Assembly (NCBI RefSeq): GCF_015694425.1
Contig: NZ_JADQDN010000001.1
Coordinates: 806,001 to 870,000 of the forward strand
Direction of reading: 5' to 3'
Length of the DNA: 64,000 nt
Source: Microvirga terrestris
GTDB taxonomy: Bacteria > Pseudomonadota > Alphaproteobacteria > Rhizobiales > Beijerinckiaceae
In this document: in pieces, positions 1 to 64,000 of the stretch
Layout: each line of letters opens with the position of its first letter
How positions within the stretch are numbered: the stretch's first letter is position 1
The notes under the pieces: generated by a model
Database searches by the model: none
What the model was told of the DNA's origin: nothing
The model's input: the letters and a program-made list of their open reading frames with translations, nothing else
Program-made: the position numbers and the translations under genes

Positions 1-1
1 G

Positions 2-1303
2 GTCGATCCGATCATCCTGATGGAATCGCTGTTCAAGCTTACCGAGCTCGAGAGCCGGGTTCCGATGAACGTGAACGTGCTCGCCGGCGGCAAGGTGCCG
101 AAGGTCCTGAGCCTCGCCGAATGCCTGCGCGAATGGCTCGACCATCGTCGCGAGGTGCTGATCCGCCGTTCGGGCTTCCGCTTGGCCGCCATCGACAGGC
201 GTTTGGAAATCCTGGGCGGCCTCCTCATCGTATATCTAGACCTCGACCGGGTGATTAAAATCATCCGCGAGGAGGACGAGCCGAAGCAGGAGCTGATGCG
301 CGTCTTCAAGCTCACTGAGGTGCAGGCCAACGCCATCCTCGATACGCGCCTGCGCTCCTTGCGCAAGCTCGAGGAGATGGAGCTCAAGCGCGAGCAGAAG
401 AACCTGCAGGACGAGAAGGCCAAGATCGAGGAGCTGCTCGGCTCCGAGAAGGTGCAGTGGAAGACGATCTCGGCCGAGATCAAGGAGGTGCGCAAGACCT
501 TTGGTCCCGATACCGCCCTGGGCAAGCGCCGCACCACCTTCGCCGAGGCGCCGGACACCTCCGACATCGACTTCGCGGAGGCCATGATCGAGCGCGAGCC
601 GATCACGGTCATCGTGTCCGAGAAGGGCTGGATCCGCGCCATGAAGGGCCATCAGGCCGATCTCTCCGCCGTGCAGTTCAAGGGCGACGATGCCCTGAAG
701 ACGGCCTTCTTCGCCGAGACAACGTCCAAGATCGTGGTGGCGGCGGACAATGGCCGCTTCTTCACGCTGGAAGCCTCCAAGCTCCCCGGCGGCCGCGGCT
801 TCGGCGATCCGATCCGTCTCATGGTCGATCTGGAGGAGGGCGCCGACTTCATTGCGGCCTTCCCATACCGTGCCGGCTCGAAACTGCTCGTCGCGGGCAC
901 CGACGGCCGCGGCTTCATCGTGCCGACGGACGAGATCACGGCGAACACCCGCAAGGGCAAGCAGATCCTCAACCTCGATGTGCCCGCCAAGATGGTGGTC
1001 TGCACCGAGGCTGAGGGCGACCACGTCGCGATCATCGGCGAGAACCGCAAGCTTCTGATCTTCCCGTCGAAGCAGGTGCCGGAGATGACCCGCGGCAAGG
1101 GCGTGCGCCTCCAGCGTTACAAGGACGGCGGCGTCTCCGACGCCAAGGTCTTCAAGCTGAAGGAAGGCCTGACCTGGAAGGACACCTCCGGCCGCACCTG
1201 GACGGTGGCCAAGGAGGACCTGCGCGACTGGATGGGCGACCGGACGGAAGCCGGCAGGTTGCCTCCGAAGGGCTTCCCGAAGTCGAACAAGTTCGGGGAG
1301 TGA
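2..1303 (+). CDS. parC: DNA topoisomerase IV subunit A, C-terminal part (5' truncated by window edge)
   Basis: ParC is the DNA-breaking and DNA-wrapping subunit of topoisomerase IV, which decatenates daughter chromosomes together with ParE. The frame is open from base 2, so the gene begins upstream; about 433 codons are visible where the family has roughly 750 residues. Visible parts are the helical coiled-coil tower (charged heptad-like stretch around window residues 100-160, starting with the conserved LRSLRKLEEMELKREQ segment) followed by repeated beta-pinwheel blades. The catalytic tyrosine region lies outside the window. A GyrA-box of the QRRGGKG type is absent and the gene ends with the PPKGFPKSNKFG-like tail familiar from alphaproteobacterial ParC, which favours ParC over GyrA. 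A strong terminator follows 21 nt after the stop. Confidence 0.93.
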   Translation, partial: VDPIILMESLFKLTELESRVPMNVNVLAGGKVPKVLSLAECLREWLDHRREVLIRRSGFRLAAIDRRLEILGGLLIVYLDLDRVIKIIREEDEPKQELMRVFKLTEVQANAILDTRLRSLRKLEEMELKREQKNLQDEKAKIEELLGSEKVQWKTISAEIKEVRKTFGPDTALGKRRTTFAEAPDTSDIDFAEAMIEREPITVIVSEKGWIRAMKGHQADLSAVQFKGDDALKTAFFAETTSKIVVAADNGRFFTLEASKLPGGRGFGDPIRLMVDLEEGADFIAAFPYRAGSKLLVAGTDGRGFIVPTDEITANTRKGKQILNLDVPAKMVVCTEAEGDHVAIIGENRKLLIFPSKQVPEMTRGKGVRLQRYKDGGVSDAKVFKLKEGLTWKDTSGRTWTVAKEDLRDWMGDRTEAGRLPPKGFPKSNKFGE

Positions 1304-1324
1304 CGCGCTTCCCGCTTCCTGTCG

Positions 1325-1357
1325 AAACCCTCCCCATCAGCGGGAGGGTTTCTTTTT
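1325..1357 (+). terminator. Rho-independent terminator of parC
   Basis: Perfect 10-bp inverted repeat AAACCCTCCC / GGGAGGGTTT around a 7-nt loop, immediately followed by TTTCTTTTT-like U-rich sequence. It lies between the parC stop and the next plus-strand gene. Confidence 0.85.
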
Positions 1358-1376
1358 ATCTGAATGAGGAATCAGC

Positions 1377-1775
1377 ATGCGGGCCATCGCAGCAGGGGCT
1401 CTCTACTTTGCCGTCATCTTCGCACTCGGTTTCATCCTTGGCGCCGCCCGCGTCCTGATGATCGCTCCGCGCCTGGGAGAGACAGAGGCGGTGCTGGTTG
1501 AGCTGCCGATCATGTTGACGGCGTCGTGGATCGCATGCGGCTGGGTTCTGCGGCGGCTTCGCGTCGGGCTTAGCTTGGAAACGCGTCTCGCCATCGGCGG
1601 GGTCGCCTTTAGTCTTCTGATGCTCGCGGAACTCGGCGTCTCGGTGCTCGCCTTCGGCCGCACGCCGGCTGAGCATCTCGCCACCTACGGATCGGCCAGC
1701 GCGCTCGTTGGACTTGGCGCTCAGCTTATCTTCGCGGCCATGCCCCTCCTGCGGCGAACGAGATCCCAAGTCTGA
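1377..1775 (+). CDS. Small four-span membrane protein, function unknown
   Basis: A 132-residue protein made almost entirely of hydrophobic segments, with likely membrane spans near residues 4-26, 42-60, 71-93 and 107-124 and short charged loops (RRLR around residues 58-61). No catalytic motif or named family is recognisable to me. The ATG at 1377 is preceded by GAGGAA (about 7 nt upstream), which supports the start. It stands alone on the plus strand after the parC terminator and converges with bpt 22 nt downstream, so it is probably monocistronic. Codon use looks like that of the neighbours. A real gene is likely because of the clean start signal and the coherent membrane-protein composition, but no role is proposed. 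Confidence 0.7.
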   Translation: MRAIAAGALYFAVIFALGFILGAARVLMIAPRLGETEAVLVELPIMLTASWIACGWVLRRLRVGLSLETRLAIGGVAFSLLMLAELGVSVLAFGRTPAEHLATYGSASALVGLGAQLIFAAMPLLRRTRSQV

Positions 1776-1797
1776 TGACCTCGCGCCTCAGCTCGAG

Positions 1798-2544
1798 TCA
1801 CTCCACCCGCGCCCAACCGTTCGCCAGCAGCCGCTCCTGAGGCTTGAATCGGGCCTTGTAGCCCATCTTCTTCGAGCCCTCGACCCAGTAGCCGAGATAG
1901 AGATACGGCAGGCCCATCGCCCTGGCGCGGCGGATGTGGTCGAGGATCATGAAGGTGCCGAGGCTGCGGTGCTGCATCTCCGGAGCGTAGAACGAATAGA
2001 CCATGGAGAGGCCGTCGCTCATCTCGTCGGTTAGGCAGACGGCGATCAGATCGCCCGAGCCCTTGCCGGTGATGCCGCTGTCGATGCCGCGCCGGCGATA
2101 CTCGATGAGCTTGGTGTCCACATGGCTGTCCTCGATCATCATGGAATAATCGAGCACCGTCATGTCGGCCATGCCGCCATCCGCGTGGCGGTTGTCGACG
2201 TAGTGGCGGAACAGGGAATACTGCTCTGAGGTGGGACGGTTGGGCAGGGCGTTGCCGATGAGGTCGGCGTTGTCCTTCAGCACGCGCTTGAGATTGCCCG
2301 AGGGCTCGAACTCTTCCACGAGAACCCGCACCGACACGCAGGCCCGGCAGGTGTCGCAAGCGGGCCGGTAGGCGATGGTCTGCGACCGGCGGAAACCCCC
2401 TTGCGTGAGGATTTCATTCAGCTCCCGCCCGCGCCGTCCCACGATATGCGTGAAGACCTTCCGCTCCTCCTTGCCCGGCAGGTAAGGACATGCGGACGGG
2501 GAGGTGAGGTAGAACTGCGGGGCGTCGCGGGGTTGGCTCGTCAA
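1798..2544 (-). CDS. bpt: Aspartate/glutamate leucyltransferase (leucyl/arginyl-tRNA--protein transferase family)
   Basis: Transfers leucine from Leu-tRNA to N-terminal Asp or Glu of proteins, marking them for ClpS/ClpAP degradation (bacterial N-end rule, cytosol). The 248-residue length fits the Bpt family. Visible hallmarks are the N-terminal [19 protein letters not shown] segment, the cysteine cluster [12 protein letters not shown] near residues 63-74 and the C-terminal GNAT-like part with [22 protein letters not shown]. It is the last gene of a minus-strand series but is separated from the RDD-protein gene by about 235 nt holding a palindromic repeat, so it probably has its own promoter. 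It converges with the small membrane protein gene downstream. Confidence 0.92.
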
Positions 2545-2670
2545 TCGGGAAAGCCTTGTGGAGAAACCTTGAGCGCTTCATCAACGCTTGAAGGATAACA
2601 TTGGTGTCCCGTACGTCCAGGAAAAGAGATCGGTTGTCACAGGGGTGTGTTTTCGAAACCCGCTCCTCGA

Positions 2671-2768
2671 TGTCATCCCCGGCGTACGAAGTGCGGGAAG
2701 GGGATCCATAGCGTCGAGCATATGGGTGAATTCCCGTCCCCTCCGCTTCGCTGCAGCCGGGAATGACA
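2671..2768. repeat. Dispersed palindromic repeat, family 1 copy A
   Basis: About 98 nt bounded by near-perfect terminal inverted repeats (TGTCATCCCCGGC at the left; the right end reads TGTCATTCCCGGC on the other strand, one mismatch). The interior carries a GGGGATCCATAGCG block that matches, in opposite orientation, the interior of the copy at 10329-10414. It fills most of the bpt upstream gap. No open reading frame of its own; it looks like a REP/MITE-type non-coding element. Confidence 0.75.
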
Positions 2769-2779
2769 ACCGCAATACC

Positions 2780-3259
2780 TTACGCCCTGACCACCATCAT
2801 GCCCGTGAGCAGGTCGCGGATGAAGCGCCGGTCGTCGCGGACGAAGCCGACGAACACGTCGCAGGCCCAGAGCAGGAAGGTTGAGATCGCCACGTAGAAG
2901 AACAGCGCGTGCACGGCGGCCGACAGCGGGGACGGGCCCCGGCCGGTGCGCGGGTCGATCACGCGCAGGCCCATGTAGCGCATGCCCACCGTCGCCTGGG
3001 CGGCACCGCCGATGGTCACCGCGTTGTAGACGATGAAGATCAGCGCCGTGAGCGGCAGTGCGAAGAACAGCCCCCAGCCGAGGCCGAGCGTGATGATGCC
3101 GAGGAAGAAAATGCCGATGGAGATCAGCACGACCCAGAGGGCGATCACGACGAGGTCGATCAAATAGGCCCAGAAGCGTCGGCTGATGACGCCCTCCGTC
3201 ACCCGGTCGACCTCGTAGGACGGGTAGTTCAGGGTCGGCGGGTAGGGGCGGTTGACCAT
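2780..3259 (-). CDS. RDD family membrane protein
   Basis: A 159-residue RDD-domain protein. After a short soluble N-terminus (YPPTLNYPSYEVDRV) the segment SRRFWAYLIDLVVIALWVVLI gives the family's Arg-Asp arrangement in and before the first span; further spans lie near residues 60-85 and 112-135. The AQATVGMRYMGLRVID segment after the second span is the typical RDD loop. The family's function is poorly defined; some members transport ions or compatible solutes. I chose the ATG at 3259, not the longer open frame upstream, because the upstream part overlaps the threonine dehydratase gene and reads as non-protein-like sequence. The 10-nt gap to that gene suggests co-transcription. Confidence 0.82.
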   Translation of the reverse strand: MVNRPYPPTLNYPSYEVDRVTEGVISRRFWAYLIDLVVIALWVVLISIGIFFLGIITLGLGWGLFFALPLTALIFIVYNAVTIGGAAQATVGMRYMGLRVIDPRTGRGPSPLSAAVHALFFYVAISTFLLWACDVFVGFVRDDRRFIRDLLTGMMVVRA

Positions 3260-3269
3260 GGGTTTCTCC

Positions 3270-4511
3270 TCAGAAGGCGGTCGCGGGCAGGCTTCGGGAG
3301 ACGATCCGTTGCGGAGCGAGTCCCTCGGCCGCCAGAGCCTCGAACACCTCCAATGTATGTTGTCTGTCGCGCGTTTCGATAGTGATGTCGATGGAAACGC
3401 CCTTCGCCGGCACGTCCAGGAACAGGCGGCCGTGCGACACCTCCAGGATATTGGCCCCGAGCTGGCCAAGCAGGCTCGCCACGCGCCCCAGCAGGCCCGG
3501 CCTGTCATTGGAGGTGATGCGGAACGAGGTGATGCGGTCGTCCCGTTCCAGCTCGCGCACCATGACGGATGCGAGGATCCGGGCGTCGATGTTGCCGCCG
3601 CAGAGCACGAGGCCGACCCGCTTGCCCTCGAAGCGTTCCGGCTGCGCCATCATCGCGGCGAGCCCGGCCGCGCCCGCGCCTTCCGCCATGGTCCGCTGCA
3701 GGGTGGCGTAGGCGTTGACGGCGCGTTCGATCAGGGGTTCCTCGACGGCGATGATGTCGGACACGAGATCGCGCACAACGGGCAGGGGCAGCTGCCCGAC
3801 GGTCTTCACCGCAATGCCTTCAGCCAGCGTCGCGCCGCCGATGGGCTGGTTCTGGCCCAGGATGGCATTGCGGAAGGAGGGGTAGAGGGCAGCCTCCACG
3901 CCGATGATTTCGATGCTGGGCTTGAGCGCCTTCACGGCCACCGTGATGCCCGAGATGAGCCCGCCGCCGCCGATGGGCACGATGATCTGGTCGAGATCGG
4001 GTGCATCCTCCAGCATTTCCAGGCCGATGGTGCCCTGGCCGGCCATCACTTTCGGGTCGTCATAGGGATGCACGAAGACGAGGCTCTCGGCCTCGGCGAT
4101 CTCGCGGGCGCGGGCGGCGGCCTCATAGAGCGTTTCGCCGAAGAGGATAACCTTGGCCCCGTAGGAGCGGGTGTTCTCCGCCTTCACCAGGGGCGTACCC
4201 TCCGGCATGACGATGGTGGCCGGGATGCCGAGGCGCCGGGCGTGATAAGCCACGGCCTGGGCGTGGTTGCCGGCCGACATGGCGATGACCCCGCGGGTGC
4301 GCTCGTAGGGTTTGAGACTTTCCAGCTTCGTCACCGCGCCGCGCTCCTTGAAGGAGCCGGTCGGCTGCATGTTCTCGTGCTTGACGCAGACCGTGGCGCC
4401 GGTGAGCTGCGACAGGCGAGGGGCGGGAACGAGCGGCGTGCGCAGCACCTGGCCCCGGATCGTCTCCGCAGCACGGGTCACATCGTCGATGGTGATGGCG
4501 TAGTTGGCCAC
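3270..4511 (-). CDS. Threonine ammonia-lyase (PLP-dependent, ACT-domain type)
   Basis: Deaminates threonine (and probably serine) to 2-oxobutyrate and ammonia, feeding isoleucine synthesis or threonine breakdown. The 413-residue protein starts at a GTG (4511) preceded on its strand by GGAGGAG at good spacing; the open frame extends further but that part overlaps the permease gene. The PLP lysine sits in SFKERGA (Lys55), the phosphate-binding glycine loop is GGGGLISG near residue 180, and residues about 330-410 form a single ACT domain (ITSNDRPGLLGRVASLLGQLGANI). Length and one ACT domain fit the TdcB/short IlvA class and not the two-domain 500-residue biosynthetic IlvA. It is flanked by the LivH-type permease (29-nt gap) and the RDD gene. 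Confidence 0.92.
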   Translation of the reverse strand: MANYAITIDDVTRAAETIRGQVLRTPLVPAPRLSQLTGATVCVKHENMQPTGSFKERGAVTKLESLKPYERTRGVIAMSAGNHAQAVAYHARRLGIPATIVMPEGTPLVKAENTRSYGAKVILFGETLYEAAARAREIAEAESLVFVHPYDDPKVMAGQGTIGLEMLEDAPDLDQIIVPIGGGGLISGITVAVKALKPSIEIIGVEAALYPSFRNAILGQNQPIGGATLAEGIAVKTVGQLPLPVVRDLVSDIIAVEEPLIERAVNAYATLQRTMAEGAGAAGLAAMMAQPERFEGKRVGLVLCGGNIDARILASVMVRELERDDRITSFRITSNDRPGLLGRVASLLGQLGANILEVSHGRLFLDVPAKGVSIDITIETRDRQHTLEVFEALAAEGLAPQRIVSRSLPATAF

Positions 4512-4540
4512 AAACTCCTCCGGAGAGTTATTATACGCTT

Positions 4541-5896
4541 TTATACAGGCCTTGGCGTCGGATCCTTGAAACCCAGCATGCCGCCGGGCCGGAAGATCAG
4601 GAACACGACGAGCGCCGCGTAAAGCGCCATGTCGCGCACCTCGATGGGCAGATACGCCGACCACAGGGTCTCGAACAAGCCCACGGCGAAACCTCCTAAC
4701 ATCGCGCCCGGGATGGAGCCAATCCCTCCGATGATGGCGGCGATCAGCGCCTTGAGGCCGTACTGGAAGCCTCCCGCGAAGCCGAGGCCGCCATATTGCG
4801 CCACGATCAGCATACCCGAGAGCCCCGCCATAGCGCCAGCCAGCGCCAGAGTCTGGATGAGCAGGCGGGGTCCGTTCACGCCCATGAGGGCTGCCGCTTT
4901 CGCATCATCCGCATAGGCCCGCCAAGCCCGTCCAAAGCTCGTTGCCTGGACAAGCCAGAGGAGGCCAAGTGCCGCGATCAGGCCGATGCCGGCCGTGATG
5001 GCCGTGATCGGCGTGAGGCTGACAAGAAATTCCTGTGTACGGGCAAGCGGCCAAGCCTCGGACCAGATCGGCGGCAGCCACACGGTCACGGGGCTCTGCA
5101 CGATCCGCAGGTACTCCATGAGGAACAGCGACAGGCCGACTGTCGCGATGAGGCTCGGCTGGGTGCTCTCGGCGGTGATGCGGCCGATGGTGAAATATCC
5201 GCCGACCGCGCTGTGGATTGCACCGGCGAAGAGCGCGGCGACAAGGCCTGCCGCCAGCCCGAGCACGGGCGCGCTGGCGCCCGAGGCCAGAACGACGGAA
5301 GCCCCGGCGATGGTGGCCGCCGACCCGATGGCGGCAAGCTCCCCGAAGGCAAGATTGATCCGTCCGCTCAAGCCGAACACCAGAGCGAACGCGGTCGATA
5401 GCAGGGCATAGATGGCGGTTCGCGGCAGGCTCACGAGGATCTGCTGCAGCCAATAGGCGGCCGCCATCGGGACCTCAATCACATCCGCATCGACGCGACT
5501 GCCGGGATCGCCCGCTGCGCCTTCCGGCGTGTCGAGGTAGTAGCGCTTGAGCATGTAGAGACTGGCGCCGGAGAGCGGGCCTTCTTCGGTGCCCAAGCCC
5601 GTCAGCTCCGCCTTGTTGGGTGAAAGCCCCTCGGCGGCGAACTGGCAGATGGCGAAGCGCTCCAGCATCGGTCGGTCGGGATACTGGGCGATGTAGTCGA
5701 TCCGCAGGCTTCGCGCGACCGGCCCCGCGCGCACCCGCTCTACGGCGATGACCGCGCCGGGATTGAGCGCCGGCAAGGTCAAGCGGCAGACCCGCGCCTG
5801 CTCCGCATCGATGGTGATGCCGCAGGCGGATAAGAGGCTCAGACTCCACAAGAGGACGGCGAGCCGCCGCACCTTGACGAGTCCTGAGCCTGACAT
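4541..5896 (-). CDS. LivH-type branched-chain amino acid ABC permease with lipobox-bearing N-terminal domain
   Basis: A 451-residue protein in two parts. Residues 1-25 look like a lipoprotein signal (RR, hydrophobic stretch, lipobox L-S-A-C with Cys25). Residues 26 to about 145 are a soluble domain without a family I recognise (contains ICQFAAEGLSPNKAELTGLG). From about residue 148 onward it is a classic LivH permease: SGRINLAFGEL, TIGRITAESTQPSLIATVGL, SFGRAWRAYADDAKAAALMGV (the EAA-like ATPase-docking loop) and IIGGIGSIPGAMLGGF. Ordinary LivH proteins have about 290-310 residues and no such extension. No LivM, LivG, LivF or binding protein lies nearby, so the partners must be elsewhere or supplied by this unusual domain. 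It sits 26 nt behind hemB. The ATG at 5896 puts the signal sequence first; the ribosome site is weak. Confidence 0.8.
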   Translation of the reverse strand: MSGSGLVKVRRLAVLLWSLSLLSACGITIDAEQARVCRLTLPALNPGAVIAVERVRAGPVARSLRIDYIAQYPDRPMLERFAICQFAAEGLSPNKAELTGLGTEEGPLSGASLYMLKRYYLDTPEGAAGDPGSRVDADVIEVPMAAAYWLQQILVSLPRTAIYALLSTAFALVFGLSGRINLAFGELAAIGSAATIAGASVVLASGASAPVLGLAAGLVAALFAGAIHSAVGGYFTIGRITAESTQPSLIATVGLSLFLMEYLRIVQSPVTVWLPPIWSEAWPLARTQEFLVSLTPITAITAGIGLIAALGLLWLVQATSFGRAWRAYADDAKAAALMGVNGPRLLIQTLALAGAMAGLSGMLIVAQYGGLGFAGGFQYGLKALIAAIIGGIGSIPGAMLGGFAVGLFETLWSAYLPIEVRDMALYAALVVFLIFRPGGMLGFKDPTPRPV

Positions 5897-5922
5897 GTGG
5901 GAGCCTGAATTGTCGGTGCCGC

Positions 5923-6972
<1,050 letters not shown>

Positions 6973-7154
6973 TCATCCGACCCCGGCTTCGCTGCGCCGG
7001 CGGCTTTCGAGAGGGTTAGCACATTTAAATCGCTCTAAAAAAGGGTTCGAGGTCGCAGTTCCGCAGGATCCATGGAAGATTGGCCTCAACCCAGCCATGC
7101 ATTGACGGCCGGCCCCGGCCTTGTTTTAAGCCGCACGAGATGAAGGAGTGGTCC

Positions 7155-8207
7155 ATGGACGAGAGCGTCGAAGTCGTCTGCGAGAAGCAGGGGGAGGCCG
7201 GGCTCATCACGCTCAACCGTCCCAAGGCGCTCAATGCCCTCAACCTCGCCATGGTCCGCGAGATGCGCCGGGCGCTCGATGCGTGGGAGAAAGATCCCGC
7301 CGTCACGCGGGTCGTGGTTCAGGCCGCCGGCGAGAAGGCCTTCTGCGCCGGCGGCGACATCCGGCAGCTCACCGAAGATCTGAGGGCCGGAAAACGTGAG
7401 GAGGCGCTCGCTTTCTGGCGCGAGGAATACCAGCTCAACATCCGCATCAAGCGCTACCCGAAGCCCTACATCGCCCTCATCGACGGCATCGTCATGGGCG
7501 GGGGCGTCGGCGTTTCCCTGCACGGCTCGCACCGGGTAGCAGGCGAGCGCTACCTCTTCGCCATGCCTGAGGTGGGCATCGGCTTCTTCCCGGATGTGGG
7601 CGCCACCTACGCCCTGCCGCGCCTGCCCGGAGAGACGGGCATGTATCTTGCCCTTACCGGGGAGCGGGTGAAGCGGGCCGATGCGGTCATGCTGGAGCTT
7701 GCGACGCACTCGGTCGCAAGCGCGGGTATTCCGGCATTGCGCCAGGCGCTCATCGCCGGCGAGCCGGCGGACGAAGCGGTGGCCCGAGCCGCCGTCGATC
7801 CCGGCCCGGCGCCGCTGGAAGCTCACAGGGCCGAGATCGATTCCTGTTTCTCGGCCGGCAGTGTCGCCGCCATCCTGCAGCGCCTCGACGAGGCTGCCGC
7901 AAGAGGTTCGGACTTCGCCGCCAGGACGGCCGCCGGCATGCGCACCAAGTCGCCGACGAGCATGAACCTCGCCTTCGAGCAGGTGCGCCGGGGCGCCTCC
8001 CTCGATTTCGAGGAGGCCATGAAGGTCGAGTTCCGCATCGTGTCCCGCATCGGCGACGGCCATGACTTCCGCGAGGGCGTCCGGGCGGTCATCATCGACA
8101 AGGACAACCAGCCACGCTGGCAGCCTGCCTCCCTTGAGCAGGTGGACAGGGCCGCGATCGAGCATCATTTCGCAGACCTCGGGTCGCACGAGTTGGAGAC
8201 CGCCTGA
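7155..8207 (+). CDS. 3-hydroxyisobutyryl-CoA hydrolase (enoyl-CoA hydratase/isomerase fold)
   Basis: Hydrolyses 3-hydroxyisobutyryl-CoA in valine catabolism. This 350-residue crotonase-fold protein shows LNRPKALNALNLAMVREM, the oxyanion-hole segment AFCAGGDIRQL and the HIBCH signature MPEVGIGFFPDVGATYALPRLPG followed by YLALTGERVKRADA; plain enoyl-CoA hydratases are about 260 residues and lack the FPDVG block and the C-terminal extension (here from about residue 230). The ATG at 7155 follows AAGGAG by 6 nt, so it was preferred to the in-frame ATG at 7140. Its stop overlaps the start of the next gene by one base (TGATG), which indicates translational coupling. Confidence 0.9.
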   Translation: MDESVEVVCEKQGEAGLITLNRPKALNALNLAMVREMRRALDAWEKDPAVTRVVVQAAGEKAFCAGGDIRQLTEDLRAGKREEALAFWREEYQLNIRIKRYPKPYIALIDGIVMGGGVGVSLHGSHRVAGERYLFAMPEVGIGFFPDVGATYALPRLPGETGMYLALTGERVKRADAVMLELATHSVASAGIPALRQALIAGEPADEAVARAAVDPGPAPLEAHRAEIDSCFSAGSVAAILQRLDEAAARGSDFAARTAAGMRTKSPTSMNLAFEQVRRGASLDFEEAMKVEFRIVSRIGDGHDFREGVRAVIIDKDNQPRWQPASLEQVDRAAIEHHFADLGSHELETA

Positions 8208-8665
8208 TGCCCCACAGAGGCAGCCAGCCGTCCAGCCACGCGGCACGGGAGTACCTTTCGGACCGGATCGAGGAGCGGCCCGCACCCCAGGGCTTCATGC
8301 GCTGGAGCTTCGTGCTCACCTGCTTCATGCGCATCCTGGCCATTCTCTGGATCATGAAGGGCCTGAGCGCCTGGGCGGTGATCCTCGGGATCTGGACCCC
8401 GGTCGGCCAGTTCGAGGCACGCTCCATGGGCTACCAGGCCACCACCATCTACTTCGCCCTAATTGACCTGATCGCCGCCGTGGGCCTCTGGATGGCGAGC
8501 ACCTGGGGTGGAATCATGTGGCTTCTCGCCCTCATGAGCCACCTGATCCTGGCGGCCTTTTTCCCCGGGATCCTCGCCAGCGGCGTGATGACCGTGACGT
8601 TCTTCCTCACGCTCATGGCTGTCTACCTGGGCATTTCCTGGCTGGCGGCCCGGGAAGGGCACTGA
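8207..8665 (+). CDS. Small multi-span membrane protein (DUF6163-like)
   Basis: A 152-residue protein with a basic soluble N-terminus (to about residue 30) and four hydrophobic segments near residues 35-55, 80-98, 102-122 and 126-147. It resembles the uncharacterised small membrane proteins often found in Rhizobiales next to this hydrolase; I believe the family is DUF6163 but could not check. The start codon overlaps the stop of the hydrolase gene (TGATG), so the two are surely one transcript with coupled translation. No active-site residues are evident and no function is proposed. Confidence 0.72.
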   Translation: MPHRGSQPSSHAAREYLSDRIEERPAPQGFMRWSFVLTCFMRILAILWIMKGLSAWAVILGIWTPVGQFEARSMGYQATTIYFALIDLIAAVGLWMASTWGGIMWLLALMSHLILAAFFPGILASGVMTVTFFLTLMAVYLGISWLAAREGH

Positions 8666-8933
8666 CCCGTCGCCAAAGGCGAAGCCCGCAGCCAAGCTCC
8701 TCACGTAGAAGTGTATCCTCAAGACAACAGTTCAAGGTTACATCGCCCTGAAGAGAGGTTCCGAAGCGCGAGGAGCGGCCCATCAGCCGGATTGCCATAA
8801 AACGGCCCCGATGTTCCTCGTTTTCGATACCGTTCTTTAATCCTATCCCGGCACTTATCGCCAGGAGAGGGGGAGCCGGCGTCTGTCCGTCACTCCCGCC
8901 ATGACCACACCTAACCGGGAAGAGCCTGCGCTC

Positions 8934-10205
8934 ATGTTGTCTCGCCGTACCCTTCTGACTGGATCGCTCGCCCTGATCTTCACGCCGGCCACCGGAGCCC
9001 TGGCGCAGCAATTTGCCCAGAACCAGGCCGAGTGGTCGCAGAATTACGAGGCGGTCTCCCGCACCCGCGTCCAGCGGACGTCGACCCCCATGCTCTCGGC
9101 CGAGTCGCTCGCCGCCACCGAGCAGATGATCGAGTATTACCGCAACATCGCCGCCCGCGGCGGCTGGCAGCCCGTGCAGGGCGCCCAGGGCCTGCGCGTC
9201 GGCTCCAAGAGCCCGGCTGTCGTGGCCCTGCGCCAGCGTCTCATCGTCACGGGCGACCTCGATCAGGCCGCCGGCGAATCGCCCATCTACGATTCCTACG
9301 TCGAGTCGGCCGTCCGCCGCTTCCAGGCCCGCCACGGCATCAGTTCCACGGGCACCATGACGGGCCCGACCGTGGTCGCCATGAACGTGCCGGTCGACCT
9401 GCGCATCCGTCAGCTCGAGATCAACGTCGCCCGCCTGCGCAGCCTCGTCGGCACCGGGCTCACCAACCGCTATGCGGTCGCGAACATTCCCGCGGCTCTC
9501 GTGGAGACGGTGGAGGGTGGCGTCGTTCACACCCGCCACGCGGCCGGCGTCGGCAAGATCGACCGCCAGTCGCCTCTGCTGAACTCGAAGGTGGTCGAGG
9601 TCAACTTCAACCCGTTCTGGACGGCTCCTGCCTCGGTGGTCAAAAAGGACCTCATCCCGAAGATGCAGAAGGAGCCGAACTACCTGAGCGAGAACAAGAT
9701 CCGCATCTTCAATGCGGCCGGCCAGGAGGTTCCCTCCAGCCAGATCAACTGGTTCTCCGACGAGGCGACCCGCTACCGCTTCCGCCAGGATCCGGGCGGC
9801 GACCTGAACTCCATGGGGTTCGTGCGCATCAACATCCCGAACCCGCACGGCGTCTACATGCACGACACGCCCTCCAAGGGCATCTTCGGCGACGACTTCC
9901 GCTTCGTCTCCTCCGGCTGCATCCGTATCCAGAACGTGCGCGACTATATCGAGTGGCTGTTGAAGGACACCCCCGGCTGGAGCCGTGAGCAGATCGACGC
10001 GACCTTCCGGTCCGGCGAGCGCATCGACGCCCGCCTGGCCCAGGCCGTTCCGATCCACTGGATCTACGTCACCGCCTGGGCGACCCCGGACGGCCTCGTG
10101 CAGTTCCGCGACGACATCTACAACAAGGACGGTCTCGGCAACGCGATCCCGGTCGCGAGCCGGGTGCCGACTGAGCCGGACCAGGAAATGTTCCTGCAGA
10201 ACTGA
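8934..10205 (+). CDS. Periplasmic L,D-transpeptidase (YcbB/LdtD-type) with peptidoglycan-binding domain
   Basis: Forms 3-3 (L,D) cross-links in peptidoglycan. The ATG at 8934 starts a Tat-like signal (SRRTLLTGSLALIF) with probable cleavage after ALA near residue 24; an upstream in-frame ATG at 8901 would add 11 polar residues and is less likely. Residues about 80-145 are a peptidoglycan_binding_1 domain (VVALRQRLIVTGDLD, AVRRFQARHGISSTGTM). From about residue 190 comes the YkuD catalytic domain, with HDTPSKGIF and the active-site motif SSGCIRIQN carrying the nucleophilic cysteine. The 423-residue length and the two-domain order fit the LdtD group. It stands alone between two non-coding gaps, and a hairpin terminator follows. 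Confidence 0.92.
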   Translation: MLSRRTLLTGSLALIFTPATGALAQQFAQNQAEWSQNYEAVSRTRVQRTSTPMLSAESLAATEQMIEYYRNIAARGGWQPVQGAQGLRVGSKSPAVVALRQRLIVTGDLDQAAGESPIYDSYVESAVRRFQARHGISSTGTMTGPTVVAMNVPVDLRIRQLEINVARLRSLVGTGLTNRYAVANIPAALVETVEGGVVHTRHAAGVGKIDRQSPLLNSKVVEVNFNPFWTAPASVVKKDLIPKMQKEPNYLSENKIRIFNAAGQEVPSSQINWFSDEATRYRFRQDPGGDLNSMGFVRINIPNPHGVYMHDTPSKGIFGDDFRFVSSGCIRIQNVRDYIEWLLKDTPGWSREQIDATFRSGERIDARLAQAVPIHWIYVTAWATPDGLVQFRDDIYNKDGLGNAIPVASRVPTEPDQEMFLQN

Positions 10206-10235
10206 TCTTGCAGAGCCAGCTTCAAACTTTACGTC

Positions 10236-10266
10236 ATCACCGGCCTCGTGCCGGTGATCTCGTTTC
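10236..10266 (+). terminator. Probable terminator after the L,D-transpeptidase gene
   Basis: Perfect 8-bp stem ATCACCGG / CCGGTGAT with a 7-nt loop, followed by CTCGTTTCTG. The U-run is short, so termination may be partial. Confidence 0.5.
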
Positions 10267-10294
10267 TGAGAGGCGCGGTGCATTTCTGATCGGG

Positions 10295-10317
10295 ATGGCC
10301 GGGACAGGCCCGGCCAT
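10295..10317. repeat. 23-nt hairpin repeat, copy 1
   Basis: Perfect 9-bp inverted repeat ATGGCCGGG / CCCGGCCAT around ACAGG. The same 23 bases occur at 20154-20176. Both copies lie downstream of a plus-strand gene beside a terminator-like hairpin. Confidence 0.75.
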
Positions 10318-10328
10318 GACGTGGCGGG

Positions 10329-10414
10329 TGTCATCCCCGGCGGCCGCAGGCCGGGAAGGGGATTCACTCGCACGCTCAGCGCCATGGATTCCCTTGCTCC
10401 GGCCGGGAATGACA
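10329..10414. repeat. Dispersed palindromic repeat, family 1 copy B
   Basis: About 86 nt bounded by TGTCATCCCCGGC and, on the other strand, TGTCATTCCCGGCC, the same terminal inverted repeats as at 2671-2768. The interior block (AATCCATGGCG on the minus strand) matches copy A in opposite orientation. Together with the two hairpins at 10236-10317 it occupies most of the 374-nt gap before glyA; the rest of that gap (10415-10579) holds the glyA leader, where I see no clear riboswitch. Confidence 0.75.
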
Positions 10415-10579
10415 CTGGAATCGGCCTCTGCCTTCTATCCGGGCCTGCCGTTGCATTCCTAGAGCCTAGTGGGCATGTCTCCGGAGCAGTTGGCGTGGTG
10501 AAGCCCGCCATGATAAAGGCCAGTACAATCAGGATTCAGCGGCCCGTGTCGGCGGGCTCACAGGAAGGCGAGGGTACCC

Positions 10580-11884
10580 ATGAGCGCCAGTGAAGCGGCA
10601 CACAGCCATCTTTCCAACAGCTTCTTTTCGGCAAGCCTCGTCGACAGCGATCCCGAGATCGCCCGCGCCATCGGGCTGGAGCTCGGCCGCCAGCGCGACG
10701 AGATCGAGCTGATCGCCTCCGAGAACATCGTGTCCCGCGCCGTCCTTGAGGCGCAAGGGTCGGTGATGACCAACAAATACGCGGAAGGCTATCCGGGCCG
10801 CCGATATTACGGCGGCTGCCAGTTCGTCGACATGGCCGAGGAGCTCGCCATCGAGCGCGCCAAGCGCCTGTTCGACTGCAAGTTCGCCAACGTGCAGCCC
10901 AATTCCGGCTCCCAGGCCAACCAGGCCGTGTTCATGGCGCTCATGAAGCCCGGCGATACCTTCATGGGTCTCGACCTCGCCTGCGGCGGCCACCTGACTC
11001 ACGGCTCTCCGGTCAACATGTCCGGCAAGTGGTTCAACGTGGTGAGCTACAAGGTGCGCGAAAGCGACCAGATCATCGACATGGACGAGGTCGCCCAGCT
11101 GGCCCGCGAGCACAAGCCGAAGGTGATCGTCGCCGGCGGCTCGGCCTATTCCCGGTTCTGGGATTTCGCCCGCTTCCGCGAGATCGCCGACGAGGTCGGT
11201 GCCTTCTTCATGGTCGACATCGCCCACTTCGCCGGACTCGTGGCGGGCGGCGCCCATCCGTCGCCGTTCCCGCATGCGCATGTGGTCACCACGACCACCC
11301 ACAAGACCCTGCGCGGCCCGCGCGGCGGCATGATCCTCACCAATGAGGAAGATCTCGCCAAGAAGTTCAACTCGGCCATCTTCCCCGGCCTCCAGGGCGG
11401 CCCGCTCATGCACGTGATCGCGGCGAAAGCCGTCGCGTTCGGCGAGGCGCTGCGCCCCGAGTTTAAGCTCTATGCCCGTTCTGTGGTCGAGAACGCCAAG
11501 GTGCTGGCCGACACCATGCTCGCCAACGGCTATGCCATCGTGGCCGGCGGCACGGACAACCATCTGATGCTGGTGGATCTCCGCCCGAAGAAGCTCACTG
11601 GCAAGGCCGCGGAAGCAGCTTTGGGCCGCGCCCACATCACCTGCAACAAGAACGGCGTTCCGTTCGATCCCGAGAAGCCGATGGTGACCTCGGGCGTGCG
11701 CCTCGGCACCCCCGCCGCCACCTCACGCGGCTTCGGCGTGGCCGAGTTCAAGAAGGTCGGCGAGCTGATCGTCGAGACCTTGGATGGCTTGGCGAAGAAC
11801 GGCGACGAGGCCAATGCTTCGGTCGAGGAATCGGTCAAGAACCGGGTTCACGAGCTGACCCGCCGCTTCCCGATCTACGGTTGA
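10580..11884 (+). CDS. glyA: Serine hydroxymethyltransferase
   Basis: PLP enzyme that interconverts serine plus tetrahydrofolate and glycine plus 5,10-methylene-tetrahydrofolate, the main source of one-carbon units. The 434-residue protein carries [19 protein letters not shown] near the N-terminus, [19 protein letters not shown], and the PLP lysine in [11 protein letters not shown] (Lys242). The start has GGAAGGCGAGGG upstream. nrdR follows 14 nt after the stop, a common pairing in alphaproteobacteria, so glyA probably heads the glyA-nrdR-rib-nusB-thiL transcript. Confidence 0.97.
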
Positions 11885-11898
11885 GATTCGGCTGATCC

Positions 11899-12408
11899 AT
11901 GCGTTGCCCTTATTGCGGGAGCCTGGACACCCAGGTGAAGGATTCCCGCCCCACGGACGATTCCTCGTCCATCCGCCGCCGCCGCATCTGCCCGGATTGC
12001 GGCGGTCGCTTCACGACCTTCGAGCGCGTGCAGCTGCGCGAGCTCACGGTGTTGAAGCGCTCCGGCCGGCGCGTTCCCTTCGACCGGGACAAGCTCCAGC
12101 AATCGGTGGACGTGGCCCTGCGCAAGCGGTCGGTCGATCCCGAGCGCGTCGAGCGTATGATCAACGGCATCGTGCGCCAGCTCGAGAGCATGAGCGATGG
12201 CGAGGTGCCGAGCGAAACCGTGGGCGAACTCGTCATGGAGGGGCTGAAAGGCCTCGACGACGTGGCCTATGTGCGCTTCGCCTCCGTCTACAAGAACTTC
12301 CGCGAGGCCAGGGACTTCGAGGAGATTCTTGGCAAGCTGGCCGAGGGAGAGACCGAGGACGAACTGCCGCCGCCGCCGAAGAAAAAGCGCGCTCCGAGCG
12401 AGTCATGA
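11899..12408 (+). CDS. nrdR: Transcriptional repressor NrdR
   Basis: Nucleotide-sensing repressor of ribonucleotide reductase genes. The 169 residues contain an N-terminal zinc ribbon (Cys3/Cys6 and Cys31/Cys34 in MRCPYCG and ICPDCGGRF) and an ATP-cone domain ([20 protein letters not shown] to about residue 140), followed by a short acidic/basic tail. The zinc site is complete. The last codons overlap the ATG of ribD (ATGA), suggesting coupled translation. No ribonucleotide reductase gene is in the window, so its targets lie elsewhere. Confidence 0.96.
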
Positions 12409-13721
12409 ACGGGCCCAGCGCCAGCGGGCTGCCGCCTGACCATATCTCTCCGGGGCTGGCCGATAAAGAACATAGCGCGAGTGTCCCTCCCCCTTGTGGG
12501 GAGGGTCAGGGTGGGGGTGTGAGCACCATTCCGTCAGAAGGTGGCGCCAGCACCCCCACCTCCAACTCCTCCCCACAAGGGGGAGGAGGGCTGCCGGAGC
12601 GTCATACACCAAACCATCAGGACGAGCGCTTCATGCGCCTCGCGATTGCGCTCGCGTCGCGCCATCTCGGGTTGACCTGGCCCAACCCGTCGGTGGGAGC
12701 CGTGCTGGTCGATGAGAGCGGTGACGTGCCTGTCATCCTCGCACAAGGCATCACCCAGGCGGGTGGCAGGCCACATGCGGAGCGCATGGCGCTGGAGGCC
12801 GCCGGAGAGCGCGCCCGTGGAGCAACGCTCTACGTCACCCTCGAGCCCTGCGCCACCCGCAGCAGCCGGGCTCACGGCCCATCCTGCACCGACCTCATCG
12901 TCGCCGCTGGTATCGGCCGGCTGGTGGTCAGCGTGGCCGATCCGAGCCCGCACGCCGCCGGCCAGGGACCGGAGCGCTTCGGCCGTGCAGGAATTCCGAT
13001 GAATGTCGGCTGCCTGGCCGAGGACGGCGCGAGGCTTCATCGGGGGCACATCACCCGCGTCACGAAGGGACGGCCCGCCGTGACCGTGAAGCTCGCCCGG
13101 AGCACGGAAGGCTTTGCCGGATCGCGCCACGGCCCGCGCCTGATGCTCACGGGCGAGATCGCCAACGGCAGGGTCCACCTGATGCGCGCCCATGCGGACG
13201 CGATCATGGTCGGTGTCGGGACGGTGCTGGCGGACGATCCGCTGCTGAATGTGCGCCTTCCCGGACTGGAGAGCCGCTCGCCTGTTCGCATCGTCGTCGA
13301 TTCTCAGCTCAGGACGCCGGTGACATCGCGAGTTGCAGCCGGTGCGCGGGAGATCCCGACCTGGATCGCAACGACAGTGAATGCCCCGGTGGATGCCGAA
13401 AGAGCACTGACAGCGCTGGGTGTCGAAGTCCTGCGGGTATCGAGTGATGTATCCGGCCGCGTCTCGCTGTCCGAGGCTTTGCAGCTTCTCGGTACACGCG
13501 GCATCACGCAGGTGTTTTGCGAAGGCGGACCGGATCTGGCGGACGCGCTGGCGACAGCCGATCTCATCGACGATCTGGTCCTGATCACCGGCCGCTCCGC
13601 GCGGGGCCAGGGCGACGTTCCGGCGCTCGGCGCATCGCTGCAGGACCGCATGGACCATCTCGAGTTATGGGCCGAGCAGCAGATCGGCCCCGATCTTTCC
13701 ATGCTCTGGGAGAGACCCTGA
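12405..13721 (+). CDS. ribD: Bifunctional riboflavin biosynthesis deaminase/reductase RibD, with repeat-derived N-terminal extension
   Basis: Catalyses the pyrimidine deamination and side-chain reduction of riboflavin synthesis. The conserved protein begins at [17 protein letters not shown] (about 12621) and runs through a deaminase domain ([15 protein letters not shown]...[11 protein letters not shown]) and a reductase domain from about 13070 ([36 protein letters not shown]). No ATG, GTG or TTG lies in frame between the palindromic repeat (12484-12588) and DERF, so translation must start inside or before it. The ATG at 12405 overlaps the nrdR stop and gives 438 residues, some 70 more than usual; a GTG at 12519 inside the repeat is the alternative. 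The zinc-region spacing [15 protein letters not shown] departs from the usual H-x-G-x-T-P-P-C form. Confidence 0.88.
12484..12588. repeat. Palindromic repeat family 2, copy C, lying in frame within ribD
   Basis: About 105 nt with perfect 19-nt outer arms (CCTCCCCCTTGTGGGGAGG and its reverse complement at the right end) and inner arms AGGGTGGGGGTGT / ACACCCCCACCT-like. A second copy with the same arms is at 14434-14540; the central 30-40 nt differ. It contributes about 35 codons (glycine-, serine- and proline-rich) to the ribD frame. Confidence 0.88.
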
Positions 13722-14356
13722 TGTTTACGGGTATCGTCACCGATGTCGGTGAAGTGGCGGTGGTGGAGGGGTCCCAAGGCACCCTCAAGCGCCTACGCAT
13801 CCATTCATCCTATGATCCTGCCACCATCGTGCTCGGCGCCTCCATCGCCTGCGGGGGGCCGTGCCTCACGGTCGTTGCCTTTGGCGAACGCGATGGTGGG
13901 TGCTGGTTCGACGTGGATGCCGCGGCCGAGACGCTGGAGCGCACGACGGTGGGTGAGTGGCAGGCGGGCACGCGGGTGAACCTGGAGCGATCCCTGAAGA
14001 TCGGCGACGAGCTCGGCGGTCATATCGTGACCGGGCACGTGGACGGTCTGGCCACCATCGTGGCCAAGGAGGCGATCACCGCCGGTGACGATCCCTGGGG
14101 GCCGACGGCCCGCTTCACCCTCAAGGTGCCGCCGGCGCTTGCCCCGTTCATTGCCGAGAAGGGCTCGGTCTGCCTCGATGGCACGTCGCTTACCGTGAAT
14201 GCGGTCAACGACGACATGTTCTCCGTGCTCATCATTCCGCATACGCTCAGTGTGACCACCTGGGGCGACCGGCAGGTGGGCGACAAGCTCAACCTGGAGG
14301 TCGACCTCATGGCCCGCTACGCGGCGCGGCTTGCGGATGCGCGCCGGGCGGGGTAG
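13721..14356 (+). CDS. ribE: Riboflavin synthase, alpha chain
   Basis: Dismutates two 6,7-dimethyl-8-ribityllumazine molecules to riboflavin and a pyrimidine. The 211-residue protein has the two tandem lumazine-binding barrels: [12 protein letters not shown] with SIACGGPCLTVV in the first half, and HIVTGHVDGLATIV with VCLDGTSLTVNAV in the second. The usual first-barrel motif reads S-I-A-V-x-G-x-C-L-T, so CGGPCL is a mild variant. The start overlaps the ribD stop by one base. Also called ribC in E. coli nomenclature. Confidence 0.95.
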   Translation: MFTGIVTDVGEVAVVEGSQGTLKRLRIHSSYDPATIVLGASIACGGPCLTVVAFGERDGGCWFDVDAAAETLERTTVGEWQAGTRVNLERSLKIGDELGGHIVTGHVDGLATIVAKEAITAGDDPWGPTARFTLKVPPALAPFIAEKGSVCLDGTSLTVNAVNDDMFSVLIIPHTLSVTTWGDRQVGDKLNLEVDLMARYAARLADARRAG

Positions 14357-14433
14357 GGGAACGCCCAACGTTTCCCGTATTCCATACGCAGTCCTCATCT
14401 TTGAGCCTAGCCGAAAAGGTCTAGCGCGGGGTT

Positions 14434-14540
14434 TCCCTCCCCCTTGTGGGGAGGGATTAAGGGTGGGGGTGTTGGCGTCAGACCTGCATAGGCTATCGCT
14501 CACACCCCCACCTCTAACTCCTCCCCACAAGGGGGAGGAG
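14434..14540. repeat. Palindromic repeat family 2, copy D
   Basis: About 107 nt, same outer arms as copy C at 12484-12588 and the same inner GGGTGGGGGTGT / ACACCCCCACCT arms, here in the 248-nt non-coding gap between ribE and ribH. The long hairpin it would form in RNA separates ribE from ribH on the transcript. Confidence 0.88.
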
Positions 14541-14604
14541 AACTGCCGTCGCCTCTAGTCCTGGCACTCAGAATGAAGGCTGACACTAAAGGTGTTCGAG
14601 ACCT

Positions 14605-15093
14605 ATGGTCGCCCATTCCGACAAGCCGAAAAGCCCCCGCCCGCCGGTTCCCGGTGCCCGCATCCTCGTCGTCGAAGCCCGCTTCTACGACGACATCGCC
14701 GATGAGCTTCTGCGCGGGGCGCAGGGAGCCGTCGAGGCGGCGCAGGCCAGCATGGATGTGCTGACCCTGGACGGTGCCCTCGAGATCCCGGCCACCATCG
14801 CCATCGCGCTCGATGCGGCCGAGAGGGCCGGCAAGCCCTACGACGCCGTTGTGGCCCTGGGCTGCGTGATCCGCGGCGAGACCGGCCATTATGATATCGT
14901 TGCCGGCGAGAGCGCCCACGCCCTCATGGACCTGTCGGTCGAGCGGCGCATTCCGCTCGCCAACGGCATCCTGACCGTCGAGAATGATCAGCAGGCCTGG
15001 ACCCGCGCGAGCGTGAATGAATTGAATAAGGGCGGGGGCGCGGTCGAGGCGGCGCTCGCCGTCCTGCGCATCAAACAGAAACTGGAGGCCTGA
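14605..15093 (+). CDS. ribH: 6,7-dimethyl-8-ribityllumazine synthase
   Basis: Condenses the RibD product (after dephosphorylation) with 3,4-dihydroxy-2-butanone 4-phosphate. The 162 residues show [20 protein letters not shown], the [15 protein letters not shown] substrate-binding stretch, [16 protein letters not shown] and the active-site region near [16 protein letters not shown]. It follows ribE after a gap that contains a palindromic repeat, and ends 2 nt before nusB, so ribH-nusB are co-transcribed. I saw no FMN riboswitch upstream. Confidence 0.95.
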
Positions 15094-15095
15094 TC

Positions 15096-15578
15096 ATGAC
15101 GAAGCCAGCAGAGCGCTCGGCCGCTCGCCTCGCTGCTGTCCAGGCCCTCTACCAGATGGACATCTCCGGCAAGACCGTTGTCGACGCGCTCGCCGAGTTC
15201 GAGACGTTCTGGATCGGTCGCGAGGTCGAAGGCATCGCGTTCCAGCCGTCGGACAACACCTTCTTTCGCGATATCCTGTCGGGCGTGGTCAAGAACCAGC
15301 GCGACATCGACGTCAGGATCGACAACGCGCTCGCCACCGACTGGCCCCTCAAGCGCATCGAGGCCGTGCTGCGCGCCATCCTGCGCGGCGGCGGCTATGA
15401 GTTGATGTTCCGCAAGGACGTGCCGGCCCGTGTCGTCATCACCGAGTACGTGGATGTGACCCACGGCTTCTACGGCGACGACGAGCCGGGCCTCGTCAAT
15501 GCGGTGCTCGACAAGGTGGCCCGCGAAGTGCGCCCCGGCGAGCTCGAGAAGAAGGCCGCCGGCCAGGGCGGGCGCTAA
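15096..15578 (+). CDS. nusB: Transcription antitermination factor NusB
   Basis: RNA-binding partner of NusE (S10) in boxA-dependent antitermination of rRNA operons. The all-helical 160-residue protein begins SAARLAAVQALYQMDISG and contains NALATDWPLKRIEAVLRAILRGGGYEL and the EYVDVTHGFYGDDEPGLVNAVLDKVA motif, all typical. ribH-nusB-thiL is a widespread gene order. The lysine- and glycine-rich tail (KKAAGQGGR) is unremarkable. Confidence 0.96.
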   Translation: MTKPAERSAARLAAVQALYQMDISGKTVVDALAEFETFWIGREVEGIAFQPSDNTFFRDILSGVVKNQRDIDVRIDNALATDWPLKRIEAVLRAILRGGGYELMFRKDVPARVVITEYVDVTHGFYGDDEPGLVNAVLDKVAREVRPGELEKKAAGQGGR

Positions 15579-15603
15579 CGCGAGCGGGCAAGGTGATCGG
15601 CCG

Positions 15604-16593
15604 ATGAGTGCGAGCGAACGCCCGAGCGAGGACAGCCTCATCGCGCGATTCTTCGCTCCCATTGCCGGAGAGGGCGCCTTAGGCCTCAAGGACGATGCAG
15701 CCCGGCTGACGCCGAAACCCGGCCACGACCTGATCCTCACCACGGACGCCCTCGTCGCGCGCGTCCATTTCCTGCCCGAGGATTCTCCCGGCTCCATCGC
15801 CCGCAAGGCGCTCGGCGTGAACGTTTCTGATCTCGCTGCGAAAGGCGCCGATCCGGCCGGCTTCCTCCTGAGCCTCGCCCTGCCTGACGACTGGACCGAA
15901 GATTGGCTCGCCGATTTCGCCGACGGTCTCGGTCAGGCGTCGCATGATTTCTCCTGCCCGCTTCTCGGTGGCGATACGGTGAAGGCGAGGGGACCGCTGA
16001 CCCTGTCGGTCACAGCTGTGGGCCAGGTGCCGACCGGCCGGATGGTCCAGCGCACCACGGCGCAGGTTGGCGATCTCATCTGCGTCACCGGCACCATCGG
16101 CGATGCAGCCCTGGGGCTCAAGCTCCGCTCGGCCCCCGCCTGGAGCGAGAGCCTGTCGCCGGACGAGAAGGCGCATCTTGCCGACCGCTATCTCCACCCC
16201 CGGCCCCGCCACCAGCTTGCCGCCACCCTGCGCGACCACGCCAGCGCCGCCATGGACGTCTCGGACGGGCTTGCGGGCGATCTCGCCAAGATGATGATGG
16301 CCAGCGGCGTATCGGCCCTGGTAGAGGCGGATCAGGTTCCGCTGTCGGCTGCGGCCGCCGAGGCGGTCCAGGCGTCGTCGGAGCTGTTCGACCTGGCGCT
16401 CACCGGCGGCGACGATTACGAGATTCTCTGCACTGTCCCGCAAAAGTCCCTCGACAGTTTTCGCCAGGAAGCCGATAGGATCGGGATCTCTCTGTCCGTC
16501 ATCGGCCGAGTCGTCGCAGGACACGACCGGCCGGTCTTTCGGATGAACGGTCTCGAAAGACGTTACGATGTCGGCTCCTACCAGCATTTCTGA
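15604..16593 (+). CDS. thiL: Thiamine-monophosphate kinase
   Basis: Phosphorylates thiamine monophosphate to the cofactor thiamine diphosphate. The 329-residue protein has the PurM-like fold landmarks DDAARL near the N-terminus, TTDALVARVHFLPEDSPGSIARKALGVNVSDLAAKGADP, the LGGDTVKARGPL segment, and AAMDVSDGLAGDLAKM in the second half. The ATG at 15604 lies 25 nt after nusB. Its last 26 nt overlap the following MFS gene in another frame. Confidence 0.95.
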   Translation: MSASERPSEDSLIARFFAPIAGEGALGLKDDAARLTPKPGHDLILTTDALVARVHFLPEDSPGSIARKALGVNVSDLAAKGADPAGFLLSLALPDDWTEDWLADFADGLGQASHDFSCPLLGGDTVKARGPLTLSVTAVGQVPTGRMVQRTTAQVGDLICVTGTIGDAALGLKLRSAPAWSESLSPDEKAHLADRYLHPRPRHQLAATLRDHASAAMDVSDGLAGDLAKMMMASGVSALVEADQVPLSAAAAEAVQASSELFDLALTGGDDYEILCTVPQKSLDSFRQEADRIGISLSVIGRVVAGHDRPVFRMNGLERRYDVGSYQHF

Positions 16594-17806
16594 TACCTCC
16601 TTCCAGGCACCTTCCAGCGACAGCGTCGCCAAGCACAATGCCATCGTGCTGGCCGTCGCCATGGCGCTCGGTGGGTCGAGCCCCGCCATCGTTGTGTCGC
16701 TCGGCGGCCTCGTGGGTCAGGCGCTCGCCTCGAACAAGGAGCTGGCGACCCTTCCCGTGAGCCTGCTCAATCTTGGGCTGGCCCTCGGCACGATCCCGGC
16801 CGCCATGCTGATGCGCAAGGCGGGGCGCCGCATCGGTTATATGGTCGGCGCGGGCATCGGCCTCGCCGGCGGCTGCATGGCAGCTTTCGGCATCGCCTCC
16901 TACAGCTTCGTGCTCTTCTGCCTCGGTACTCTCATCATCGGCAGCTACGGCTCCTTCAACCAGAGCTACCGCTTCGCCGCCACCGATGCGGCCTCCGAGG
17001 CGTTCAAGCCAAGGGCGATCTCCTGGGTTATGACTGGTGGGCTGATCGCCGGAGTCGTCGGACCCCAGACCGTCATCTGGACCCGGGATGTCGTTGAGGC
17101 CGCTCCCTTCGCCGGAGCCTTCCTGGGGCAGGCGACACTCGCATTCCTGTCGATGATCGTCGTGTGGTTCCTGCGGCCTGCACCGGTAAGCATTGCCTCC
17201 ACCAAGATGGGAGGCGGCAGGCCTTTGCTCGAGATCGTGCGGCAACTGCGCTTCATCGTAGCGGCGGTCACAGGCCTGGTGTCGTACAGCCTCATGACCT
17301 TCATGATGACGGCTGCTCCCTTGGCGATGATCGATTGCGGTCATTCGGTCGGCGTCGCCGCTCTCGGTATCCAATGGCATATCCTGGCCATGTTCGGCCC
17401 GAGCTTTTTCACCGGCCGCCTGATCTCACGTTACGGCAAAGGGGCGGTGACAGCCGCAGGGCTCGTGCTGATCGCCCTCTCCGCCGTGATCGGATTGTCG
17501 GGCATCACCGTCGCCCATTTCTGGATCACGCTGATCCTGCTCGGCCTCGGCTGGAACTTCGGCTTCATCGGGGCTACGGCTCTCGTGACCGACTGCTATC
17601 GTCCGGAAGAGCGGGCTAAGGTCCAAGCGGCCAACGACTTTCTGATTTTCGGTTCAGTCGCGGTTGCTTCGTTCTCGTCAGGGAAGCTCCTAAGCGCCAG
17701 CGGGTGGGAGAGCGTGAACTGGCTGGTCTTCCCGCCGGTCGTGATTGCCCTAGCTCTTCTGGCTTGGCAGCAGAGAACAAAGGTGAGCGCACCCGCTAAA
17801 GTATAA
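16568..17806 (+). CDS. Major facilitator superfamily transporter
   Basis: A 412-residue inner-membrane protein with about twelve hydrophobic spans and the MFS pseudo-repeat. The loop after span 2 carries MLMRKAGRRIGYMVG, corresponding to the family's motif A, and its mirror GRLISRYGKGAVTAAG is in the second half. The substrate is not readable from sequence. The start overlaps the thiL coding end by 26 nt; an internal ATG (MALGGSS, near residue 33) is possible, but the first hydrophobic span would then be clipped. The tight overlap with thiL makes a thiamine- or vitamin-related substrate conceivable but unproven. The gene ends about 150 nt before hppA. Confidence 0.85.
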   Translation: MSAPTSISDTSFQAPSSDSVAKHNAIVLAVAMALGGSSPAIVVSLGGLVGQALASNKELATLPVSLLNLGLALGTIPAAMLMRKAGRRIGYMVGAGIGLAGGCMAAFGIASYSFVLFCLGTLIIGSYGSFNQSYRFAATDAASEAFKPRAISWVMTGGLIAGVVGPQTVIWTRDVVEAAPFAGAFLGQATLAFLSMIVVWFLRPAPVSIASTKMGGGRPLLEIVRQLRFIVAAVTGLVSYSLMTFMMTAAPLAMIDCGHSVGVAALGIQWHILAMFGPSFFTGRLISRYGKGAVTAAGLVLIALSAVIGLSGITVAHFWITLILLGLGWNFGFIGATALVTDCYRPEERAKVQAANDFLIFGSVAVASFSSGKLLSASGWESVNWLVFPPVVIALALLAWQQRTKVSAPAKV

Positions 17807-17958
17807 AGGGCTTCCTGTGGGTTCTTACTGCAGGATTGTTGCGAACTGCCTAGTTTTTTGCCACCAAATATGAAGTTCGCTGGGGGTAGGGGCCACTCAA
17901 GGCCAGAAAATGAGCCTTGAGGAGCGGTTTTCTGCTTTCCCATAACAAGGATGGCATA

Positions 17959-20082
17959 ATGGCACTCACCCTAATTGTCTTGGGCGGGCTTCTTTCGATC
18001 GCGTATGGCTTCTGGGCCATCAGCGACGTGATGAAGCGGGACGCCGGTTCTCAGCGCATGCAGGAAATCGCCGGGGCGATTGCCGAAGGCGCAAAGGCTT
18101 ACCTCCGCCGGCAATACCTCACCATCGCCATCGTCGGCGTCGTCCTGTTTGCCGTGATTGCCTATTTCCTGGGTGTCCGGGTTTCCATTGGCTTTGCTAT
18201 CGGCGCCATCCTCTCGGGCATGGCCGGCTTCATCGGCATGAACGTGTCCGTCCGTGCCAACGTCCGCACGGCCCAGGCCGCAACCCAGTCGTTGGGTGGA
18301 GGCCTCGACGTGGCCTTCAAGGCAGGCGCCGTGACGGGAATGCTCGTTGCAGGTCTCGCTCTTCTCGGTGTGGCTCTCTACTACGGCTATCTCACCCGGA
18401 TCGACGGGTTGGCTCCTTCTGACCGTGTGGTTATCGACAGCCTCGTGGCATTGGGCTTCGGCGCCTCGCTGATCTCCATCTTCGCCCGTCTCGGTGGCGG
18501 CATCTTTACCAAGGGCGCCGACGTGGGCGGCGATCTCGTGGGCAAGGTCGAAGCCGGTATTCCGGAGGACGATCCGCGCAATCCCGCCACCATCGCCGAC
18601 AACGTGGGTGATAACGTCGGAGACTGCGCCGGCATGGCGGCCGACCTGTTCGAGACCTATGCAGTGACTGTCGTCGCGACCATGGTTCTGGCAGCGATCT
18701 TCTTTGCCGGACAGGCAAATCTCGACACCATGCTGATGTACCCGCTTGGCATCGGCGCGGCCTGCATCGTCACCTCGATTATCGGTACTTTCTTCGTCAA
18801 GCTCGGTCAGAACGAGTCCATCATGGGCGCGCTCTACAAGGGGCTCATCGTGACCGGCGTTCTGTCCGCCCTCGCCATCGGTCTTGTGACCTGGCAGATG
18901 ATCGGCTTCGGCGCTATCGCGGGAGCGAAGTTCACGGGCCAGGACCTGTTCTGGTGCGCCGTCATCGGCCTTGCCGTGACGGCTCTCATCGTGGTCATCA
19001 CCGAGTACTACACTGGCGTCGGCTTCCGCCCCGTGCGCTCCATCGCCCAGTCGTCGGTGACTGGCCACGGCACGAACGTGATCCAAGGCCTCGCGGTCTC
19101 GCTGGAATCCACCGCGCTGCCGACCGTCGTGATCATTGCGGGCATCATCGTTGCCTTCAAGCTGGCGGGCCTGTTCGGCATCGCCATCGCGGTGACAGCC
19201 ATGTTGGGTGTTGCGGGTATGATCGTGGCTCTCGACGCCTTCGGTCCGGTCACTGACAACGCGGGCGGCATCGCCGAAATGGCCGGCCTGCCGAAGGAGG
19301 TCCGCAAGTCCACGGACGCCCTCGACGCGGTCGGCAACACCACCAAGGCGGTCACGAAGGGATATGCCATCGGCTCCGCGGGTCTTGGTGCCCTGGTGCT
19401 CTTTGCCGCCTACACCTCGGACTTGAACTACTTCACCCAGAACGCAGCCCAGTACCCGTACTTCCAGGGCGTGGCCCCGAACTTCTCGCTGACCAACCCC
19501 TATGTGGTGGTCGGTCTCCTGTTCGGCGGCCTTATCCCGTTCCTCTTCGGCGGCATCGCCATGACGGCGGTGGGTCGGGCAGCCGGTGCGGTCGTCGAGG
19601 AGGTGCGCCGTCAGTTCCGCGAGAAGCCGGGCATCATGGCCGGAACGGATCGTCCCGATTACGGACGCGCCGTCGACATGCTGACCCGGGCGGCGATCAA
19701 GGAAATGATCGTGCCGTCGCTCCTGCCCGTGCTGGCGCCCATCGTGACCTACTTCGTGGTCTACTGGGTGGCAGGCAAATCCGAGGCCTTCTCGGCTGTC
19801 GGTGCCATGCTGCTGGGTGTGATCGTCACGGGTCTCTTCGTCGCCATCTCGATGACCTCGGGCGGCGGCGCGTGGGACAACGCCAAAAAGTCCTTCGAGG
19901 ATGGGTTCACGGATGCCTCCGGCACCACCCACCACAAGGGCTCGGAGGCTCACAAGGCTTCCGTGACGGGCGATACCGTCGGCGACCCCTATAAAGACAC
20001 GGCAGGCCCTGCCGTGAACCCGGCGATCAAGATCACCAACATCATCGCCCTGCTTCTCCTGGCTATCCTAGCTCATTCTTAG
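17959..20082 (+). CDS. hppA: Membrane-bound proton-translocating pyrophosphatase, K+-independent type
   Basis: Couples pyrophosphate hydrolysis to proton export. The 707-residue protein has about 16 hydrophobic spans and the substrate-site loops [58 protein letters not shown] and [17 protein letters not shown]. Lysine at position 463 in [11 protein letters not shown], where K+-dependent enzymes have alanine, marks the K+-independent class. The ATG at 17959 follows AAGG and begins a hydrophobic span ([16 protein letters not shown]); the in-frame upstream start would add 14 polar residues. A strong terminator follows. Confidence 0.96.
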
Positions 20083-20103
20083 CAGTAGCGATCCTGAATG
20101 CAC

Positions 20104-20132
20104 AAAACCCGCGGTGAGAGCCGCGGGTTTTT
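20104..20132 (+). terminator. Rho-independent terminator of hppA
   Basis: Stem AAAACCCGCGG / CCGCGGGTTTT with a 6-nt loop and a T-rich tail, 22 nt after the hppA stop. Confidence 0.9.
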
Positions 20133-20153
20133 CATGAGCCGTTTGATATGAAA

Positions 20154-20176
20154 ATGGCCGGGACAGGCCCGGCCAT
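20154..20176. repeat. 23-nt hairpin repeat, copy 2
   Basis: Identical to the hairpin at 10295-10317 (arms ATGGCCGGG / CCCGGCCAT, loop ACAGG). It lies between the hppA terminator and the convergent bamE gene. Confidence 0.75.
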
Positions 20177-20198
20177 CGAGGTTTCCAGAAGTTTTGGA

Positions 20199-20660
20199 TC
20201 AAGTCCCGAACGGGTTGAAGCTGCTTGCGCCGCGGAAGATCTGTCCGATGAAGCTTGCTTCCTCGCCGCCGGCAGGGGTGGTGCGGCTGATGAAGTCGAA
20301 TACACGGCCATCCTGAAGACCATATAGGGCAACACGCTCGACCCGGAGACCCTTGTCGAAATAGACCGCCGTCACCCGTTGGTCCACGACCTGCTCACCC
20401 ATGAACTGAAGGGAGCGGCGGGATTTCTGGCTGATATAGTACCAGTTCCGGTTGCCGACGGTGGACACGGTTGAGGGGGTTCCGAGGGTCTGCAGAACCT
20501 GCTCGGCACTCATGCCCTTCTTCACCTGAGAGATGGCTTGCTCATCCACCACGTAGCCACGCTGAAATTCCTCGCCTACGCCGTTGCAGGCGGCGACGGA
20601 CGAAGCGAGAACGGTTGCTGTAGCCAGGCGCACCAAAAGAGGATGATATCGACGCATCAT
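20199..20660 (-). CDS. bamE: Outer membrane assembly lipoprotein BamE (SmpA/OmlA family)
   Basis: A lipoprotein of the Bam complex, which folds beta-barrel proteins into the outer membrane with BamA (also in this window, 61574). The 153-residue protein has a basic start, a hydrophobic signal and a V-A-A-C lipobox (Cys25), then the SmpA/OmlA fold: QISQVKKGMSAEQVLQTLGTPSTVSTVGNRNWYYIS with the conserved GTP segment, and VTAVYFDKGLRVERV. The C-terminal tail (FIGQIFRGASSFNPFGT) is typical of the alphaproteobacterial form. It converges with hppA and diverges from the UQCC gene. Confidence 0.9.
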   Translation of the reverse strand: MMRRYHPLLVRLATATVLASSVAACNGVGEEFQRGYVVDEQAISQVKKGMSAEQVLQTLGTPSTVSTVGNRNWYYISQKSRRSLQFMGEQVVDQRVTAVYFDKGLRVERVALYGLQDGRVFDFISRTTPAGGEEASFIGQIFRGASSFNPFGT

Positions 20661-20761
20661 ACGGTTCTTCCAGAAAATGCGGCGCGGATAAGCTTGCGCC
20701 TATGGACCGTGATGGCGTAACCCGAGGCTACGATTTTGACAAGCTTTGGAAGGGCAGGGCT

Positions 20762-21292
20762 GTGATCTTCAGTCTCTTCCGCAAGGATCCCCGGCGCACG
20801 ATCATCGCAACTCTCTACAAGAAGGTTGCGACGGCATCCCGTGAGCCAGGCCTCTATGCGTCACTCGGCATCCCGGACACCCTTGAGGGACGGTTCGAGG
20901 CTCTGTCGCTCCACATGATCCTGGTGCTCCGGGCCCTGCGCGGAATGGCGTCGCCGGCCGATGAGGTCGCCAAGGACCTCACCGATGCTTTCTTCAGGGA
21001 CATGGATGCTTCCCTGAGAGAGATGGGGGTGGGCGATACGGTCGTCCCCAAGCGTATGAAGAAGGTTGCGGAATCCTTCTATGGAAGAGCTCAGGCCTAT
21101 GATGGGCCGCTCAACGCCTCGGACGATGTGGGCCTTGCATCGGCTCTTGGCCGGAACGCCTATGGCGCCGAGGCACCCGCCACTGCCCTTGCGCGTTATG
21201 CCCTCGCGGCCGATCGCGAGTTCAAGACGGTCAGCCTCGACGTGTTTCTGGAAACAGGGCCCGTCTTCCCCATGCCCGAAGCTTTCGCATAA
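20762..21292 (+). CDS. Ubiquinol-cytochrome c chaperone (CBP3/UQCC1 family)
   Basis: Assembly factor for the cytochrome bc1 complex, related to mitochondrial Cbp3. Conserved features are LYKKVATASREPGLYASLGIPDTLEGRFEALSLHMILVLRAL, FRDMDASLREMGVGDTVVPKRMKKVAESFYGR and ALARYAL. I place the start at the GTG 20762 (protein opens V/M-IFSLFRKDP, as usual in the family; GGGCAGGG upstream); the frame is open back to an ATG at 20702, which would add 20 residues. The gene leads a short series with DUF177, 12 nt downstream. Confidence 0.85.
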   Translation: MIFSLFRKDPRRTIIATLYKKVATASREPGLYASLGIPDTLEGRFEALSLHMILVLRALRGMASPADEVAKDLTDAFFRDMDASLREMGVGDTVVPKRMKKVAESFYGRAQAYDGPLNASDDVGLASALGRNAYGAEAPATALARYALAADREFKTVSLDVFLETGPVFPMPEAFA

Positions 21293-21304
21293 GGAGGGAA
21301 CCCC

Positions 21305-21820
21305 ATGACACCTGAAACCGTGGGTCCATTGTCGCGGCTCGTCGACGTCATGAGAATCCCGCCTCGCGGGCAGGACGTGCATGTGGAAGCGACGGCCGAA
21401 GAATGCGCAGCGCTTGCCCGGGACTTCGGGCTTCCAGGGATCCAGTCGCTCAGTGGCGACTATCACCTGAAAACCTCGGCCAAGGGGATCAATGTGACAG
21501 GGGTCGTCAAGGCCTCGATCACCCAGATCTGCGTCACAACCCTTGAGCCCTTCGACTCCGCCGTCGAGGAAGAGGTTGAGGTGGATTTCGCCGAGTCTTC
21601 GGGCATGCCGGCCGAGCCGCCGACCGACATCAATGAATATGAGCCTCCGGATGAGATCGTGAACGGTCAGATCGACCTGGGCGCCCTCACGTCCGAGTTC
21701 CTGGCGCTCGGGCTTGATCCTTACCCGCGGAAACCCGGTGTCGACTTCGACTATCGGGATCCCTCGGATGAAAAGGATTCGCCCTTTGCGGCCCTGAACA
21801 AGCTCCGGGAAGGCAAATAG
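21305..21820 (+). CDS. DUF177 (YceD-like) domain protein
   Basis: A 171-residue acidic protein of the DUF177/YceD family, linked in many bacteria to large-subunit rRNA accumulation and usually encoded next to rpmF-plsX. The family block QICVTTLEPFDSAVEEEVEVDF is present, although the usual second cysteine of the C-x-x-C pair is replaced. An acidic middle (INEYEPPDEIVNGQIDLGALTSEFLALGLDPYPRKPGVDF) is standard. AGGAGG at 21293-21298 precedes the ATG. rpmF is not found between this gene and plsX. Confidence 0.88.
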   Translation: MTPETVGPLSRLVDVMRIPPRGQDVHVEATAEECAALARDFGLPGIQSLSGDYHLKTSAKGINVTGVVKASITQICVTTLEPFDSAVEEEVEVDFAESSGMPAEPPTDINEYEPPDEIVNGQIDLGALTSEFLALGLDPYPRKPGVDFDYRDPSDEKDSPFAALNKLREGK

Positions 21821-21891
21821 AGGACGGTTTGGACGTCCTTGCGTCACCCTTTTCGTCCCTGTCAACGGCTTCCCGGCAGTTCAGAATTCAG

Positions 21892-21919
21892 TTGCGGAGC
21901 CCCCGCAAACCGCTATTTT
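21892..21919 (+). promoter_or_regulatory. Candidate sigma-70 promoter for plsX-fabH
   Basis: TTGCGG, 16-nt spacer, TATTTT in the 140-nt gap upstream of plsX. Judged by eye against the -35/-10 consensus only. Confidence 0.45.
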
Positions 21920-21960
21920 CCGCCCCCTGTTGAATGACTTAAAAGAAAGAACAACCGTTC

Positions 21961-22995
21961 ATGCCGAAGCCGGTGCGAATTTCGCTTGATGCGATGGGGG
22001 GTGATCACGGTCCGTCCGTTGTAATCCCGGGCGCTGCCTTGGCCCTGGAGCGCCACCCCGACCTGCGCTTCCTGATGTTCGGCAACGAAACTGTGATCGC
22101 GCCTCTGTTGAATGCACATCCCCGGCTGAAGGCCGCCACGGAACTGCGTCATACAGAGATGGCGATTTCTATGGACGAGAAGCCCAGCCAGGCCATCCGG
22201 ATGGGACGGGGAAAGTCCTCCATGTGGCGCGCCGTGCAGGCAGTTCGCGACGGGGAGGCTGATGCCGCGGTGTCGGCCGGCAATACCGGTGCCCTTATGG
22301 CGACCGCCAAGGTCTGTCTCAAGACCATGGCACATATCGAGCGTCCGGCGATCGCCGCCATGTGGCCGACCATGCGGGGCGAGAGCATCGTGCTCGATGT
22401 CGGCGCAACCATCGGCGCCGATGCGGGGCATCTGGTCGATATGGCCATCATGGGCGCAGCCATGGCCCGGATCGTCTTCGATCTTGAGCGCCCGAGTGTC
22501 GGGCTCCTCAACGTGGGCACCGAGGAGATCAAGGGGATCGAGGCAGTCAAGGAGGCCGGCCGGATCCTCAAGGAGACGAGCCTCCCGAACCTCGAGTATC
22601 GCGGCTTCGTCGAAGGCGACGACATCGGCAAGGGCACCGTCGACGTGGTGGTGACAGAAGGTTTTACGGGTAACATCGCCCTGAAGACCGCGGAGGGCAC
22701 GGCCAAGCAAATCGGCCAATATCTCCGCTCGGCCATGAGCCGGACCCTGATGGCCAAGATCGGCTATCTCTTCGCGAAACAAGCTTTTAACGCTCTCCGG
22801 GACAAGATGGACCCCCGCAAGGTCAATGGCGGCGTGTTCCTGGGCCTTGAGGGTGTTGTGGTGAAAAGCCACGGCGGTACCGACGATCTCGGCTTCGCCA
22901 GCGCCATCGACGTCGCCTATGACATGGCGCACTTTGAATTGATGAACACAATCCGGAGCATGCTCGATCATGATCCGGTCGGGCAGACTGCTTAG
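21961..22995 (+). CDS. plsX: Phosphate acyltransferase PlsX
   Basis: Makes acyl-phosphate from acyl-ACP and phosphate, the donor for PlsY in phospholipid synthesis; peripheral membrane enzyme. The 344-residue protein has [19 protein letters not shown] at the N-terminus, [22 protein letters not shown], the [10 protein letters not shown] loop and [15 protein letters not shown], all diagnostic. The plsX-fabH pair is widely conserved. The stop codon is overlapped by the left arm of a palindrome (22994-23010). Confidence 0.97.
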
Positions 22996-23070
22996 AGCAT
23001 GACATGCTCTTAACTTTTTGGAATAGCACGATCTTTTCGGGCAAGTGGGAACCGCTTGCCTGGGGCATGC
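22994..23070. repeat. Palindromic element between plsX and fabH, possible terminator and repeat remnant
   Basis: The left part is a perfect hairpin AGAGCATG-A-CATGCTCT followed by TAACTTTTT, which resembles a terminator. A second hairpin (GGCAAG / CTTGCC around TGGGAACCG) and a GGCATGCT end follow. The AGCATGA ... GATCTTTTCGG ... GTGGGAACCG layout resembles a palindromic repeat I recall as common in Rhizobiales genomes; no second copy lies in this window. Confidence 0.55.
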
Positions 23071-23086
23071 TGTAGGAAGGCGCATC

Positions 23087-24064
23087 TTGAAACGCACCCG
23101 TTCCATCGTACGCGGCATCGGCTCCTATCTGCCGAGGCGCAAGCTGACGAACCAGGATCTCGAGAAGCTGGTGGATACCTCGCACGACTGGATCGTGCAG
23201 CGGACCGGCATCGAAGCGCGGCACATCGCCGAGGACGACGAGACCACGTCGGTTCTCGGCATCAAGGCGGCTGAGGCGGCCTTGGCCGATGCCGGGCTGA
23301 CCGCCAATGACATCGATCTGGTGATATGTGCCACCTCGACGCCAGATTACACTTTTCCGTCGACAGCGACCATGATTCAGACCGGCATCGGCATGACGCA
23401 TGGTGCCGCGTTCGACCTGCAGGCGGTCTGCACGGGCTTCGTCTATGCCGTGGCTACCGCGGACAAGTTCCTGCAGTCCGGATCGCACAAGCGCGCTCTC
23501 GTGGTAGGGGCCGAGACTTTCTCGCGGATCCTCGACTGGAATGACCGCACCACCTGCGTGCTCTTCGGCGATGGCGCGGGTGCCCTCGTACTCGAAGCCC
23601 AAGAGGGAGAGGGGACCTCCGCCGACCGGGGGGTCCTCACGTCCCATCTTCGTTCCGACGGGCGTTACCGCGACAAGCTCTATGTGGATGGCGGTCCAGG
23701 GTCCACGAAGACCACCGGTGTCCTGAAAATGGAGGGCCGCGAGGTCTTCAAGTTTGCCGTCGGCATGGTGGCGGACGTGGTGCAGGACGCCTTCAAGGCG
23801 ACCGGCACGAGCGCCGAGGAATTGGATTGGTTCGTGCCCCATCAGGCCAACCGGCGGATCATCACGGCAAGCGCCGACAAGCTTGGTATTGCCCAGGAGA
23901 AAGTGGTCATTACCGTGAACAAGCACGGTAACACCTCGGCGGCCTCGATCCCGCTGGCTCTGGACGCGGCCCGAAAGGATGGTCGTATCAAGGACGGGGA
24001 CCTCGTGATGATCGAGGCGATCGGGGGAGGCTTCACCTGGGGAAGCGCCTTGATCCGCTGGTAG
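23087..24064 (+). CDS. fabH: Beta-ketoacyl-ACP synthase III
   Basis: Initiates fatty acid synthesis by condensing acetyl-CoA with malonyl-ACP. The catalytic triad is complete: Cys115 ([12 protein letters not shown]), His252 (VPHQANRRI) and Asn282 ([15 protein letters not shown]). I place the start at a TTG (23087) because AGGAAGG lies 6 nt upstream and the protein then opens [15 protein letters not shown] with 325 residues, the normal length; the longer open frame to 23045 begins within the palindromic element and is unlikely. Confidence 0.96.
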
Positions 24065-24113
24065 GATCAAGGCAATTCAACTCTGGTGGTATCGACGGAT
24101 CACACCTTGGCGG

Positions 24114-24142
24114 TTGACCGTAGGGAGCCATCTGCATAGCGT
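24114..24142 (+). promoter_or_regulatory. Weak candidate promoter for ihfA
   Basis: TTGACC, 17-nt spacer, TAGCGT in the 126-nt gap after fabH. The -35 is good, the -10 is poor. Confidence 0.3.
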
Positions 24143-24190
24143 CGTCAAACGATAACAGGACCAACGAACTCAAGTGCGCTGGGGAGCTCA

Positions 24191-24502
24191 ATGGCTGGCA
24201 AAACGATAACGAGAGCGGATCTGAGCGAGGCGGTCTACCAGAAGGTGGGCCTGTCGCGGACGGAATCAGCGGAGCTGGTGGAGCGGGTTCTGGCCGAGAT
24301 CTGCGACTCTCTGGCTGCTGGCGAGACGGTGAAGCTCTCCTCCTTCGGCTCGTTCATCGTGCGCAGCAAGGGCGAGCGCGTCGGACGCAATCCCAAGACC
24401 GGTGTCGAGGTTCCGATCGATCCACGCCGGGTCATGGTTTTCAAGCCTTCGAATGTCTTGAAGGCGCATATCAACGGTGAGACCTTCGAAGGCGAGGATT
24501 GA
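24191..24502 (+). CDS. ihfA: Integration host factor subunit alpha
   Basis: DNA-bending nucleoid protein that acts with IhfB. The 103-residue HU-family protein opens with [30 protein letters not shown], contains [29 protein letters not shown] with the intercalating-proline arm region, and ends [21 protein letters not shown]-alpha is preferred over HU because of the length, the VGRNPKTG arm and the linked MerR gene, an arrangement seen in many alphaproteobacteria. Confidence 0.94.
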
Positions 24503-24507
24503 TCCGG

Positions 24508-25023
24508 ATGGCGAGCGGCGTCATGGACAAGAGCCCCGACGCGTTCCGCACGATCAGCGAGGTCGCCGACGATCTCGACGTGCCGCAGCATGTGCTGCGC
24601 TTCTGGGAGACCCGGTTCAACCACATCAAGCCTCTCAAGCGCGGTGGCGGGCGCCGCTACTACCGTCCGGATGATGTCGACCTGCTCAAAGGCATCCGCC
24701 ACCTCCTTTATGGCGAAGGCTATACGATCAAGGGGGTCCAGCGGATCCTGAAGGAGGAGGGCGTTCGCTTCGTCCAGGGGATAGGCCGGGGAGAGCAAAC
24801 GCTTGCCGAGCTTGGTCCCGAGCGCGACGTTGCTCATCCCGATGAGGACGGTTCGGTCTCCGAGAGCTTACTGCCTGAAGAAGATGATGTCCCTCTGCAG
24901 CCGCAGCACGAACTGTCGCCAGAAGCACTTCGCAGGCTTCAGGGAGCCCTGGATGAACTGTATGAATGCGACCGGGTGCTGACGTCCTTGCGAAGCCCCG
25001 GAGACGCTGCGGCCGTGGAGTAG
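24508..25023 (+). CDS. MerR family transcriptional regulator
   Basis: A DNA-binding regulator of about 171 residues. The N-terminal winged helix-turn-helix reads [25 protein letters not shown] followed by [37 protein letters not shown], the full MerR signature. The C-terminal half is acidic and lacks conserved metal-binding cysteines, so the effector is unknown. It lies 5 nt behind ihfA and is thus co-transcribed. The start may be the ATG at 24508 or at 24523 ([10 protein letters not shown]); both are in frame. Confidence 0.9.
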
Positions 25024-25117
25024 TGGCCGTTAGAATCCGCAATCCGGCTATGGGCTGCGATGAGGCCTGCGTTGGGCCCGTTTTGGCAAAGCCCTCGAGA
25101 ATGAGCGCGCTGCACCC

Positions 25118-25146
25118 TTGACAGGGGGATGGGCGGCTCTTAAACC
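25118..25146 (+). promoter_or_regulatory. Candidate promoter of the tRNA-Asp gene
   Basis: Perfect TTGACA with a 17-nt spacer to TAAACC, about 30 nt before the tRNA 5' end. Confidence 0.5.
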
Positions 25147-25175
25147 GCATCCACACCGCTTCGGCGGTCCGATGC

Positions 25176-25252
25176 GCGGGCGTAGCTCAGTCGGTTAGAG
25201 TGCCGGCCTGTCACGCCGGAGGTCGCGGGTTCGAGCCCCGTCGCCCGCGCCA
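25176..25252 (+). tRNA. tRNA-Asp (anticodon GTC)
   Basis: A complete cloverleaf: acceptor arms GCGGGCG / CGCCCGC (perfect), D-arm with AGCTCAGTCGGTTAGAG, anticodon stem CCGGC / GCCGG around CTGTCAC (anticodon GTC), T-arm GCGGG-TTCGAGC-CCCGT, discriminator G and an encoded CCA end. Confidence 0.98.
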
Positions 25253-25434
25253 CTTCTCCCAAATGAAAATCGCAAGACATGATAACCCCACTGGGGTTCA
25301 TATGCTCGGCCGCGCGTCAGTTCGATGGGTTGCTCCCATTCTGCACTTTCGGCTTGGCAGTGTATTCTCCTTCCAGCTTGGAATTGTTTGCGAAAGCTGG
25401 ACGTTATCAAGGGGAAAATGCGAGGCCTTATTCT

Positions 25435-25863
25435 ATGTCGACGTCCAGATGGTTCACCAGTTTCTCCAATTGGGTCGCCCAGGTCACTGGCCGGCCGATC
25501 ACCTTCGGGTTCTGCCTCCTGGTGATCCTGGTTTGGGCATTCTCGGGCCCATTCTTCGGGTTTTCCGACACTTGGCAGCTCATCGTGAACACAGGAACGA
25601 CCATCATTACCTTCCTGATGGTGTTCCTAATCCAGAACACTCAGAACCGGGATGGGGCTGCGATCCAAGCCAAGCTTGACGAGCTGATCCGGGCCAGTGC
25701 CGCCCAGAACGTGTTTATCGGTATCGAACACCTGACCCAGGAAGAGTTGGACGAGATTCGGGCTAAGTGCGAAGCCAAGGCCAAGGCAGAGACGGCCGCC
25801 AGCCGCGCAGAGGCCGCAGCCAACCGAAAGGCAGAAAAGGCCGCTGAAAGAGCGACCTCTTGA
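25435..25863 (+). CDS. Low-affinity iron permease family protein
   Basis: A 142-residue protein with two close membrane spans (about residues 22-40 and 49-68) and the family block TFLMVFLIQNTQNRDGAAIQAKLDELIRA, which marks the bacterial relatives of Fet4-type iron permease (PF04120). The tail from about residue 100 is a charged alanine/lysine/glutamate helix (KCEAKAKAETAASRAEAAANRKAEKAAER). The ATG at 25435 precedes the first conserved segment STSRWFTSFSNWVAQ; the upstream open frame continues into the tRNA flank and is not protein-like. The real substrate of bacterial members is uncertain. The gene is less GC-biased than its neighbours and sits directly after tRNA-Asp. Confidence 0.82.
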   Translation: MSTSRWFTSFSNWVAQVTGRPITFGFCLLVILVWAFSGPFFGFSDTWQLIVNTGTTIITFLMVFLIQNTQNRDGAAIQAKLDELIRASAAQNVFIGIEHLTQEELDEIRAKCEAKAKAETAASRAEAAANRKAEKAAERATS

Positions 25864-25932
25864 TGGAGATGGATCCGGACAGCGAACTTTGTCGCGAGCC
25901 TAGCTTAATCCAGGATTCAGTCGCAGCGATCC

Positions 25933-26835
25933 TTAATCTCGCACAAACCGCCAGGTAAGAGTGCCAGTCATGGGGGCAACGGTCTGGCCTGAGTTGTGGG
26001 ACACGATGCCTGCCTTCTCAAACCTGCTCTGGCCCGTCCACGACGGTGAGCTGATATCGATATTCTGGTCAAGAACCTCGAATTCGCTCTGCCCTTCCAG
26101 GAACAACACCGATTTCTCGGATGTATAGGCTTGGCCCGACATTTGAACCGGAACGGGAATGTTAAGCCCTTTCAGGCGGAGGCTCAGGAGGCCGGCCTGA
26201 CGATCAACCGAGATTTCTACTTGGCATACTTTGTCCATAAACTCCCTATCTTGGTTCGAAAGCTCTAGCCTGCCGGTTCTTTTGAATCTGTAAGGTTTGA
26301 CGGGATCGGGCGGGGAGATATTCATGCCGTCGCCTTCGTCCTGCACGACCAGGGTGCCTGTTGCACAAGGGCCGCGATGGTCAGCCATCCAGTTTTCAAA
26401 GCGGGTATCGTCCTGCTTCATGGAGCCCATGGCTTGAGGATTCGCCATCATCTGCTGGCCGAAGCTCATCATGGCTTTTCTCTGGCACTCTTGGTCACCC
26501 TTGCAGGGCTCAAGCACCTTCGCCATGGCGGCCATGCCCGGAGCCATCGGGGCATTATTCTTGTCGATCCCGCCTACTTTGACGATCGGGGTAGGGCTTT
26601 TCACCGGCACCAGCATGGCGAGTTCAAGCTCAAGCTTTCGGCTGGACGTCAGGCGGTACCACTCGACCTTGTTAGGAAGATCCTTACGCCCTGAGCCCTT
26701 CAAATCGATCGTCAGGAAGAGACGGCCTTTTGGCGCTCCGGCAAAGTGATCACGCTTCATCTCCTGGGCGCCCGCGGTCCAGAGTGAAAGGCACACAAAC
26801 GCTAAAGTCGTTATGGGATAAGAGATTTTACGCAT
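25933..26835 (-). CDS. Secreted protein of unknown function
   Basis: A 300-residue protein with a clear signal peptide (MRKISYPITTLAFVCLSLWTAGAQ, cleavage near residue 23). The mature part alternates short beta-rich stretches, with four cysteines, two of them close together in EPCKGDQECQRK, and a methionine-rich segment (MMSFGQQMMANPQAMGSM). I recognise no family. The composition is AT-richer than the core genes around it, it converges with the iron-permease gene, and nothing else in the neighbourhood hints at its job. A periplasmic location is the only supported inference. Confidence 0.7.
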   Translation of the reverse strand: MRKISYPITTLAFVCLSLWTAGAQEMKRDHFAGAPKGRLFLTIDLKGSGRKDLPNKVEWYRLTSSRKLELELAMLVPVKSPTPIVKVGGIDKNNAPMAPGMAAMAKVLEPCKGDQECQRKAMMSFGQQMMANPQAMGSMKQDDTRFENWMADHRGPCATGTLVVQDEGDGMNISPPDPVKPYRFKRTGRLELSNQDREFMDKVCQVEISVDRQAGLLSLRLKGLNIPVPVQMSGQAYTSEKSVLFLEGQSEFEVLDQNIDISSPSWTGQSRFEKAGIVSHNSGQTVAPMTGTLTWRFVRD

Positions 26836-27181
26836 GTTTCTTCTGCACGGTAATGATAAGTCGTTACTTTACCCTGACTCGCTCTGATGAGCTAGGCTTT
26901 GGTCCTCAGACGGCTTTGCTCCTGCACTGGAAACATGGCCTGCCTGCCTTGAGAGCGGGCATCGCCGAAAAATCCCGTAAAATAGATGGTCCCGCAGGCC
27001 AAAGTCACTTTGGAATGATTCTTTTTGCGGCAGTGCAAACACTTGTCACGGAAGGGGATCTCCGGTAAGCCTCCCGCGCAATCAGCGTGATGTCGCAGGG
27101 GACTGTTTTAGACCTTTCTGAGGCTTAAATGCGTTGCAGATTGCCGGCCCTGGGCCGGATTCCTGTCCTTCTAGGTGTCGT
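26836..27181. other. 346-nt upstream region of the nuo operon
   Basis: Non-coding gap carrying the divergent promoters of the secreted-protein gene and nuoA. A weak candidate nuo promoter is TTGTCA (27043-27048), 17-nt spacer, TAAGCC. A CCGGCC / GGCCGG hairpin lies at about 27146-27160, within the probable nuoA leader. An open frame across 26730-27068 has no protein-like features. Confidence 0.4.
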
Positions 27182-27547
27182 ATGACGAATCTCCTCGCCG
27201 ACTACCTGCCTCTTGTCATCTTTATCGGCGTATCGCTCCTGATCGGAGTGGCGCTGCTCGTGGCGCCGTTCATCGTCGCCTACAGCCGTCCGGACCAGGA
27301 GAAGCTGTCCGCCTATGAGTGTGGGTTCAATGCGTTCGACGACGCCCGCATGAAGTTCGACGTGCGGTTCTATCTCGTGGCCATTCTTTTCATCATCTTC
27401 GACCTCGAAGTGGCGTTCCTGTTCCCCTGGGCGATTACGTTCGGGAATCTCGGCTGGTTCGGCTTCACCTCCATGATGATCTTCCTTGGAGTCCTGACGG
27501 TCGGATTCATTTACGAGTGGAAGAAGGGAGCCCTCGAATGGGATTGA
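27182..27547 (+). CDS. nuoA: NADH-quinone oxidoreductase subunit A
   Basis: Small membrane subunit of respiratory complex I. The 121 residues form three spans with the conserved loop [49 protein letters not shown], including the redox-switch cysteine homologue in YECGF. The ATG at 27182 begins directly before the first span. The last 10 nt overlap nuoB, consistent with translational coupling at the head of the nuo operon. Confidence 0.96.
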
Positions 27548-28122
27548 TCTCCGACAACCAGTCGACCCTGGTCGCTCCCGCTCCGCGCGGCGTCATTGAC
27601 CCGAATACCGGCAAGCCGGTCGGCTCGACGGATCCTTACTTCGTCTCCATTAACGAGGAATTGTCCGACAAGGGCTTTCTCGTCACCTCGACCGAGGATC
27701 TCATCACCTGGGCGCGCACCGGCTCGCTCATGTGGATGACCTTCGGTCTGGCCTGCTGCGCCGTCGAGATGATGCAGATGTCCATGCCGCGGTATGACGT
27801 CGAGCGCTTCGGTTTTGCGCCGCGCGCTTCGCCGCGCCAGTCCGACGTGATGATCGTGGCCGGTACGCTCACCAACAAGATGGCCCCCGCGCTCCGCAAG
27901 GTCTATGACCAGATGCCGGAGCCGCGCTACGTCATCTCCATGGGGTCCTGCGCCAATGGCGGCGGCTATTACCATTATTCCTATTCCGTGGTCCGTGGCT
28001 GCGACCGCATCGTGCCGGTCGACATCTACGTGCCGGGCTGCCCGCCCACGGCCGAGGCACTCCTCTATGGTGTGCTGCTTCTGCAGAAGAAGATCCGCCG
28101 CACCGGCACCATTGAGCGCTGA
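27538..28122 (+). CDS. nuoB: NADH-quinone oxidoreductase subunit B
   Basis: Carries the terminal 4Fe-4S cluster N2 next to the quinone site. The 194-residue protein has the tandem cysteines in [13 protein letters not shown], then [15 protein letters not shown] and [14 protein letters not shown], i.e. all four N2 ligands. It starts at an ATG inside the end of nuoA. The N-terminal 35 residues are a variable extension usual in alphaproteobacteria. Confidence 0.97.
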
Positions 28123-28136
28123 GCAAAGGTCATTGT

Positions 28137-28739
28137 ATGAGTGCTGAGCTCCAAGCCCTGAGCGACCATATCGCCTCGTCCCTCGGCGAGGCGATCGAGG
28201 ATCGGGCCATCGCGTTCGGCGAGCTGACGATCGTCTCGCGCCGCGAGGATATCATTCGGGTTGCGTCTTTCCTTCGCGACGACCCGCAGTGCCGCTTCGT
28301 CTGCTTCATCGACATTTGCGGCGCCGACTATCCGGCCCGTGAGAACCGCTTCGATGTGGTCTACCATTTCCTGACTCCTCACCATAACCGCCGCATCCGC
28401 GTGAAGGTGATGACGGACGAGGTGACCCCGGTCCCTTCGCTTGTCAGCCTCTGGCCGGCGGCGAACTGGTTCGAGCGTGAGGCATATGACCTCTACGGCA
28501 TCCTGTTCTCGGGCCATCCGGACCTGCGCCGGATCCTCACCGATTACGGCTTCGAGGGGCATCCGCTCCGCAAGGACTTCCCGATGACGGGCTACGTCGA
28601 GGTTCGCTATGACGACGGGCAGGGCCGTGTGGTCTATGAGCCTGTAAAGCTCAACCAGGAGTTCCGGAACTTCGACTTTCTCTCGCCCTGGGAAGGCACG
28701 GATTACGTGCTGCCTGGCGACGAGAAGGCCAAGGCTTAG
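28137..28739 (+). CDS. nuoC: NADH-quinone oxidoreductase subunit C
   Basis: Peripheral-arm subunit (30-kDa type). The 200-residue protein contains [27 protein letters not shown] and the signature [38 protein letters not shown]. It is separate from nuoD here, unlike the NuoCD fusion of E. coli. The 14-nt gap after nuoB and 20-nt gap to nuoD fit one operon. Confidence 0.97.
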
Positions 28740-28759
28740 AGGAGCGGAAAGGGCGACCC

Positions 28760-29950
28760 ATGGGCGAGCATAACATCCGCAACTTCACCATCAATTTCGG
28801 CCCCCAGCATCCGGCGGCGCACGGCGTTTTGCGCCTCGTCCTGGAGCTTGATGGCGAGGTGGTCGAGCGCGTCGATCCGCATATCGGGCTGCTCCATCGC
28901 GGCACCGAGAAGCTGATCGAGTACAAGACCTACGTTCAGGCCAACCCCTATTTCGACCGGCTCGACTACGTAGCGCCGATGAACCAGGAGCACGCCTATT
29001 GCCTGGCGATCGAGAAGCTCCTCGGCATCCAGGTTCCCCGGCGCGCCCAGCTGATCCGTGTTCTGTTCTCCGAGATCGGGCGCCTTCTCTCGCATCTCCT
29101 CAACGTGACCACGCAGGCCATGGACGTCGGCGCGCTCACACCCCCTCTCTGGGGCTTCGAAGAGCGCGAGAAGCTTATGATCTTCTATGAGCGCGTCTCC
29201 GGCTCGCGGATGCACGCCAACTACTTCCGGCCCGGCGGCGTCAGCATGGACATCCAGCCGGAGCTGATCGACGACATCGAGGCCTTCTGCGACCCGTTCC
29301 TGCAGGTGCTGGACGATCTCGACACCCTCGTAATCGGCAACCGCATCTTCAAGCAGCGCAATGTCGATATCGGCGTTCTCACGCTGGACGACTGCTGGAA
29401 ATGGGGCTTCTCGGGCCCGATCGTCCGCAGTTGCGGCGTGGCCTGGGACCTGCGCAAGTCGCAGCCCTACGAGTGCTACGAGGAGATGGACTTCGACATC
29501 CCCGTGGGCAAGAACGGCGACAACTACGACCGTCAGGTCATCCGCATGGAAGAAATGCGCCAGAGCGTGCGGATCATGCGCCAGTGTCTCGACAAGCTGC
29601 GGGCGCCGGATGGGCATGGACCCGTAGCCACGCTCGACGGCAAGGTCGCTCCGCCCTCGCGCAAAGACATGAAGCGCTCCATGGAAGCGCTGATTCACCA
29701 CTTCAAGCTCTACACGGAAGGCTTCCACGTGCCGGCGGGCGAGGTCTACACAGCCGTCGAGGCTCCGAAGGGCGAGTTTGGCGTCTACCTTGTGTCAGAC
29801 GGCACCAACAAGCCCTACCGCTGCAAGATTCGTGCCCCGGGCTTCGCCCATCTGCAGGGCATGGATTTCATGTGCCGGGGCCACATGCTGGCCGACGTCG
29901 CAGGCGTCCTGGGCTCCATCGACATCGTGTTCGGCGAGGTCGACCGGTGA
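28760..29950 (+). CDS. nuoD: NADH-quinone oxidoreductase subunit D
   Basis: 49-kDa-type subunit that forms most of the quinone-binding pocket. The 396 residues include [22 protein letters not shown] at the start, with the quinone-site HPAAHG, then [19 protein letters not shown], and the C-terminal [37 protein letters not shown]. The stop overlaps a GTG that begins a small membrane-protein frame, not nuoE. Confidence 0.98.
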
Positions 29951-30240
29951 AATCTATAGCCACAATCGCTAAGATCGGCGGCGTGGCAGTCACAGTGGTA
30001 ATGTCCCTTTTCATGAGTGGCGCTATCGCTTGGGCAATCACCTACTTTCAGATCGATGGTTCTGAGCCAGAAAATCCCGGAACTGATCTGGGGGCAGGTA
30101 TGGCCTTTCTAGGGCTGAGCCTCTTGTTAGCTCCGATTGGAGCGATTGGGGGTGGAGCATTAGGTATAAGGCTCTTGTTTAAGAGCAAGGAGAAGGGCGG
30201 GCAGGATACAATGCACGCCAACCTTGCTAGCACGAGGTAG
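29947..30240 (+). CDS. Small two-span membrane protein inserted between nuoD and nuoE
   Basis: A 97-codon frame starting at a GTG that overlaps the nuoD stop (GTGA) and ending 2 nt before the nuoE ATG, so it is fitted exactly into the operon. Hydrophobic segments near residues 9-33 and 48-78 flank a short acidic loop ([11 protein letters not shown]), and the tail is basic (FKSKEKGG). It resembles no complex I subunit I know. By hand count it is about 52% G+C, well below the adjoining nuo genes, and third codon positions are not GC-biased. It might be an accessory or assembly factor, or a late insertion kept only because it does not disturb the operon. Confidence 0.65.
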
Positions 30241-30242
30241 AA

Positions 30243-31301
30243 ATGGCCGTTCGCAAGCTCGCGCCTGAAGACATGCAGCCCGAGATCTTCGTTCTCTCCC
30301 CGGAGACCGAGGCTTTCGCTGACAAGGAAGTCGCCAAGTATCCGCCAGGCCGGCAGGCTTCGGCCGTGATCGCTCTCCTGGGCAAGGCTCAGGAGCAGGC
30401 GGGCGGCTGGCTGCCGCGCAAGGCCATCGAGGCGGTGGCCGCGAAGCTCGACATGCCGGTGATCCGCGTGATGGAGGTGGCGACCTTCTACACGATGTTC
30501 AATCTCGAGCCGGTCGGAAAGTACTTCATCCAGTTCTGCGGCACGACGCCGTGCATGCTCCGCGGTGCCGGGGACATCAGGAAAGTGCTGGAAAGCCGCG
30601 TCGGCGAGCAGAACCATGTCAGCCCCGATGGCACGTTCTCCTGGCTCGAAGTCGAATGCCTTGGAGCCTGCTCCAACGCCCCGATGGTTCAGATCAACGA
30701 TGACTATTACGAGGATCTGACGACCGAGAACTTCGAGAAGCTCCTCGACGACCTCGCCGCAGGCCGCCCTGTGAAGAAGGGTTCGCAGATCGGCCGCAAC
30801 CGCTCCGAGCCCCATCAGGCCGTGAATACCCTGCAGGATCCTGCGCTCTATGACGGCTCGCTCGTCGGCGCCTGGCGCAACCGATTCGAGGAGCAGGCGA
30901 AGGCTGCCGAAACCGGTGAAGCCGCGGCCGCTGTCGCGAGCGTCCCTGAGCAGGCCAAGGCGGCCAAGCCCACGGCAGGACGCCCGATTGAGAGCGACGC
31001 CGCCGATACGCCGGCCAAGCGCGCGAAGGAGGGTGAGACGCCGATCAATCCGGTGGATCGCAAGGAAGCCGCCGACCCGTCGACGGCCACCAAGGGCAAG
31101 TCGCATACGGAAGAGGGCGCAAGGCCTGCACCGCAGAGCAGCAAGTCCTACGTGGCATCGCCAACGAAGGACGGCGAGGCTGTGCCCAACAGCCCGACGA
31201 CTCCGGAGGCCGGTACGCCTCCTGCCCAAGCCGAAACACGCCGCGACGGGAGCGAGAGCAAGCCGGACGTGGTCGTGACCGAAGACAACAAGACGTCCTG
31301 A
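30243..31301 (+). CDS. nuoE: NADH-quinone oxidoreductase subunit E with long disordered tail
   Basis: 24-kDa-type subunit with a 2Fe-2S cluster (N1a) in the NADH-oxidising module. The thioredoxin-like core (to about residue 215) has the cluster ligands Cys99 and Cys104 (FCGTTPCMLRG) and Cys139 and Cys143 (VECLGACSNAPM). The remaining roughly 135 residues are a low-complexity stretch rich in Ala, Pro, Ser, Thr, Glu and Lys with no predicted fold, so the protein reaches 352 residues where 160-250 is usual. The tail is continuous with the frame and ends 14 nt before nuoF. Confidence 0.95.
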   Translation: MAVRKLAPEDMQPEIFVLSPETEAFADKEVAKYPPGRQASAVIALLGKAQEQAGGWLPRKAIEAVAAKLDMPVIRVMEVATFYTMFNLEPVGKYFIQFCGTTPCMLRGAGDIRKVLESRVGEQNHVSPDGTFSWLEVECLGACSNAPMVQINDDYYEDLTTENFEKLLDDLAAGRPVKKGSQIGRNRSEPHQAVNTLQDPALYDGSLVGAWRNRFEEQAKAAETGEAAAAVASVPEQAKAAKPTAGRPIESDAADTPAKRAKEGETPINPVDRKEAADPSTATKGKSHTEEGARPAPQSSKSYVASPTKDGEAVPNSPTTPEAGTPPAQAETRRDGSESKPDVVVTEDNKTS

Positions 31302-31315
31302 TGGAGTGATCGGGA

Positions 31316-32617
31316 ATGCTTCAGGACAAAGATCGTATCTTCACCAATCTCTACGGCTTCCACTCGCCGGATCTTCAGGCCGCGAAGATGCGCGGCGCCT
31401 GGGACGGAACCAAGTTCCTCCTGGAGCAGGGCCGCGACTGGATCGTCAACGAGATGAAGGCGTCCGGCCTGCGCGGCCGTGGCGGCGCGGGCTTCCCCAC
31501 GGGCCTGAAATGGTCCTTCATGCCCAAGCAGTCGGACGGCCGTCCGCACTATCTGGTTGTGAACGCCGACGAGTCGGAGCCGGGCACCTGTAAGGATCGC
31601 GAGATCATGCGGAATGATCCGCATCTTCTCGTCGAGGGCTGTCTCATCGCCTCCTTCGCCATGGGGGCGCATGCGGCCTACATCTATATTCGTGGTGAGT
31701 ACGTGGCCGAGCGCCATGCGCTTCAGCGGGCGGTGGACGAGGCCTACGAGGCCAAGCTCATCGGCAAGGACAACATCTACGGCTACCCCTTCGACCTCTA
31801 TGTCCACCACGGCGCAGGCGCTTACATCTGCGGAGAGGAGACGGCTCTCATCGAGAGCATGGAGGGCAAGAAGGGCATGCCGCGCCTGAAGCCGCCGTTC
31901 CCGGCTAATATGGGCCTCTACGGTTGCCCGACCACGGTCAACAACGTCGAGTCCATTGCGGTCGCCGGCACGATTCTGCGCCGCGGCGCCTCCTGGTTCT
32001 CGGGCATCGGCAGGCCGAACAATGTGGGCACGAAACTCTTCTGCGTTTCGGGTCACGTCAACAAGCCCTGCAACGTGGAGGAGGCCATGGGCCTCACCTT
32101 CCGCGAGCTGATCGACCGTCATTGCGGCGGCATTCGCGGCGGCTGGGACAACCTGCTCGGCGTCATCCCCGGCGGCTCGTCGGTTCCGATTGTTCCGGCC
32201 GATCAGATCGCCGATGCCTACATGGATTTCGACACGCTGCGGAACCTGAAGTCCGGCCTCGGCACCGCTGCCGTGATCGTGATGGACAAGTCCACCGACA
32301 TCGTCCGCGCCATCGCCCGCCTCGCTTATTTCTACAAGCACGAGAGCTGCGGCCAGTGCACTCCGTGCCGCGAGGGCACGGGCTGGATGTGGCGCGTGCT
32401 CACCCGCATGGCCGAGGGCCGCGCCCAGAAGCGCGAGATCGACATGCTCCTCGAAGTCTCGACCCAGATCGAAGGCCACACCATCTGCGCGCTCGGCGAC
32501 GCGGCGGCTTGGCCGGTCCAGGGTCTGATCCGCCACTTCCGTCACGAGATCGAGAAGCGGATCGACGATTACGCGGCGAACCCGCATTCCGAATCCGTCA
32601 TGATCGCGGCGGAGTGA
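31316..32617 (+). CDS. nuoF: NADH-quinone oxidoreductase subunit F
   Basis: 51-kDa-type subunit binding NADH, FMN and the N3 4Fe-4S cluster. The 433 residues carry the NADH/FMN loops [19 protein letters not shown] and [39 protein letters not shown], and the N3 ligands in [17 protein letters not shown] plus the later [14 protein letters not shown] cysteine. All expected cysteines are present. Confidence 0.98.
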
Positions 32618-32625
32618 GATTGAAG

Positions 32626-34704
32626 ATGGCGAAAATCATCGTTGACGGCGTCGAGGTCGACGTTCCTGCGGAATACACCCTGCTCCAGGCCGCCGAAGCA
32701 GCCGGGGCGGAGATTCCGCGCTTCTGCTACCACGAGCGGCTCTCGATTGCCGGCAACTGCCGCATGTGCCTCGTCGAGGTGAAGGGCGCGCCGAAACCGG
32801 TTGCCTCCTGCGCCTGGGGCGTGCGCGACTGCCGCCCGGGCCCGAATGGCGAGCCGCCGGAGATCTCCACCAAATCACCGACGGTCAAGAAGGCGCGCGA
32901 AGGGGTGATGGAGTTCCTCCTCATTAACCATCCGCTCGATTGTCCGATCTGCGACCAGGGCGGTCAGTGCGACCTGCAGGACCAGGCCATGGCCTACGGC
33001 GTCGACACCAGCCGCTTCCACGAGAACAAGCGCGCGGTGACCGACAAGTACCTCGGCCCGCTGGTGCGCACCTCCATGAACCGGTGCATCCACTGCACCC
33101 GCTGCGTGCGCTTTTCGGCCGAAGTGGCCGGTGTGCCTGATCTCGGCGCCCTGTGGCGCGGCGAGGACATGGAGATCACGAGCTATCTCGAGAAGGCCCT
33201 CGGCTCCGAGCTGCAGGCCAACGTGGCGGATCTCTGTCCGGTCGGCGCCCTGACCCACAAGCCAGAGGCCTACCATTACCGTCCCTGGGAGCTCACCAAG
33301 ACCGATTCCGTTGACGTGATGGATGCGGTCGGCTCCTCGATCCGCGTCGATTCCCGCGGCCGCGAGGTCATGCGCATCCTGCCACGCGTGAACGAGGCAG
33401 TGAACGAGGAGTGGATCACCGACAAGACTCGCCAGATCGTGGATGGCCTGCGCCTCCAGCGCCTCGACCGCCCCTTCGTGCGGGAGAACGGCCGCCTGCG
33501 TCCTGCATCCTGGCAGGAAGCCTTCGCCACCATTGCCAACCGCGTGAAGGGTACGGACCCGAAGCGCATCGGCGCCATCGTGGGTGATCTCGCTGCTGTC
33601 GAAGAGATGTACGCCCTGAAGCTCCTCATGGAGAGCCTTGGCGTCACCAACATCGATGCCCGCCAGGACGGCAGCGTGCTGACGCCGGTTTATGGCCGTG
33701 GCTCCTACCTGTTCAACACTACCATCTCCGGTATTGAGGATGCGGATGCGATCCTGATCGTGGGCTCGAACCCGCGCATCGAAGCCTCGCTCGTCAACGT
33801 TCGCATCCGCAAGCGCTGGCGCGCGGCTCCGCCGCCGATCGCCATGATCGGCGAGCATGCTGACCTGACCTATCCTTACGAGTATCTCGGCGCCGGTCCC
33901 GAGACGCTGTCCGAGTTGGCCTCCGGCCGCCTCAGCTTCATCGAGAAGCTCCGCGGTGCCGAGCGTCCGCTGATCATCGTGGGGCAGGGCGCTCTCTCCC
34001 GGCCGGACGGTCTGGCGGTGCTCTCCACCGTGGCTCAACTCGCCCGCGATGTCGGTGCGGTGAAGGACGGCTGGAACGGTTTCTCGGTTCTGCATACCGC
34101 CGCCTCCCGCGTCGGCGCCCTCGATCTGGGCCTCGTGCCGGGCGAGTGGGGCCTGAACGCCCAGACCATGGCGCAGGGCGAAGTGGACGTGCTGTTCAAT
34201 CTCGGCGCTGACGAGATCGACATCGCTCCCGGAACCTTCGTCATCTACCAGGGCACCCATGGCGACCGTGGTGCGCACCGTGCCGACGTAATCCTGCCGG
34301 CCGCAACCTATACGGAGAAGTCCGGCACCTACGTGAACACGGAAGGCCGGGTGCAGCTCGCCAACCGCGCTGCGTTCGCCCCAGGCGAGGCTCGTGAGGA
34401 CTGGGCGATCCTGCGCGCGCTCTCCGACGTGCTGGGCCATCGCCTGCCGTTTGACTCGCTCAATGCCCTGCGGGTGAAGCTCTATGCAGCCTATCCGCAT
34501 TTCGCTGCGGTGGAGACGGTTCAGCCGGCTGACAGCTTCGCGGCCATCCAGGCGCTCGCCAATGTCGGCGGCACCCTAGGACGCGAGCCTTTCGTGAGCC
34601 CGGTGAAGGACTTCTACCTGACGAACCCCATTGCCCGCGCCTCCGGCGTCATGGCCGAGTGCTCTGCGCTCGCCCGTGAGCTGAAGCTCGAGGCGGCTGA
34701 GTAA
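32626..34704 (+). CDS. nuoG: NADH-quinone oxidoreductase subunit G
   Basis: 75-kDa-type subunit that wires electrons from N3 towards N2. The ATG at 32626 (MAKIIVDGVEV) gives 692 residues. The N-terminal ferredoxin domain holds the 2Fe-2S ligands (FCYHERLSIAGNCRMCLVEV and the later SCAWG), followed by the His-Cys cluster region CPICDQGGQCDLQDQ and the 4Fe-4S ligands in CIHCTRCVRF and ADLCPVGALT. The rest is the molybdopterin-oxidoreductase-like fold. The extra N7 cluster motif of E. coli NuoG is not evident. Confidence 0.97.
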   Translation: MAKIIVDGVEVDVPAEYTLLQAAEAAGAEIPRFCYHERLSIAGNCRMCLVEVKGAPKPVASCAWGVRDCRPGPNGEPPEISTKSPTVKKAREGVMEFLLINHPLDCPICDQGGQCDLQDQAMAYGVDTSRFHENKRAVTDKYLGPLVRTSMNRCIHCTRCVRFSAEVAGVPDLGALWRGEDMEITSYLEKALGSELQANVADLCPVGALTHKPEAYHYRPWELTKTDSVDVMDAVGSSIRVDSRGREVMRILPRVNEAVNEEWITDKTRQIVDGLRLQRLDRPFVRENGRLRPASWQEAFATIANRVKGTDPKRIGAIVGDLAAVEEMYALKLLMESLGVTNIDARQDGSVLTPVYGRGSYLFNTTISGIEDADAILIVGSNPRIEASLVNVRIRKRWRAAPPPIAMIGEHADLTYPYEYLGAGPETLSELASGRLSFIEKLRGAERPLIIVGQGALSRPDGLAVLSTVAQLARDVGAVKDGWNGFSVLHTAASRVGALDLGLVPGEWGLNAQTMAQGEVDVLFNLGADEIDIAPGTFVIYQGTHGDRGAHRADVILPAATYTEKSGTYVNTEGRVQLANRAAFAPGEAREDWAILRALSDVLGHRLPFDSLNALRVKLYAAYPHFAAVETVQPADSFAAIQALANVGGTLGREPFVSPVKDFYLTNPIARASGVMAECSALARELKLEAAE

Positions 34705-34716
34705 GAGGAACGGATC

Positions 34717-35742
34717 ATGGAATTTGGGGACATCCTCCTCGCCGTCGCGATCATGCTGGGCAAGAGCTTGCTCATGCTGGTCGCGCTTCTCATCTTCATC
34801 GCCTACGCACTCTATGCCGACCGTAAGGTCTGGGCAGCCGTTCAGCTCCGCCGCGGCCCGAACGTGGTCGGGCCCTGGGGCTTGCTCCAGTCCTTCGCCG
34901 ATCTGCTGAAGTTCGTGCTGAAGGAGCCGATCATTCCGGCACCGGCCAACAAGGGCATGTTCCTGCTGGCGCCGCTGTTGATGTGCACCCTGTCGCTCGC
35001 GGCCTGGGCGGTGATACCGCTTAATGCCGGGTGGGCCATCGCCGACATCAATGTGGGCATTCTCTATATCTTCGCGATCTCGTCGCTCGGCGTCTACGGC
35101 GTCATCATGGGCGGCTGGGCCTCGAACTCGAAATATCCGTTCCTCGGCGCGCTCCGCTCGGCGGCGCAGATGGTCTCCTACGAGGTCTCCATCGGCTTCG
35201 TGATCGTAACCGTGCTCATGTGCGCCGGAACCTTGAACCTGTCGGCCATCGTGGAATCGCAGAACACCCGCCTGGGCATCCTGGGCTGGTACTGGCTGCC
35301 GCTCTTCCCGATGTTCGTGGTATTCTTCATCTCGGCCATGGCCGAGACGAACCGCCCGCCCTTCGACCTGCCGGAGGCCGAATCCGAGCTCGTGGCCGGA
35401 TACATGGTGGAATACTCCTCCACGCCGTACCTGCTCTTCATGCTCGGTGAGTACGTGGCCATCATGACCATGTGCGCGCTCGGCACGATCCTGTTCCTCG
35501 GCGGCTGGCTCTCGCCGATCCCGTTCGCGCCCTTCACCTGGGTGCCTGGCGTGATCTGGTTCGTGCTGAAGGCGAGCTTCCTCTTCATCCTCATCGCCAT
35601 GGTGAAAGCCCTGGTTCCCCGCTACCGCTACGATCAGCTCATGCGTCTCGGCTGGAAGGTCTTCCTGCCCCTGTCGCTCGCCATGGTCGTCATCGTGGCG
35701 GCTATCCTGATGGCGACCGGCAATGCGCCGGGCGTCCGCTAA
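34717..35742 (+). CDS. nuoH: NADH-quinone oxidoreductase subunit H
   Basis: Membrane subunit that joins the two arms of complex I and shapes the quinone entrance. The 341 residues form eight or so spans and include [28 protein letters not shown], the acidic loop [29 protein letters not shown] and the closing [19 protein letters not shown]. It lies 12 nt after nuoG and 12 nt before nuoI. Confidence 0.98.
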
Positions 35743-35754
35743 AGGAGACTGGCC

Positions 35755-36243
35755 ATGCAGCTGGACCGCATTGCCCAATCCCTCCTGCTGAAGGAGTTCA
35801 TCTCAGGCTTCATCCTGACGGTGAAATACTTCTTCAAGCCGAAGGCGACCCTCAATTATCCGTTCGAGATGGGCCATCGCGGGCCTCGCTTCCGCGGTGA
35901 GCACGCCCTGCGGCGCTATCCCAACGGAGAAGAGCGCTGCATTGCCTGCAAGCTCTGCGAGGCGATCTGCCCGGCCCAGGCCATCACCATTGAGGCCGGT
36001 CCGCGCCGGAACGACGGCACCCGCCGCACCACCCGCTATGACATCGACATGGTGAAGTGCATCTATTGCGGCATGTGCCAGGAGGCCTGCCCGGTGGACG
36101 CCATCGTTGAGGGGCCGAACTTCGAGTTCTCCGTAGAGACCCGCGAAGAGCTCTACTACGACAAGGCCAAGCTTCTCGAAAACGGGGAGCGCTGGGAGCG
36201 CGAGATCGCGAGAAACCTCGCGAAGACAGCCCCCTATCGGTAG
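35755..36243 (+). CDS. nuoI: NADH-quinone oxidoreductase subunit I
   Basis: TYKY-type subunit with two 4Fe-4S clusters (N6a, N6b). Both ferredoxin motifs are intact: [16 protein letters not shown] and [16 protein letters not shown] in a 162-residue protein. The N-terminal amphipathic helix ([24 protein letters not shown]) attaches it to the membrane arm. A 137-nt gap with a GCCGC / GCGGC hairpin (about 36353-36368) separates it from nuoJ. Confidence 0.98.
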
Positions 36244-36380
36244 AACGCCTCTGGCCCGGCGAAGGCAGGGGCAAGCAGCTCCGGCGGGTTGTCCCCGCTG
36301 GATTCGGAATTTATAGACAGGCCGCCGGGTTGTCCGGGGCCACGTCGGAAGGGGCCGCTTTTCAGCGGCTTGAACTGAGC

Positions 36381-36995
36381 ATGACGGTAACCGCCGCCTT
36401 CTTCTACCTGTTCGCGACGATCACGATCGCCTCCGGTTTCATGGTGATTGCCTCCCGCAATCCCGTGCAGTCGGTGCTGTTCCTCATCCTGGCCTTCGTG
36501 AATGCCGCGGGGCTGTTCCTGCTGATGGGAGCCGAGTTCCTGGCGATGATCCTGGTCATCGTCTATGTGGGCGCGGTCGCGGTGCTCTTCCTCTTCGTCG
36601 TCATGATGCTCGACGTGGATTTCGCGGCGCTCCGCCAGGGCTTCCTGCAGTACCTGCCCATCGGTGGGTTGATCGGGTTGATCCTGCTGCTGGAACTTGT
36701 CCTGGTGGTCGGCACCTACACCATCGACCCGGGTCTCGTCCGGTCTCCGCAGGTTCCGATCCCGTCGGCGGACGTCATGACCAACACCGAGGCCATCGGC
36801 CAGGTGCTCTACACCCGCTACTTCTACTTCTTCCAGGCCGCCGGCCTGATCCTGCTGGTCGCCATGATCGGCGCCATCGTCCTGACCCTGCGCGAGCGGG
36901 TCGGCGTTCGGCGCCAGGATATTTCCAGGCAGAACGCCCGGACGCAGGAAACCGCCGTCGAGGTGCGGAAGGTTCCCTTCCGCCAGGGCATCTAA
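36381..36995 (+). CDS. nuoJ: NADH-quinone oxidoreductase subunit J
   Basis: Five-span membrane subunit of complex I. I chose the ATG at 36381, which opens [21 protein letters not shown] directly with a membrane span, over the in-frame start at 36330 that would add 17 polar residues. Family landmarks are [57 protein letters not shown], including the span with the pi-bulge segment. Length 204. Confidence 0.96.
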
Positions 36996-37006
36996 GGAGG
37001 CACGCC

Positions 37007-37315
37007 ATGGTTATCGGACTGGGTCATTACCTCACCGTCGCCGCCGTGCTCTTCACGCTCGGCGTGTTCGGCATCTTCATCAACCGGAAGAACGTGATCG
37101 TCATACTGATGTCCATCGAGCTGATCCTGCTCGCCGTGAACATCAACATGGTCGCTTTCTCGACCCACCTGAACGACATCGTCGGCCAGATCTTCGCCAT
37201 GCTGATCCTCACGGTTGCGGCGGCGGAAGCAGCCATCGGGCTGGCCATTCTGGTGGTCTTCTTCCGCAACCGCGGCTCCATCGCGGTTGAAGACGTCAAC
37301 ATGATGAGGGGCTAA
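37007..37315 (+). CDS. nuoK: NADH-quinone oxidoreductase subunit K
   Basis: Three-span antiporter-like subunit (MnhC homologue). The 102 residues contain the two conserved membrane glutamates, in [18 protein letters not shown] and [26 protein letters not shown] (36994-37000) gives a strong ribosome site 6 nt before the ATG. Confidence 0.97.
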
Positions 37316-37340
37316 CGCCCGAACGGCGAAGTAAAAGACC

Positions 37341-39374
37341 ATGTATCACGCAATCGTCTTCCTGCCGCTCGTCGGCTTCCTCATCGCCGGCATCTTCGGT
37401 CGTGTGCTCGGCCCGCGGCCGAGCGAGATCATCACGACCGCGCTGCTCTTCGTGGCGGCCGTCCTGTCCTGGGTGTCCTTCATCCAGGTTGGCTTCGGCG
37501 ACGGCGCCACCCGGGTCCAGGTGGCCCATTGGATGTCGGTCGGCGACCTCCAGGTCGATTGGGCGTTCCGGATCGACACGCTGACCGCCATGATGCTGGT
37601 GGTCGTCAACACCGTCTCGGCTCTCGTACATCTCTACTCCATCGGCTACATGCACGAGGATCCGCACCGTCCGCGCTTCTTCGCCTACCTGTCGCTCTTC
37701 ACCTTCACCATGCTCATGCTGGTGACCGCCGACAACCTGGTCCAGATGTTCTTCGGCTGGGAAGGCGTAGGCCTCGCGAGCTACCTGCTCATCGGCTTCT
37801 GGTACCAGAAGGATTCGGCCAATGCGGCGGCCATGAAGGCCTTCATTGTCAACCGCGTCGGCGATTTCGGCTTCCTGCTCGGCATCTTCACCGTCTTCGT
37901 CCTGTTCAACGGTGTGACCTTCGACGCGATCTTCCCGCGTGTGGCTGAGTTGGCGAACGCGAACTTCACCTTCCTGGGCATCGAGTGGCATGCCCTGACC
38001 ATCGCCTGCCTGCTGCTCTTCATGGGCGCCATGGGCAAGTCGGCGCAGTTCCTGCTCCACACCTGGCTGCCGGACGCGATGGAAGGCCCGACCCCGGTCT
38101 CCGCCCTCATCCACGCGGCCACCATGGTGACCGCGGGCGTGTTCATGGTCGCGCGCCTGTCGCCGATCTTCGAATACGCACCGGCTGCGCTCACCGTCGT
38201 CACCGTCATTGGCGGCATCACGGCCTTCTTCGCAGCGACCGTGGGTCTGGTCCAGAACGACATCAAGCGCGTCATCGCCTATTCGACCTGCTCGCAGCTC
38301 GGCTACATGTTCGTGGCGCTCGGCGTCGGGGCCTACAGCGCGGGCGTGTTCCACCTCTTCACGCACGCCTTCTTCAAGGCCCTGCTGTTCCTAGGCGCCG
38401 GCTCGGTGATCCACGCCATGCACCATGAGCAGGACATGCGCCACATGGGCGCCCTGCGCCGCTATATTCCCCTCACCACGGCCATGATGCTCATCGGCAA
38501 CCTGGCTCTGACCGGTTTCCCGTTCACGGCGGGCTACTACTCGAAGGATGCGATCATCGAAGCAGCCTATGCGGCCCACTCGACCGCAGGCTCCTTCGCC
38601 TTCCTGGCGACGGTCGTGGCTGCATTCATGACGTCGTTCTACTCCTGGCGTCTGTTCTTCCTCACCTTCGAAGGTTCTGCCCGCTGGGGACACGGCCATC
38701 ATGGACATGCTGCGCATTCTCATGAGGGCGTAGAGCATGACGATCACAACCGGGATGTGGAGCCTGCACATCATGCGCAGCATGAGCATGGCCATCACGG
38801 GGACCACACGCCCCATGAGAGCCCGCTGGTGATGCTGCTGCCGCTCATTGTGCTCGCCATCGGCGCTGTCATTGCTGGCTACGTGTTCCACGAGGCATTC
38901 CTCGGCCATGGCTACGAGGAATTCTGGAAGGGTGCCCTGTTCACCCGGCCTGAGAACCACATCCTGGAGGAGATGCACCATCTCCCCGGCTGGGTGCCTC
39001 TGCTTCCCACGGTCATGATGGCTCTGGGCTTCGTGCTGGCTTATTACATGTACATCGTCGACGCCAAGCAGCCGGCGAAGCTCGCGGCCGATCATCCGAT
39101 CCTGTATCGCTTCCTGCTCAACAAGTGGTACTTCGACGAGCTCTATGACGCGATCTTCGTGCGCCCCGCCATGGCTATCGGCCGGTTCTTCTGGCGCACG
39201 GGCGACCAGCGCATCATCGACGGGCTCGGTCCCGACGGAATTTCCGCCCGCGTCCTCGACGTGACGCGCGGGGTTGTGCGGGTCCAGACGGGCTATGTCT
39301 ATCATTACGCCTTCGCGATGCTGATCGGCGTTGCGGCTCTCGTGACCTTCTATCTCTTCAGGGGAGCCCACTAA
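37341..39374 (+). CDS. nuoL: NADH-quinone oxidoreductase subunit L with histidine-rich loop
   Basis: The distal proton-pumping subunit with the long lateral helix. The 677 residues show the Mrp-antiporter core: [19 protein letters not shown] (key Glu), the [29 protein letters not shown] segment with the key lysine region upstream, and [20 protein letters not shown]. Residues about 449-494, between late transmembrane helices, form a loop holding 16 histidines in roughly 43 residues together with many Asp and Glu. The stop overlaps the start of nuoM (TAATG). Confidence 0.97.
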
Positions 39375-40885
39375 TGCTCGGCTTCGGCATCCTCTCCGGC
39401 CTTCTGGTCCTGCCGCTCGTTGGAGCGGCCTTCATCCTGACCCTGCGCGGCGACAGCGAGGCTGCTCGCTCTAACGCACGCTGGGCGGCGCTTGCCACGA
39501 CGATCGCGACCTTCCTCCTGTCGCTCGTCGCCTGGGCACGGTTCGACACGGCCACGGCTTCGTTCCAGCTCGTGGAAAGCCATGTCTGGCTGACCGACAC
39601 CATCCGGTTCAAGCTCGGCGTCGACGGCTTCTCCATGCCGCTGATCCTGCTCACCACATTCCTGATGCCGTTCTGCATCCTGGCCTCGTGGGAATCGATC
39701 GGGCATCGGGTGAAGGAATATTTCGTCGCCTTTCTGGTCCTCGAGACCACGATGATCGGTGTATTCTGCGCCCTCGACCTCGTGCTGTTCTACCTGTTCT
39801 TCGAAGCGGGCCTGATCCCGATGTTCCTCATCATCGGCATCTGGGGCGGCAAGCGGCGCATCTATGCCAGCTTCAAGTTCTTCCTTTACACGCTGCTCGG
39901 CTCCGTGCTGATGCTGCTCGCCATCATGGCCATGTACTGGCAGGCAGGCACGACGGACATCCCGACGCTTCTGGCGTTCAACTTCCCGTCGAACCTGCAG
40001 ACATGGCTTTGGCTTGCTTTCTTCGCTTCCTTCGCGGTGAAGATGCCCATGTGGCCGGTCCACACCTGGTTGCCGGACGCCCACGTGGAAGCGCCGACGG
40101 CAGGCTCGGTGATCCTGGCCGGCGTCCTGCTGAAGATGGGCGGCTACGGCTTCATCCGTGTGTCGCTGCCAATGTTCCCGGAGGCGTCTGAGTATTTCGC
40201 TCCCCTGGTGTTCGCTCTGTCGGTCATCGCAATCGTCTATACCTCGCTGGTTGCCCTGATGCAGGAGGACATCAAGAAGCTCATAGCCTATTCCTCGGTG
40301 GCGCATATGGGCTTCGTGACCATGGGCCTGTTCAGCATGAACGAGCAGGGCATCCAGGGCGCCATGTTCACCATGATCTCGCACGGCCTCATCTCCGGCG
40401 CGCTCTTCCTGAGCGTCGGCGTGATCTACGACCGGATGCATACCCGCGAGATCAAGGCTTATGGCGGCCTCGTGAACCGGATGCCCATGTATGCGGTGGT
40501 GTTCCTGATCCTGACCATGGCCAATGTGGCCCTGCCGGGTACCTCGGGCTTCATCGGCGAGTTTCTGACCCTCATGGGTGCTTTCCGGTCCAACACCTGG
40601 GTGGCCTTCTTCGCCACCACGGGCGTGATCCTCTCGGCCGCCTACGCGCTTTGGCTCTATCGTCGCGTGGTGTACGGAGAACTCGATAAGCCGGCGCTCC
40701 AGACCATCACCGACCTGAACCGCCGCGAAATCATCACCTTCGCGCCGCTCATTCTGCTCATCATCTATTACGGCGTGCAGCCAGGTCCGATCCTCGACGC
40801 CTTCGCGGTGCCGACGGAATCGCTTCTCAACAACGTTCAGGCCGCGCTTGCCACCGTGAAAACGGCCGCTGTCGTCGCACACTGA
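39374..40885 (+). CDS. nuoM: NADH-quinone oxidoreductase subunit M
   Basis: Proton-pumping antiporter-like subunit. The 503 residues have about 14 spans and the diagnostic [30 protein letters not shown] (key Glu at the end), [31 protein letters not shown] and [20 protein letters not shown]. It is coupled to nuoL by a one-base overlap and ends 7 nt before nuoN. Confidence 0.98.
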
Positions 40886-40892
40886 GGTCACG

Positions 40893-42332
40893 ATGAACCC
40901 CGCCCTCACCATTCCCGCTTTCGGCCCCCTGCTGCCAGAGATCCTCATGGCGGCCGGAGCCCTCGTCATGGTCCTGTTCGGCGCCATCCGCGGCGAGCGG
41001 CCGGGCTACGGCATGAACATCATCGCCTTGGCGCTTCTGGCCGTCACCTTCGTGGCGGTGCTGATGCTGCCGAGCGAGCGTGTCGAGACCATGGGTGGCT
41101 CCTTCGTGATCGACGGCTTCGCCAAGTTCATGAAGGCCCTGACGCTTATCGCATCCGCCGGCGGCGTGATCCTATCGTTGGACTACATGCGCCGGGAGGG
41201 TATCAGCCGCTTCGAGTATCCGATCCTGATCGTCCTCTCGACCATCGGCATGATGATGGTGATCTCGGCCAATGACCTGATTGCCCTTTATATCGGCCTT
41301 GAGTTGCTGAGCCTGTCGTCCTACGTGATTGCCGCCTTCGACCGTGACAACGTGCGCTCGACCGAGGCCGGCCTGAAGTACTTCGTGCTCGGCTCGCTCT
41401 CGTCCGGCATGCTGCTTTACGGTGCGTCCCTCGTCTATGGCTTTTCCGGCAGCATTTCCTTCCCGGTGATCGCCACGGCCCTGCAGGGCAATGTCGGCAT
41501 TGGTGCCATTGTCGGTCTCGTTTTCGTGGCCGCCGGCATTGCCTTCAAGATCTCCGCTGTGCCGTTCCATATGTGGACGCCGGACGTTTACGAGGGCTCG
41601 CCCACGCCGGTTACCGCCTTCTTCGCCGCTGCTCCCAAGATGGCCGGCATGGCCATGGCCACCCGCGTGTTCATCGATGCCTTCCCGGGCATCCTGGTGC
41701 AATGGCAGCAGATCATCGTCTTCATCTCGATCGCCTCCATGGCGCTCGGCTCTTTCGCGGCCATTGGCCAGCGCAACATCAAGCGCCTGATGGCCTATTC
41801 CTCCATCGGCAACGTGGGCTATGCGTTGATCGGGCTCGCAGCCGGCACGGCTGAGGGCATTCAGGGCGTCATCGTCTATATGGCGATCTACCTTGCCATG
41901 ACGCTTGGCACCTTCGCGGTCATTCTCGGCATGCGCCGCGGCAACGTGATGTACGAGACTGTGGACGATCTCTCCGGAATGGCGCGTACGCATCCGGTGC
42001 TCGCCTTCTGCCTCGGCATGATGATGTTCTCGCTCGCGGGCATTCCGCCGCTCGCCGGCTTCTTCGCCAAGTTCGCCGTGTTTAACGCGGCCATCGAGGC
42101 CGACCTGGTGGCTCTCGCCATCATCGGCGTCGTCACCAGCGTCATCGGCGCTTACTACTACCTGCGCATCGTGAAGGTGATGTATTTCGATGAGCCGGTC
42201 GAGCGCTACGAGACCATGCCGGCAGGCGTGAAGCTGGTGCTTGCCCTTTGCAGCGTTTTCGTCGTCCTCTTCGGCATCGTTCCTTCGCCGCTCGTGGCGG
42301 CTGCGCGGGCTGCCGCGAGCTCCCTGTTCTGA
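40893..42332 (+). CDS. nuoN: NADH-quinone oxidoreductase subunit N
   Basis: Third antiporter-like pumping subunit. The 479 residues include LIALYIGLELLSLSSYVIAAFDRDNVRSTEAGLKYFVLGSLSSG, VPFHMWTPDVYEGSPTPVTAFFAAAPKMAG and KRLMAYSSIGNVGYALIGLAAG, all standard. It closes the complex I gene set; birA begins 2 nt after the stop. Confidence 0.98.
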   Translation: MNPALTIPAFGPLLPEILMAAGALVMVLFGAIRGERPGYGMNIIALALLAVTFVAVLMLPSERVETMGGSFVIDGFAKFMKALTLIASAGGVILSLDYMRREGISRFEYPILIVLSTIGMMMVISANDLIALYIGLELLSLSSYVIAAFDRDNVRSTEAGLKYFVLGSLSSGMLLYGASLVYGFSGSISFPVIATALQGNVGIGAIVGLVFVAAGIAFKISAVPFHMWTPDVYEGSPTPVTAFFAAAPKMAGMAMATRVFIDAFPGILVQWQQIIVFISIASMALGSFAAIGQRNIKRLMAYSSIGNVGYALIGLAAGTAEGIQGVIVYMAIYLAMTLGTFAVILGMRRGNVMYETVDDLSGMARTHPVLAFCLGMMMFSLAGIPPLAGFFAKFAVFNAAIEADLVALAIIGVVTSVIGAYYYLRIVKVMYFDEPVERYETMPAGVKLVLALCSVFVVLFGIVPSPLVAAARAAASSLF

Positions 42333-42334
42333 TC

Positions 42335-43165
42335 GTGCACCTGTCGCCCGAGACCGAGTCCGCCGGATACAGGCTGGTTTCCCTCGAGGCGACAGGCTCG
42401 ACGAACGATGATGCGCTCCAAGCCGCTCGGTCAGGCGATCCAGGACAGCTCTGGATCACCGCCGCCGAACAGCTGGCGGGCAGGGGGCGGCACGGCCGGC
42501 AATGGTCGTCGCCTCGAGGCAACCTCTATGCCAGCCTTCTGCTCATCGATCCCTGTGACGTGGCTTGCGCACCGCAGCTCGGCTTCGTGGCGGGTCTCGC
42601 CCTTCACGAAGCCGTAGAGGCGGTCACCGGCCTTGGCGCTCCGCGCCTCGCCCTCAAATGGCCGAACGACCTCCTGCTCGACGGGGCCAAGGTCTCGGGG
42701 CTTCTCCTCGAAGGGCACGGGCTTCAGCCGGGGGGACAGCTCGCCATTGTGATCGGCTTCGGGGTAAACGTATCGTTCGCTCCCTCCGGTACGCCGTATC
42801 CGGCAGCAAGCCTGCAGCAGGTGAAGGCGAGCCTGACCCGGAATGAGGTTTTTCTCTCACTCTCTTCCGCCTTTGCCGCAACTTTCGCGGCGTGGCGGAC
42901 ATCCTCCCGCATGAACACGTCCGATCCATTTGGCGCCATTCGCAGGCTCTGGCTTGAGCGCGCCGCTGGGATAGGGCAGGAGGTCACCCTCCGGCTACCC
43001 TCAGGTGAGCGGCGGGGTGTCTTCGAAGGGCTCGACCGGTTTGGACGCCTGCAACTCAAGGGCAGTGCCGGCGTGGAACTCATCGACGCGGGCGACCTTT
43101 ATTTTCCCAATTTGCTGCACGATATAGCCAAGCCGAGCGCTGGCGCGAAAAGGTCTCAATATTAA
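42335..43165 (+). CDS. birA: Biotin--[acetyl-CoA-carboxylase] ligase, monofunctional
   Basis: Attaches biotin to carboxylase carrier proteins. The 276-residue protein begins at a GTG (42335) 2 nt behind nuoN and contains SLEATGSTNDDAL, the biotinyl-AMP motif AGRGRHGRQWSSPRGNLYASLLL and LKWPNDLLLDGAKVSGLLLEG, followed by the small C-terminal SH3-like domain (RRGVFEGLDRFGRLQL). There is no N-terminal helix-turn-helix, so unlike E. coli BirA it cannot be a repressor. The end overlaps the ATG of the RNase J gene by one base; nuoN-birA-rnj is a familiar order in alphaproteobacteria. Confidence 0.94.
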   Translation: MHLSPETESAGYRLVSLEATGSTNDDALQAARSGDPGQLWITAAEQLAGRGRHGRQWSSPRGNLYASLLLIDPCDVACAPQLGFVAGLALHEAVEAVTGLGAPRLALKWPNDLLLDGAKVSGLLLEGHGLQPGGQLAIVIGFGVNVSFAPSGTPYPAASLQQVKASLTRNEVFLSLSSAFAATFAAWRTSSRMNTSDPFGAIRRLWLERAAGIGQEVTLRLPSGERRGVFEGLDRFGRLQLKGSAGVELIDAGDLYFPNLLHDIAKPSAGAKRSQY

Positions 43166-44838
43166 TGGCTTCCCACCAGGACGAATTGGTTTTTCTCCCC
43201 CTCGGCGGTCTCGGCGAGATCGGCATGAACGCGGCCTTGTACGGCTTTGGGCCCGAGAACGACCGACAGTGGATCCTTGTCGATTGCGGCATGGGCTTTG
43301 GCGGTGAAGAGAACCTGCCTGGCATCGACGTCGTCTATCCGGACCTGCGCTTCATCGAGGAGGAGCGCCATAACCTTCTCGGCATCTTCATCACCCACGC
43401 CCACGAGGATCACATCGGCGCCCTCGTCGAGATGTGGCCTCGTCTGAACGCACCGGTTTATGCGACGAAGTTCGCCATCGGTCTGCTGGAAACACGCCGC
43501 CTGTCGGAGGCTAACGCGCCGAAAGTCGCCCTCAATGAAATCGCGCCGGGTCAGCGCCTGAAACTTGGCCCCTTCGATATCGAGTATGTGCCTGTCGCCC
43601 ACTCGATTCCGGAATCGAATGCCCTGGCCATTCGGACGCCGCACGGTCTCGTGGTCCATACCGGCGACTGGAAGCTCGACAGCACTCCTTATCTCGGCAG
43701 CCTGACGTCGGAGGAGACCTTCCGGGGGCTTGGTGACGAAGGTGTTCTCGCCCTTGTGTGTGACTCGACGAACGTGGTGCGCGAGGGCACGAGCCCCAGC
43801 GAGGCCGACGTCTCGCGGAACCTTGCCGCACTGATCAAGGATGCTCCGCACCGGGTGGCGGTGACCACCTTTGCTTCCAATGTCGCCCGCATCCGCTCCG
43901 TAGCCGAAGCAGCCCGTGAATGCGGACGCGAAGTGATCGTCGTCGGACGCGCCATGGACCGGGTCGTCGAGGTGGCGAAGGAATGCGGATACCTCGATGA
44001 TCTGCCCGAGTTCCGCGCGGCGGATAGTTTCGGCTACATGCCGCGCGACAAGGTTGTGGCCATCCTGACGGGCTCTCAAGGGGAGCCTCGTGCCGCTCTG
44101 GCCCGCATCGCTCAGGACGAGCATCCGGACATCGCGCTTTCAGCCGGTGATCGGGTGATTTTCTCCTCCCGGGCCATTCCCGGGAATGAGAAGGCAGTCG
44201 GCTCCATCATCAACAGCCTCATCGACCAGGGAATCGAGATCATCACGGATCGCACGGAACTGGTTCACGTCTCGGGCCATCCGCGCCGGGGCGAACTCGC
44301 CCAGATGTATCAGTGGACGAAGCCCCGCATCGCAATTCCGGCTCACGGCGAGCCCTTGCACCTGAGCGAGCACGCCAAGTTCGCCCGCCAGCAGGGCGTG
44401 CAGGAAGTGGTTCGTGCGAAGAACGGCAGCTTGGTGCGCCTCGCTCCTGGCCCGGCCGAGATTGTCGATACCATTCCGGCAGGACGTCTCTACCGCGATG
44501 GGAACATCGTGATCGGGGCAGGAGATCGGGCGCTCCCGGAGCGCCGCAAGCTTGCCTTCGCCGGCATCGTGACGGTCGCGATCGCCATCGACGACCGGGG
44601 CGAACTCGTGGGCGATCCAGTGATCGACGCCATGGGCCTCCCAGACAAGAACCGGCAGGGGCGGGACTTGACCGACATTATTGCCGATACTGTTGCGGAC
44701 CTGCTCGATGGGCTGCCAAAAGCCAAACGACGGGATCCTGAAGCTGTCGAGAACGCCGTTCACCGGGCCGTCCGCGCCTCTGTGAACCAGGAATGGGGTA
44801 AGAAGCCTGCCTGCCACGTTCTCGTGATCGAGGCATAA
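43165..44838 (+). CDS. rnj: Ribonuclease J
   Basis: Metallo-beta-lactamase/beta-CASP RNase with 5'-3' exonuclease and endonuclease activity, acting in mRNA turnover and rRNA maturation. The zinc motif HAHEDH is complete (His78, His80, Asp82, His83 in ITHAHEDHIGAL), with VHTGDWKLDSTP, the beta-CASP stretch LTGSQGEPRAALARIAQDEHP and SGHPRRGEL. Length 557 is normal. The C-terminal region (from about residue 460) is the usual dimerisation part. It is coupled to birA by a one-base overlap. Confidence 0.95.
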   Translation: MASHQDELVFLPLGGLGEIGMNAALYGFGPENDRQWILVDCGMGFGGEENLPGIDVVYPDLRFIEEERHNLLGIFITHAHEDHIGALVEMWPRLNAPVYATKFAIGLLETRRLSEANAPKVALNEIAPGQRLKLGPFDIEYVPVAHSIPESNALAIRTPHGLVVHTGDWKLDSTPYLGSLTSEETFRGLGDEGVLALVCDSTNVVREGTSPSEADVSRNLAALIKDAPHRVAVTTFASNVARIRSVAEAARECGREVIVVGRAMDRVVEVAKECGYLDDLPEFRAADSFGYMPRDKVVAILTGSQGEPRAALARIAQDEHPDIALSAGDRVIFSSRAIPGNEKAVGSIINSLIDQGIEIITDRTELVHVSGHPRRGELAQMYQWTKPRIAIPAHGEPLHLSEHAKFARQQGVQEVVRAKNGSLVRLAPGPAEIVDTIPAGRLYRDGNIVIGAGDRALPERRKLAFAGIVTVAIAIDDRGELVGDPVIDAMGLPDKNRQGRDLTDIIADTVADLLDGLPKAKRRDPEAVENAVHRAVRASVNQEWGKKPACHVLVIEA

Positions 44839-44864
44839 GGCGCCATAGGCCGAAGGAAACCGTA

Positions 44865-45269
44865 ATGATCGGACGTCTCAATCATGTCGCCATTGCCGTG
44901 CGCGATATCGCGGCGGCTTCCGAGCTCTATCGCAGCACCCTTGGTGCCCAGGTCTCCGCGCCTGAGGCGCTCGAGGAGCATGGCGTGACAGTGGTTTTCA
45001 TTACCCTTCCTAACACCAAGATCGAGCTGCTGGAGCCTCTAGGCTCAGAGTCACCCATTGCCCGATTTCTGGAGAAGAACCCGGACGGCGGCATCCACCA
45101 TATCTGCTATGAAGTGGATGACATCAACGCTGCACGGGACCAGCTTGTGAATTCCGGGGCTAGGGTGCTCGGCTCAGGCGAGCCGAAGATCGGAGCTCAT
45201 GGAAAACCCGTGCTTTTCCTGCACCCCAAGGACTTCAACGGCACCCTTGTCGAACTTGAACAAGCCTGA
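44865..45269 (+). CDS. mce: Methylmalonyl-CoA epimerase
   Basis: Interconverts (2R)- and (2S)-methylmalonyl-CoA in propionyl-CoA metabolism. The 134-residue glyoxalase-fold protein shows IGRLNHVAIAVRDIAAASELYR (metal His), VVFITLPNTKIELLEPLG, GGIHHICYEVDDINAA and VLFLHPKDFNGTLVELEQ, together providing the metal ligands and the catalytic glutamates of the family. It links functionally with branched-chain amino acid breakdown (compare the hydrolase at 7155). Confidence 0.93.
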   Translation: MIGRLNHVAIAVRDIAAASELYRSTLGAQVSAPEALEEHGVTVVFITLPNTKIELLEPLGSESPIARFLEKNPDGGIHHICYEVDDINAARDQLVNSGARVLGSGEPKIGAHGKPVLFLHPKDFNGTLVELEQA

Positions 45270-45279
45270 GGACAAGCTG

Positions 45280-45615
45280 TTGATAAGCCTCGTCAAAACT
45301 CTTGCTGGCTCGTTCTGGTCCACGCTGGCCGTAGTGATAGTCGTCTCCGCGATTGCCGTTGCCGTCGCGGTCAACGGCTTCGACTTGCGGGTGAGCGGCG
45401 GCTTGGCCCTCTACTTCGTGATCTGGTGGGTTCTGCTTTTTGCCGTTCTGCCCTTCGACGTCCGCAGTCAGAGGGAGACCGGTGAAGTGGTCCGAGGCAG
45501 CGAGCCGGGAGCGCCGGCGCTTCCCGCCCTGCGCGAAAAGGCGATCTGGACGACACTTGTTGCTTCAGTGGTGTTGGTGATCGTCGCGGCAGTCTTCCCT
45601 TTGGCGGGACTTTAG
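45280..45615 (+). CDS. DUF1467 family small membrane protein
   Basis: A protein of about 111 residues with two or three hydrophobic spans (near residues 14-32, 41-60 and 92-110) and the family segment LYFVIWWVLLFAVLPFDVRSQRETGEVVRGSEPGAP, characteristic of DUF1467 proteins encoded after mce in Rhizobiales. The probable start is a TTG (45280) with GAGGA 7 nt upstream at the mce stop; longer in-frame starts would lie deep inside mce. Function unknown. Confidence 0.82.
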   Translation: MISLVKTLAGSFWSTLAVVIVVSAIAVAVAVNGFDLRVSGGLALYFVIWWVLLFAVLPFDVRSQRETGEVVRGSEPGAPALPALREKAIWTTLVASVVLVIVAAVFPLAGL

Positions 45616-46008
45616 AGAACTCCGACAAGGAGCCAAAAAAGAAAAGCAAGGCTTTCGCCTTGCCTGAACTGCCTTTTGGCAATTTTTGATCCCTGGCTTT
45701 CTTAGGCCAGCGCCTGTTTGGCGCTTAGGGGTCTTGTTCCTCCCGAAACTCGGACCGCAGCCTCTGACCCCTTAAGGTCTAAAGACGTTAGGATTTTGTT
45801 TATAGTCACCTTCCGTTGGGGTGTCACCTTTCCCAAGCCACCGATGGTGCAAATTTCGGCATTTTCGGTATTCATCTTTGGTCTAATTTATATCACCGCA
45901 GGCCCTGCGAACTGATGACAGCTTGTCTTTTGCCCGGGGCCTGTGTTGTGTGCTGGAAACGAGTCGTTACTCAGCTTTTGTTCAGATCGAGACCTTAAAA
46001 GGCGTCCC
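45616..46008. other. 393-nt AT-rich gap upstream of proS
   Basis: Non-coding region with two hairpins near its left end: GCCAAAA...TTTTGGC enclosing GCAAGGC-TTTC-GCCTTGC (45632-45680), and AGCGCC-TGTTT-GGCGCT (45709-45725). The right half is AT-rich, with TTTATAGT and TTTATATC stretches that could serve as -10 elements of the proS promoter, but I could not settle on one. A 65-codon frame at 45718-45915 looks fortuitous. Confidence 0.5.
45632..45687 (+). terminator. Probable terminator after the mce-DUF1467 genes
   Basis: Outer arms GCCAAAA / TTTTGGC and inner arms GCAAGGC / GCCTTGC, followed by AATTTTTG, 16 nt after the DUF1467 stop. Confidence 0.6.
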
Positions 46009-47337
46009 ATGCGTTTGAGCCGCTACTTTCTCCCCATTCTCCGCGAGACGCCCAAAGAAGCGGAGATCGTCTCCCACCGCCTGATGCTGCGCGCGGGCAT
46101 GATCCGCCAGGAATCGGCAGGCATCTACGCTTGGCTGCCCCTGGGGCTAAGGGTGCTGAACAAAGTGAACGCCATCGTCCGAGAGGAGCAGAACCGCTCC
46201 GGCGCCGTCGAGCTTCTTATGCCGACGATTCAGTCGGCGGATCTGTGGCGCGAGTCGGGCCGCTATGACGCCTATGGCAAGGAGATGCTGCGCATCCAGG
46301 ACCGGCACGAGCGCGAGATGCTGTTCGGCCCCACCAATGAGGAGATGGTCACGGAGATCTTCAGGGGCTATGTGCGTTCCTACAAAGACCTGCCCCTGAA
46401 TCTTTATCACATCCAGTGGAAGTTCCGCGACGAGGTGCGTCCGCGCTTCGGCGTCATGCGCTCGCGCGAGTTCCTGATGAAGGACGCCTATTCCTTCGAT
46501 CTGGACCAGGCTGGGGCCGTCCATTCCTACAACAAGATGTTCGTGGCGTACCTGCGCACCTTCGCCCGGATGGGCCTAAAGGCCATTCCTATGCGGGCGG
46601 ACACGGGACCCATCGGCGGAAACTTAAGCCACGAGTTCATCATCTTGGCCTCGACGGGTGAGAGCGAGGTGTTCTGCCACGCCGATTACCTGAACTTCGA
46701 CATCCCGGCGGTGGATACCAATTTCGATGATATCCCCGGCCTGCAGAGCACCGTCGACAAGTGGACGTCGCTCTATGCCGCCACCTCCGAGATGCATGAT
46801 GCCGCCGCCTTCGATGCCGTTCCGGACGAGAAGAAGATGTCCGCGCGCGGTATCGAGGTCGGTCATATCTTCTATTTCGGCACCAAGTATTCCGAGCCCA
46901 TGGGCGCGCGAGTCATGGGGCCGGACGGGCAAGAGCGGGACGTCCATATGGGCTCCTACGGCATTGGCCCCAGCCGCCTGATCGCCGCCATCATTGAGGC
47001 GAGCCACGACGAGAACGGAATCATCTGGCCTGAGGCCGTGGCGCCCTTCGATGTGGCGATCCTCAACCTTAAGGCAGGCGACGCCGGTACGGACGCTGCC
47101 TGCGAGCGGCTCTATCGCGAGCTCTCCGCCGCTGGACGCGACGTGCTCTACGATGATCGCGACGAGCGCCCCGGTGGAAAGTTCGCCACCGCCGACCTCA
47201 TCGGCGTGCCGTGGCAGGTGGTGATCGGACCGAAGGGGCTTGCGGAAGGCAAGGTGGAGTTGAAGCGCCGTGCCACCGGCGAGCGCGAGACACTGTCCCT
47301 CGAGGATGTGTCCGCCCGCCTGAGCGGCCATCAATAA
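46009..47337 (+). CDS. proS: Prolyl-tRNA synthetase (short form without editing insertion)
   Basis: Charges tRNA-Pro. The 442-residue class II synthetase has motif 1 around [23 protein letters not shown], motif 2 around [14 protein letters not shown] and [29 protein letters not shown], and motif 3 [11 protein letters not shown], followed by the anticodon-binding domain ([30 protein letters not shown]). E. coli ProRS has about 570 residues because of an inserted editing domain; that insert is missing here, as usual for alphaproteobacteria. The ATG at 46009 precedes the conserved RLSRYFLP. Confidence 0.97.
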
Positions 47338-47342
47338 TCTCC

Positions 47343-48632
47343 ATGGCCAAGGCACCGGAAACCAAAACGGCACCTACAGGGACTAAGCCCTTCTCTCTGT
47401 TCGAGTGGATGCTGGCCGGGCGCTACCTGCGCACGCGGCGGCGGGAAGGCTTCGTTTCGGTCATCGCCGGTTTCTCGTTCCTTGGGATCATGCTCGGCGT
47501 TGCCACTCTGATCGTGGTGCTCTCGGTCATGAACGGCTTTCGCAAGGAGCTGCTCGACAAGATCGTCGGCATCAACGGCCATATCTTCGTGGCGCCTATA
47601 GAAAGCCCTCTGACCGACTACCCGGAGGTGGCCGCGCGCATCGCCGCCGTGCCAGGTGTTAGGCGCGCCATTCCGCTGGTGGAGGGGCAGGCCTTCGGCT
47701 CCTCGCAATACAACGGCAGCGGTGTTCTTGTGCGCGGCATTCGCCCCGAGGATCTGCAGAAGATCGAGCACATCTCCGGCAATATCCGTCAGGGCACGCT
47801 CGATGATTTCGATGAAGGCGAGGGGGTGGCGATCGGCCGGCGTCTCGCCGATGCCCTCTCGCTTCAGGCCGGCGATACCTTCACGCTGATTACCCCGCGC
47901 GGGGCCTCCACGCCCTTCGGCACGGCGCCGCGGGTGAAGGGCTATCCGGTGAAGGCGATCTTCGAGATCGGCATGTCGGAGTTCGACTCCACCTTCGTGT
48001 TCATGCCGCTGACGGAGGCGCAGAATTATTTCAACCGCCAGGGCGACGTGCAACTGATCGAGGTCTATCTCGACAATGCAGATCGGGTGGACGAGGCCCG
48101 GGTGGCCATCGACGAGGCGGCAGGACGTCCGATCCTGATGACCGACTGGCGCCAGCGCAACCGCACCTTCTTCGGCGCCCTCGAGGTCGAGCGCAACGTG
48201 ATGTTCCTCATCCTCACGCTGATCGTGCTGGTGGCGGCGCTCAATATCATCTCGGGCCTCATCATGCTCGTGAAGGACAAGTCGGAGGATATCGCGATTC
48301 TGCGGACCATGGGGGCGACACGTGGCGCCATCATGCGCGTGTTCCTGATCACCGGAGCCTCCATCGGCATTGTGGGAACAATCGCAGGCTTCGGCCTCGG
48401 TCTCCTGCTCGCGCTCAATGTCGAAACCATTCGCGATGTCATCTCGCGGCTTACGAGCACAAACCTCTTTCCGGCCGAACTCTACTTCCTGAGTCGCCTG
48501 CCGGCCGATGTGAATCCCACCGAGGTGGCGACCATCCTCGTCATGGCGATGGTGCTGTCGTTGCTCGCGACCCTCTATCCCTCTTGGCGGGCCGCGAAAC
48601 TCGATCCCGTCGAGGCGTTGCGTTACGGATAA
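47343..48632 (+). CDS. lolC: Lipoprotein-releasing ABC transporter permease (LolC/LolE family)
   Basis: Inner-membrane permease that hands outer-membrane lipoproteins to LolA. The 429-residue protein has the MacB/FtsX-like layout: first span near residues 40-65 ([29 protein letters not shown]), a large periplasmic domain to about residue 285, then three C-terminal spans. [27 protein letters not shown] is the conserved coupling region. Only one permease gene is present, followed 2 nt later by lolD, so it may act as a homodimer (LolF-like) or pair with a copy elsewhere. It lies 5 nt after proS. Confidence 0.93.
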
Positions 48633-48634
48633 AT

Positions 48635-49330
48635 ATGTCGCCAGCCCAGTCCCAGCCCGCCCTGTACCTGTCGAAAGTCGAGCGCCGCTATCCCCAGGGG
48701 GAAAGCTTCCTCGAAGTGCTGCGTGGGGCAGACCTCGCGATTTGGCCGGGCGAGATCGTGGCGCTCGTGGCGCCTTCAGGCACCGGCAAGTCGACATTGC
48801 TCCACGTGGCAGGCCTGCTCGAAAAGCCGGACAGCGGCGAGGTCTTTGTCGGGTCGAAACAGACGGCTGCAATGAACGACCAGGACCGCACCCGGGTCAG
48901 GCGTGAAGAACTCGGATTCGTCTATCAGTTTCACCATCTCCTGCCGGAGTTCTCCGCCCTGGAGAACGTGGTGATCCCGCAGCTCATCCGCGGCCTGGCG
49001 AAGCCTGAAGCACAGAATCGGGCGAAGCAGCTTCTGACCTTCCTGGGGTTGGGCAAGCGCCTCGATCACCGCCCCGGCGAGCTCTCGGGCGGCGAGCAGC
49101 AGCGTGTTGCCATTGCCCGCGCGGTTGCCAACGCGCCCCGCCTGCTGCTGGCGGATGAACCCACTGGCAACCTTGACCCGCACACGGCCGACCGAGTTTT
49201 CCAGACTCTCGTGGCCATCGTCCGCGCCTCAAAGCTCGCGGCCCTCATCGCCACCCATAACATGGATCTCGCGGCACGCATGGACCGGCGCGTGACCATC
49301 CGCGATGGGCTGATCGTTCAACTGCCCTGA
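48635..49330 (+). CDS. lolD: Lipoprotein-releasing system ATP-binding protein LolD
   Basis: ATPase of the Lol exporter. The 231 residues contain a Walker A written APSGTGKST (first glycine replaced by alanine), Q-loop [17 protein letters not shown] with the LolD-type HHLLPEF, signature [14 protein letters not shown], Walker [13 protein letters not shown] and the switch histidine in IATHNMDLA. The start lies 2 nt after the permease stop. The product partners the preceding gene, and the substrate lipoproteins would include BamE (20199). Confidence 0.95.
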
Positions 49331-49444
49331 GGTTTAAAGCTCTTATTGAAGACTTCGACTGTCGCCCTCTATGGGCCCCGGTCCGCGCGTTTTTGCGCCT
49401 TTACGCTTTGTTGACTCCGTCTCGAAGCCGAACCCTGCACAGGT

Positions 49445-49488
49445 TTTACACAGAACATCCAATGAACAAATATGAACATATTGGGAAC
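49445..49488 (+). promoter_or_regulatory. Candidate SOS promoter with two LexA-type operators
   Basis: Four GAAC half-sites are spaced to give two full alphaproteobacterial LexA boxes: GAAC-N7-GAAC at 49453-49467 and again at 49474-49488, separated by 6 nt (other strand: GTTC-N7-GTTC). A plausible promoter TTTACA (49445-49450), 17-nt spacer, AAATAT (49468-49473) would have one box in the spacer and one just after the -10, ideal for repression. The 33-codon gene starts 15 nt downstream. Confidence 0.75.
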
Positions 49489-49502
49489 ACGGAGATCAAA
49501 CC

Positions 49503-49604
49503 ATGCTTCGCTTCATCATCGAGACCACCGCCGAAATCGCTTCGCTCGCCATGTTCGGCTCGGCCGTGGCAATCTGGGCTCTGGTCCTTTCTCCCATCGC
49601 TTGA
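49503..49604 (+). CDS. 33-residue single-span membrane peptide under LexA-type control (SidA-like candidate)
   Basis: A tiny frame starting at ATG 49503 with GGAG 8 nt upstream and ending TGA at 49604. The peptide opens MLRFIIETTAEIAS, then forms one hydrophobic segment (about residues 13-31, containing AMFGSAVAIWALVL) and ends SPIA. It has no catalytic features. Two LexA-type operators lie directly upstream, so expression should rise on DNA damage. A very short, one-span, SOS-induced inner-membrane peptide is the design of Caulobacter SidA, which blocks division through FtsW/FtsN; equivalence here is an inference from architecture, not sequence similarity that I could test. It lies between lolD and dnaE. 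Confidence 0.72.
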   Translation: MLRFIIETTAEIASLAMFGSAVAIWALVLSPIA

Positions 49605-49723
49605 TACCGGGAATCCACAACAACCCACCGCGATTCACAGGAACATAGTCCTCTACATCCTGGGTTAGGATTTCTGAGGAAAGAATCGTGTCACTATGCG
49701 TGTCATTGAGTGAGTAGAGTTTC

Positions 49724-52700
49724 ATGGCGCGCATTCTTCACGACATCGGCTTCGTTCATCTTCACGTGCATTCCTCGTATTCGTTGCTCGAGGGTGCCCT
49801 GAAGATCGCGCAACTGACGAAACTCGCCGCCGCCGACAAGCAGCCGGCGCTGGCGCTCACCGACACCAACAATCTCTTCGGCGGTCTCGAATTTTCCGAG
49901 AAAATGGCGGGTTCCGGCATCCAGCCCATCGCCGGCGTCCAGCTCTCGGTCTGCTTCGAGGAGGCGGACCCAGTGGCCCGCGTGGTGCCAAAACCCGCCA
50001 ACATCGTGCTGCTCGCGCAGAACGAAGAAGGCTATCGCAACCTCATGCGCCTTGTGAGCCACGCCTATTTCGGCGTGCCGCTGGGCGAAAACCCGCGCGT
50101 TGCCGCTCCCGTCCTGTCCACCCATAGTCAGGGGATCATCGCGCTTACAGGCGGCTTTACGGGGCCGCTCGACAGCGCCTTGCGCAATGGTGGGCGTCAG
50201 GATTTGGCCCAGACTCGCCTCGATATCCTGAAGGAAGCCTTCGGCCATCAGCTCTATATCGAGATCCAGCGCCACGGGCTGGAGGACGAGCGCCTGATCG
50301 AGGGCGAGTTGCTGACGCTCGCCGACCGCAACGGCCTGCCGATCGTTGCCGCCAACGAACCCTTCTTCTCGTCAGTGAAAGACTACGAAGCGCACGATGC
50401 GCTGCTCGCCATTGCGGAAGGACAGATCGTCTCAAACCCGGATCGCCGCCGCCTCTCGCCGGAGCACCATTTCAAGACGCGCCAGCAGATGGTGGAGCTG
50501 TTTGCGGATCTGCCGGATGCTCTGCAGGCGAGCGTCGAGATCGCCATGCGATGCGCGACGCGCGTGAAGACCCGCAAGCCAATCCTGCCGAGTTTCGGCA
50601 CCGGCCCCGACGCAGCCACTCTCGACGAAGGCGAGGAGCTTCAGCGTCAGGCGGAAGAAGGCCTTGCCAAGCGTCTTGCCGCCCATGGCCCGGCGCCGGG
50701 GCTGACGGAGCAGATCTATCGCGACCGCCTGGCCTTCGAGGTTGGCATCATCCGCAGGATGCAGTTCCCGGGTTACTTTCTCATCGTGGCGGACTTCATC
50801 AAATGGGCGAAGGACCATGATATTCCGGTCGGTCCGGGCCGTGGTTCCGGCGCGGGCTCGCTCGTGGCCTATGCGCTCACCATCACCGATCTCGATCCCT
50901 TGCGTTTCAGTTTGCTCTTCGAGCGCTTCCTGAATCCGGAGCGCGTGTCGATGCCCGACTTCGACATCGACTTCTGCGTCGATGGCCGCGAGCGCGTGAT
51001 CCAATACGTGCAGCAGCGCTACGGCGAAGAGCAGGTCGCCCAGATCATCACCTTCGGTACGCTGCTTGCCCGCGGCGTGCTGCGCGACGTTGGCCGCGTT
51101 CTGGAAATGCCCTACGGCCAGGTGGATAAACTCACCAAGCTCGTGCCGCAGAACCCAGCCAATCCGGTGACGCTCGCACAGGCAATCGAAGGCGAGCCGA
51201 AGCTGCAGACGGCGATCGACGAAGAGCCTGTGGTCAAGCGCATGCTCGACATCGCGCAGAAGCTCGAGGGCCTGCACCGGCATGCCTCGACGCACGCGGC
51301 TGGCGTGGTGATCGGCGATCGTCCGTTGCAGGAACTGGTGCCGCTCTACCGAGACCCGAAGACCGGCATGCGGGTGACCCAGTTCAACATGAAATGGGTC
51401 GAGCAGGCCGGCCTCGTGAAGTTCGACTTCCTCGGCCTCAAGACGCTCACTGTTCTGCGCACAGCCGTTGACCTCATCCGGCGCAAGGGGATCGAGATCG
51501 ACCTCTCGGCACTGCCTCTCGATGACCGCAAGACCTACGAGATGCTCCAGCGCGGCGAGACGGTCGGCGTGTTCCAGGTTGAATCGGCGGGCATGCGCAA
51601 GGCCCTTGTCGAAATGGAGACCGACCGCTTCGAGGACATCATCGCTCTCGTGGCGCTCTATCGTCCGGGTCCGATGGCGAATATCCCGGTCTACTGCGCC
51701 CGCAAGCTCGGCAAGGACGAACGCAACAAGAAGGACTGGTACCCGCACGACAAGCTCGAGCCGATCCTGCGTGAGACCTTCGGCATCATCGTCTACCAGG
51801 AGCAGGTGATGGAGGTGGCCAAGGTCCTCTCCGGATACTCGCTCGGCGACGCGGACCTTCTGCGCCGCGCCATGGGTAAGAAGATCAAGGCCGAGATGGA
51901 TGCGCAGCGCGAGCGTTTCGTCTCCGGTGCGAAGGAGGGCGGCCTCGACAAGGCGAAGGCCAACGAGATCTTCGACCTGCTCGCGAAATTCGCCGATTAC
52001 GGCTTCAACAAGAGCCACGCGGCGGCCTACGCGCTCGTCGCGTTCCAGACCGCCTATCTGAAGGCCAATCACCCGGTCGAGTTCCTGGCCGCGTCCATGA
52101 CGCTCGATCTCGACAACACCGACAAGCTGTCGGAATTCCGCCGCGAGACACAGCGCCTCGGCTTCAAGGTCATCCCGCCGTCCATCAACCGGTCGGGCGT
52201 GGTGTTCGATGTGCAGTATGACGATGAAGGCCAGGGACAGATTCTCTATGCATTGGCTGCCGTCAAAGGTGTGGGCCGGCAGGCCATCGAGAGCGTGATC
52301 GAGGCCCGTGGAGACAAGCCCTTCAAGGATCTCGCCGACTTTGCCCGGCGCATCAATCCGCGCATGATCAACAAGCGCACCCTGGAAAACCTGATCGCTG
52401 CCGGCGCCATGGACGAGCTGGAGCCGGACCGGGCGAAGGCCTGTGCCTCCGTGGAATCCATGATGAGTCTGGCCCAGCAATCCCACGAAGCAGCCAATGG
52501 CGGCATGGCCGATATGTTTGGGGGCGTCGCTTCGGCGGATGTTCAGCTGCGGATCGGATCTTACGACCCCTGGCCGGCGGCCGAGAGGCTCCAGCGGGAG
52601 TTTGATGCAGTCGGCTTCTTCCTCTCGGGGCATCCGCTCGACGAGTACGGCGACCTCCTCAAGAAGCTCCGGGTTCAGACTTGGTCTGAGTTCTGCCGTT

Positions 52701-53197
52701 CCGTGAAGGCAGGCAATTCTGTCGGGCGGGTGGCCGCGACCGTGCTCGATCGCCAGGAGCGGCGCACCAAGACCGGCAATAAGATGGGCATTCTCATGCT
52801 CTCCGATCAGACCGGGCAGTATGAAGCCATAATCTTCTCTGAGGGCCTCATGCGCTTTCGTGATGTGCTTGAGCCGGGCGCCGCCGTCGTCCTCATGCTG
52901 CAGGCGGGACTCGAGGGCGAGGAGGTGAGGGCGCGAATCGGCATTGCTGAGCCTCTCGAAGAAGCTCTCGCCAAGCACCAGAAGGGTATGCGGATCTTCC
53001 TCCGGGATGAACGTCCGATCTCCAGCGTCTGTGAACGGCTGAAGACCCGGGGCGAAGGGGAGGTGTCCTTGGTTCTGATTCTCGACGACGGGGATCGGGA
53101 GGTTGAGGTCAAGCTTCCCGGTAAATACATGGCCTCGCCTCAGATTGCCGGTGCCCTCCGGGCCGTGCCTGGAGTGGTAGACGTTCATATGAATTGA
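49724..53197 (+). CDS. dnaE: DNA polymerase III alpha subunit
   Basis: Replicative polymerase. The 1157-residue protein has the N-terminal PHP domain (GFVHLHVHSSYSLLEGAL), the polymerase core with the catalytic acidic motif PDFDIDF (Asp412, Asp414) preceded by GPGRGSGAGSLVAYAL, the fingers (HAAGVVIGD, VYQEQVMEVAKVLSGYSLGDADLLRRAMGKK), a helix-hairpin-helix region near residue 845 and the OB domain (VGRVAATVLDRQERRTKTGNKMGILML). Length and motifs fit the main DnaE1 and not the shorter SOS-linked DnaE2/ImuC. The 119-nt gap after the small LexA-box gene leaves open whether part of its transcription comes from that SOS promoter. Confidence 0.96.
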   Translation: MARILHDIGFVHLHVHSSYSLLEGALKIAQLTKLAAADKQPALALTDTNNLFGGLEFSEKMAGSGIQPIAGVQLSVCFEEADPVARVVPKPANIVLLAQNEEGYRNLMRLVSHAYFGVPLGENPRVAAPVLSTHSQGIIALTGGFTGPLDSALRNGGRQDLAQTRLDILKEAFGHQLYIEIQRHGLEDERLIEGELLTLADRNGLPIVAANEPFFSSVKDYEAHDALLAIAEGQIVSNPDRRRLSPEHHFKTRQQMVELFADLPDALQASVEIAMRCATRVKTRKPILPSFGTGPDAATLDEGEELQRQAEEGLAKRLAAHGPAPGLTEQIYRDRLAFEVGIIRRMQFPGYFLIVADFIKWAKDHDIPVGPGRGSGAGSLVAYALTITDLDPLRFSLLFERFLNPERVSMPDFDIDFCVDGRERVIQYVQQRYGEEQVAQIITFGTLLARGVLRDVGRVLEMPYGQVDKLTKLVPQNPANPVTLAQAIEGEPKLQTAIDEEPVVKRMLDIAQKLEGLHRHASTHAAGVVIGDRPLQELVPLYRDPKTGMRVTQFNMKWVEQAGLVKFDFLGLKTLTVLRTAVDLIRRKGIEIDLSALPLDDRKTYEMLQRGETVGVFQVESAGMRKALVEMETDRFEDIIALVALYRPGPMANIPVYCARKLGKDERNKKDWYPHDKLEPILRETFGIIVYQEQVMEVAKVLSGYSLGDADLLRRAMGKKIKAEMDAQRERFVSGAKEGGLDKAKANEIFDLLAKFADYGFNKSHAAAYALVAFQTAYLKANHPVEFLAASMTLDLDNTDKLSEFRRETQRLGFKVIPPSINRSGVVFDVQYDDEGQGQILYALAAVKGVGRQAIESVIEARGDKPFKDLADFARRINPRMINKRTLENLIAAGAMDELEPDRAKACASVESMMSLAQQSHEAANGGMADMFGGVASADVQLRIGSYDPWPAAERLQREFDAVGFFLSGHPLDEYGDLLKKLRVQTWSEFCRSVKAGNSVGRVAATVLDRQERRTKTGNKMGILMLSDQTGQYEAIIFSEGLMRFRDVLEPGAAVVLMLQAGLEGEEVRARIGIAEPLEEALAKHQKGMRIFLRDERPISSVCERLKTRGEGEVSLVLILDDGDREVEVKLPGKYMASPQIAGALRAVPGVVDVHMN

Positions 53198-53261
53198 GGC
53201 AGTGCAGCACTTCTCCCTCGCAGAGAGAGGGTCCGGCCGAGCCAATGTTCCCATTTTGTTC

Positions 53262-53290
53262 TTGACTTTGGTCCTAAGCTGGGCTATATC
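53262..53290 (+). promoter_or_regulatory. Strong sigma-70-like promoter upstream of a structured region
   Basis: TTGACT, 17-nt spacer, TATATC. It starts 64 nt after the dnaE stop; a CCCTC / GAGGG hairpin just before it may end dnaE transcription. Predicted transcription start is near 53297. Confidence 0.65.
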
Positions 53291-53296
53291 ATTGGG

Positions 53297-53545
53297 TAGA
53301 CCTGCTTCTCTGAGGGGCGCGCTCGCGAGGCGTCGCAGTGTGGGAGCAGGCACGGTCTCGTGCAGAGGTTTCGCAAACCCCTGTGACGGGAGGCCCAGGC
53401 TGTGGGCCGGTGGTCGGAATCGGTTCAAGGCCCCCGTCGAGCAGACGGGCCACGCCTTGAGCGGTCACCGGGCTGGTCCCGCCTGTCCGCCTAAAGAAGC
53501 CGTGCGCGAAGAGGCACTCCGGCTCTTCCTTCTCACCACCCATCA
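53297..53545 (+). ncRNA. Candidate structured non-coding RNA between dnaE and rpsB
   Basis: From the predicted start onwards the sequence folds into consecutive strong hairpins: CTGCTTCT (53302-53309) with GGGAGCAG (G-U pairs allowed) enclosing a CGCG/CGCG helix; GCACG-GTCT-CGTGC; GGTTT-CGC-AAACC; GGCCCA-GGCTG-TGGGCC; a nested TCAAGGC / GCCTTGA around CCCGTC-GAGCA-GACGGG; and GAAGAG / CTCTTC near 53509-53527 followed by CCTTCTC. No tmRNA tag, RNase P or SRP motifs were found. It could be an independent sRNA or a long rpsB leader; a second promoter (53764) favours the former. The 3' end is a guess. Confidence 0.5.
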
Positions 53546-53763
53546 TCGAGCCGAGCTGCCAGTCGCGCCACCCTCGATCACCGCACAGGCTCGCAGCTCA
53601 CGCTGCGGGCCCCAAGGTGCTGGCTCAATCAGCGTCATCCCGGACGAAGGGCAGGGCAGCGTATATTCCTGTGCCATGGGCCTCAGGCCTGCCCGAGATC
53701 TGTCCTGCGATGAAGGGGTCTAAGGCGGGATGGCGCCATGCTCCGGCAGGAGAACGTCCTGCT
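53546..53763. other. Non-coding stretch between the structured region and the rpsB promoter
   Basis: No convincing gene. It includes a CGTCATCCCGGACGAAGGG segment that faintly recalls the ends of the palindromic repeats at 2671 and 10329 but lacks matching inverted arms; it may be a decayed repeat. Confidence 0.4.
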
Positions 53764-53792
53764 TGCGTTTCGAGCCGTTTACCCCTATATGC
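53764..53792 (+). promoter_or_regulatory. Candidate promoter of rpsB-tsf
   Basis: TTGCGT, 17-nt spacer, TATATG, leaving a leader of roughly 100 nt before the rpsB start. Confidence 0.55.
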
Positions 53793-53897
53793 GCCCGCAT
53801 CCCACACGCGGAATCCCCTCATGAGTCCATGAGGAACCCCCGGTGGCCGGAAGGGTCCGGTCCACTGTTCCGCGGAGGCTTAACCGGAGAATAGACT

Positions 53898-54923
53898 ATG
53901 GCGCTTCCTGATTTCTCGATGCGCAGCCTGCTTGAGGCTGGCGCGCACTTTGGACACCAGTCCCACCGTTGGAACCCGAAGATGGGTCAGTTCATCTTCG
54001 GTACCCGCAACAACATCCACATCATCGACCTTGCCCAGACGGTTCCGATGCTGCACCGCGCCCTCCAGGCCGTCAGCGACACGGTGGCTAAGGGCGGGCG
54101 TGTGCTCTTCGTCGGTACGAAGCGTCAGGCTTCCGATGCAGTCGCCGATGCGGCCAAGCGTTCGGCCCAGTACTACGTGAACTCCCGTTGGCTCGGCGGC
54201 ATGCTGACCAACTGGAAGACCATCTCCGGCTCGATCTCCCGCCTGCGCAAGGTGGACGAAATCCTTGCCGGCGGCGGCCAGGGCCTCACGAAGAAAGAGC
54301 GCCTCATGCTCGCCCGCGAGAAGGAAAAGCTCGAGCGCGCTCTTGGCGGCATCAAGGACATGGGCGGCACGCCCGACCTGATCTTCGTCATCGACACCAA
54401 CAAGGAGCAGCTGGCGATCCAGGAGGCCAAGCGCCTCGGCATCCCGGTGGCAGCCATCGTCGACACGAACTGCGATCCGGACGGCATCACCTTCCCGGTT
54501 CCGGCCAACGACGACGCCGGTCGTGCGATCTCGCTCTATTGCGATCTAGTTGCTCGCGCTGCCCTCGACGGCATCTCCCGCGGTGCCGGTGACATGGGCA
54601 TCGACATCGGTGCTTCCGAGAACCCGATGGCTGAAGAGCTTCCGGCCAACGACACGGTTGCTGTCCCCGCTTATGAGGGCGAGCAGTTCGAGCGTCTGGC
54701 GGCTCCCCGCGGCGCTCCGGATGATCTGACCAAGCTCAACGGTGTTGGCCCGCAGCTCGAGAAGAAGCTCAATGAAGCCGGCATCTTCCACTACTGGCAG
54801 CTCGCTGCCATGCAGCCGGCCGATTCCGCTCAGCTCGACAAGGACTTGAAGCTGAATGGCCGTCTCGAGCGCGATGGCTGGATCAACCAGGCCCGCTCGA
54901 TGATCGAAGCCGCTGCTGCGTAA
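53898..54923 (+). CDS. rpsB: 30S ribosomal protein S2 with C-terminal helix-hairpin-helix extension
   Basis: The S2 core ([93 protein letters not shown]) spans about 230 residues. An acidic linker follows, then from about residue 275 a domain with [29 protein letters not shown] and [14 protein letters not shown], a helix-hairpin-helix-like fold typical of alphaproteobacterial S2. Total 341 residues against about 240 in E. coli. GGAG precedes the ATG by 9 nt. tsf follows after 105 nt. Confidence 0.97.
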
Positions 54924-55028
54924 GCCTCACGGCGCCGCATCGTGCAGCGCCGCTTGAACGAATGATCGAGCCCGGCGTTCCACGAGCGCCGGGCTCCCTC
55001 TATGCATAAACCTTTGAAAGGAACAGCC

Positions 55029-55958
55029 ATGGCGAACATTACCGCTGCGATGGTGAAAGAGCTGCGCGAGACGACCAGCGCCGGCATGATGGACTGCAAG
55101 GCCGCCCTCGCCGAGACCAACGGTGACATGGAGGCAGCGATCGACTGGCTCCGCAAGAAGGGCCTCTCGAAGGCTGCTAAGAAGGCTGGCCGCGTGGCCG
55201 CCGAGGGCCTCGTGGCCGTCGAGTCGTCAGGCCACACCGCGACGATCCTGGAAGTGAACTCCGAGACCGACTTCGTCGCCCGCAACGACGGGTTCCAGGC
55301 TTTCGTTCGCGAAGCCGCCAAGATCGGCCTCATGGGCAACGGCACCATCGAGTCGCTTGAGGCTGCCCACTTCCCGGGTTCGCAGACCACCGTGAAGGAC
55401 CGCCTGCAGGAGCTCATCGCCACCATCGGCGAGAACATGACCCTGCGCCGCATCGCAAAGCTCGAAGTGTCGAAGGGCGTCATTGCGTCCTACGTCCACA
55501 ATGCCGTCACCGAAGGCCTCGGCAAGATCGGTGTTCTCGTAGCCCTGGAATCCGAAGGTGATGTGACCGTTCTCGGCACGCTCGGCCGCCAGATCGCCAT
55601 GCACGTGGCCGCCACCAGCCCGGTAGCTCTCGACGCCTCCGGCGTCGATCAGGCGACCATCGACCGCGAGACCGCGATCCTGCGCGACAAGAACGCCGGC
55701 AAGCCCGACAACGTCATGCAGAAGATCGTCGAGAGCGGCCTGAAGAGCTACTTCAAGGAAGTCACCCTCCTGGAGCAGCCCTTCGTGCACGACTCGTCGA
55801 AGACCGTGTCCCAGGTGCTCAAGGAAGCCGAGTCCAAGGCCGGCAAACCGGTCGCTCTGAAGGCCTTCGTCCGCTATGCCCTCGGCGAGGGCATCGAGAA
55901 GGAGGAGGCTCCGGACTTCGCGGCGGAAGTTGCCGCTCAGGCCGGTCTCAAGGCCTAA
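55029..55958 (+). CDS. tsf: Elongation factor Ts
   Basis: Nucleotide exchange factor for EF-Tu. The 309-residue protein opens [44 protein letters not shown], with the diagnostic TDFVARN in the core and [19 protein letters not shown] at the C-terminus. AAAGGAA lies 6 nt before the ATG at 55029, which was preferred to an upstream in-frame ATG. A strong terminator follows. Confidence 0.98.
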
Positions 55959-55972
55959 ATCGAGCCCAACTA

Positions 55973-56000
55973 AAAACGGCGGCTTTCGGGCCGCCGTTTT
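55973..56000 (+). terminator. Rho-independent terminator of rpsB-tsf
   Basis: Stem AAAACGGCGG / CCGCCGTTTT with an 8-nt loop, 14 nt after the tsf stop. pyrH starts only 31 nt later, so read-through or a promoter overlapping this site must express pyrH. Confidence 0.85.
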
Positions 56001-56031
56001 CATGAGAGGCTTCGAAAAGAAAGGTCTGACG

Positions 56032-56745
56032 ATGGCGACGTTCCGGCGCATCCTGGTAAAACTCTCGGGCGAGGCCCTCATGGCCCCCGACGGGTATTGG
56101 CTCGATCCTCAGATCCTGTCCTCCCTGGCAGAAGATCTCGCCCAGGCCACCCGTGCCGGGTTCGAGATCGCGGTTGTCATCGGCGGCGGCAATATCATCC
56201 GCGGTGCCCGTATGAGCGCCGCCGGCTGGATCGACCGGCCCACCGCCGATTCTATGGGCATGCTCGGCACGGTCATGAACTCTCTCGCCATCGAGACGGC
56301 CCTGAACGCCGCCGGCGTTCCGGCCCGCACCATGTCGGCGGTATCCATGCCGACGATCTGCGAAACCTATGCCCGCCAGCCCGCCCTGCATCACCTGGAC
56401 AAGGGTCAGGTCGTGGTTCTGGCCGGCGGTACCGGCAACCCGTTCTTCACCACCGATACCGCCGCAGTCCTGCGCGCCGCCGAGCTGCGCTGCGATGCGG
56501 TGCTCAAGGCGACCCAGGTGGACGGCGTCTATTCGGCCGATCCCAAGAAAGACCCGAACGCGGTCCGATTCGACCGTCTGACCCATGACGAGGCCATCGC
56601 AAGGGACTTGAAGGTCATGGATACGGCGGCCTTTGCCCTGGCTCGCGAGAGCAGGCTGTCGATCATCGTGGGTTCGGTTCATGCTCCCAGCTCCATCACG
56701 GCGCTTCTCCAGGGGAAAGTGCCTTCTACGGTCGTCGCCCCTTGA
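56032..56745 (+). CDS. pyrH: Uridylate kinase
   Basis: Phosphorylates UMP to UDP; bacterial hexameric amino-acid-kinase type. The 237 residues contain RRILVKLSGEALM, VVIGGGNIIRGARM, DSMGMLGTVMNSLAIETAL and VVLAGGTGNPFFTTDTAAVLRAAEL, all family hallmarks. The rpsB-tsf-pyrH-frr order is conserved. The ATG at 56032 has AAAGGTC-like purine sequence upstream. Confidence 0.97.
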   Translation: MATFRRILVKLSGEALMAPDGYWLDPQILSSLAEDLAQATRAGFEIAVVIGGGNIIRGARMSAAGWIDRPTADSMGMLGTVMNSLAIETALNAAGVPARTMSAVSMPTICETYARQPALHHLDKGQVVVLAGGTGNPFFTTDTAAVLRAAELRCDAVLKATQVDGVYSADPKKDPNAVRFDRLTHDEAIARDLKVMDTAAFALARESRLSIIVGSVHAPSSITALLQGKVPSTVVAP

Positions 56746-56815
56746 TCCAGGGGTCTTGATGCTGGACCCTGGGGGGCGTAAGCCCGTTTAGACAGTTCGC
56801 GTAAGGACAAAACCG

Positions 56816-57376
56816 ATGGCTACGACCTTTGATATCGCCGATGTGAAGCGCCGCATGCAGGGCGCGATCAACGCATTCAAGAACGACTTGGCCAGTCTCA
56901 GGACGGGGCGCGCCTCCCCGAATCTGCTCGATCCGATCCAGATCGATGCCTATGGCGCATCGATGCCGATTTCGCAGGTGGCTACCGTGAACGTGCCGGA
57001 GCCGCGCCTGCTCAGCGTCCAGGTCTGGGATCGGGGCATGGTCGCTGCCGTGGAGAAGGCGATCCGCGAGTCGGATCTCGGCCTCAATCCCCAGACGGAA
57101 GGCCAGGTGATCCGCCTGCGCATCCCGGAGATGAACGAGCAGCGCCGCAAGGAGATGGTGAAGGTCGCGCACAAATATGCCGAAGAGGCGAAGGTTGCCG
57201 TTCGTCACGTGCGCCGCGACGGCCTCGACCTCCTCAAGAAGCTTGAGAAGGACAGCGCGATCAGCGAGGATGACGGCAAGCGCCATGCGGACCAGGTGCA
57301 GAAGGCGACTGATCAGTTCGTAACCGAGATCGACGGCATTCTGGTCGCCAAGGAAAAGGAAATCATGCACGTCTGA
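56816..57376 (+). CDS. frr: Ribosome recycling factor
   Basis: Splits post-termination ribosomes with EF-G. The 186-residue protein shows [94 protein letters not shown], the standard three-helix-bundle sequence. GTAAGGA lies about 9 nt before the ATG. Confidence 0.98.
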
Positions 57377-57407
57377 TCCTTAAAGGCGTGCATTGGAACA
57401 GGACATC

Positions 57408-58175
57408 ATGAGCGGCGAAGCCAAACGGATGGATCCAGGCTTTGCCTGCAGGGAAGCAGGCGAGGGGATGCCGGCCCATGTTGCCATCATCATGGATGGC
57501 AATGGCCGCTGGGCTGCTCAACGGGGCCTTCCCCGCTTCGAGGGGCACCGGCGCGGCGTCGAGGCAATCCGCCAGGCCGTGCGCACGGCGGGAGCCCTGG
57601 GGATCCGCTACCTGACGGTTTACAGCTTCTCCGCTGAAAACTGGCGGCGCCCGGCTGAAGAGGTCTCGGACCTCATGGGCCTGCTCAAGCGCTTCGTCAG
57701 GCATGACCTGGCGGAGCTTCACGCCAACAACATCCGGGTCAGGATTATCGGAGAGCGGGAGGGGTTGGCCTCCGACATCCGCCTTCTCCTGGATGAGGCC
57801 GAGCAGCTTACCCGTTCCAATACCGGTCTGACTCTGGTGATCGCCTTCAATTATGGGGGGCGTCAGGAGATCGTGAGCGCCGTGCGGGCGCTGGCCCTGC
57901 GAGTGAAGGAAGGCGGTCTCGATCCAGCCGAGATCGACATGGACAAAATCGAGGCGGCACTCGATACCCACGGCATACCGGATCCGGACCTGGTCATCCG
58001 GACGTCCGGCGAGCAGCGGGTTTCGAACTTTTTGACCTGGCAGACCGCCTATTCGGAGTTCATCTTCCTGCCATGCTACTGGCCTGATTTCGACGAGGCC
58101 GCATTCCGGTCCGCCGTCGACGAGTATTGCAGACGCGACCGCCGGTTCGGTGGATTGAGCGTCCGGGCTGGCTGA
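57408..58175 (+). CDS. uppS: Undecaprenyl diphosphate synthase (isoprenyl transferase)
   Basis: Makes the C55 lipid carrier for peptidoglycan and other envelope polymers by cis-prenyl elongation. Conserved elements are [20 protein letters not shown] (catalytic Asp), [35 protein letters not shown] and [28 protein letters not shown] used the ATG at 57408 (preceded by GGAACAGGA); a TTG at 57393 is in frame. Length 255. cdsA begins 2 nt after the stop. Confidence 0.96.
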
Positions 58176-58177
58176 TA

Positions 58178-59035
58178 ATGGTTGCGGACGAAGGCTCCTC
58201 GCCACCTCATCCCAAGCCGGTCCCATCCAAGGAACTGTCGACCAGGGTTCTATCCGCCCTGGTCATGGTGGCCGCCGCGCTTCTCACGGCCTACCTGGGC
58301 GGCTGGGCCTTTTCCCTGTTCTGGCTGGCTGCCGGAATCGCGATTGTGGTGGAATGGACCGACATGACGGCGATCCAGCCCCGTCGTCTTGTCCAAGTCA
58401 TTCTCGGTGTCGGCTTAGCAGCCTTGACGCTCCTCGTTCTGCTCGGTGCTGAGGTTTGGTTTTATCTGGCCGTAAGTGTTGCCTTTCTGGCAGTCGGGAC
58501 CTTTGCCGTGTCCGATGCTCGGAAACGTATTTGGGCCATTTCCAGCTTTCTCTACGCGGCTCCGATCATCCTCGTCCCGCCGATCGTGCGAGCTCACCCG
58601 GATCTTGGCATCCTTGGCCTGCTCTGGATGTTTGCCGTGGTTTGGGCGACCGATATTGCGGCCTATTTCACGGGTCGGACTCTTGGAGGCCCAAAGCTCT
58701 GCCCTCCGATCAGCCCTAAGAAAACTTGGTCGGGCTTCATCGGCGGTGTCGTTGCCGCAACCGCATGCGGGCTGCTAGTAGCCTGGATCGGCCGGCGCTA
58801 TGACGCTGCCCTTCCTCTGACTTTCACTGGCATCGCAGCTCTTTCCATTGTGGCATCTGTTGCCAGTCAGATTGGCGATCTGGGCGAGTCGGCTCTTAAG
58901 CGCCATTGTCAGGTCAAGGATTCGAGCCACCTCATTCCGGGACATGGCGGAGTCATGGATCGGCTCGACGGCTTCTGGGCTGTCTGTGTCATCGTCGCCC
59001 TTGTTCTTCTGACCCTTGTTGGTCCCACCGTATAG
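58178..59035 (+). CDS. cdsA: Phosphatidate cytidylyltransferase
   Basis: Converts phosphatidate and CTP to CDP-diacylglycerol, the branch point of phospholipid synthesis. The 285-residue protein has about eight spans and the CdsA signature near the C-terminus, KDSSHLIPGHGGVMDRLDG, preceded by SPKKTWSGFIGG and SQIGDLGESALKR. The ATG at 58178 follows the uppS stop directly. It links to plsX (21961) in the same pathway. Confidence 0.96.
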   Translation: MVADEGSSPPHPKPVPSKELSTRVLSALVMVAAALLTAYLGGWAFSLFWLAAGIAIVVEWTDMTAIQPRRLVQVILGVGLAALTLLVLLGAEVWFYLAVSVAFLAVGTFAVSDARKRIWAISSFLYAAPIILVPPIVRAHPDLGILGLLWMFAVVWATDIAAYFTGRTLGGPKLCPPISPKKTWSGFIGGVVAATACGLLVAWIGRRYDAALPLTFTGIAALSIVASVASQIGDLGESALKRHCQVKDSSHLIPGHGGVMDRLDGFWAVCVIVALVLLTLVGPTV

Positions 59036-59041
59036 GCCTTG

Positions 59042-60226
59042 ATGACCCGTTTTCTTACGATCCTTGGAGCAACCGGCTCGATCGGCCGTTCGACGGCGGA
59101 CGTCGTGCTGGCCCACCGTGATGAGCTCAGGGTCGAGGCTGTCGTGGGCGGCCGCGATGCCCTGGCTCTGGCGGACGTCGCCCGCCGTCTTGGGGCAAAA
59201 TTCGCAGCCCTTGCCGACGAGCGCGGGGGCGAAGCCTTGCGGCAGGCGCTCTCCGGCACCGGGATCGAGAGCGGAGCGGGGCAGACCGCCGTCTTGGAGG
59301 CCGCCGAGCGCGAGGCCGACATCGTCCTTGCAGCGATCAGCGGAACCGCAGGCCTCGCACCGACCCATGCCGCTCTGAAGGCGGGAAGACGGATTGCCCT
59401 GGCCAACAAGGAAAGCCTTGTCTGCGCTGGCGATGCCTTCATGGCCGATGCCCGCCGTGTCGGCGCCGAAATCATGCCGGTCGATTCCGAGCATAATGCC
59501 CTTGATCAAGCCCTCGCCGCCGGCCTCAACCGGGATGTTGAGAAGGCGATCATCACTGCGACCGGTGGGCCGTTCCGCAATGCGCCGAGGGAGCAGATCG
59601 CACGGGCTGATGCCAAGGAGGCCTCGGCCCATCCGGTCTGGTCCATGGGGTCGAAGATCAACATCGACTCCGCCACCTTGATGAACAAGGGCCTTGAACT
59701 GATCGAGGCTCACCATCTGTTCGGACTTGAGCCTGAGCGTCTCGATGTGCTGGTGCATCCGGAGGCTATCGTCCACGGCCTCGTCCAATGGAGTGATGGC
59801 GCCATCACGGCTGGCCTTGCCTTGCCTGACATGAAGGTCCCTATTGCCAACGCTCTCCGAGAGAACAGGCGCCTGAGGATGGAACTGCCTCGTCTCGATC
59901 TTGCCGCGATTGGCCGTTTAAGCTTCGAGCGGCCCGATGAGGGTCGTTTCCCGTGTCTGTCATTGGCCAAGGCGGCTCTCAGGGCCGGAGGCGCAATGCC
60001 CACGATCTTGAACGCAGCCAACGAGATCGCCGTCGAGGCCTATTTGGCAGGCGCAATCGGATTCTATGATATATCTGAGATTGTTGAGAAGGTTTGCTCA
60101 ACGCTCTCTGGAAGACAGATTTTGATGCCGTCGACCGTTGCCGAGGCCTTGGCCATCGACCAGGAAGCCCGGGCAACGGCGCGCAGGCTCATTCCAGCCC
60201 CTGTCGAAGCCTCGAAGCTTCGGTAA
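59042..60226 (+). CDS. dxr: 1-deoxy-D-xylulose 5-phosphate reductoisomerase
   Basis: Second step of the MEP isoprenoid pathway, which supplies the precursors used by UppS. The 394 residues contain the NADPH-binding ILGATGSIGRSTADVV, LANKESLVCAGDAFM, the metal-binding PVDSEHNALDQAL, TGGPFRN and MGSKINIDSATLMNKGLELIEAHHLF. All active-site segments are intact. Confidence 0.97.
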   Translation: MTRFLTILGATGSIGRSTADVVLAHRDELRVEAVVGGRDALALADVARRLGAKFAALADERGGEALRQALSGTGIESGAGQTAVLEAAEREADIVLAAISGTAGLAPTHAALKAGRRIALANKESLVCAGDAFMADARRVGAEIMPVDSEHNALDQALAAGLNRDVEKAIITATGGPFRNAPREQIARADAKEASAHPVWSMGSKINIDSATLMNKGLELIEAHHLFGLEPERLDVLVHPEAIVHGLVQWSDGAITAGLALPDMKVPIANALRENRRLRMELPRLDLAAIGRLSFERPDEGRFPCLSLAKAALRAGGAMPTILNAANEIAVEAYLAGAIGFYDISEIVEKVCSTLSGRQILMPSTVAEALAIDQEARATARRLIPAPVEASKLR

Positions 60227-60244
60227 GGCGCGAAAGGGAAACAG

Positions 60245-61408
60245 ATGGACTTTCTTTCGACGATCAGCGGTGCAACAGGTTCCCTGTTCCTAACCCTGAT
60301 CTCTTTCCTCGTCGTGCTCACGGTTGTCGTGTTCATCCACGAGTTCGGCCATTTCTGGGTGGGCCGGCTGTGCGGGGTCGGTGTCACCGCCTTCTCCATC
60401 GGATTCGGGCGCGAGCTGATCGGCTGGACGGACAAGAAGGGGACGCGGTGGAAGATTTCAGCCATCCCGCTCGGAGGGTACGTTAAGTTCGTCGGCGATC
60501 TCAACGCCGCCAGTGTCCCGGACCAGGACCAGCTCGATCAGATGCCTGTCGAGCAGCGTGCCATCAGCTTCCCTCATCAGAACGTCGCCAAGCGGGCTGC
60601 CATCGTGGCGGCGGGGCCGATCGCCAATTTCATCCTGGCCATCGCGATCTTCGCGGGCTTCAACTACTTCAATGGACGGGCGGTTCTTGAGCCGCGGATT
60701 GAGGCGGTTCAGCCGGGCAGCGCGGCCGAGAAGGCGGGTTTCCAGCCCAAGGATCTGATTCTGACCGTCGATGGCAGGAGCATACAGACCTTTGCCGACA
60801 TGCAGCTGATTGTCAGCTCCAGCGCGGGCGAGCCTCTCGCGTTCACGGTGGATCGCAATGGCGAAAAGGTTAACCTAACGGCAACGCCGAATTTCGTTGA
60901 ACGGACCAGCCCGTTCGGCAAGCAGCGGATTGGCCTGCTGGGCGTTGAGGCGTCCCGTGATCCCTCGGCGATCAAGCGCCTGACCTATTCTCCCTGGGGG
61001 GCCGTAAAGGCCGCCGTGGTCGAGACCTGGAACCTGGTTGAGCGAACGATTAATTTCATCCGCCGTCTGGTGGTGGGGGTGGAATCGGCCGATCAGCTCT
61101 CCGGGCCTATTGGAATCGCCCGGGCTTCCGGGACCGCCTTCGATATCGGCGGGGTCTACAGCCTTGTCAGCCTGATCGGCTTCATGTCGGTCTCCATCGG
61201 CCTTATTAACCTTTTTCCCATTCCCCTGCTGGATGGCGGGCATCTCCTGTTCTATGCCATTGAGGCCGTGCGCGGCCGTCCCTTAAGCGAAAAAGCCCAG
61301 GAAATCGGCTTCAGGATCGGGTTTGCCCTTGTGGGGATGCTCATGTTGTTCGCCACTTGGAATGATCTTGTTCACCTTGGCACCAGTTTTATGAGCCCGG
61401 GATCGTGA
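60245..61408 (+). CDS. rseP: Site-2 intramembrane metalloprotease RseP
   Basis: Cleaves membrane-bound anti-sigma factors or signal peptide remnants within the bilayer. The zinc motif HEFGH (His32, Glu33, His36) lies in the first span, the PDZ domain covers about residues 125-205 (PGSAAEKAGFQPKDLILTVDGRSI), and the third zinc ligand is in NLFPIPLLDGGHLLFYAIE. Length 387 implies one PDZ-like domain where E. coli has two in about 450 residues. The dxr-rseP-bamA order is conserved. Confidence 0.94.
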   Translation: MDFLSTISGATGSLFLTLISFLVVLTVVVFIHEFGHFWVGRLCGVGVTAFSIGFGRELIGWTDKKGTRWKISAIPLGGYVKFVGDLNAASVPDQDQLDQMPVEQRAISFPHQNVAKRAAIVAAGPIANFILAIAIFAGFNYFNGRAVLEPRIEAVQPGSAAEKAGFQPKDLILTVDGRSIQTFADMQLIVSSSAGEPLAFTVDRNGEKVNLTATPNFVERTSPFGKQRIGLLGVEASRDPSAIKRLTYSPWGAVKAAVVETWNLVERTINFIRRLVVGVESADQLSGPIGIARASGTAFDIGGVYSLVSLIGFMSVSIGLINLFPIPLLDGGHLLFYAIEAVRGRPLSEKAQEIGFRIGFALVGMLMLFATWNDLVHLGTSFMSPGS

Positions 61409-61573
61409 CAAGGACGCCACGCAGGATAAAAATCGCTACTCTGTTGTGGACGCGCCGTTTGCAATAGCGGCGAAAGTTTGTACAAGCGCTTCACATGGAT
61501 AAGGTTGGGGGCACTCGTCTCCAGCCTGCGGGGACACCCTCGCTAGGGATAAAGACAAAGAACGGGCCAGTTG

Positions 61574-63868
61574 ATGATGTCGACGACCACGCCTCGCCGG
61601 AAGAAGCCGGCCACCACCGCCGTTATTGCCATCAGCGCGCTGATGGCTGGCATTACTGCCGCGGAGAGCGCCTTCGCGCAGCAGGTGGCTCCAAGGAATC
61701 GCCGTGCTTCGGCCGCACAGGGACCTATCGTCAACCGCGTGGTGGTCGAAGGAAACAAGAAGATCGAGAGCGCGGCCTTCCAGGATCAACTCCAGGCCCG
61801 CGCCCGCGCTCCCTACAACCAAGCCGCCGTGGATGCCGACGTTGCGCGCATCCTTGCGGTTTACCAGCAGTCTGGCCGAGGCCTTGCCCAGGTCACGCCG
61901 CGTGTGGTCGATCTCCCCAACGGCACGGTGGACGTGGTCTACACGGTCGTCGAGGGTGACAAGACGGGCGTGAAGGAAATCCGGTTCGTCGGCAACAATC
62001 AGGTCTCGTCGAGCCGCCTTCGCGGCGTCATGCTGACGACCGAGACGAACCTCCTGAGCTTCCTCAAGACCACCGACGTCTATGATCCGGCGCGCATCGC
62101 CAACGATCTGGAGCTGATCCGTCGCTACTACCTGAAGAACGGCTATGCGGACTTCCGCATCGTCTCCAGTGACGTGTCGTTCGACGCCAATGGCGGCGGC
62201 TACATCGTCACGATCGCCGTGGAAGAGGGTGAGCAGTATCGGGTTGGCAGCGTGAGCGTCGACCCTCGTCTGCCTGGGGTCGATCCCGAGGCTCTGCGCA
62301 GGGGAATTTCGACCTCGGAGGGTTCCGTCTACAACGCGGAAGCCGTCGAAAAGTCGGTTCAGAACCTCACCTCCAATGTCGCTCGCCAGGGCAATCCCTT
62401 TGCCCTTGCGCGCCCCGTGGGTGCCCGCGATGCTTCGACCCGCACGATCAATCTGACCTATGTGGTCGAGGAAGCGCCGCGGATCTACATCGAGCGCATC
62501 AATGTGCGCGGCAACAGCCGTACCCGCGACTACGTGATCCGTCGCGAATTCGAACTCGGCGAGGGCGATGCCTATAACCAAGTGCTGATCGACCGTGCCG
62601 AGCGCCGCCTGAACAATCTCGGCTACTTCAAGCAGGTTCGCATCTCCAACGAGCCAGGCTCTTCGGCTGACCGTGTGGTCGTGAACGTGGATGTGGAAGA
62701 TCAGTCCACCGGCGCCTTCTCGATCTCGGGCGGCTATTCGACGGCCGACGGCTTCATCGGTGAAGTCTCCGTGACCGAAACCAACTTCCTGGGTCGCGGC
62801 CAGTTCGTGCGCCTTGCAGGCCAGCTCGGCCAACGCGCCCACGGCATCGATTTCTCCTTCACCGAGCCGTATTTCCTGGGCTACCGGATGTCGGCGGGTA
62901 TCGATCTGTACTCGAAGTTCAGCGACCAGACCCGGTACTCCCGCTACGAAAACCGCATGACCGGCGGTACGTTGCGCCTGGGCCTTCCGTTCACGGAAGA
63001 GTTTACGATAACAGCCCGGTACTCGCTCTATCAGCAGGAAGTAACGATCCCGAATGATGCGGATCAGCCTTACAACGACTGCTCCGTGCCGATCCCGGGC
63101 GTCACAACACCTTTCAACTGTGAAACGAACGGCGAAGCGTCACTCGCGATCAAGGATGCACAGGGTGAAACGATCACTTCCCTGGCAGGCCTGACCTTCA
63201 ACTACAATACACTCGACAGCACCCGGAATCCTCGCAACGGCTTCTATGGCGAGGTCAAGACGGACTTTGCCGGACTTGGCGGTGATTCCCACTATTTCCG
63301 CGTGACTGGCGACGCGCGATACTACCGCGAGTTCTTCGAGGACGTGGTCGGTATCGCCCGTGTTCAGGGCGGCCACATCATGGGCTTCGGCGACAATGGT
63401 GGGGATGGTGGTGATCTGCGCATCATCGATCAGTTCTTCATGGGCCCCTCCCTGGTGCGCGGCTTCGCGCCTAACGGCATCGGTCCACGCGACATCTCGA
63501 CCGCTGACAGCAAGGCGAATGCACTCGGCGGCACCACCTATTTCGGTGGTTCGCTAGAAGTGCAGTTCCCAATTCCCGCTTTGCCGCGTGAGTTGGGCTT
63601 GAGAGGTGCTGTCTTCGCCGATGCGGGCACGCTTTTCGGTTATGATGGCCCAACCACCTTCGACGATGATACCATTGACGTGTTCGACAGCAGCAAGCTG
63701 CGCTCGTCGGTCGGCGCTTCGATCCTGTGGACTTCCCCACTTGGCCCGATCCGCTTCGACTATGCGTTCGCTCTCACCAAGGAAGAGGGGCAGCTTCTTG
63801 AGGATGGTACCAGGGTCGGCGGCGACCGCACCCAGGCCTTCCGGTTCACGGGCGGCACGCGCTTCTAA
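61574..63868 (+). CDS. bamA: Outer membrane protein assembly factor BamA
   Basis: Central beta-barrel of the Bam complex. A 764-residue protein with a signal peptide (KKPATTAVIAISALMAGITAAESAFA, cleavage about residue 36), five POTRA domains (starting IVNRVVVEGNKKIESAAF; later YIERINVRGNSRTRDYVIRREFELGEGDAYN) and a C-terminal barrel with FFMGPSLVRGFAPNGIGPRD, carrying the VRGF motif, and IRFDYAFAL. The last residue is Phe, the outer-membrane sorting signal. Start may be 61571 (TTG), 61574 or 61577 (both ATG). Confidence 0.97.
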   Translation: MMSTTTPRRKKPATTAVIAISALMAGITAAESAFAQQVAPRNRRASAAQGPIVNRVVVEGNKKIESAAFQDQLQARARAPYNQAAVDADVARILAVYQQSGRGLAQVTPRVVDLPNGTVDVVYTVVEGDKTGVKEIRFVGNNQVSSSRLRGVMLTTETNLLSFLKTTDVYDPARIANDLELIRRYYLKNGYADFRIVSSDVSFDANGGGYIVTIAVEEGEQYRVGSVSVDPRLPGVDPEALRRGISTSEGSVYNAEAVEKSVQNLTSNVARQGNPFALARPVGARDASTRTINLTYVVEEAPRIYIERINVRGNSRTRDYVIRREFELGEGDAYNQVLIDRAERRLNNLGYFKQVRISNEPGSSADRVVVNVDVEDQSTGAFSISGGYSTADGFIGEVSVTETNFLGRGQFVRLAGQLGQRAHGIDFSFTEPYFLGYRMSAGIDLYSKFSDQTRYSRYENRMTGGTLRLGLPFTEEFTITARYSLYQQEVTIPNDADQPYNDCSVPIPGVTTPFNCETNGEASLAIKDAQGETITSLAGLTFNYNTLDSTRNPRNGFYGEVKTDFAGLGGDSHYFRVTGDARYYREFFEDVVGIARVQGGHIMGFGDNGGDGGDLRIIDQFFMGPSLVRGFAPNGIGPRDISTADSKANALGGTTYFGGSLEVQFPIPALPRELGLRGAVFADAGTLFGYDGPTTFDDDTIDVFDSSKLRSSVGASILWTSPLGPIRFDYAFALTKEEGQLLEDGTRVGGDRTQAFRFTGGTRF

Positions 63869-63873
63869 TCGGG

Positions 63874-63895
63874 GAGGGCGCCGGAAGGCGCCCTC
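63874..63895. terminator. Hairpin downstream of bamA
   Basis: Perfect GAGGGCGCC-GGAA-GGCGCCCTC stem-loop starting 6 nt after the bamA stop. There is no U-run, so it is more likely an attenuating or mRNA-protecting stem ahead of lpxD than a full terminator. Confidence 0.5.
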
Positions 63896-63906
63896 ACTTA
63901 TTCTTC

Positions 63907-64000
63907 ATGGCTGAGTCAGATTTTTTCCCGCAAGGCCGGACGCTGAACCTGCGTCAGGTGGCGGAGATGGCAAATGTAGCGCTCCCCGACGGAACCGACG
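63907..64000 (+). CDS. lpxD: UDP-3-O-acylglucosamine N-acyltransferase, N-terminal fragment (cut by window end)
   Basis: Only 31 codons are visible, opening MAESDFFPQGRTLNLRQVAEM, a start like that of LpxD N-terminal domains (lipid A synthesis). The position directly after bamA is the standard place of lpxD in alphaproteobacteria. The call rests mainly on synteny because the hexapeptide repeats lie outside the window. Confidence 0.75.
   Translation, partial: MAESDFFPQGRTLNLRQVAEMANVALPDGTD

Follow-up and report, generated by a model that had tools for sequence, protein, structure and literature searches.

Does the lolD-dnaE gap of the Microvirga terrestris genome encode an SOS-induced membrane peptide that holds back cell division, and is this peptide related to SidA of Caulobacter? 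SidA is described as a 29-amino-acid, LexA-controlled, SOS-induced inner-membrane division inhibitor acting on FtsW and FtsN (PMC4211646), and the LexA box of Caulobacter crescentus is given as GTTC-N7-GTTC (PMC9578287). The first-pass annotation of a 64,000-nucleotide stretch of M. terrestris DNA (hereafter, the window) pointed to a possible SidA-like, LexA-controlled peptide of 33 residues in this gap and proposed that it is the DNA damage division brake of the lineage.

The lolD-dnaE gap in the window

All features of the locus lie on the plus strand. The upstream neighbor is lolD (ABC transporter ATP-binding subunit, 48635..49330; start picked by eye within a frame listed from 48584) and the downstream neighbor is dnaE (DNA polymerase III alpha subunit, 49724..53197); both names are those of the first-pass annotation, and the lolD frame and the first 200 residues of dnaE served as queries at related loci. 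The two tandem GAAC-N7-GAAC boxes that the first-pass annotation had noticed are indeed exact, GAACATCCAATGAAC at 49453..49467 and GAACATATTGGGAAC at 49474..49488. They are followed, as it had described, by GGAG at 49491..49494, a ribosome-binding site read from the sequence and conserved in the alignment of relatives, and, 8 nt further, by a frame (49503..49604) that starts with ATG at 49503, ends with TGA at 49602-49604 and is translated as MLRFIIETTAEIASLAMFGSAVAIWALVLSPIA (33 amino acids). The single hydrophobic span of this peptide is apparent from the hydropathy profile (19-residue span), which peaks at 2.04 over residues 12-30, and AlphaFold2 predicts a single helix spanning residues 2-29 (mean pLDDT 96). 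Searches with the peptide retrieved no families from either Pfam or NCBIfam at E <= 10, a profile search against solved structures produced a single chance match (E 1.4), and a DNA search of the plasmid collection gave no match.

A possible promoter, which a consensus scan did not call, would consist of a putative -35 element, TTTACA (49445..49450), and a putative -10 element, AAATAT (49468-49473), separated by 17 nt; box 1 would then fall within the spacer, and box 2 would cover the start site. In the aligned Microvirga promoters, TTTACA, box 1, box 2 and GGAG stand out as conserved blocks, together with one further block upstream. Further downstream, just before rpsB, the window contains a match to the Rfam model RF01815 (rpsB sRNA; 53803-53901, 36.4 bits against a gathering threshold of 40, E 2.3e-4).

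The box motif by itself proves nothing because single matches are common by chance in the genome: GAAC-N7-GAAC occurs three times in the window, where 1.6 occurrences are expected and 20 of 100 shuffles contain at least three, and the genome-wide count is 75+75 compared to 62+65 for a reversed control pattern. With counts this close to those of the shuffles and the control pattern, we rejected box frequency alone as evidence, and the weight of the boxes comes, instead, from their conservation across Microvirga. Several of the A-rich boxes in the genome-wide count are accounted for by dispersed copies of a repeat some 400 bp long, located at 53244-53640 in the window and at loci L034, L040, L051 and L056 (more weakly, L049) of the same genome; this repeat, found among 30 own-genome box loci, shows 86-90% identity in four other copies, opens with GTTC-N7-GTTC directly 5' of a promoter-like TTGACA..TATATC, and has no gene recognized inside.

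Conservation and selection in Microvirga

The named collection contains 39 related loci, all from Microvirga; M. lupini Lut6 contributes two of them, L101 being its second copy. Among the whole genomes of the genus, 36 of 37, the source genome included, contain a match at E <= 1; the one without a match at this threshold is G025, an assembly of 780 contigs. The codon set was composed of 38 named loci and the window, with L101 excluded. All 39 sequences start with ATG, encode 33 residues and end with the same stop, so the conserved frame that the first-pass annotation called for is present. Such openness alone says little, given that the alternative reading frames of this region are also free of stops in 3 to 37 of the 39 sequences. 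The substitution pattern is more telling: the mean minor-allele frequency in the 39 sequences is 0.123, 0.044 and 0.299 at codon positions 1, 2 and 3, respectively, and the median dN/dS is 0.17 (362 of the 741 pairs, those with pS of 0.05-0.5), the signature of purifying selection that had been suggested as a check. At least one exact box is located 48-51 nt 5' of the ATG in all 39 Microvirga loci, and a second exact box is present in 35. Judging by the codon alignment, the 33-codon frame is a real gene under purifying selection. The second copy of M. lupini Lut6 (L061/L101), on another contig, has no box and no start codon where the alignment would place it and is apparently a decayed duplicate.

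Relatives across the order

Relatives beyond the genus were sought with the profile A1, built from 17 sequences, and with A2 and A3, built from hand-picked sets of 40 and 51 sequences, respectively; presence of the boxes was not used as a criterion in the A1 and A2 searches. The A1 search detected relatives in 68 of the 149 genomes of the window's family, from 26 of 43 genera (E <= 0.05), and the A2 search, in 70 of the 297 genomes of the order, from 25 of 118 genera (E <= 0.02); the 227 order genomes without an A2 match at E <= 0.02 count against reading the gene as a sidA ortholog. An exact box is present upstream in 49 of 65 loci (within 300 nt) and in 47 of 58 loci (within 200 nt). In both searches, most loci were drawn from ranked lists, so that close relatives are counted repeatedly. 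The relatives across the order are mostly 27-38 residues long.

Of the 121 distinct loci outside Microvirga, 95 also hold dnaE; in the other 26, the fetched piece yields no dnaE match or a contig edge lies upstream (L150, L154). The peptide is encoded upstream of dnaE and in the same direction in all 95, which bears out the expectation that conserved short frames would occupy the lolD-dnaE gap of other Rhizobiales. The median distance from dnaE to the match is 238 nt, lolD lies upstream within the fetched piece in 44 of these loci, and an exact box is found within 130 nt in 87, or in 92 with at most one mismatch allowed. Thus, judging from these sequences, the SidA-like family is order-wide, has a fixed address and is represented by no Pfam or NCBIfam model.

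Three loci of genus g108 (L224, L226 and L227) encode 27-residue relatives near lolD and dnaE with no box, even with one mismatch allowed, and count against the sidA reading; LexA control may have been lost or altered in this genus. Close relatives of the g108 peptides, 27-31 residues long, also occur at sites without dnaE (L241, L242 and L228), one of them adjoining an SSB-looking frame.

An upstream conserved element, here TTTACGCTTTGTTGACTC (49400..49417), takes the form TTAA-N7-TTGAC in 31 of the 39 Microvirga promoters, and where these show TTGAC, the window has TTTAC. At the order level, the motif TTAACC is present upstream in 32 of the 95 loci (shuffles, 2.0), these loci not being mutually independent, and GANTC is not enriched upstream (45 of 95 against 42.8 in shuffles). 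The TTAA-N7-TTGAC element and TTAACC resemble what we take to be a CtrA site or half-site; such a CtrA-like site, if true, would link the gene not only with the SOS response but also with the cell cycle.

Relationship to SidA of Caulobacter

Class-wide profile searches reached nothing convincing outside the order: A2 gave two matches there (E 0.0045 and 0.012), and A3 gave a best E of 0.012, with most matches lying inside long open frames and the four short-frame matches inspected (L258, L267, L270 and L273) lacking a box. For this reason, we turned to the neighborhood of dnaE. The Caulobacter family was located via the LpxI chain of PDB 4ggm, which, we presume, comes from C. crescentus, and dnaE was then searched in the genomes found. 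The dnaE locus was detected in 28 of 30 genomes, and in 14 of these, a frame of 29-31 residues comes after an exact box; the other 14 have no exact box, which counts against the sidA reading. A third set consisted of dnaE-upstream regions from 30 genomes of other orders of the class, from families other than f102, and its members were selected by place and box. Here, dnaE was found in 28 genomes, and in 9 of them a short hydrophobic frame comes after an exact box; for five of these nine peptides (L327, L328, L330, L333 and L335), an internal start codon was picked by eye. The 19 loci without an exact box, again, count against the sidA reading. Compared to shuffles, exact boxes are greatly in excess in the 450 nt upstream of dnaE: they occur in 14 of 28 loci of the Caulobacter family (shuffle mean, 0.23) and in 9 of 28 loci of the other orders (shuffle mean, 0.17), and none occur inside dnaE in either set. 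Outside the order, the distribution of the family across the class is patchy.

One genome, G1027, encodes an LpxI 100% identical to that of PDB 4ggm and, given this identity and the source that we assume for 4ggm, appears to be Caulobacter vibrioides. Its lolD-dnaE gap (L341) contains the box GAACATCTTGTGAAC, GGAGG and the ATG of a 29-residue frame, so that the comparison with the Caulobacter locus advised by the first-pass annotation comes out in favor of a shared arrangement. The 29 residues, the LexA-type box and the place agree with the published traits of SidA, and, on this basis, we take this frame to be sidA. Longer in-frame starts, giving 33 and 40 residues, are present too; the annotated start of sidA is reported to have been corrected once (PMC4117421). 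Among 16 g392 loci chosen from the genomes found in the LpxI search, 14 have a similar boxed frame, and two (L353 and L355) do not.

Profile comparison connects these sets. The A3 alignment (51 rows) matches the Caulobacteraceae set A4 with E 9.9e-6 over 24 columns, with an identity of 17% over these columns, a low pairwise likeness that counts against orthology with SidA. When seven Caulobacter-genus sequences are added to A4, the score is 22.1; 200 column shuffles average 8.3 and peak at 14.8, and the reversed alignment scores 8.0. The third set scores 28.0 against the order profile (null maximum, 11.2) and 24.2 against the SidA-set profile (null maximum, 16.6). With all three profile matches above their nulls, the three taxon sets are consistent with one another in location, operator and sequence.

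The Microvirga gene and sidA of C. crescentus share the lolD-dnaE gap, an upstream LexA-type box, a length of about 30 residues, one hydrophobic helix of nearly the same peak hydropathy (2.04 against 2.08 for the Caulobacter 29-mer) and profile similarity. They differ in that the Microvirga peptide has 33 residues rather than 29 and is preceded by two tandem boxes, and pairwise identity is low. The profile score above all 200 shuffles and the common neighborhood point to common descent, the predicted helix (residues 2-29 of 33) fits the expected size and topology, and two exact, conserved boxes at the putative promoter are consistent with a LexA operator. Given this agreement of place, box and the profile matches of three sets, the likeness to SidA suggested by the first-pass annotation is best explained by orthology: the Microvirga gene is most probably the ortholog of Caulobacter sidA, encoding a LexA-repressed, single-helix inner-membrane peptide that we propose to be a divisome brake.

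Copies in phages and prophages

Some paralogs away from dnaE lie in DNA that resembles a prophage, where they follow a CI-type repressor frame encoded on the same strand. The peptide lies about 0.5 kb downstream of the repressor in L069 and L071, and L072 and L176 are arranged likewise. A scan of viral contigs detected three, of 46-50 kb (L357-L359), with a peptide near position 3001, 0.6-2 kb downstream of a CI-type repressor on the same strand; L358 and L073 count as one case because they are the same DNA. Pfam searches identified an S24 repressor in L071 and both an S24 repressor and ERF in L358, and the repressors at the other phage and prophage loci were read by eye. Exact LexA-type boxes are located 135-178 nt upstream in L357, L359, L069 and L071. 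The phage peptides score 35.3 against the order profile A3 (null maximum, 14.1) and 8.3, within the null, against the SidA-set profile, so the match is limited to the Hyphomicrobiales-type A3. Viral scans with A1 and A4 returned 27 and 24 stretches, respectively, that fit the pattern, none of which was confirmed.

Alternative explanations

The features of the peptide taken one by one are not specific to SidA. E. coli TisB and DinQ are described as membrane peptides, and DinQ as SOS-regulated and single-transmembrane (PMC11575346, PMC3567139); DinQ thus shares the size class, the single hydrophobic helix and SOS control with the Microvirga peptide (PMC3567139), which, accordingly, could arrest growth through loss of membrane potential, without a divisome block. 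We consider such a role unlikely, since the place and the profile link the peptide to SidA; searches aimed at other targets brought up no relation to TisB or DinQ in sequence or position. An Rfam scan of 47000-55500 at E <= 1, which covers known RNA families and would pass over a new one, yielded only rpsB and thus no known antitoxin RNA like those that control the E. coli systems. The resemblance to SidA could also be convergent, with an independent small SOS membrane peptide having arisen at the same place, because pairwise identity is low and short hydrophobic peptides resemble one another. Yet, column shuffles that keep composition reach the observed scores in 0 of 200 and, twice, 0 of 100 cases, and place, box and peptide core are concordant in three taxon sets, which leaves very little room for convergence.

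The position upstream of and co-directional with dnaE in all 95 counted loci, along with the lack of a terminator-like site between the frame and dnaE in the window, would suit a regulator of dnaE, either a leader peptide or an upstream frame, that is induced together with dnaE in the SOS response. Against such a leader, it is the amino acid sequence that is under selection, and boxed relatives occur without dnaE within 1.5 kb (L127, L131 and L133). Furthermore, in M. solisilvae (L019, L095), the unit is inverted between lolD and dnaE (INDEPENDENCE from dnaE) and remains intact although it points away from dnaE; along with the gene, the inversion carries the two boxes, the promoter block and, further upstream, the conserved element with its TTGACTC block. 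This inverted copy weakens the leader explanation, which we regard as highly improbable.

Other known division inhibitors are more distant from the probable sidA ortholog. DidA of Caulobacter, described as a 71-amino-acid, DriD-induced, SOS-independent inhibitor acting on FtsN (PMC4211646), is likewise a small single-helix membrane peptide, but the Microvirga peptide is 33 amino acids long and has LexA-type boxes, and a divisome target is only proposed for it. SulA of Escherichia coli, an SOS division inhibitor reported to disrupt FtsZ polymerization (PMC4211646), would share with the Microvirga peptide the SOS-induced division block and would differ from it in that the latter is a membrane peptide with FtsW/FtsN, rather than FtsZ, as the proposed target.

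SOS context and implications

The genome carries lexA about 9.7 kb beyond the right end of the window, and lexA itself has a box some 60 nt upstream of its start. This motif is also found ahead of an ImuA-like frame (61.7 bits, under the model cut-off of 150) and of a Y-family polymerase. In the undamaged cell, LexA bound to the two boxes, in the promoter spacer and over the start site, would keep the peptide gene off; upon damage, RecA would trigger self-cleavage of LexA, and the peptide would be made. It would then insert in the inner membrane and keep the late divisome (FtsW/FtsI/FtsN) inactive, with septation delayed until the DNA is repaired. The sequence data support the first half of this chain, up to production of the peptide, whereas the second half, the FtsW/I/N block and the delay of division, is carried over from SidA. 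Thus we infer LexA binding, membrane insertion, target and effect of the Microvirga peptide, and its role as the division brake of this lineage, the claim of the first-pass annotation, would follow by analogy with the role published for SidA (PMC4211646).

The open-access literature yielded no description of SidA outside Caulobacter or on phages, although an earlier mention of a homolog is possible; an apparent mention of SidA in Bradyrhizobium (PMC11031950) turned out to be 'Holm-Sidak'. A broader scenario, which we find attractive but stop a little short of favoring, is that SidA is not peculiar to Caulobacter but an ancient SOS division brake of the Alphaproteobacteria that has stayed in the lolD-dnaE gap and escaped annotation because of its shortness and variability, and that temperate phages of these bacteria took it, placing it downstream of a CI-type repressor, and delay host division after induction.

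Because the order-wide family has a fixed address, a single deletion in each species would put the question to a direct test, and the diverged homologs show which residues are retained and can guide the analysis of target binding by SidA. The phage copies, if true, would represent phages borrowing a host checkpoint.
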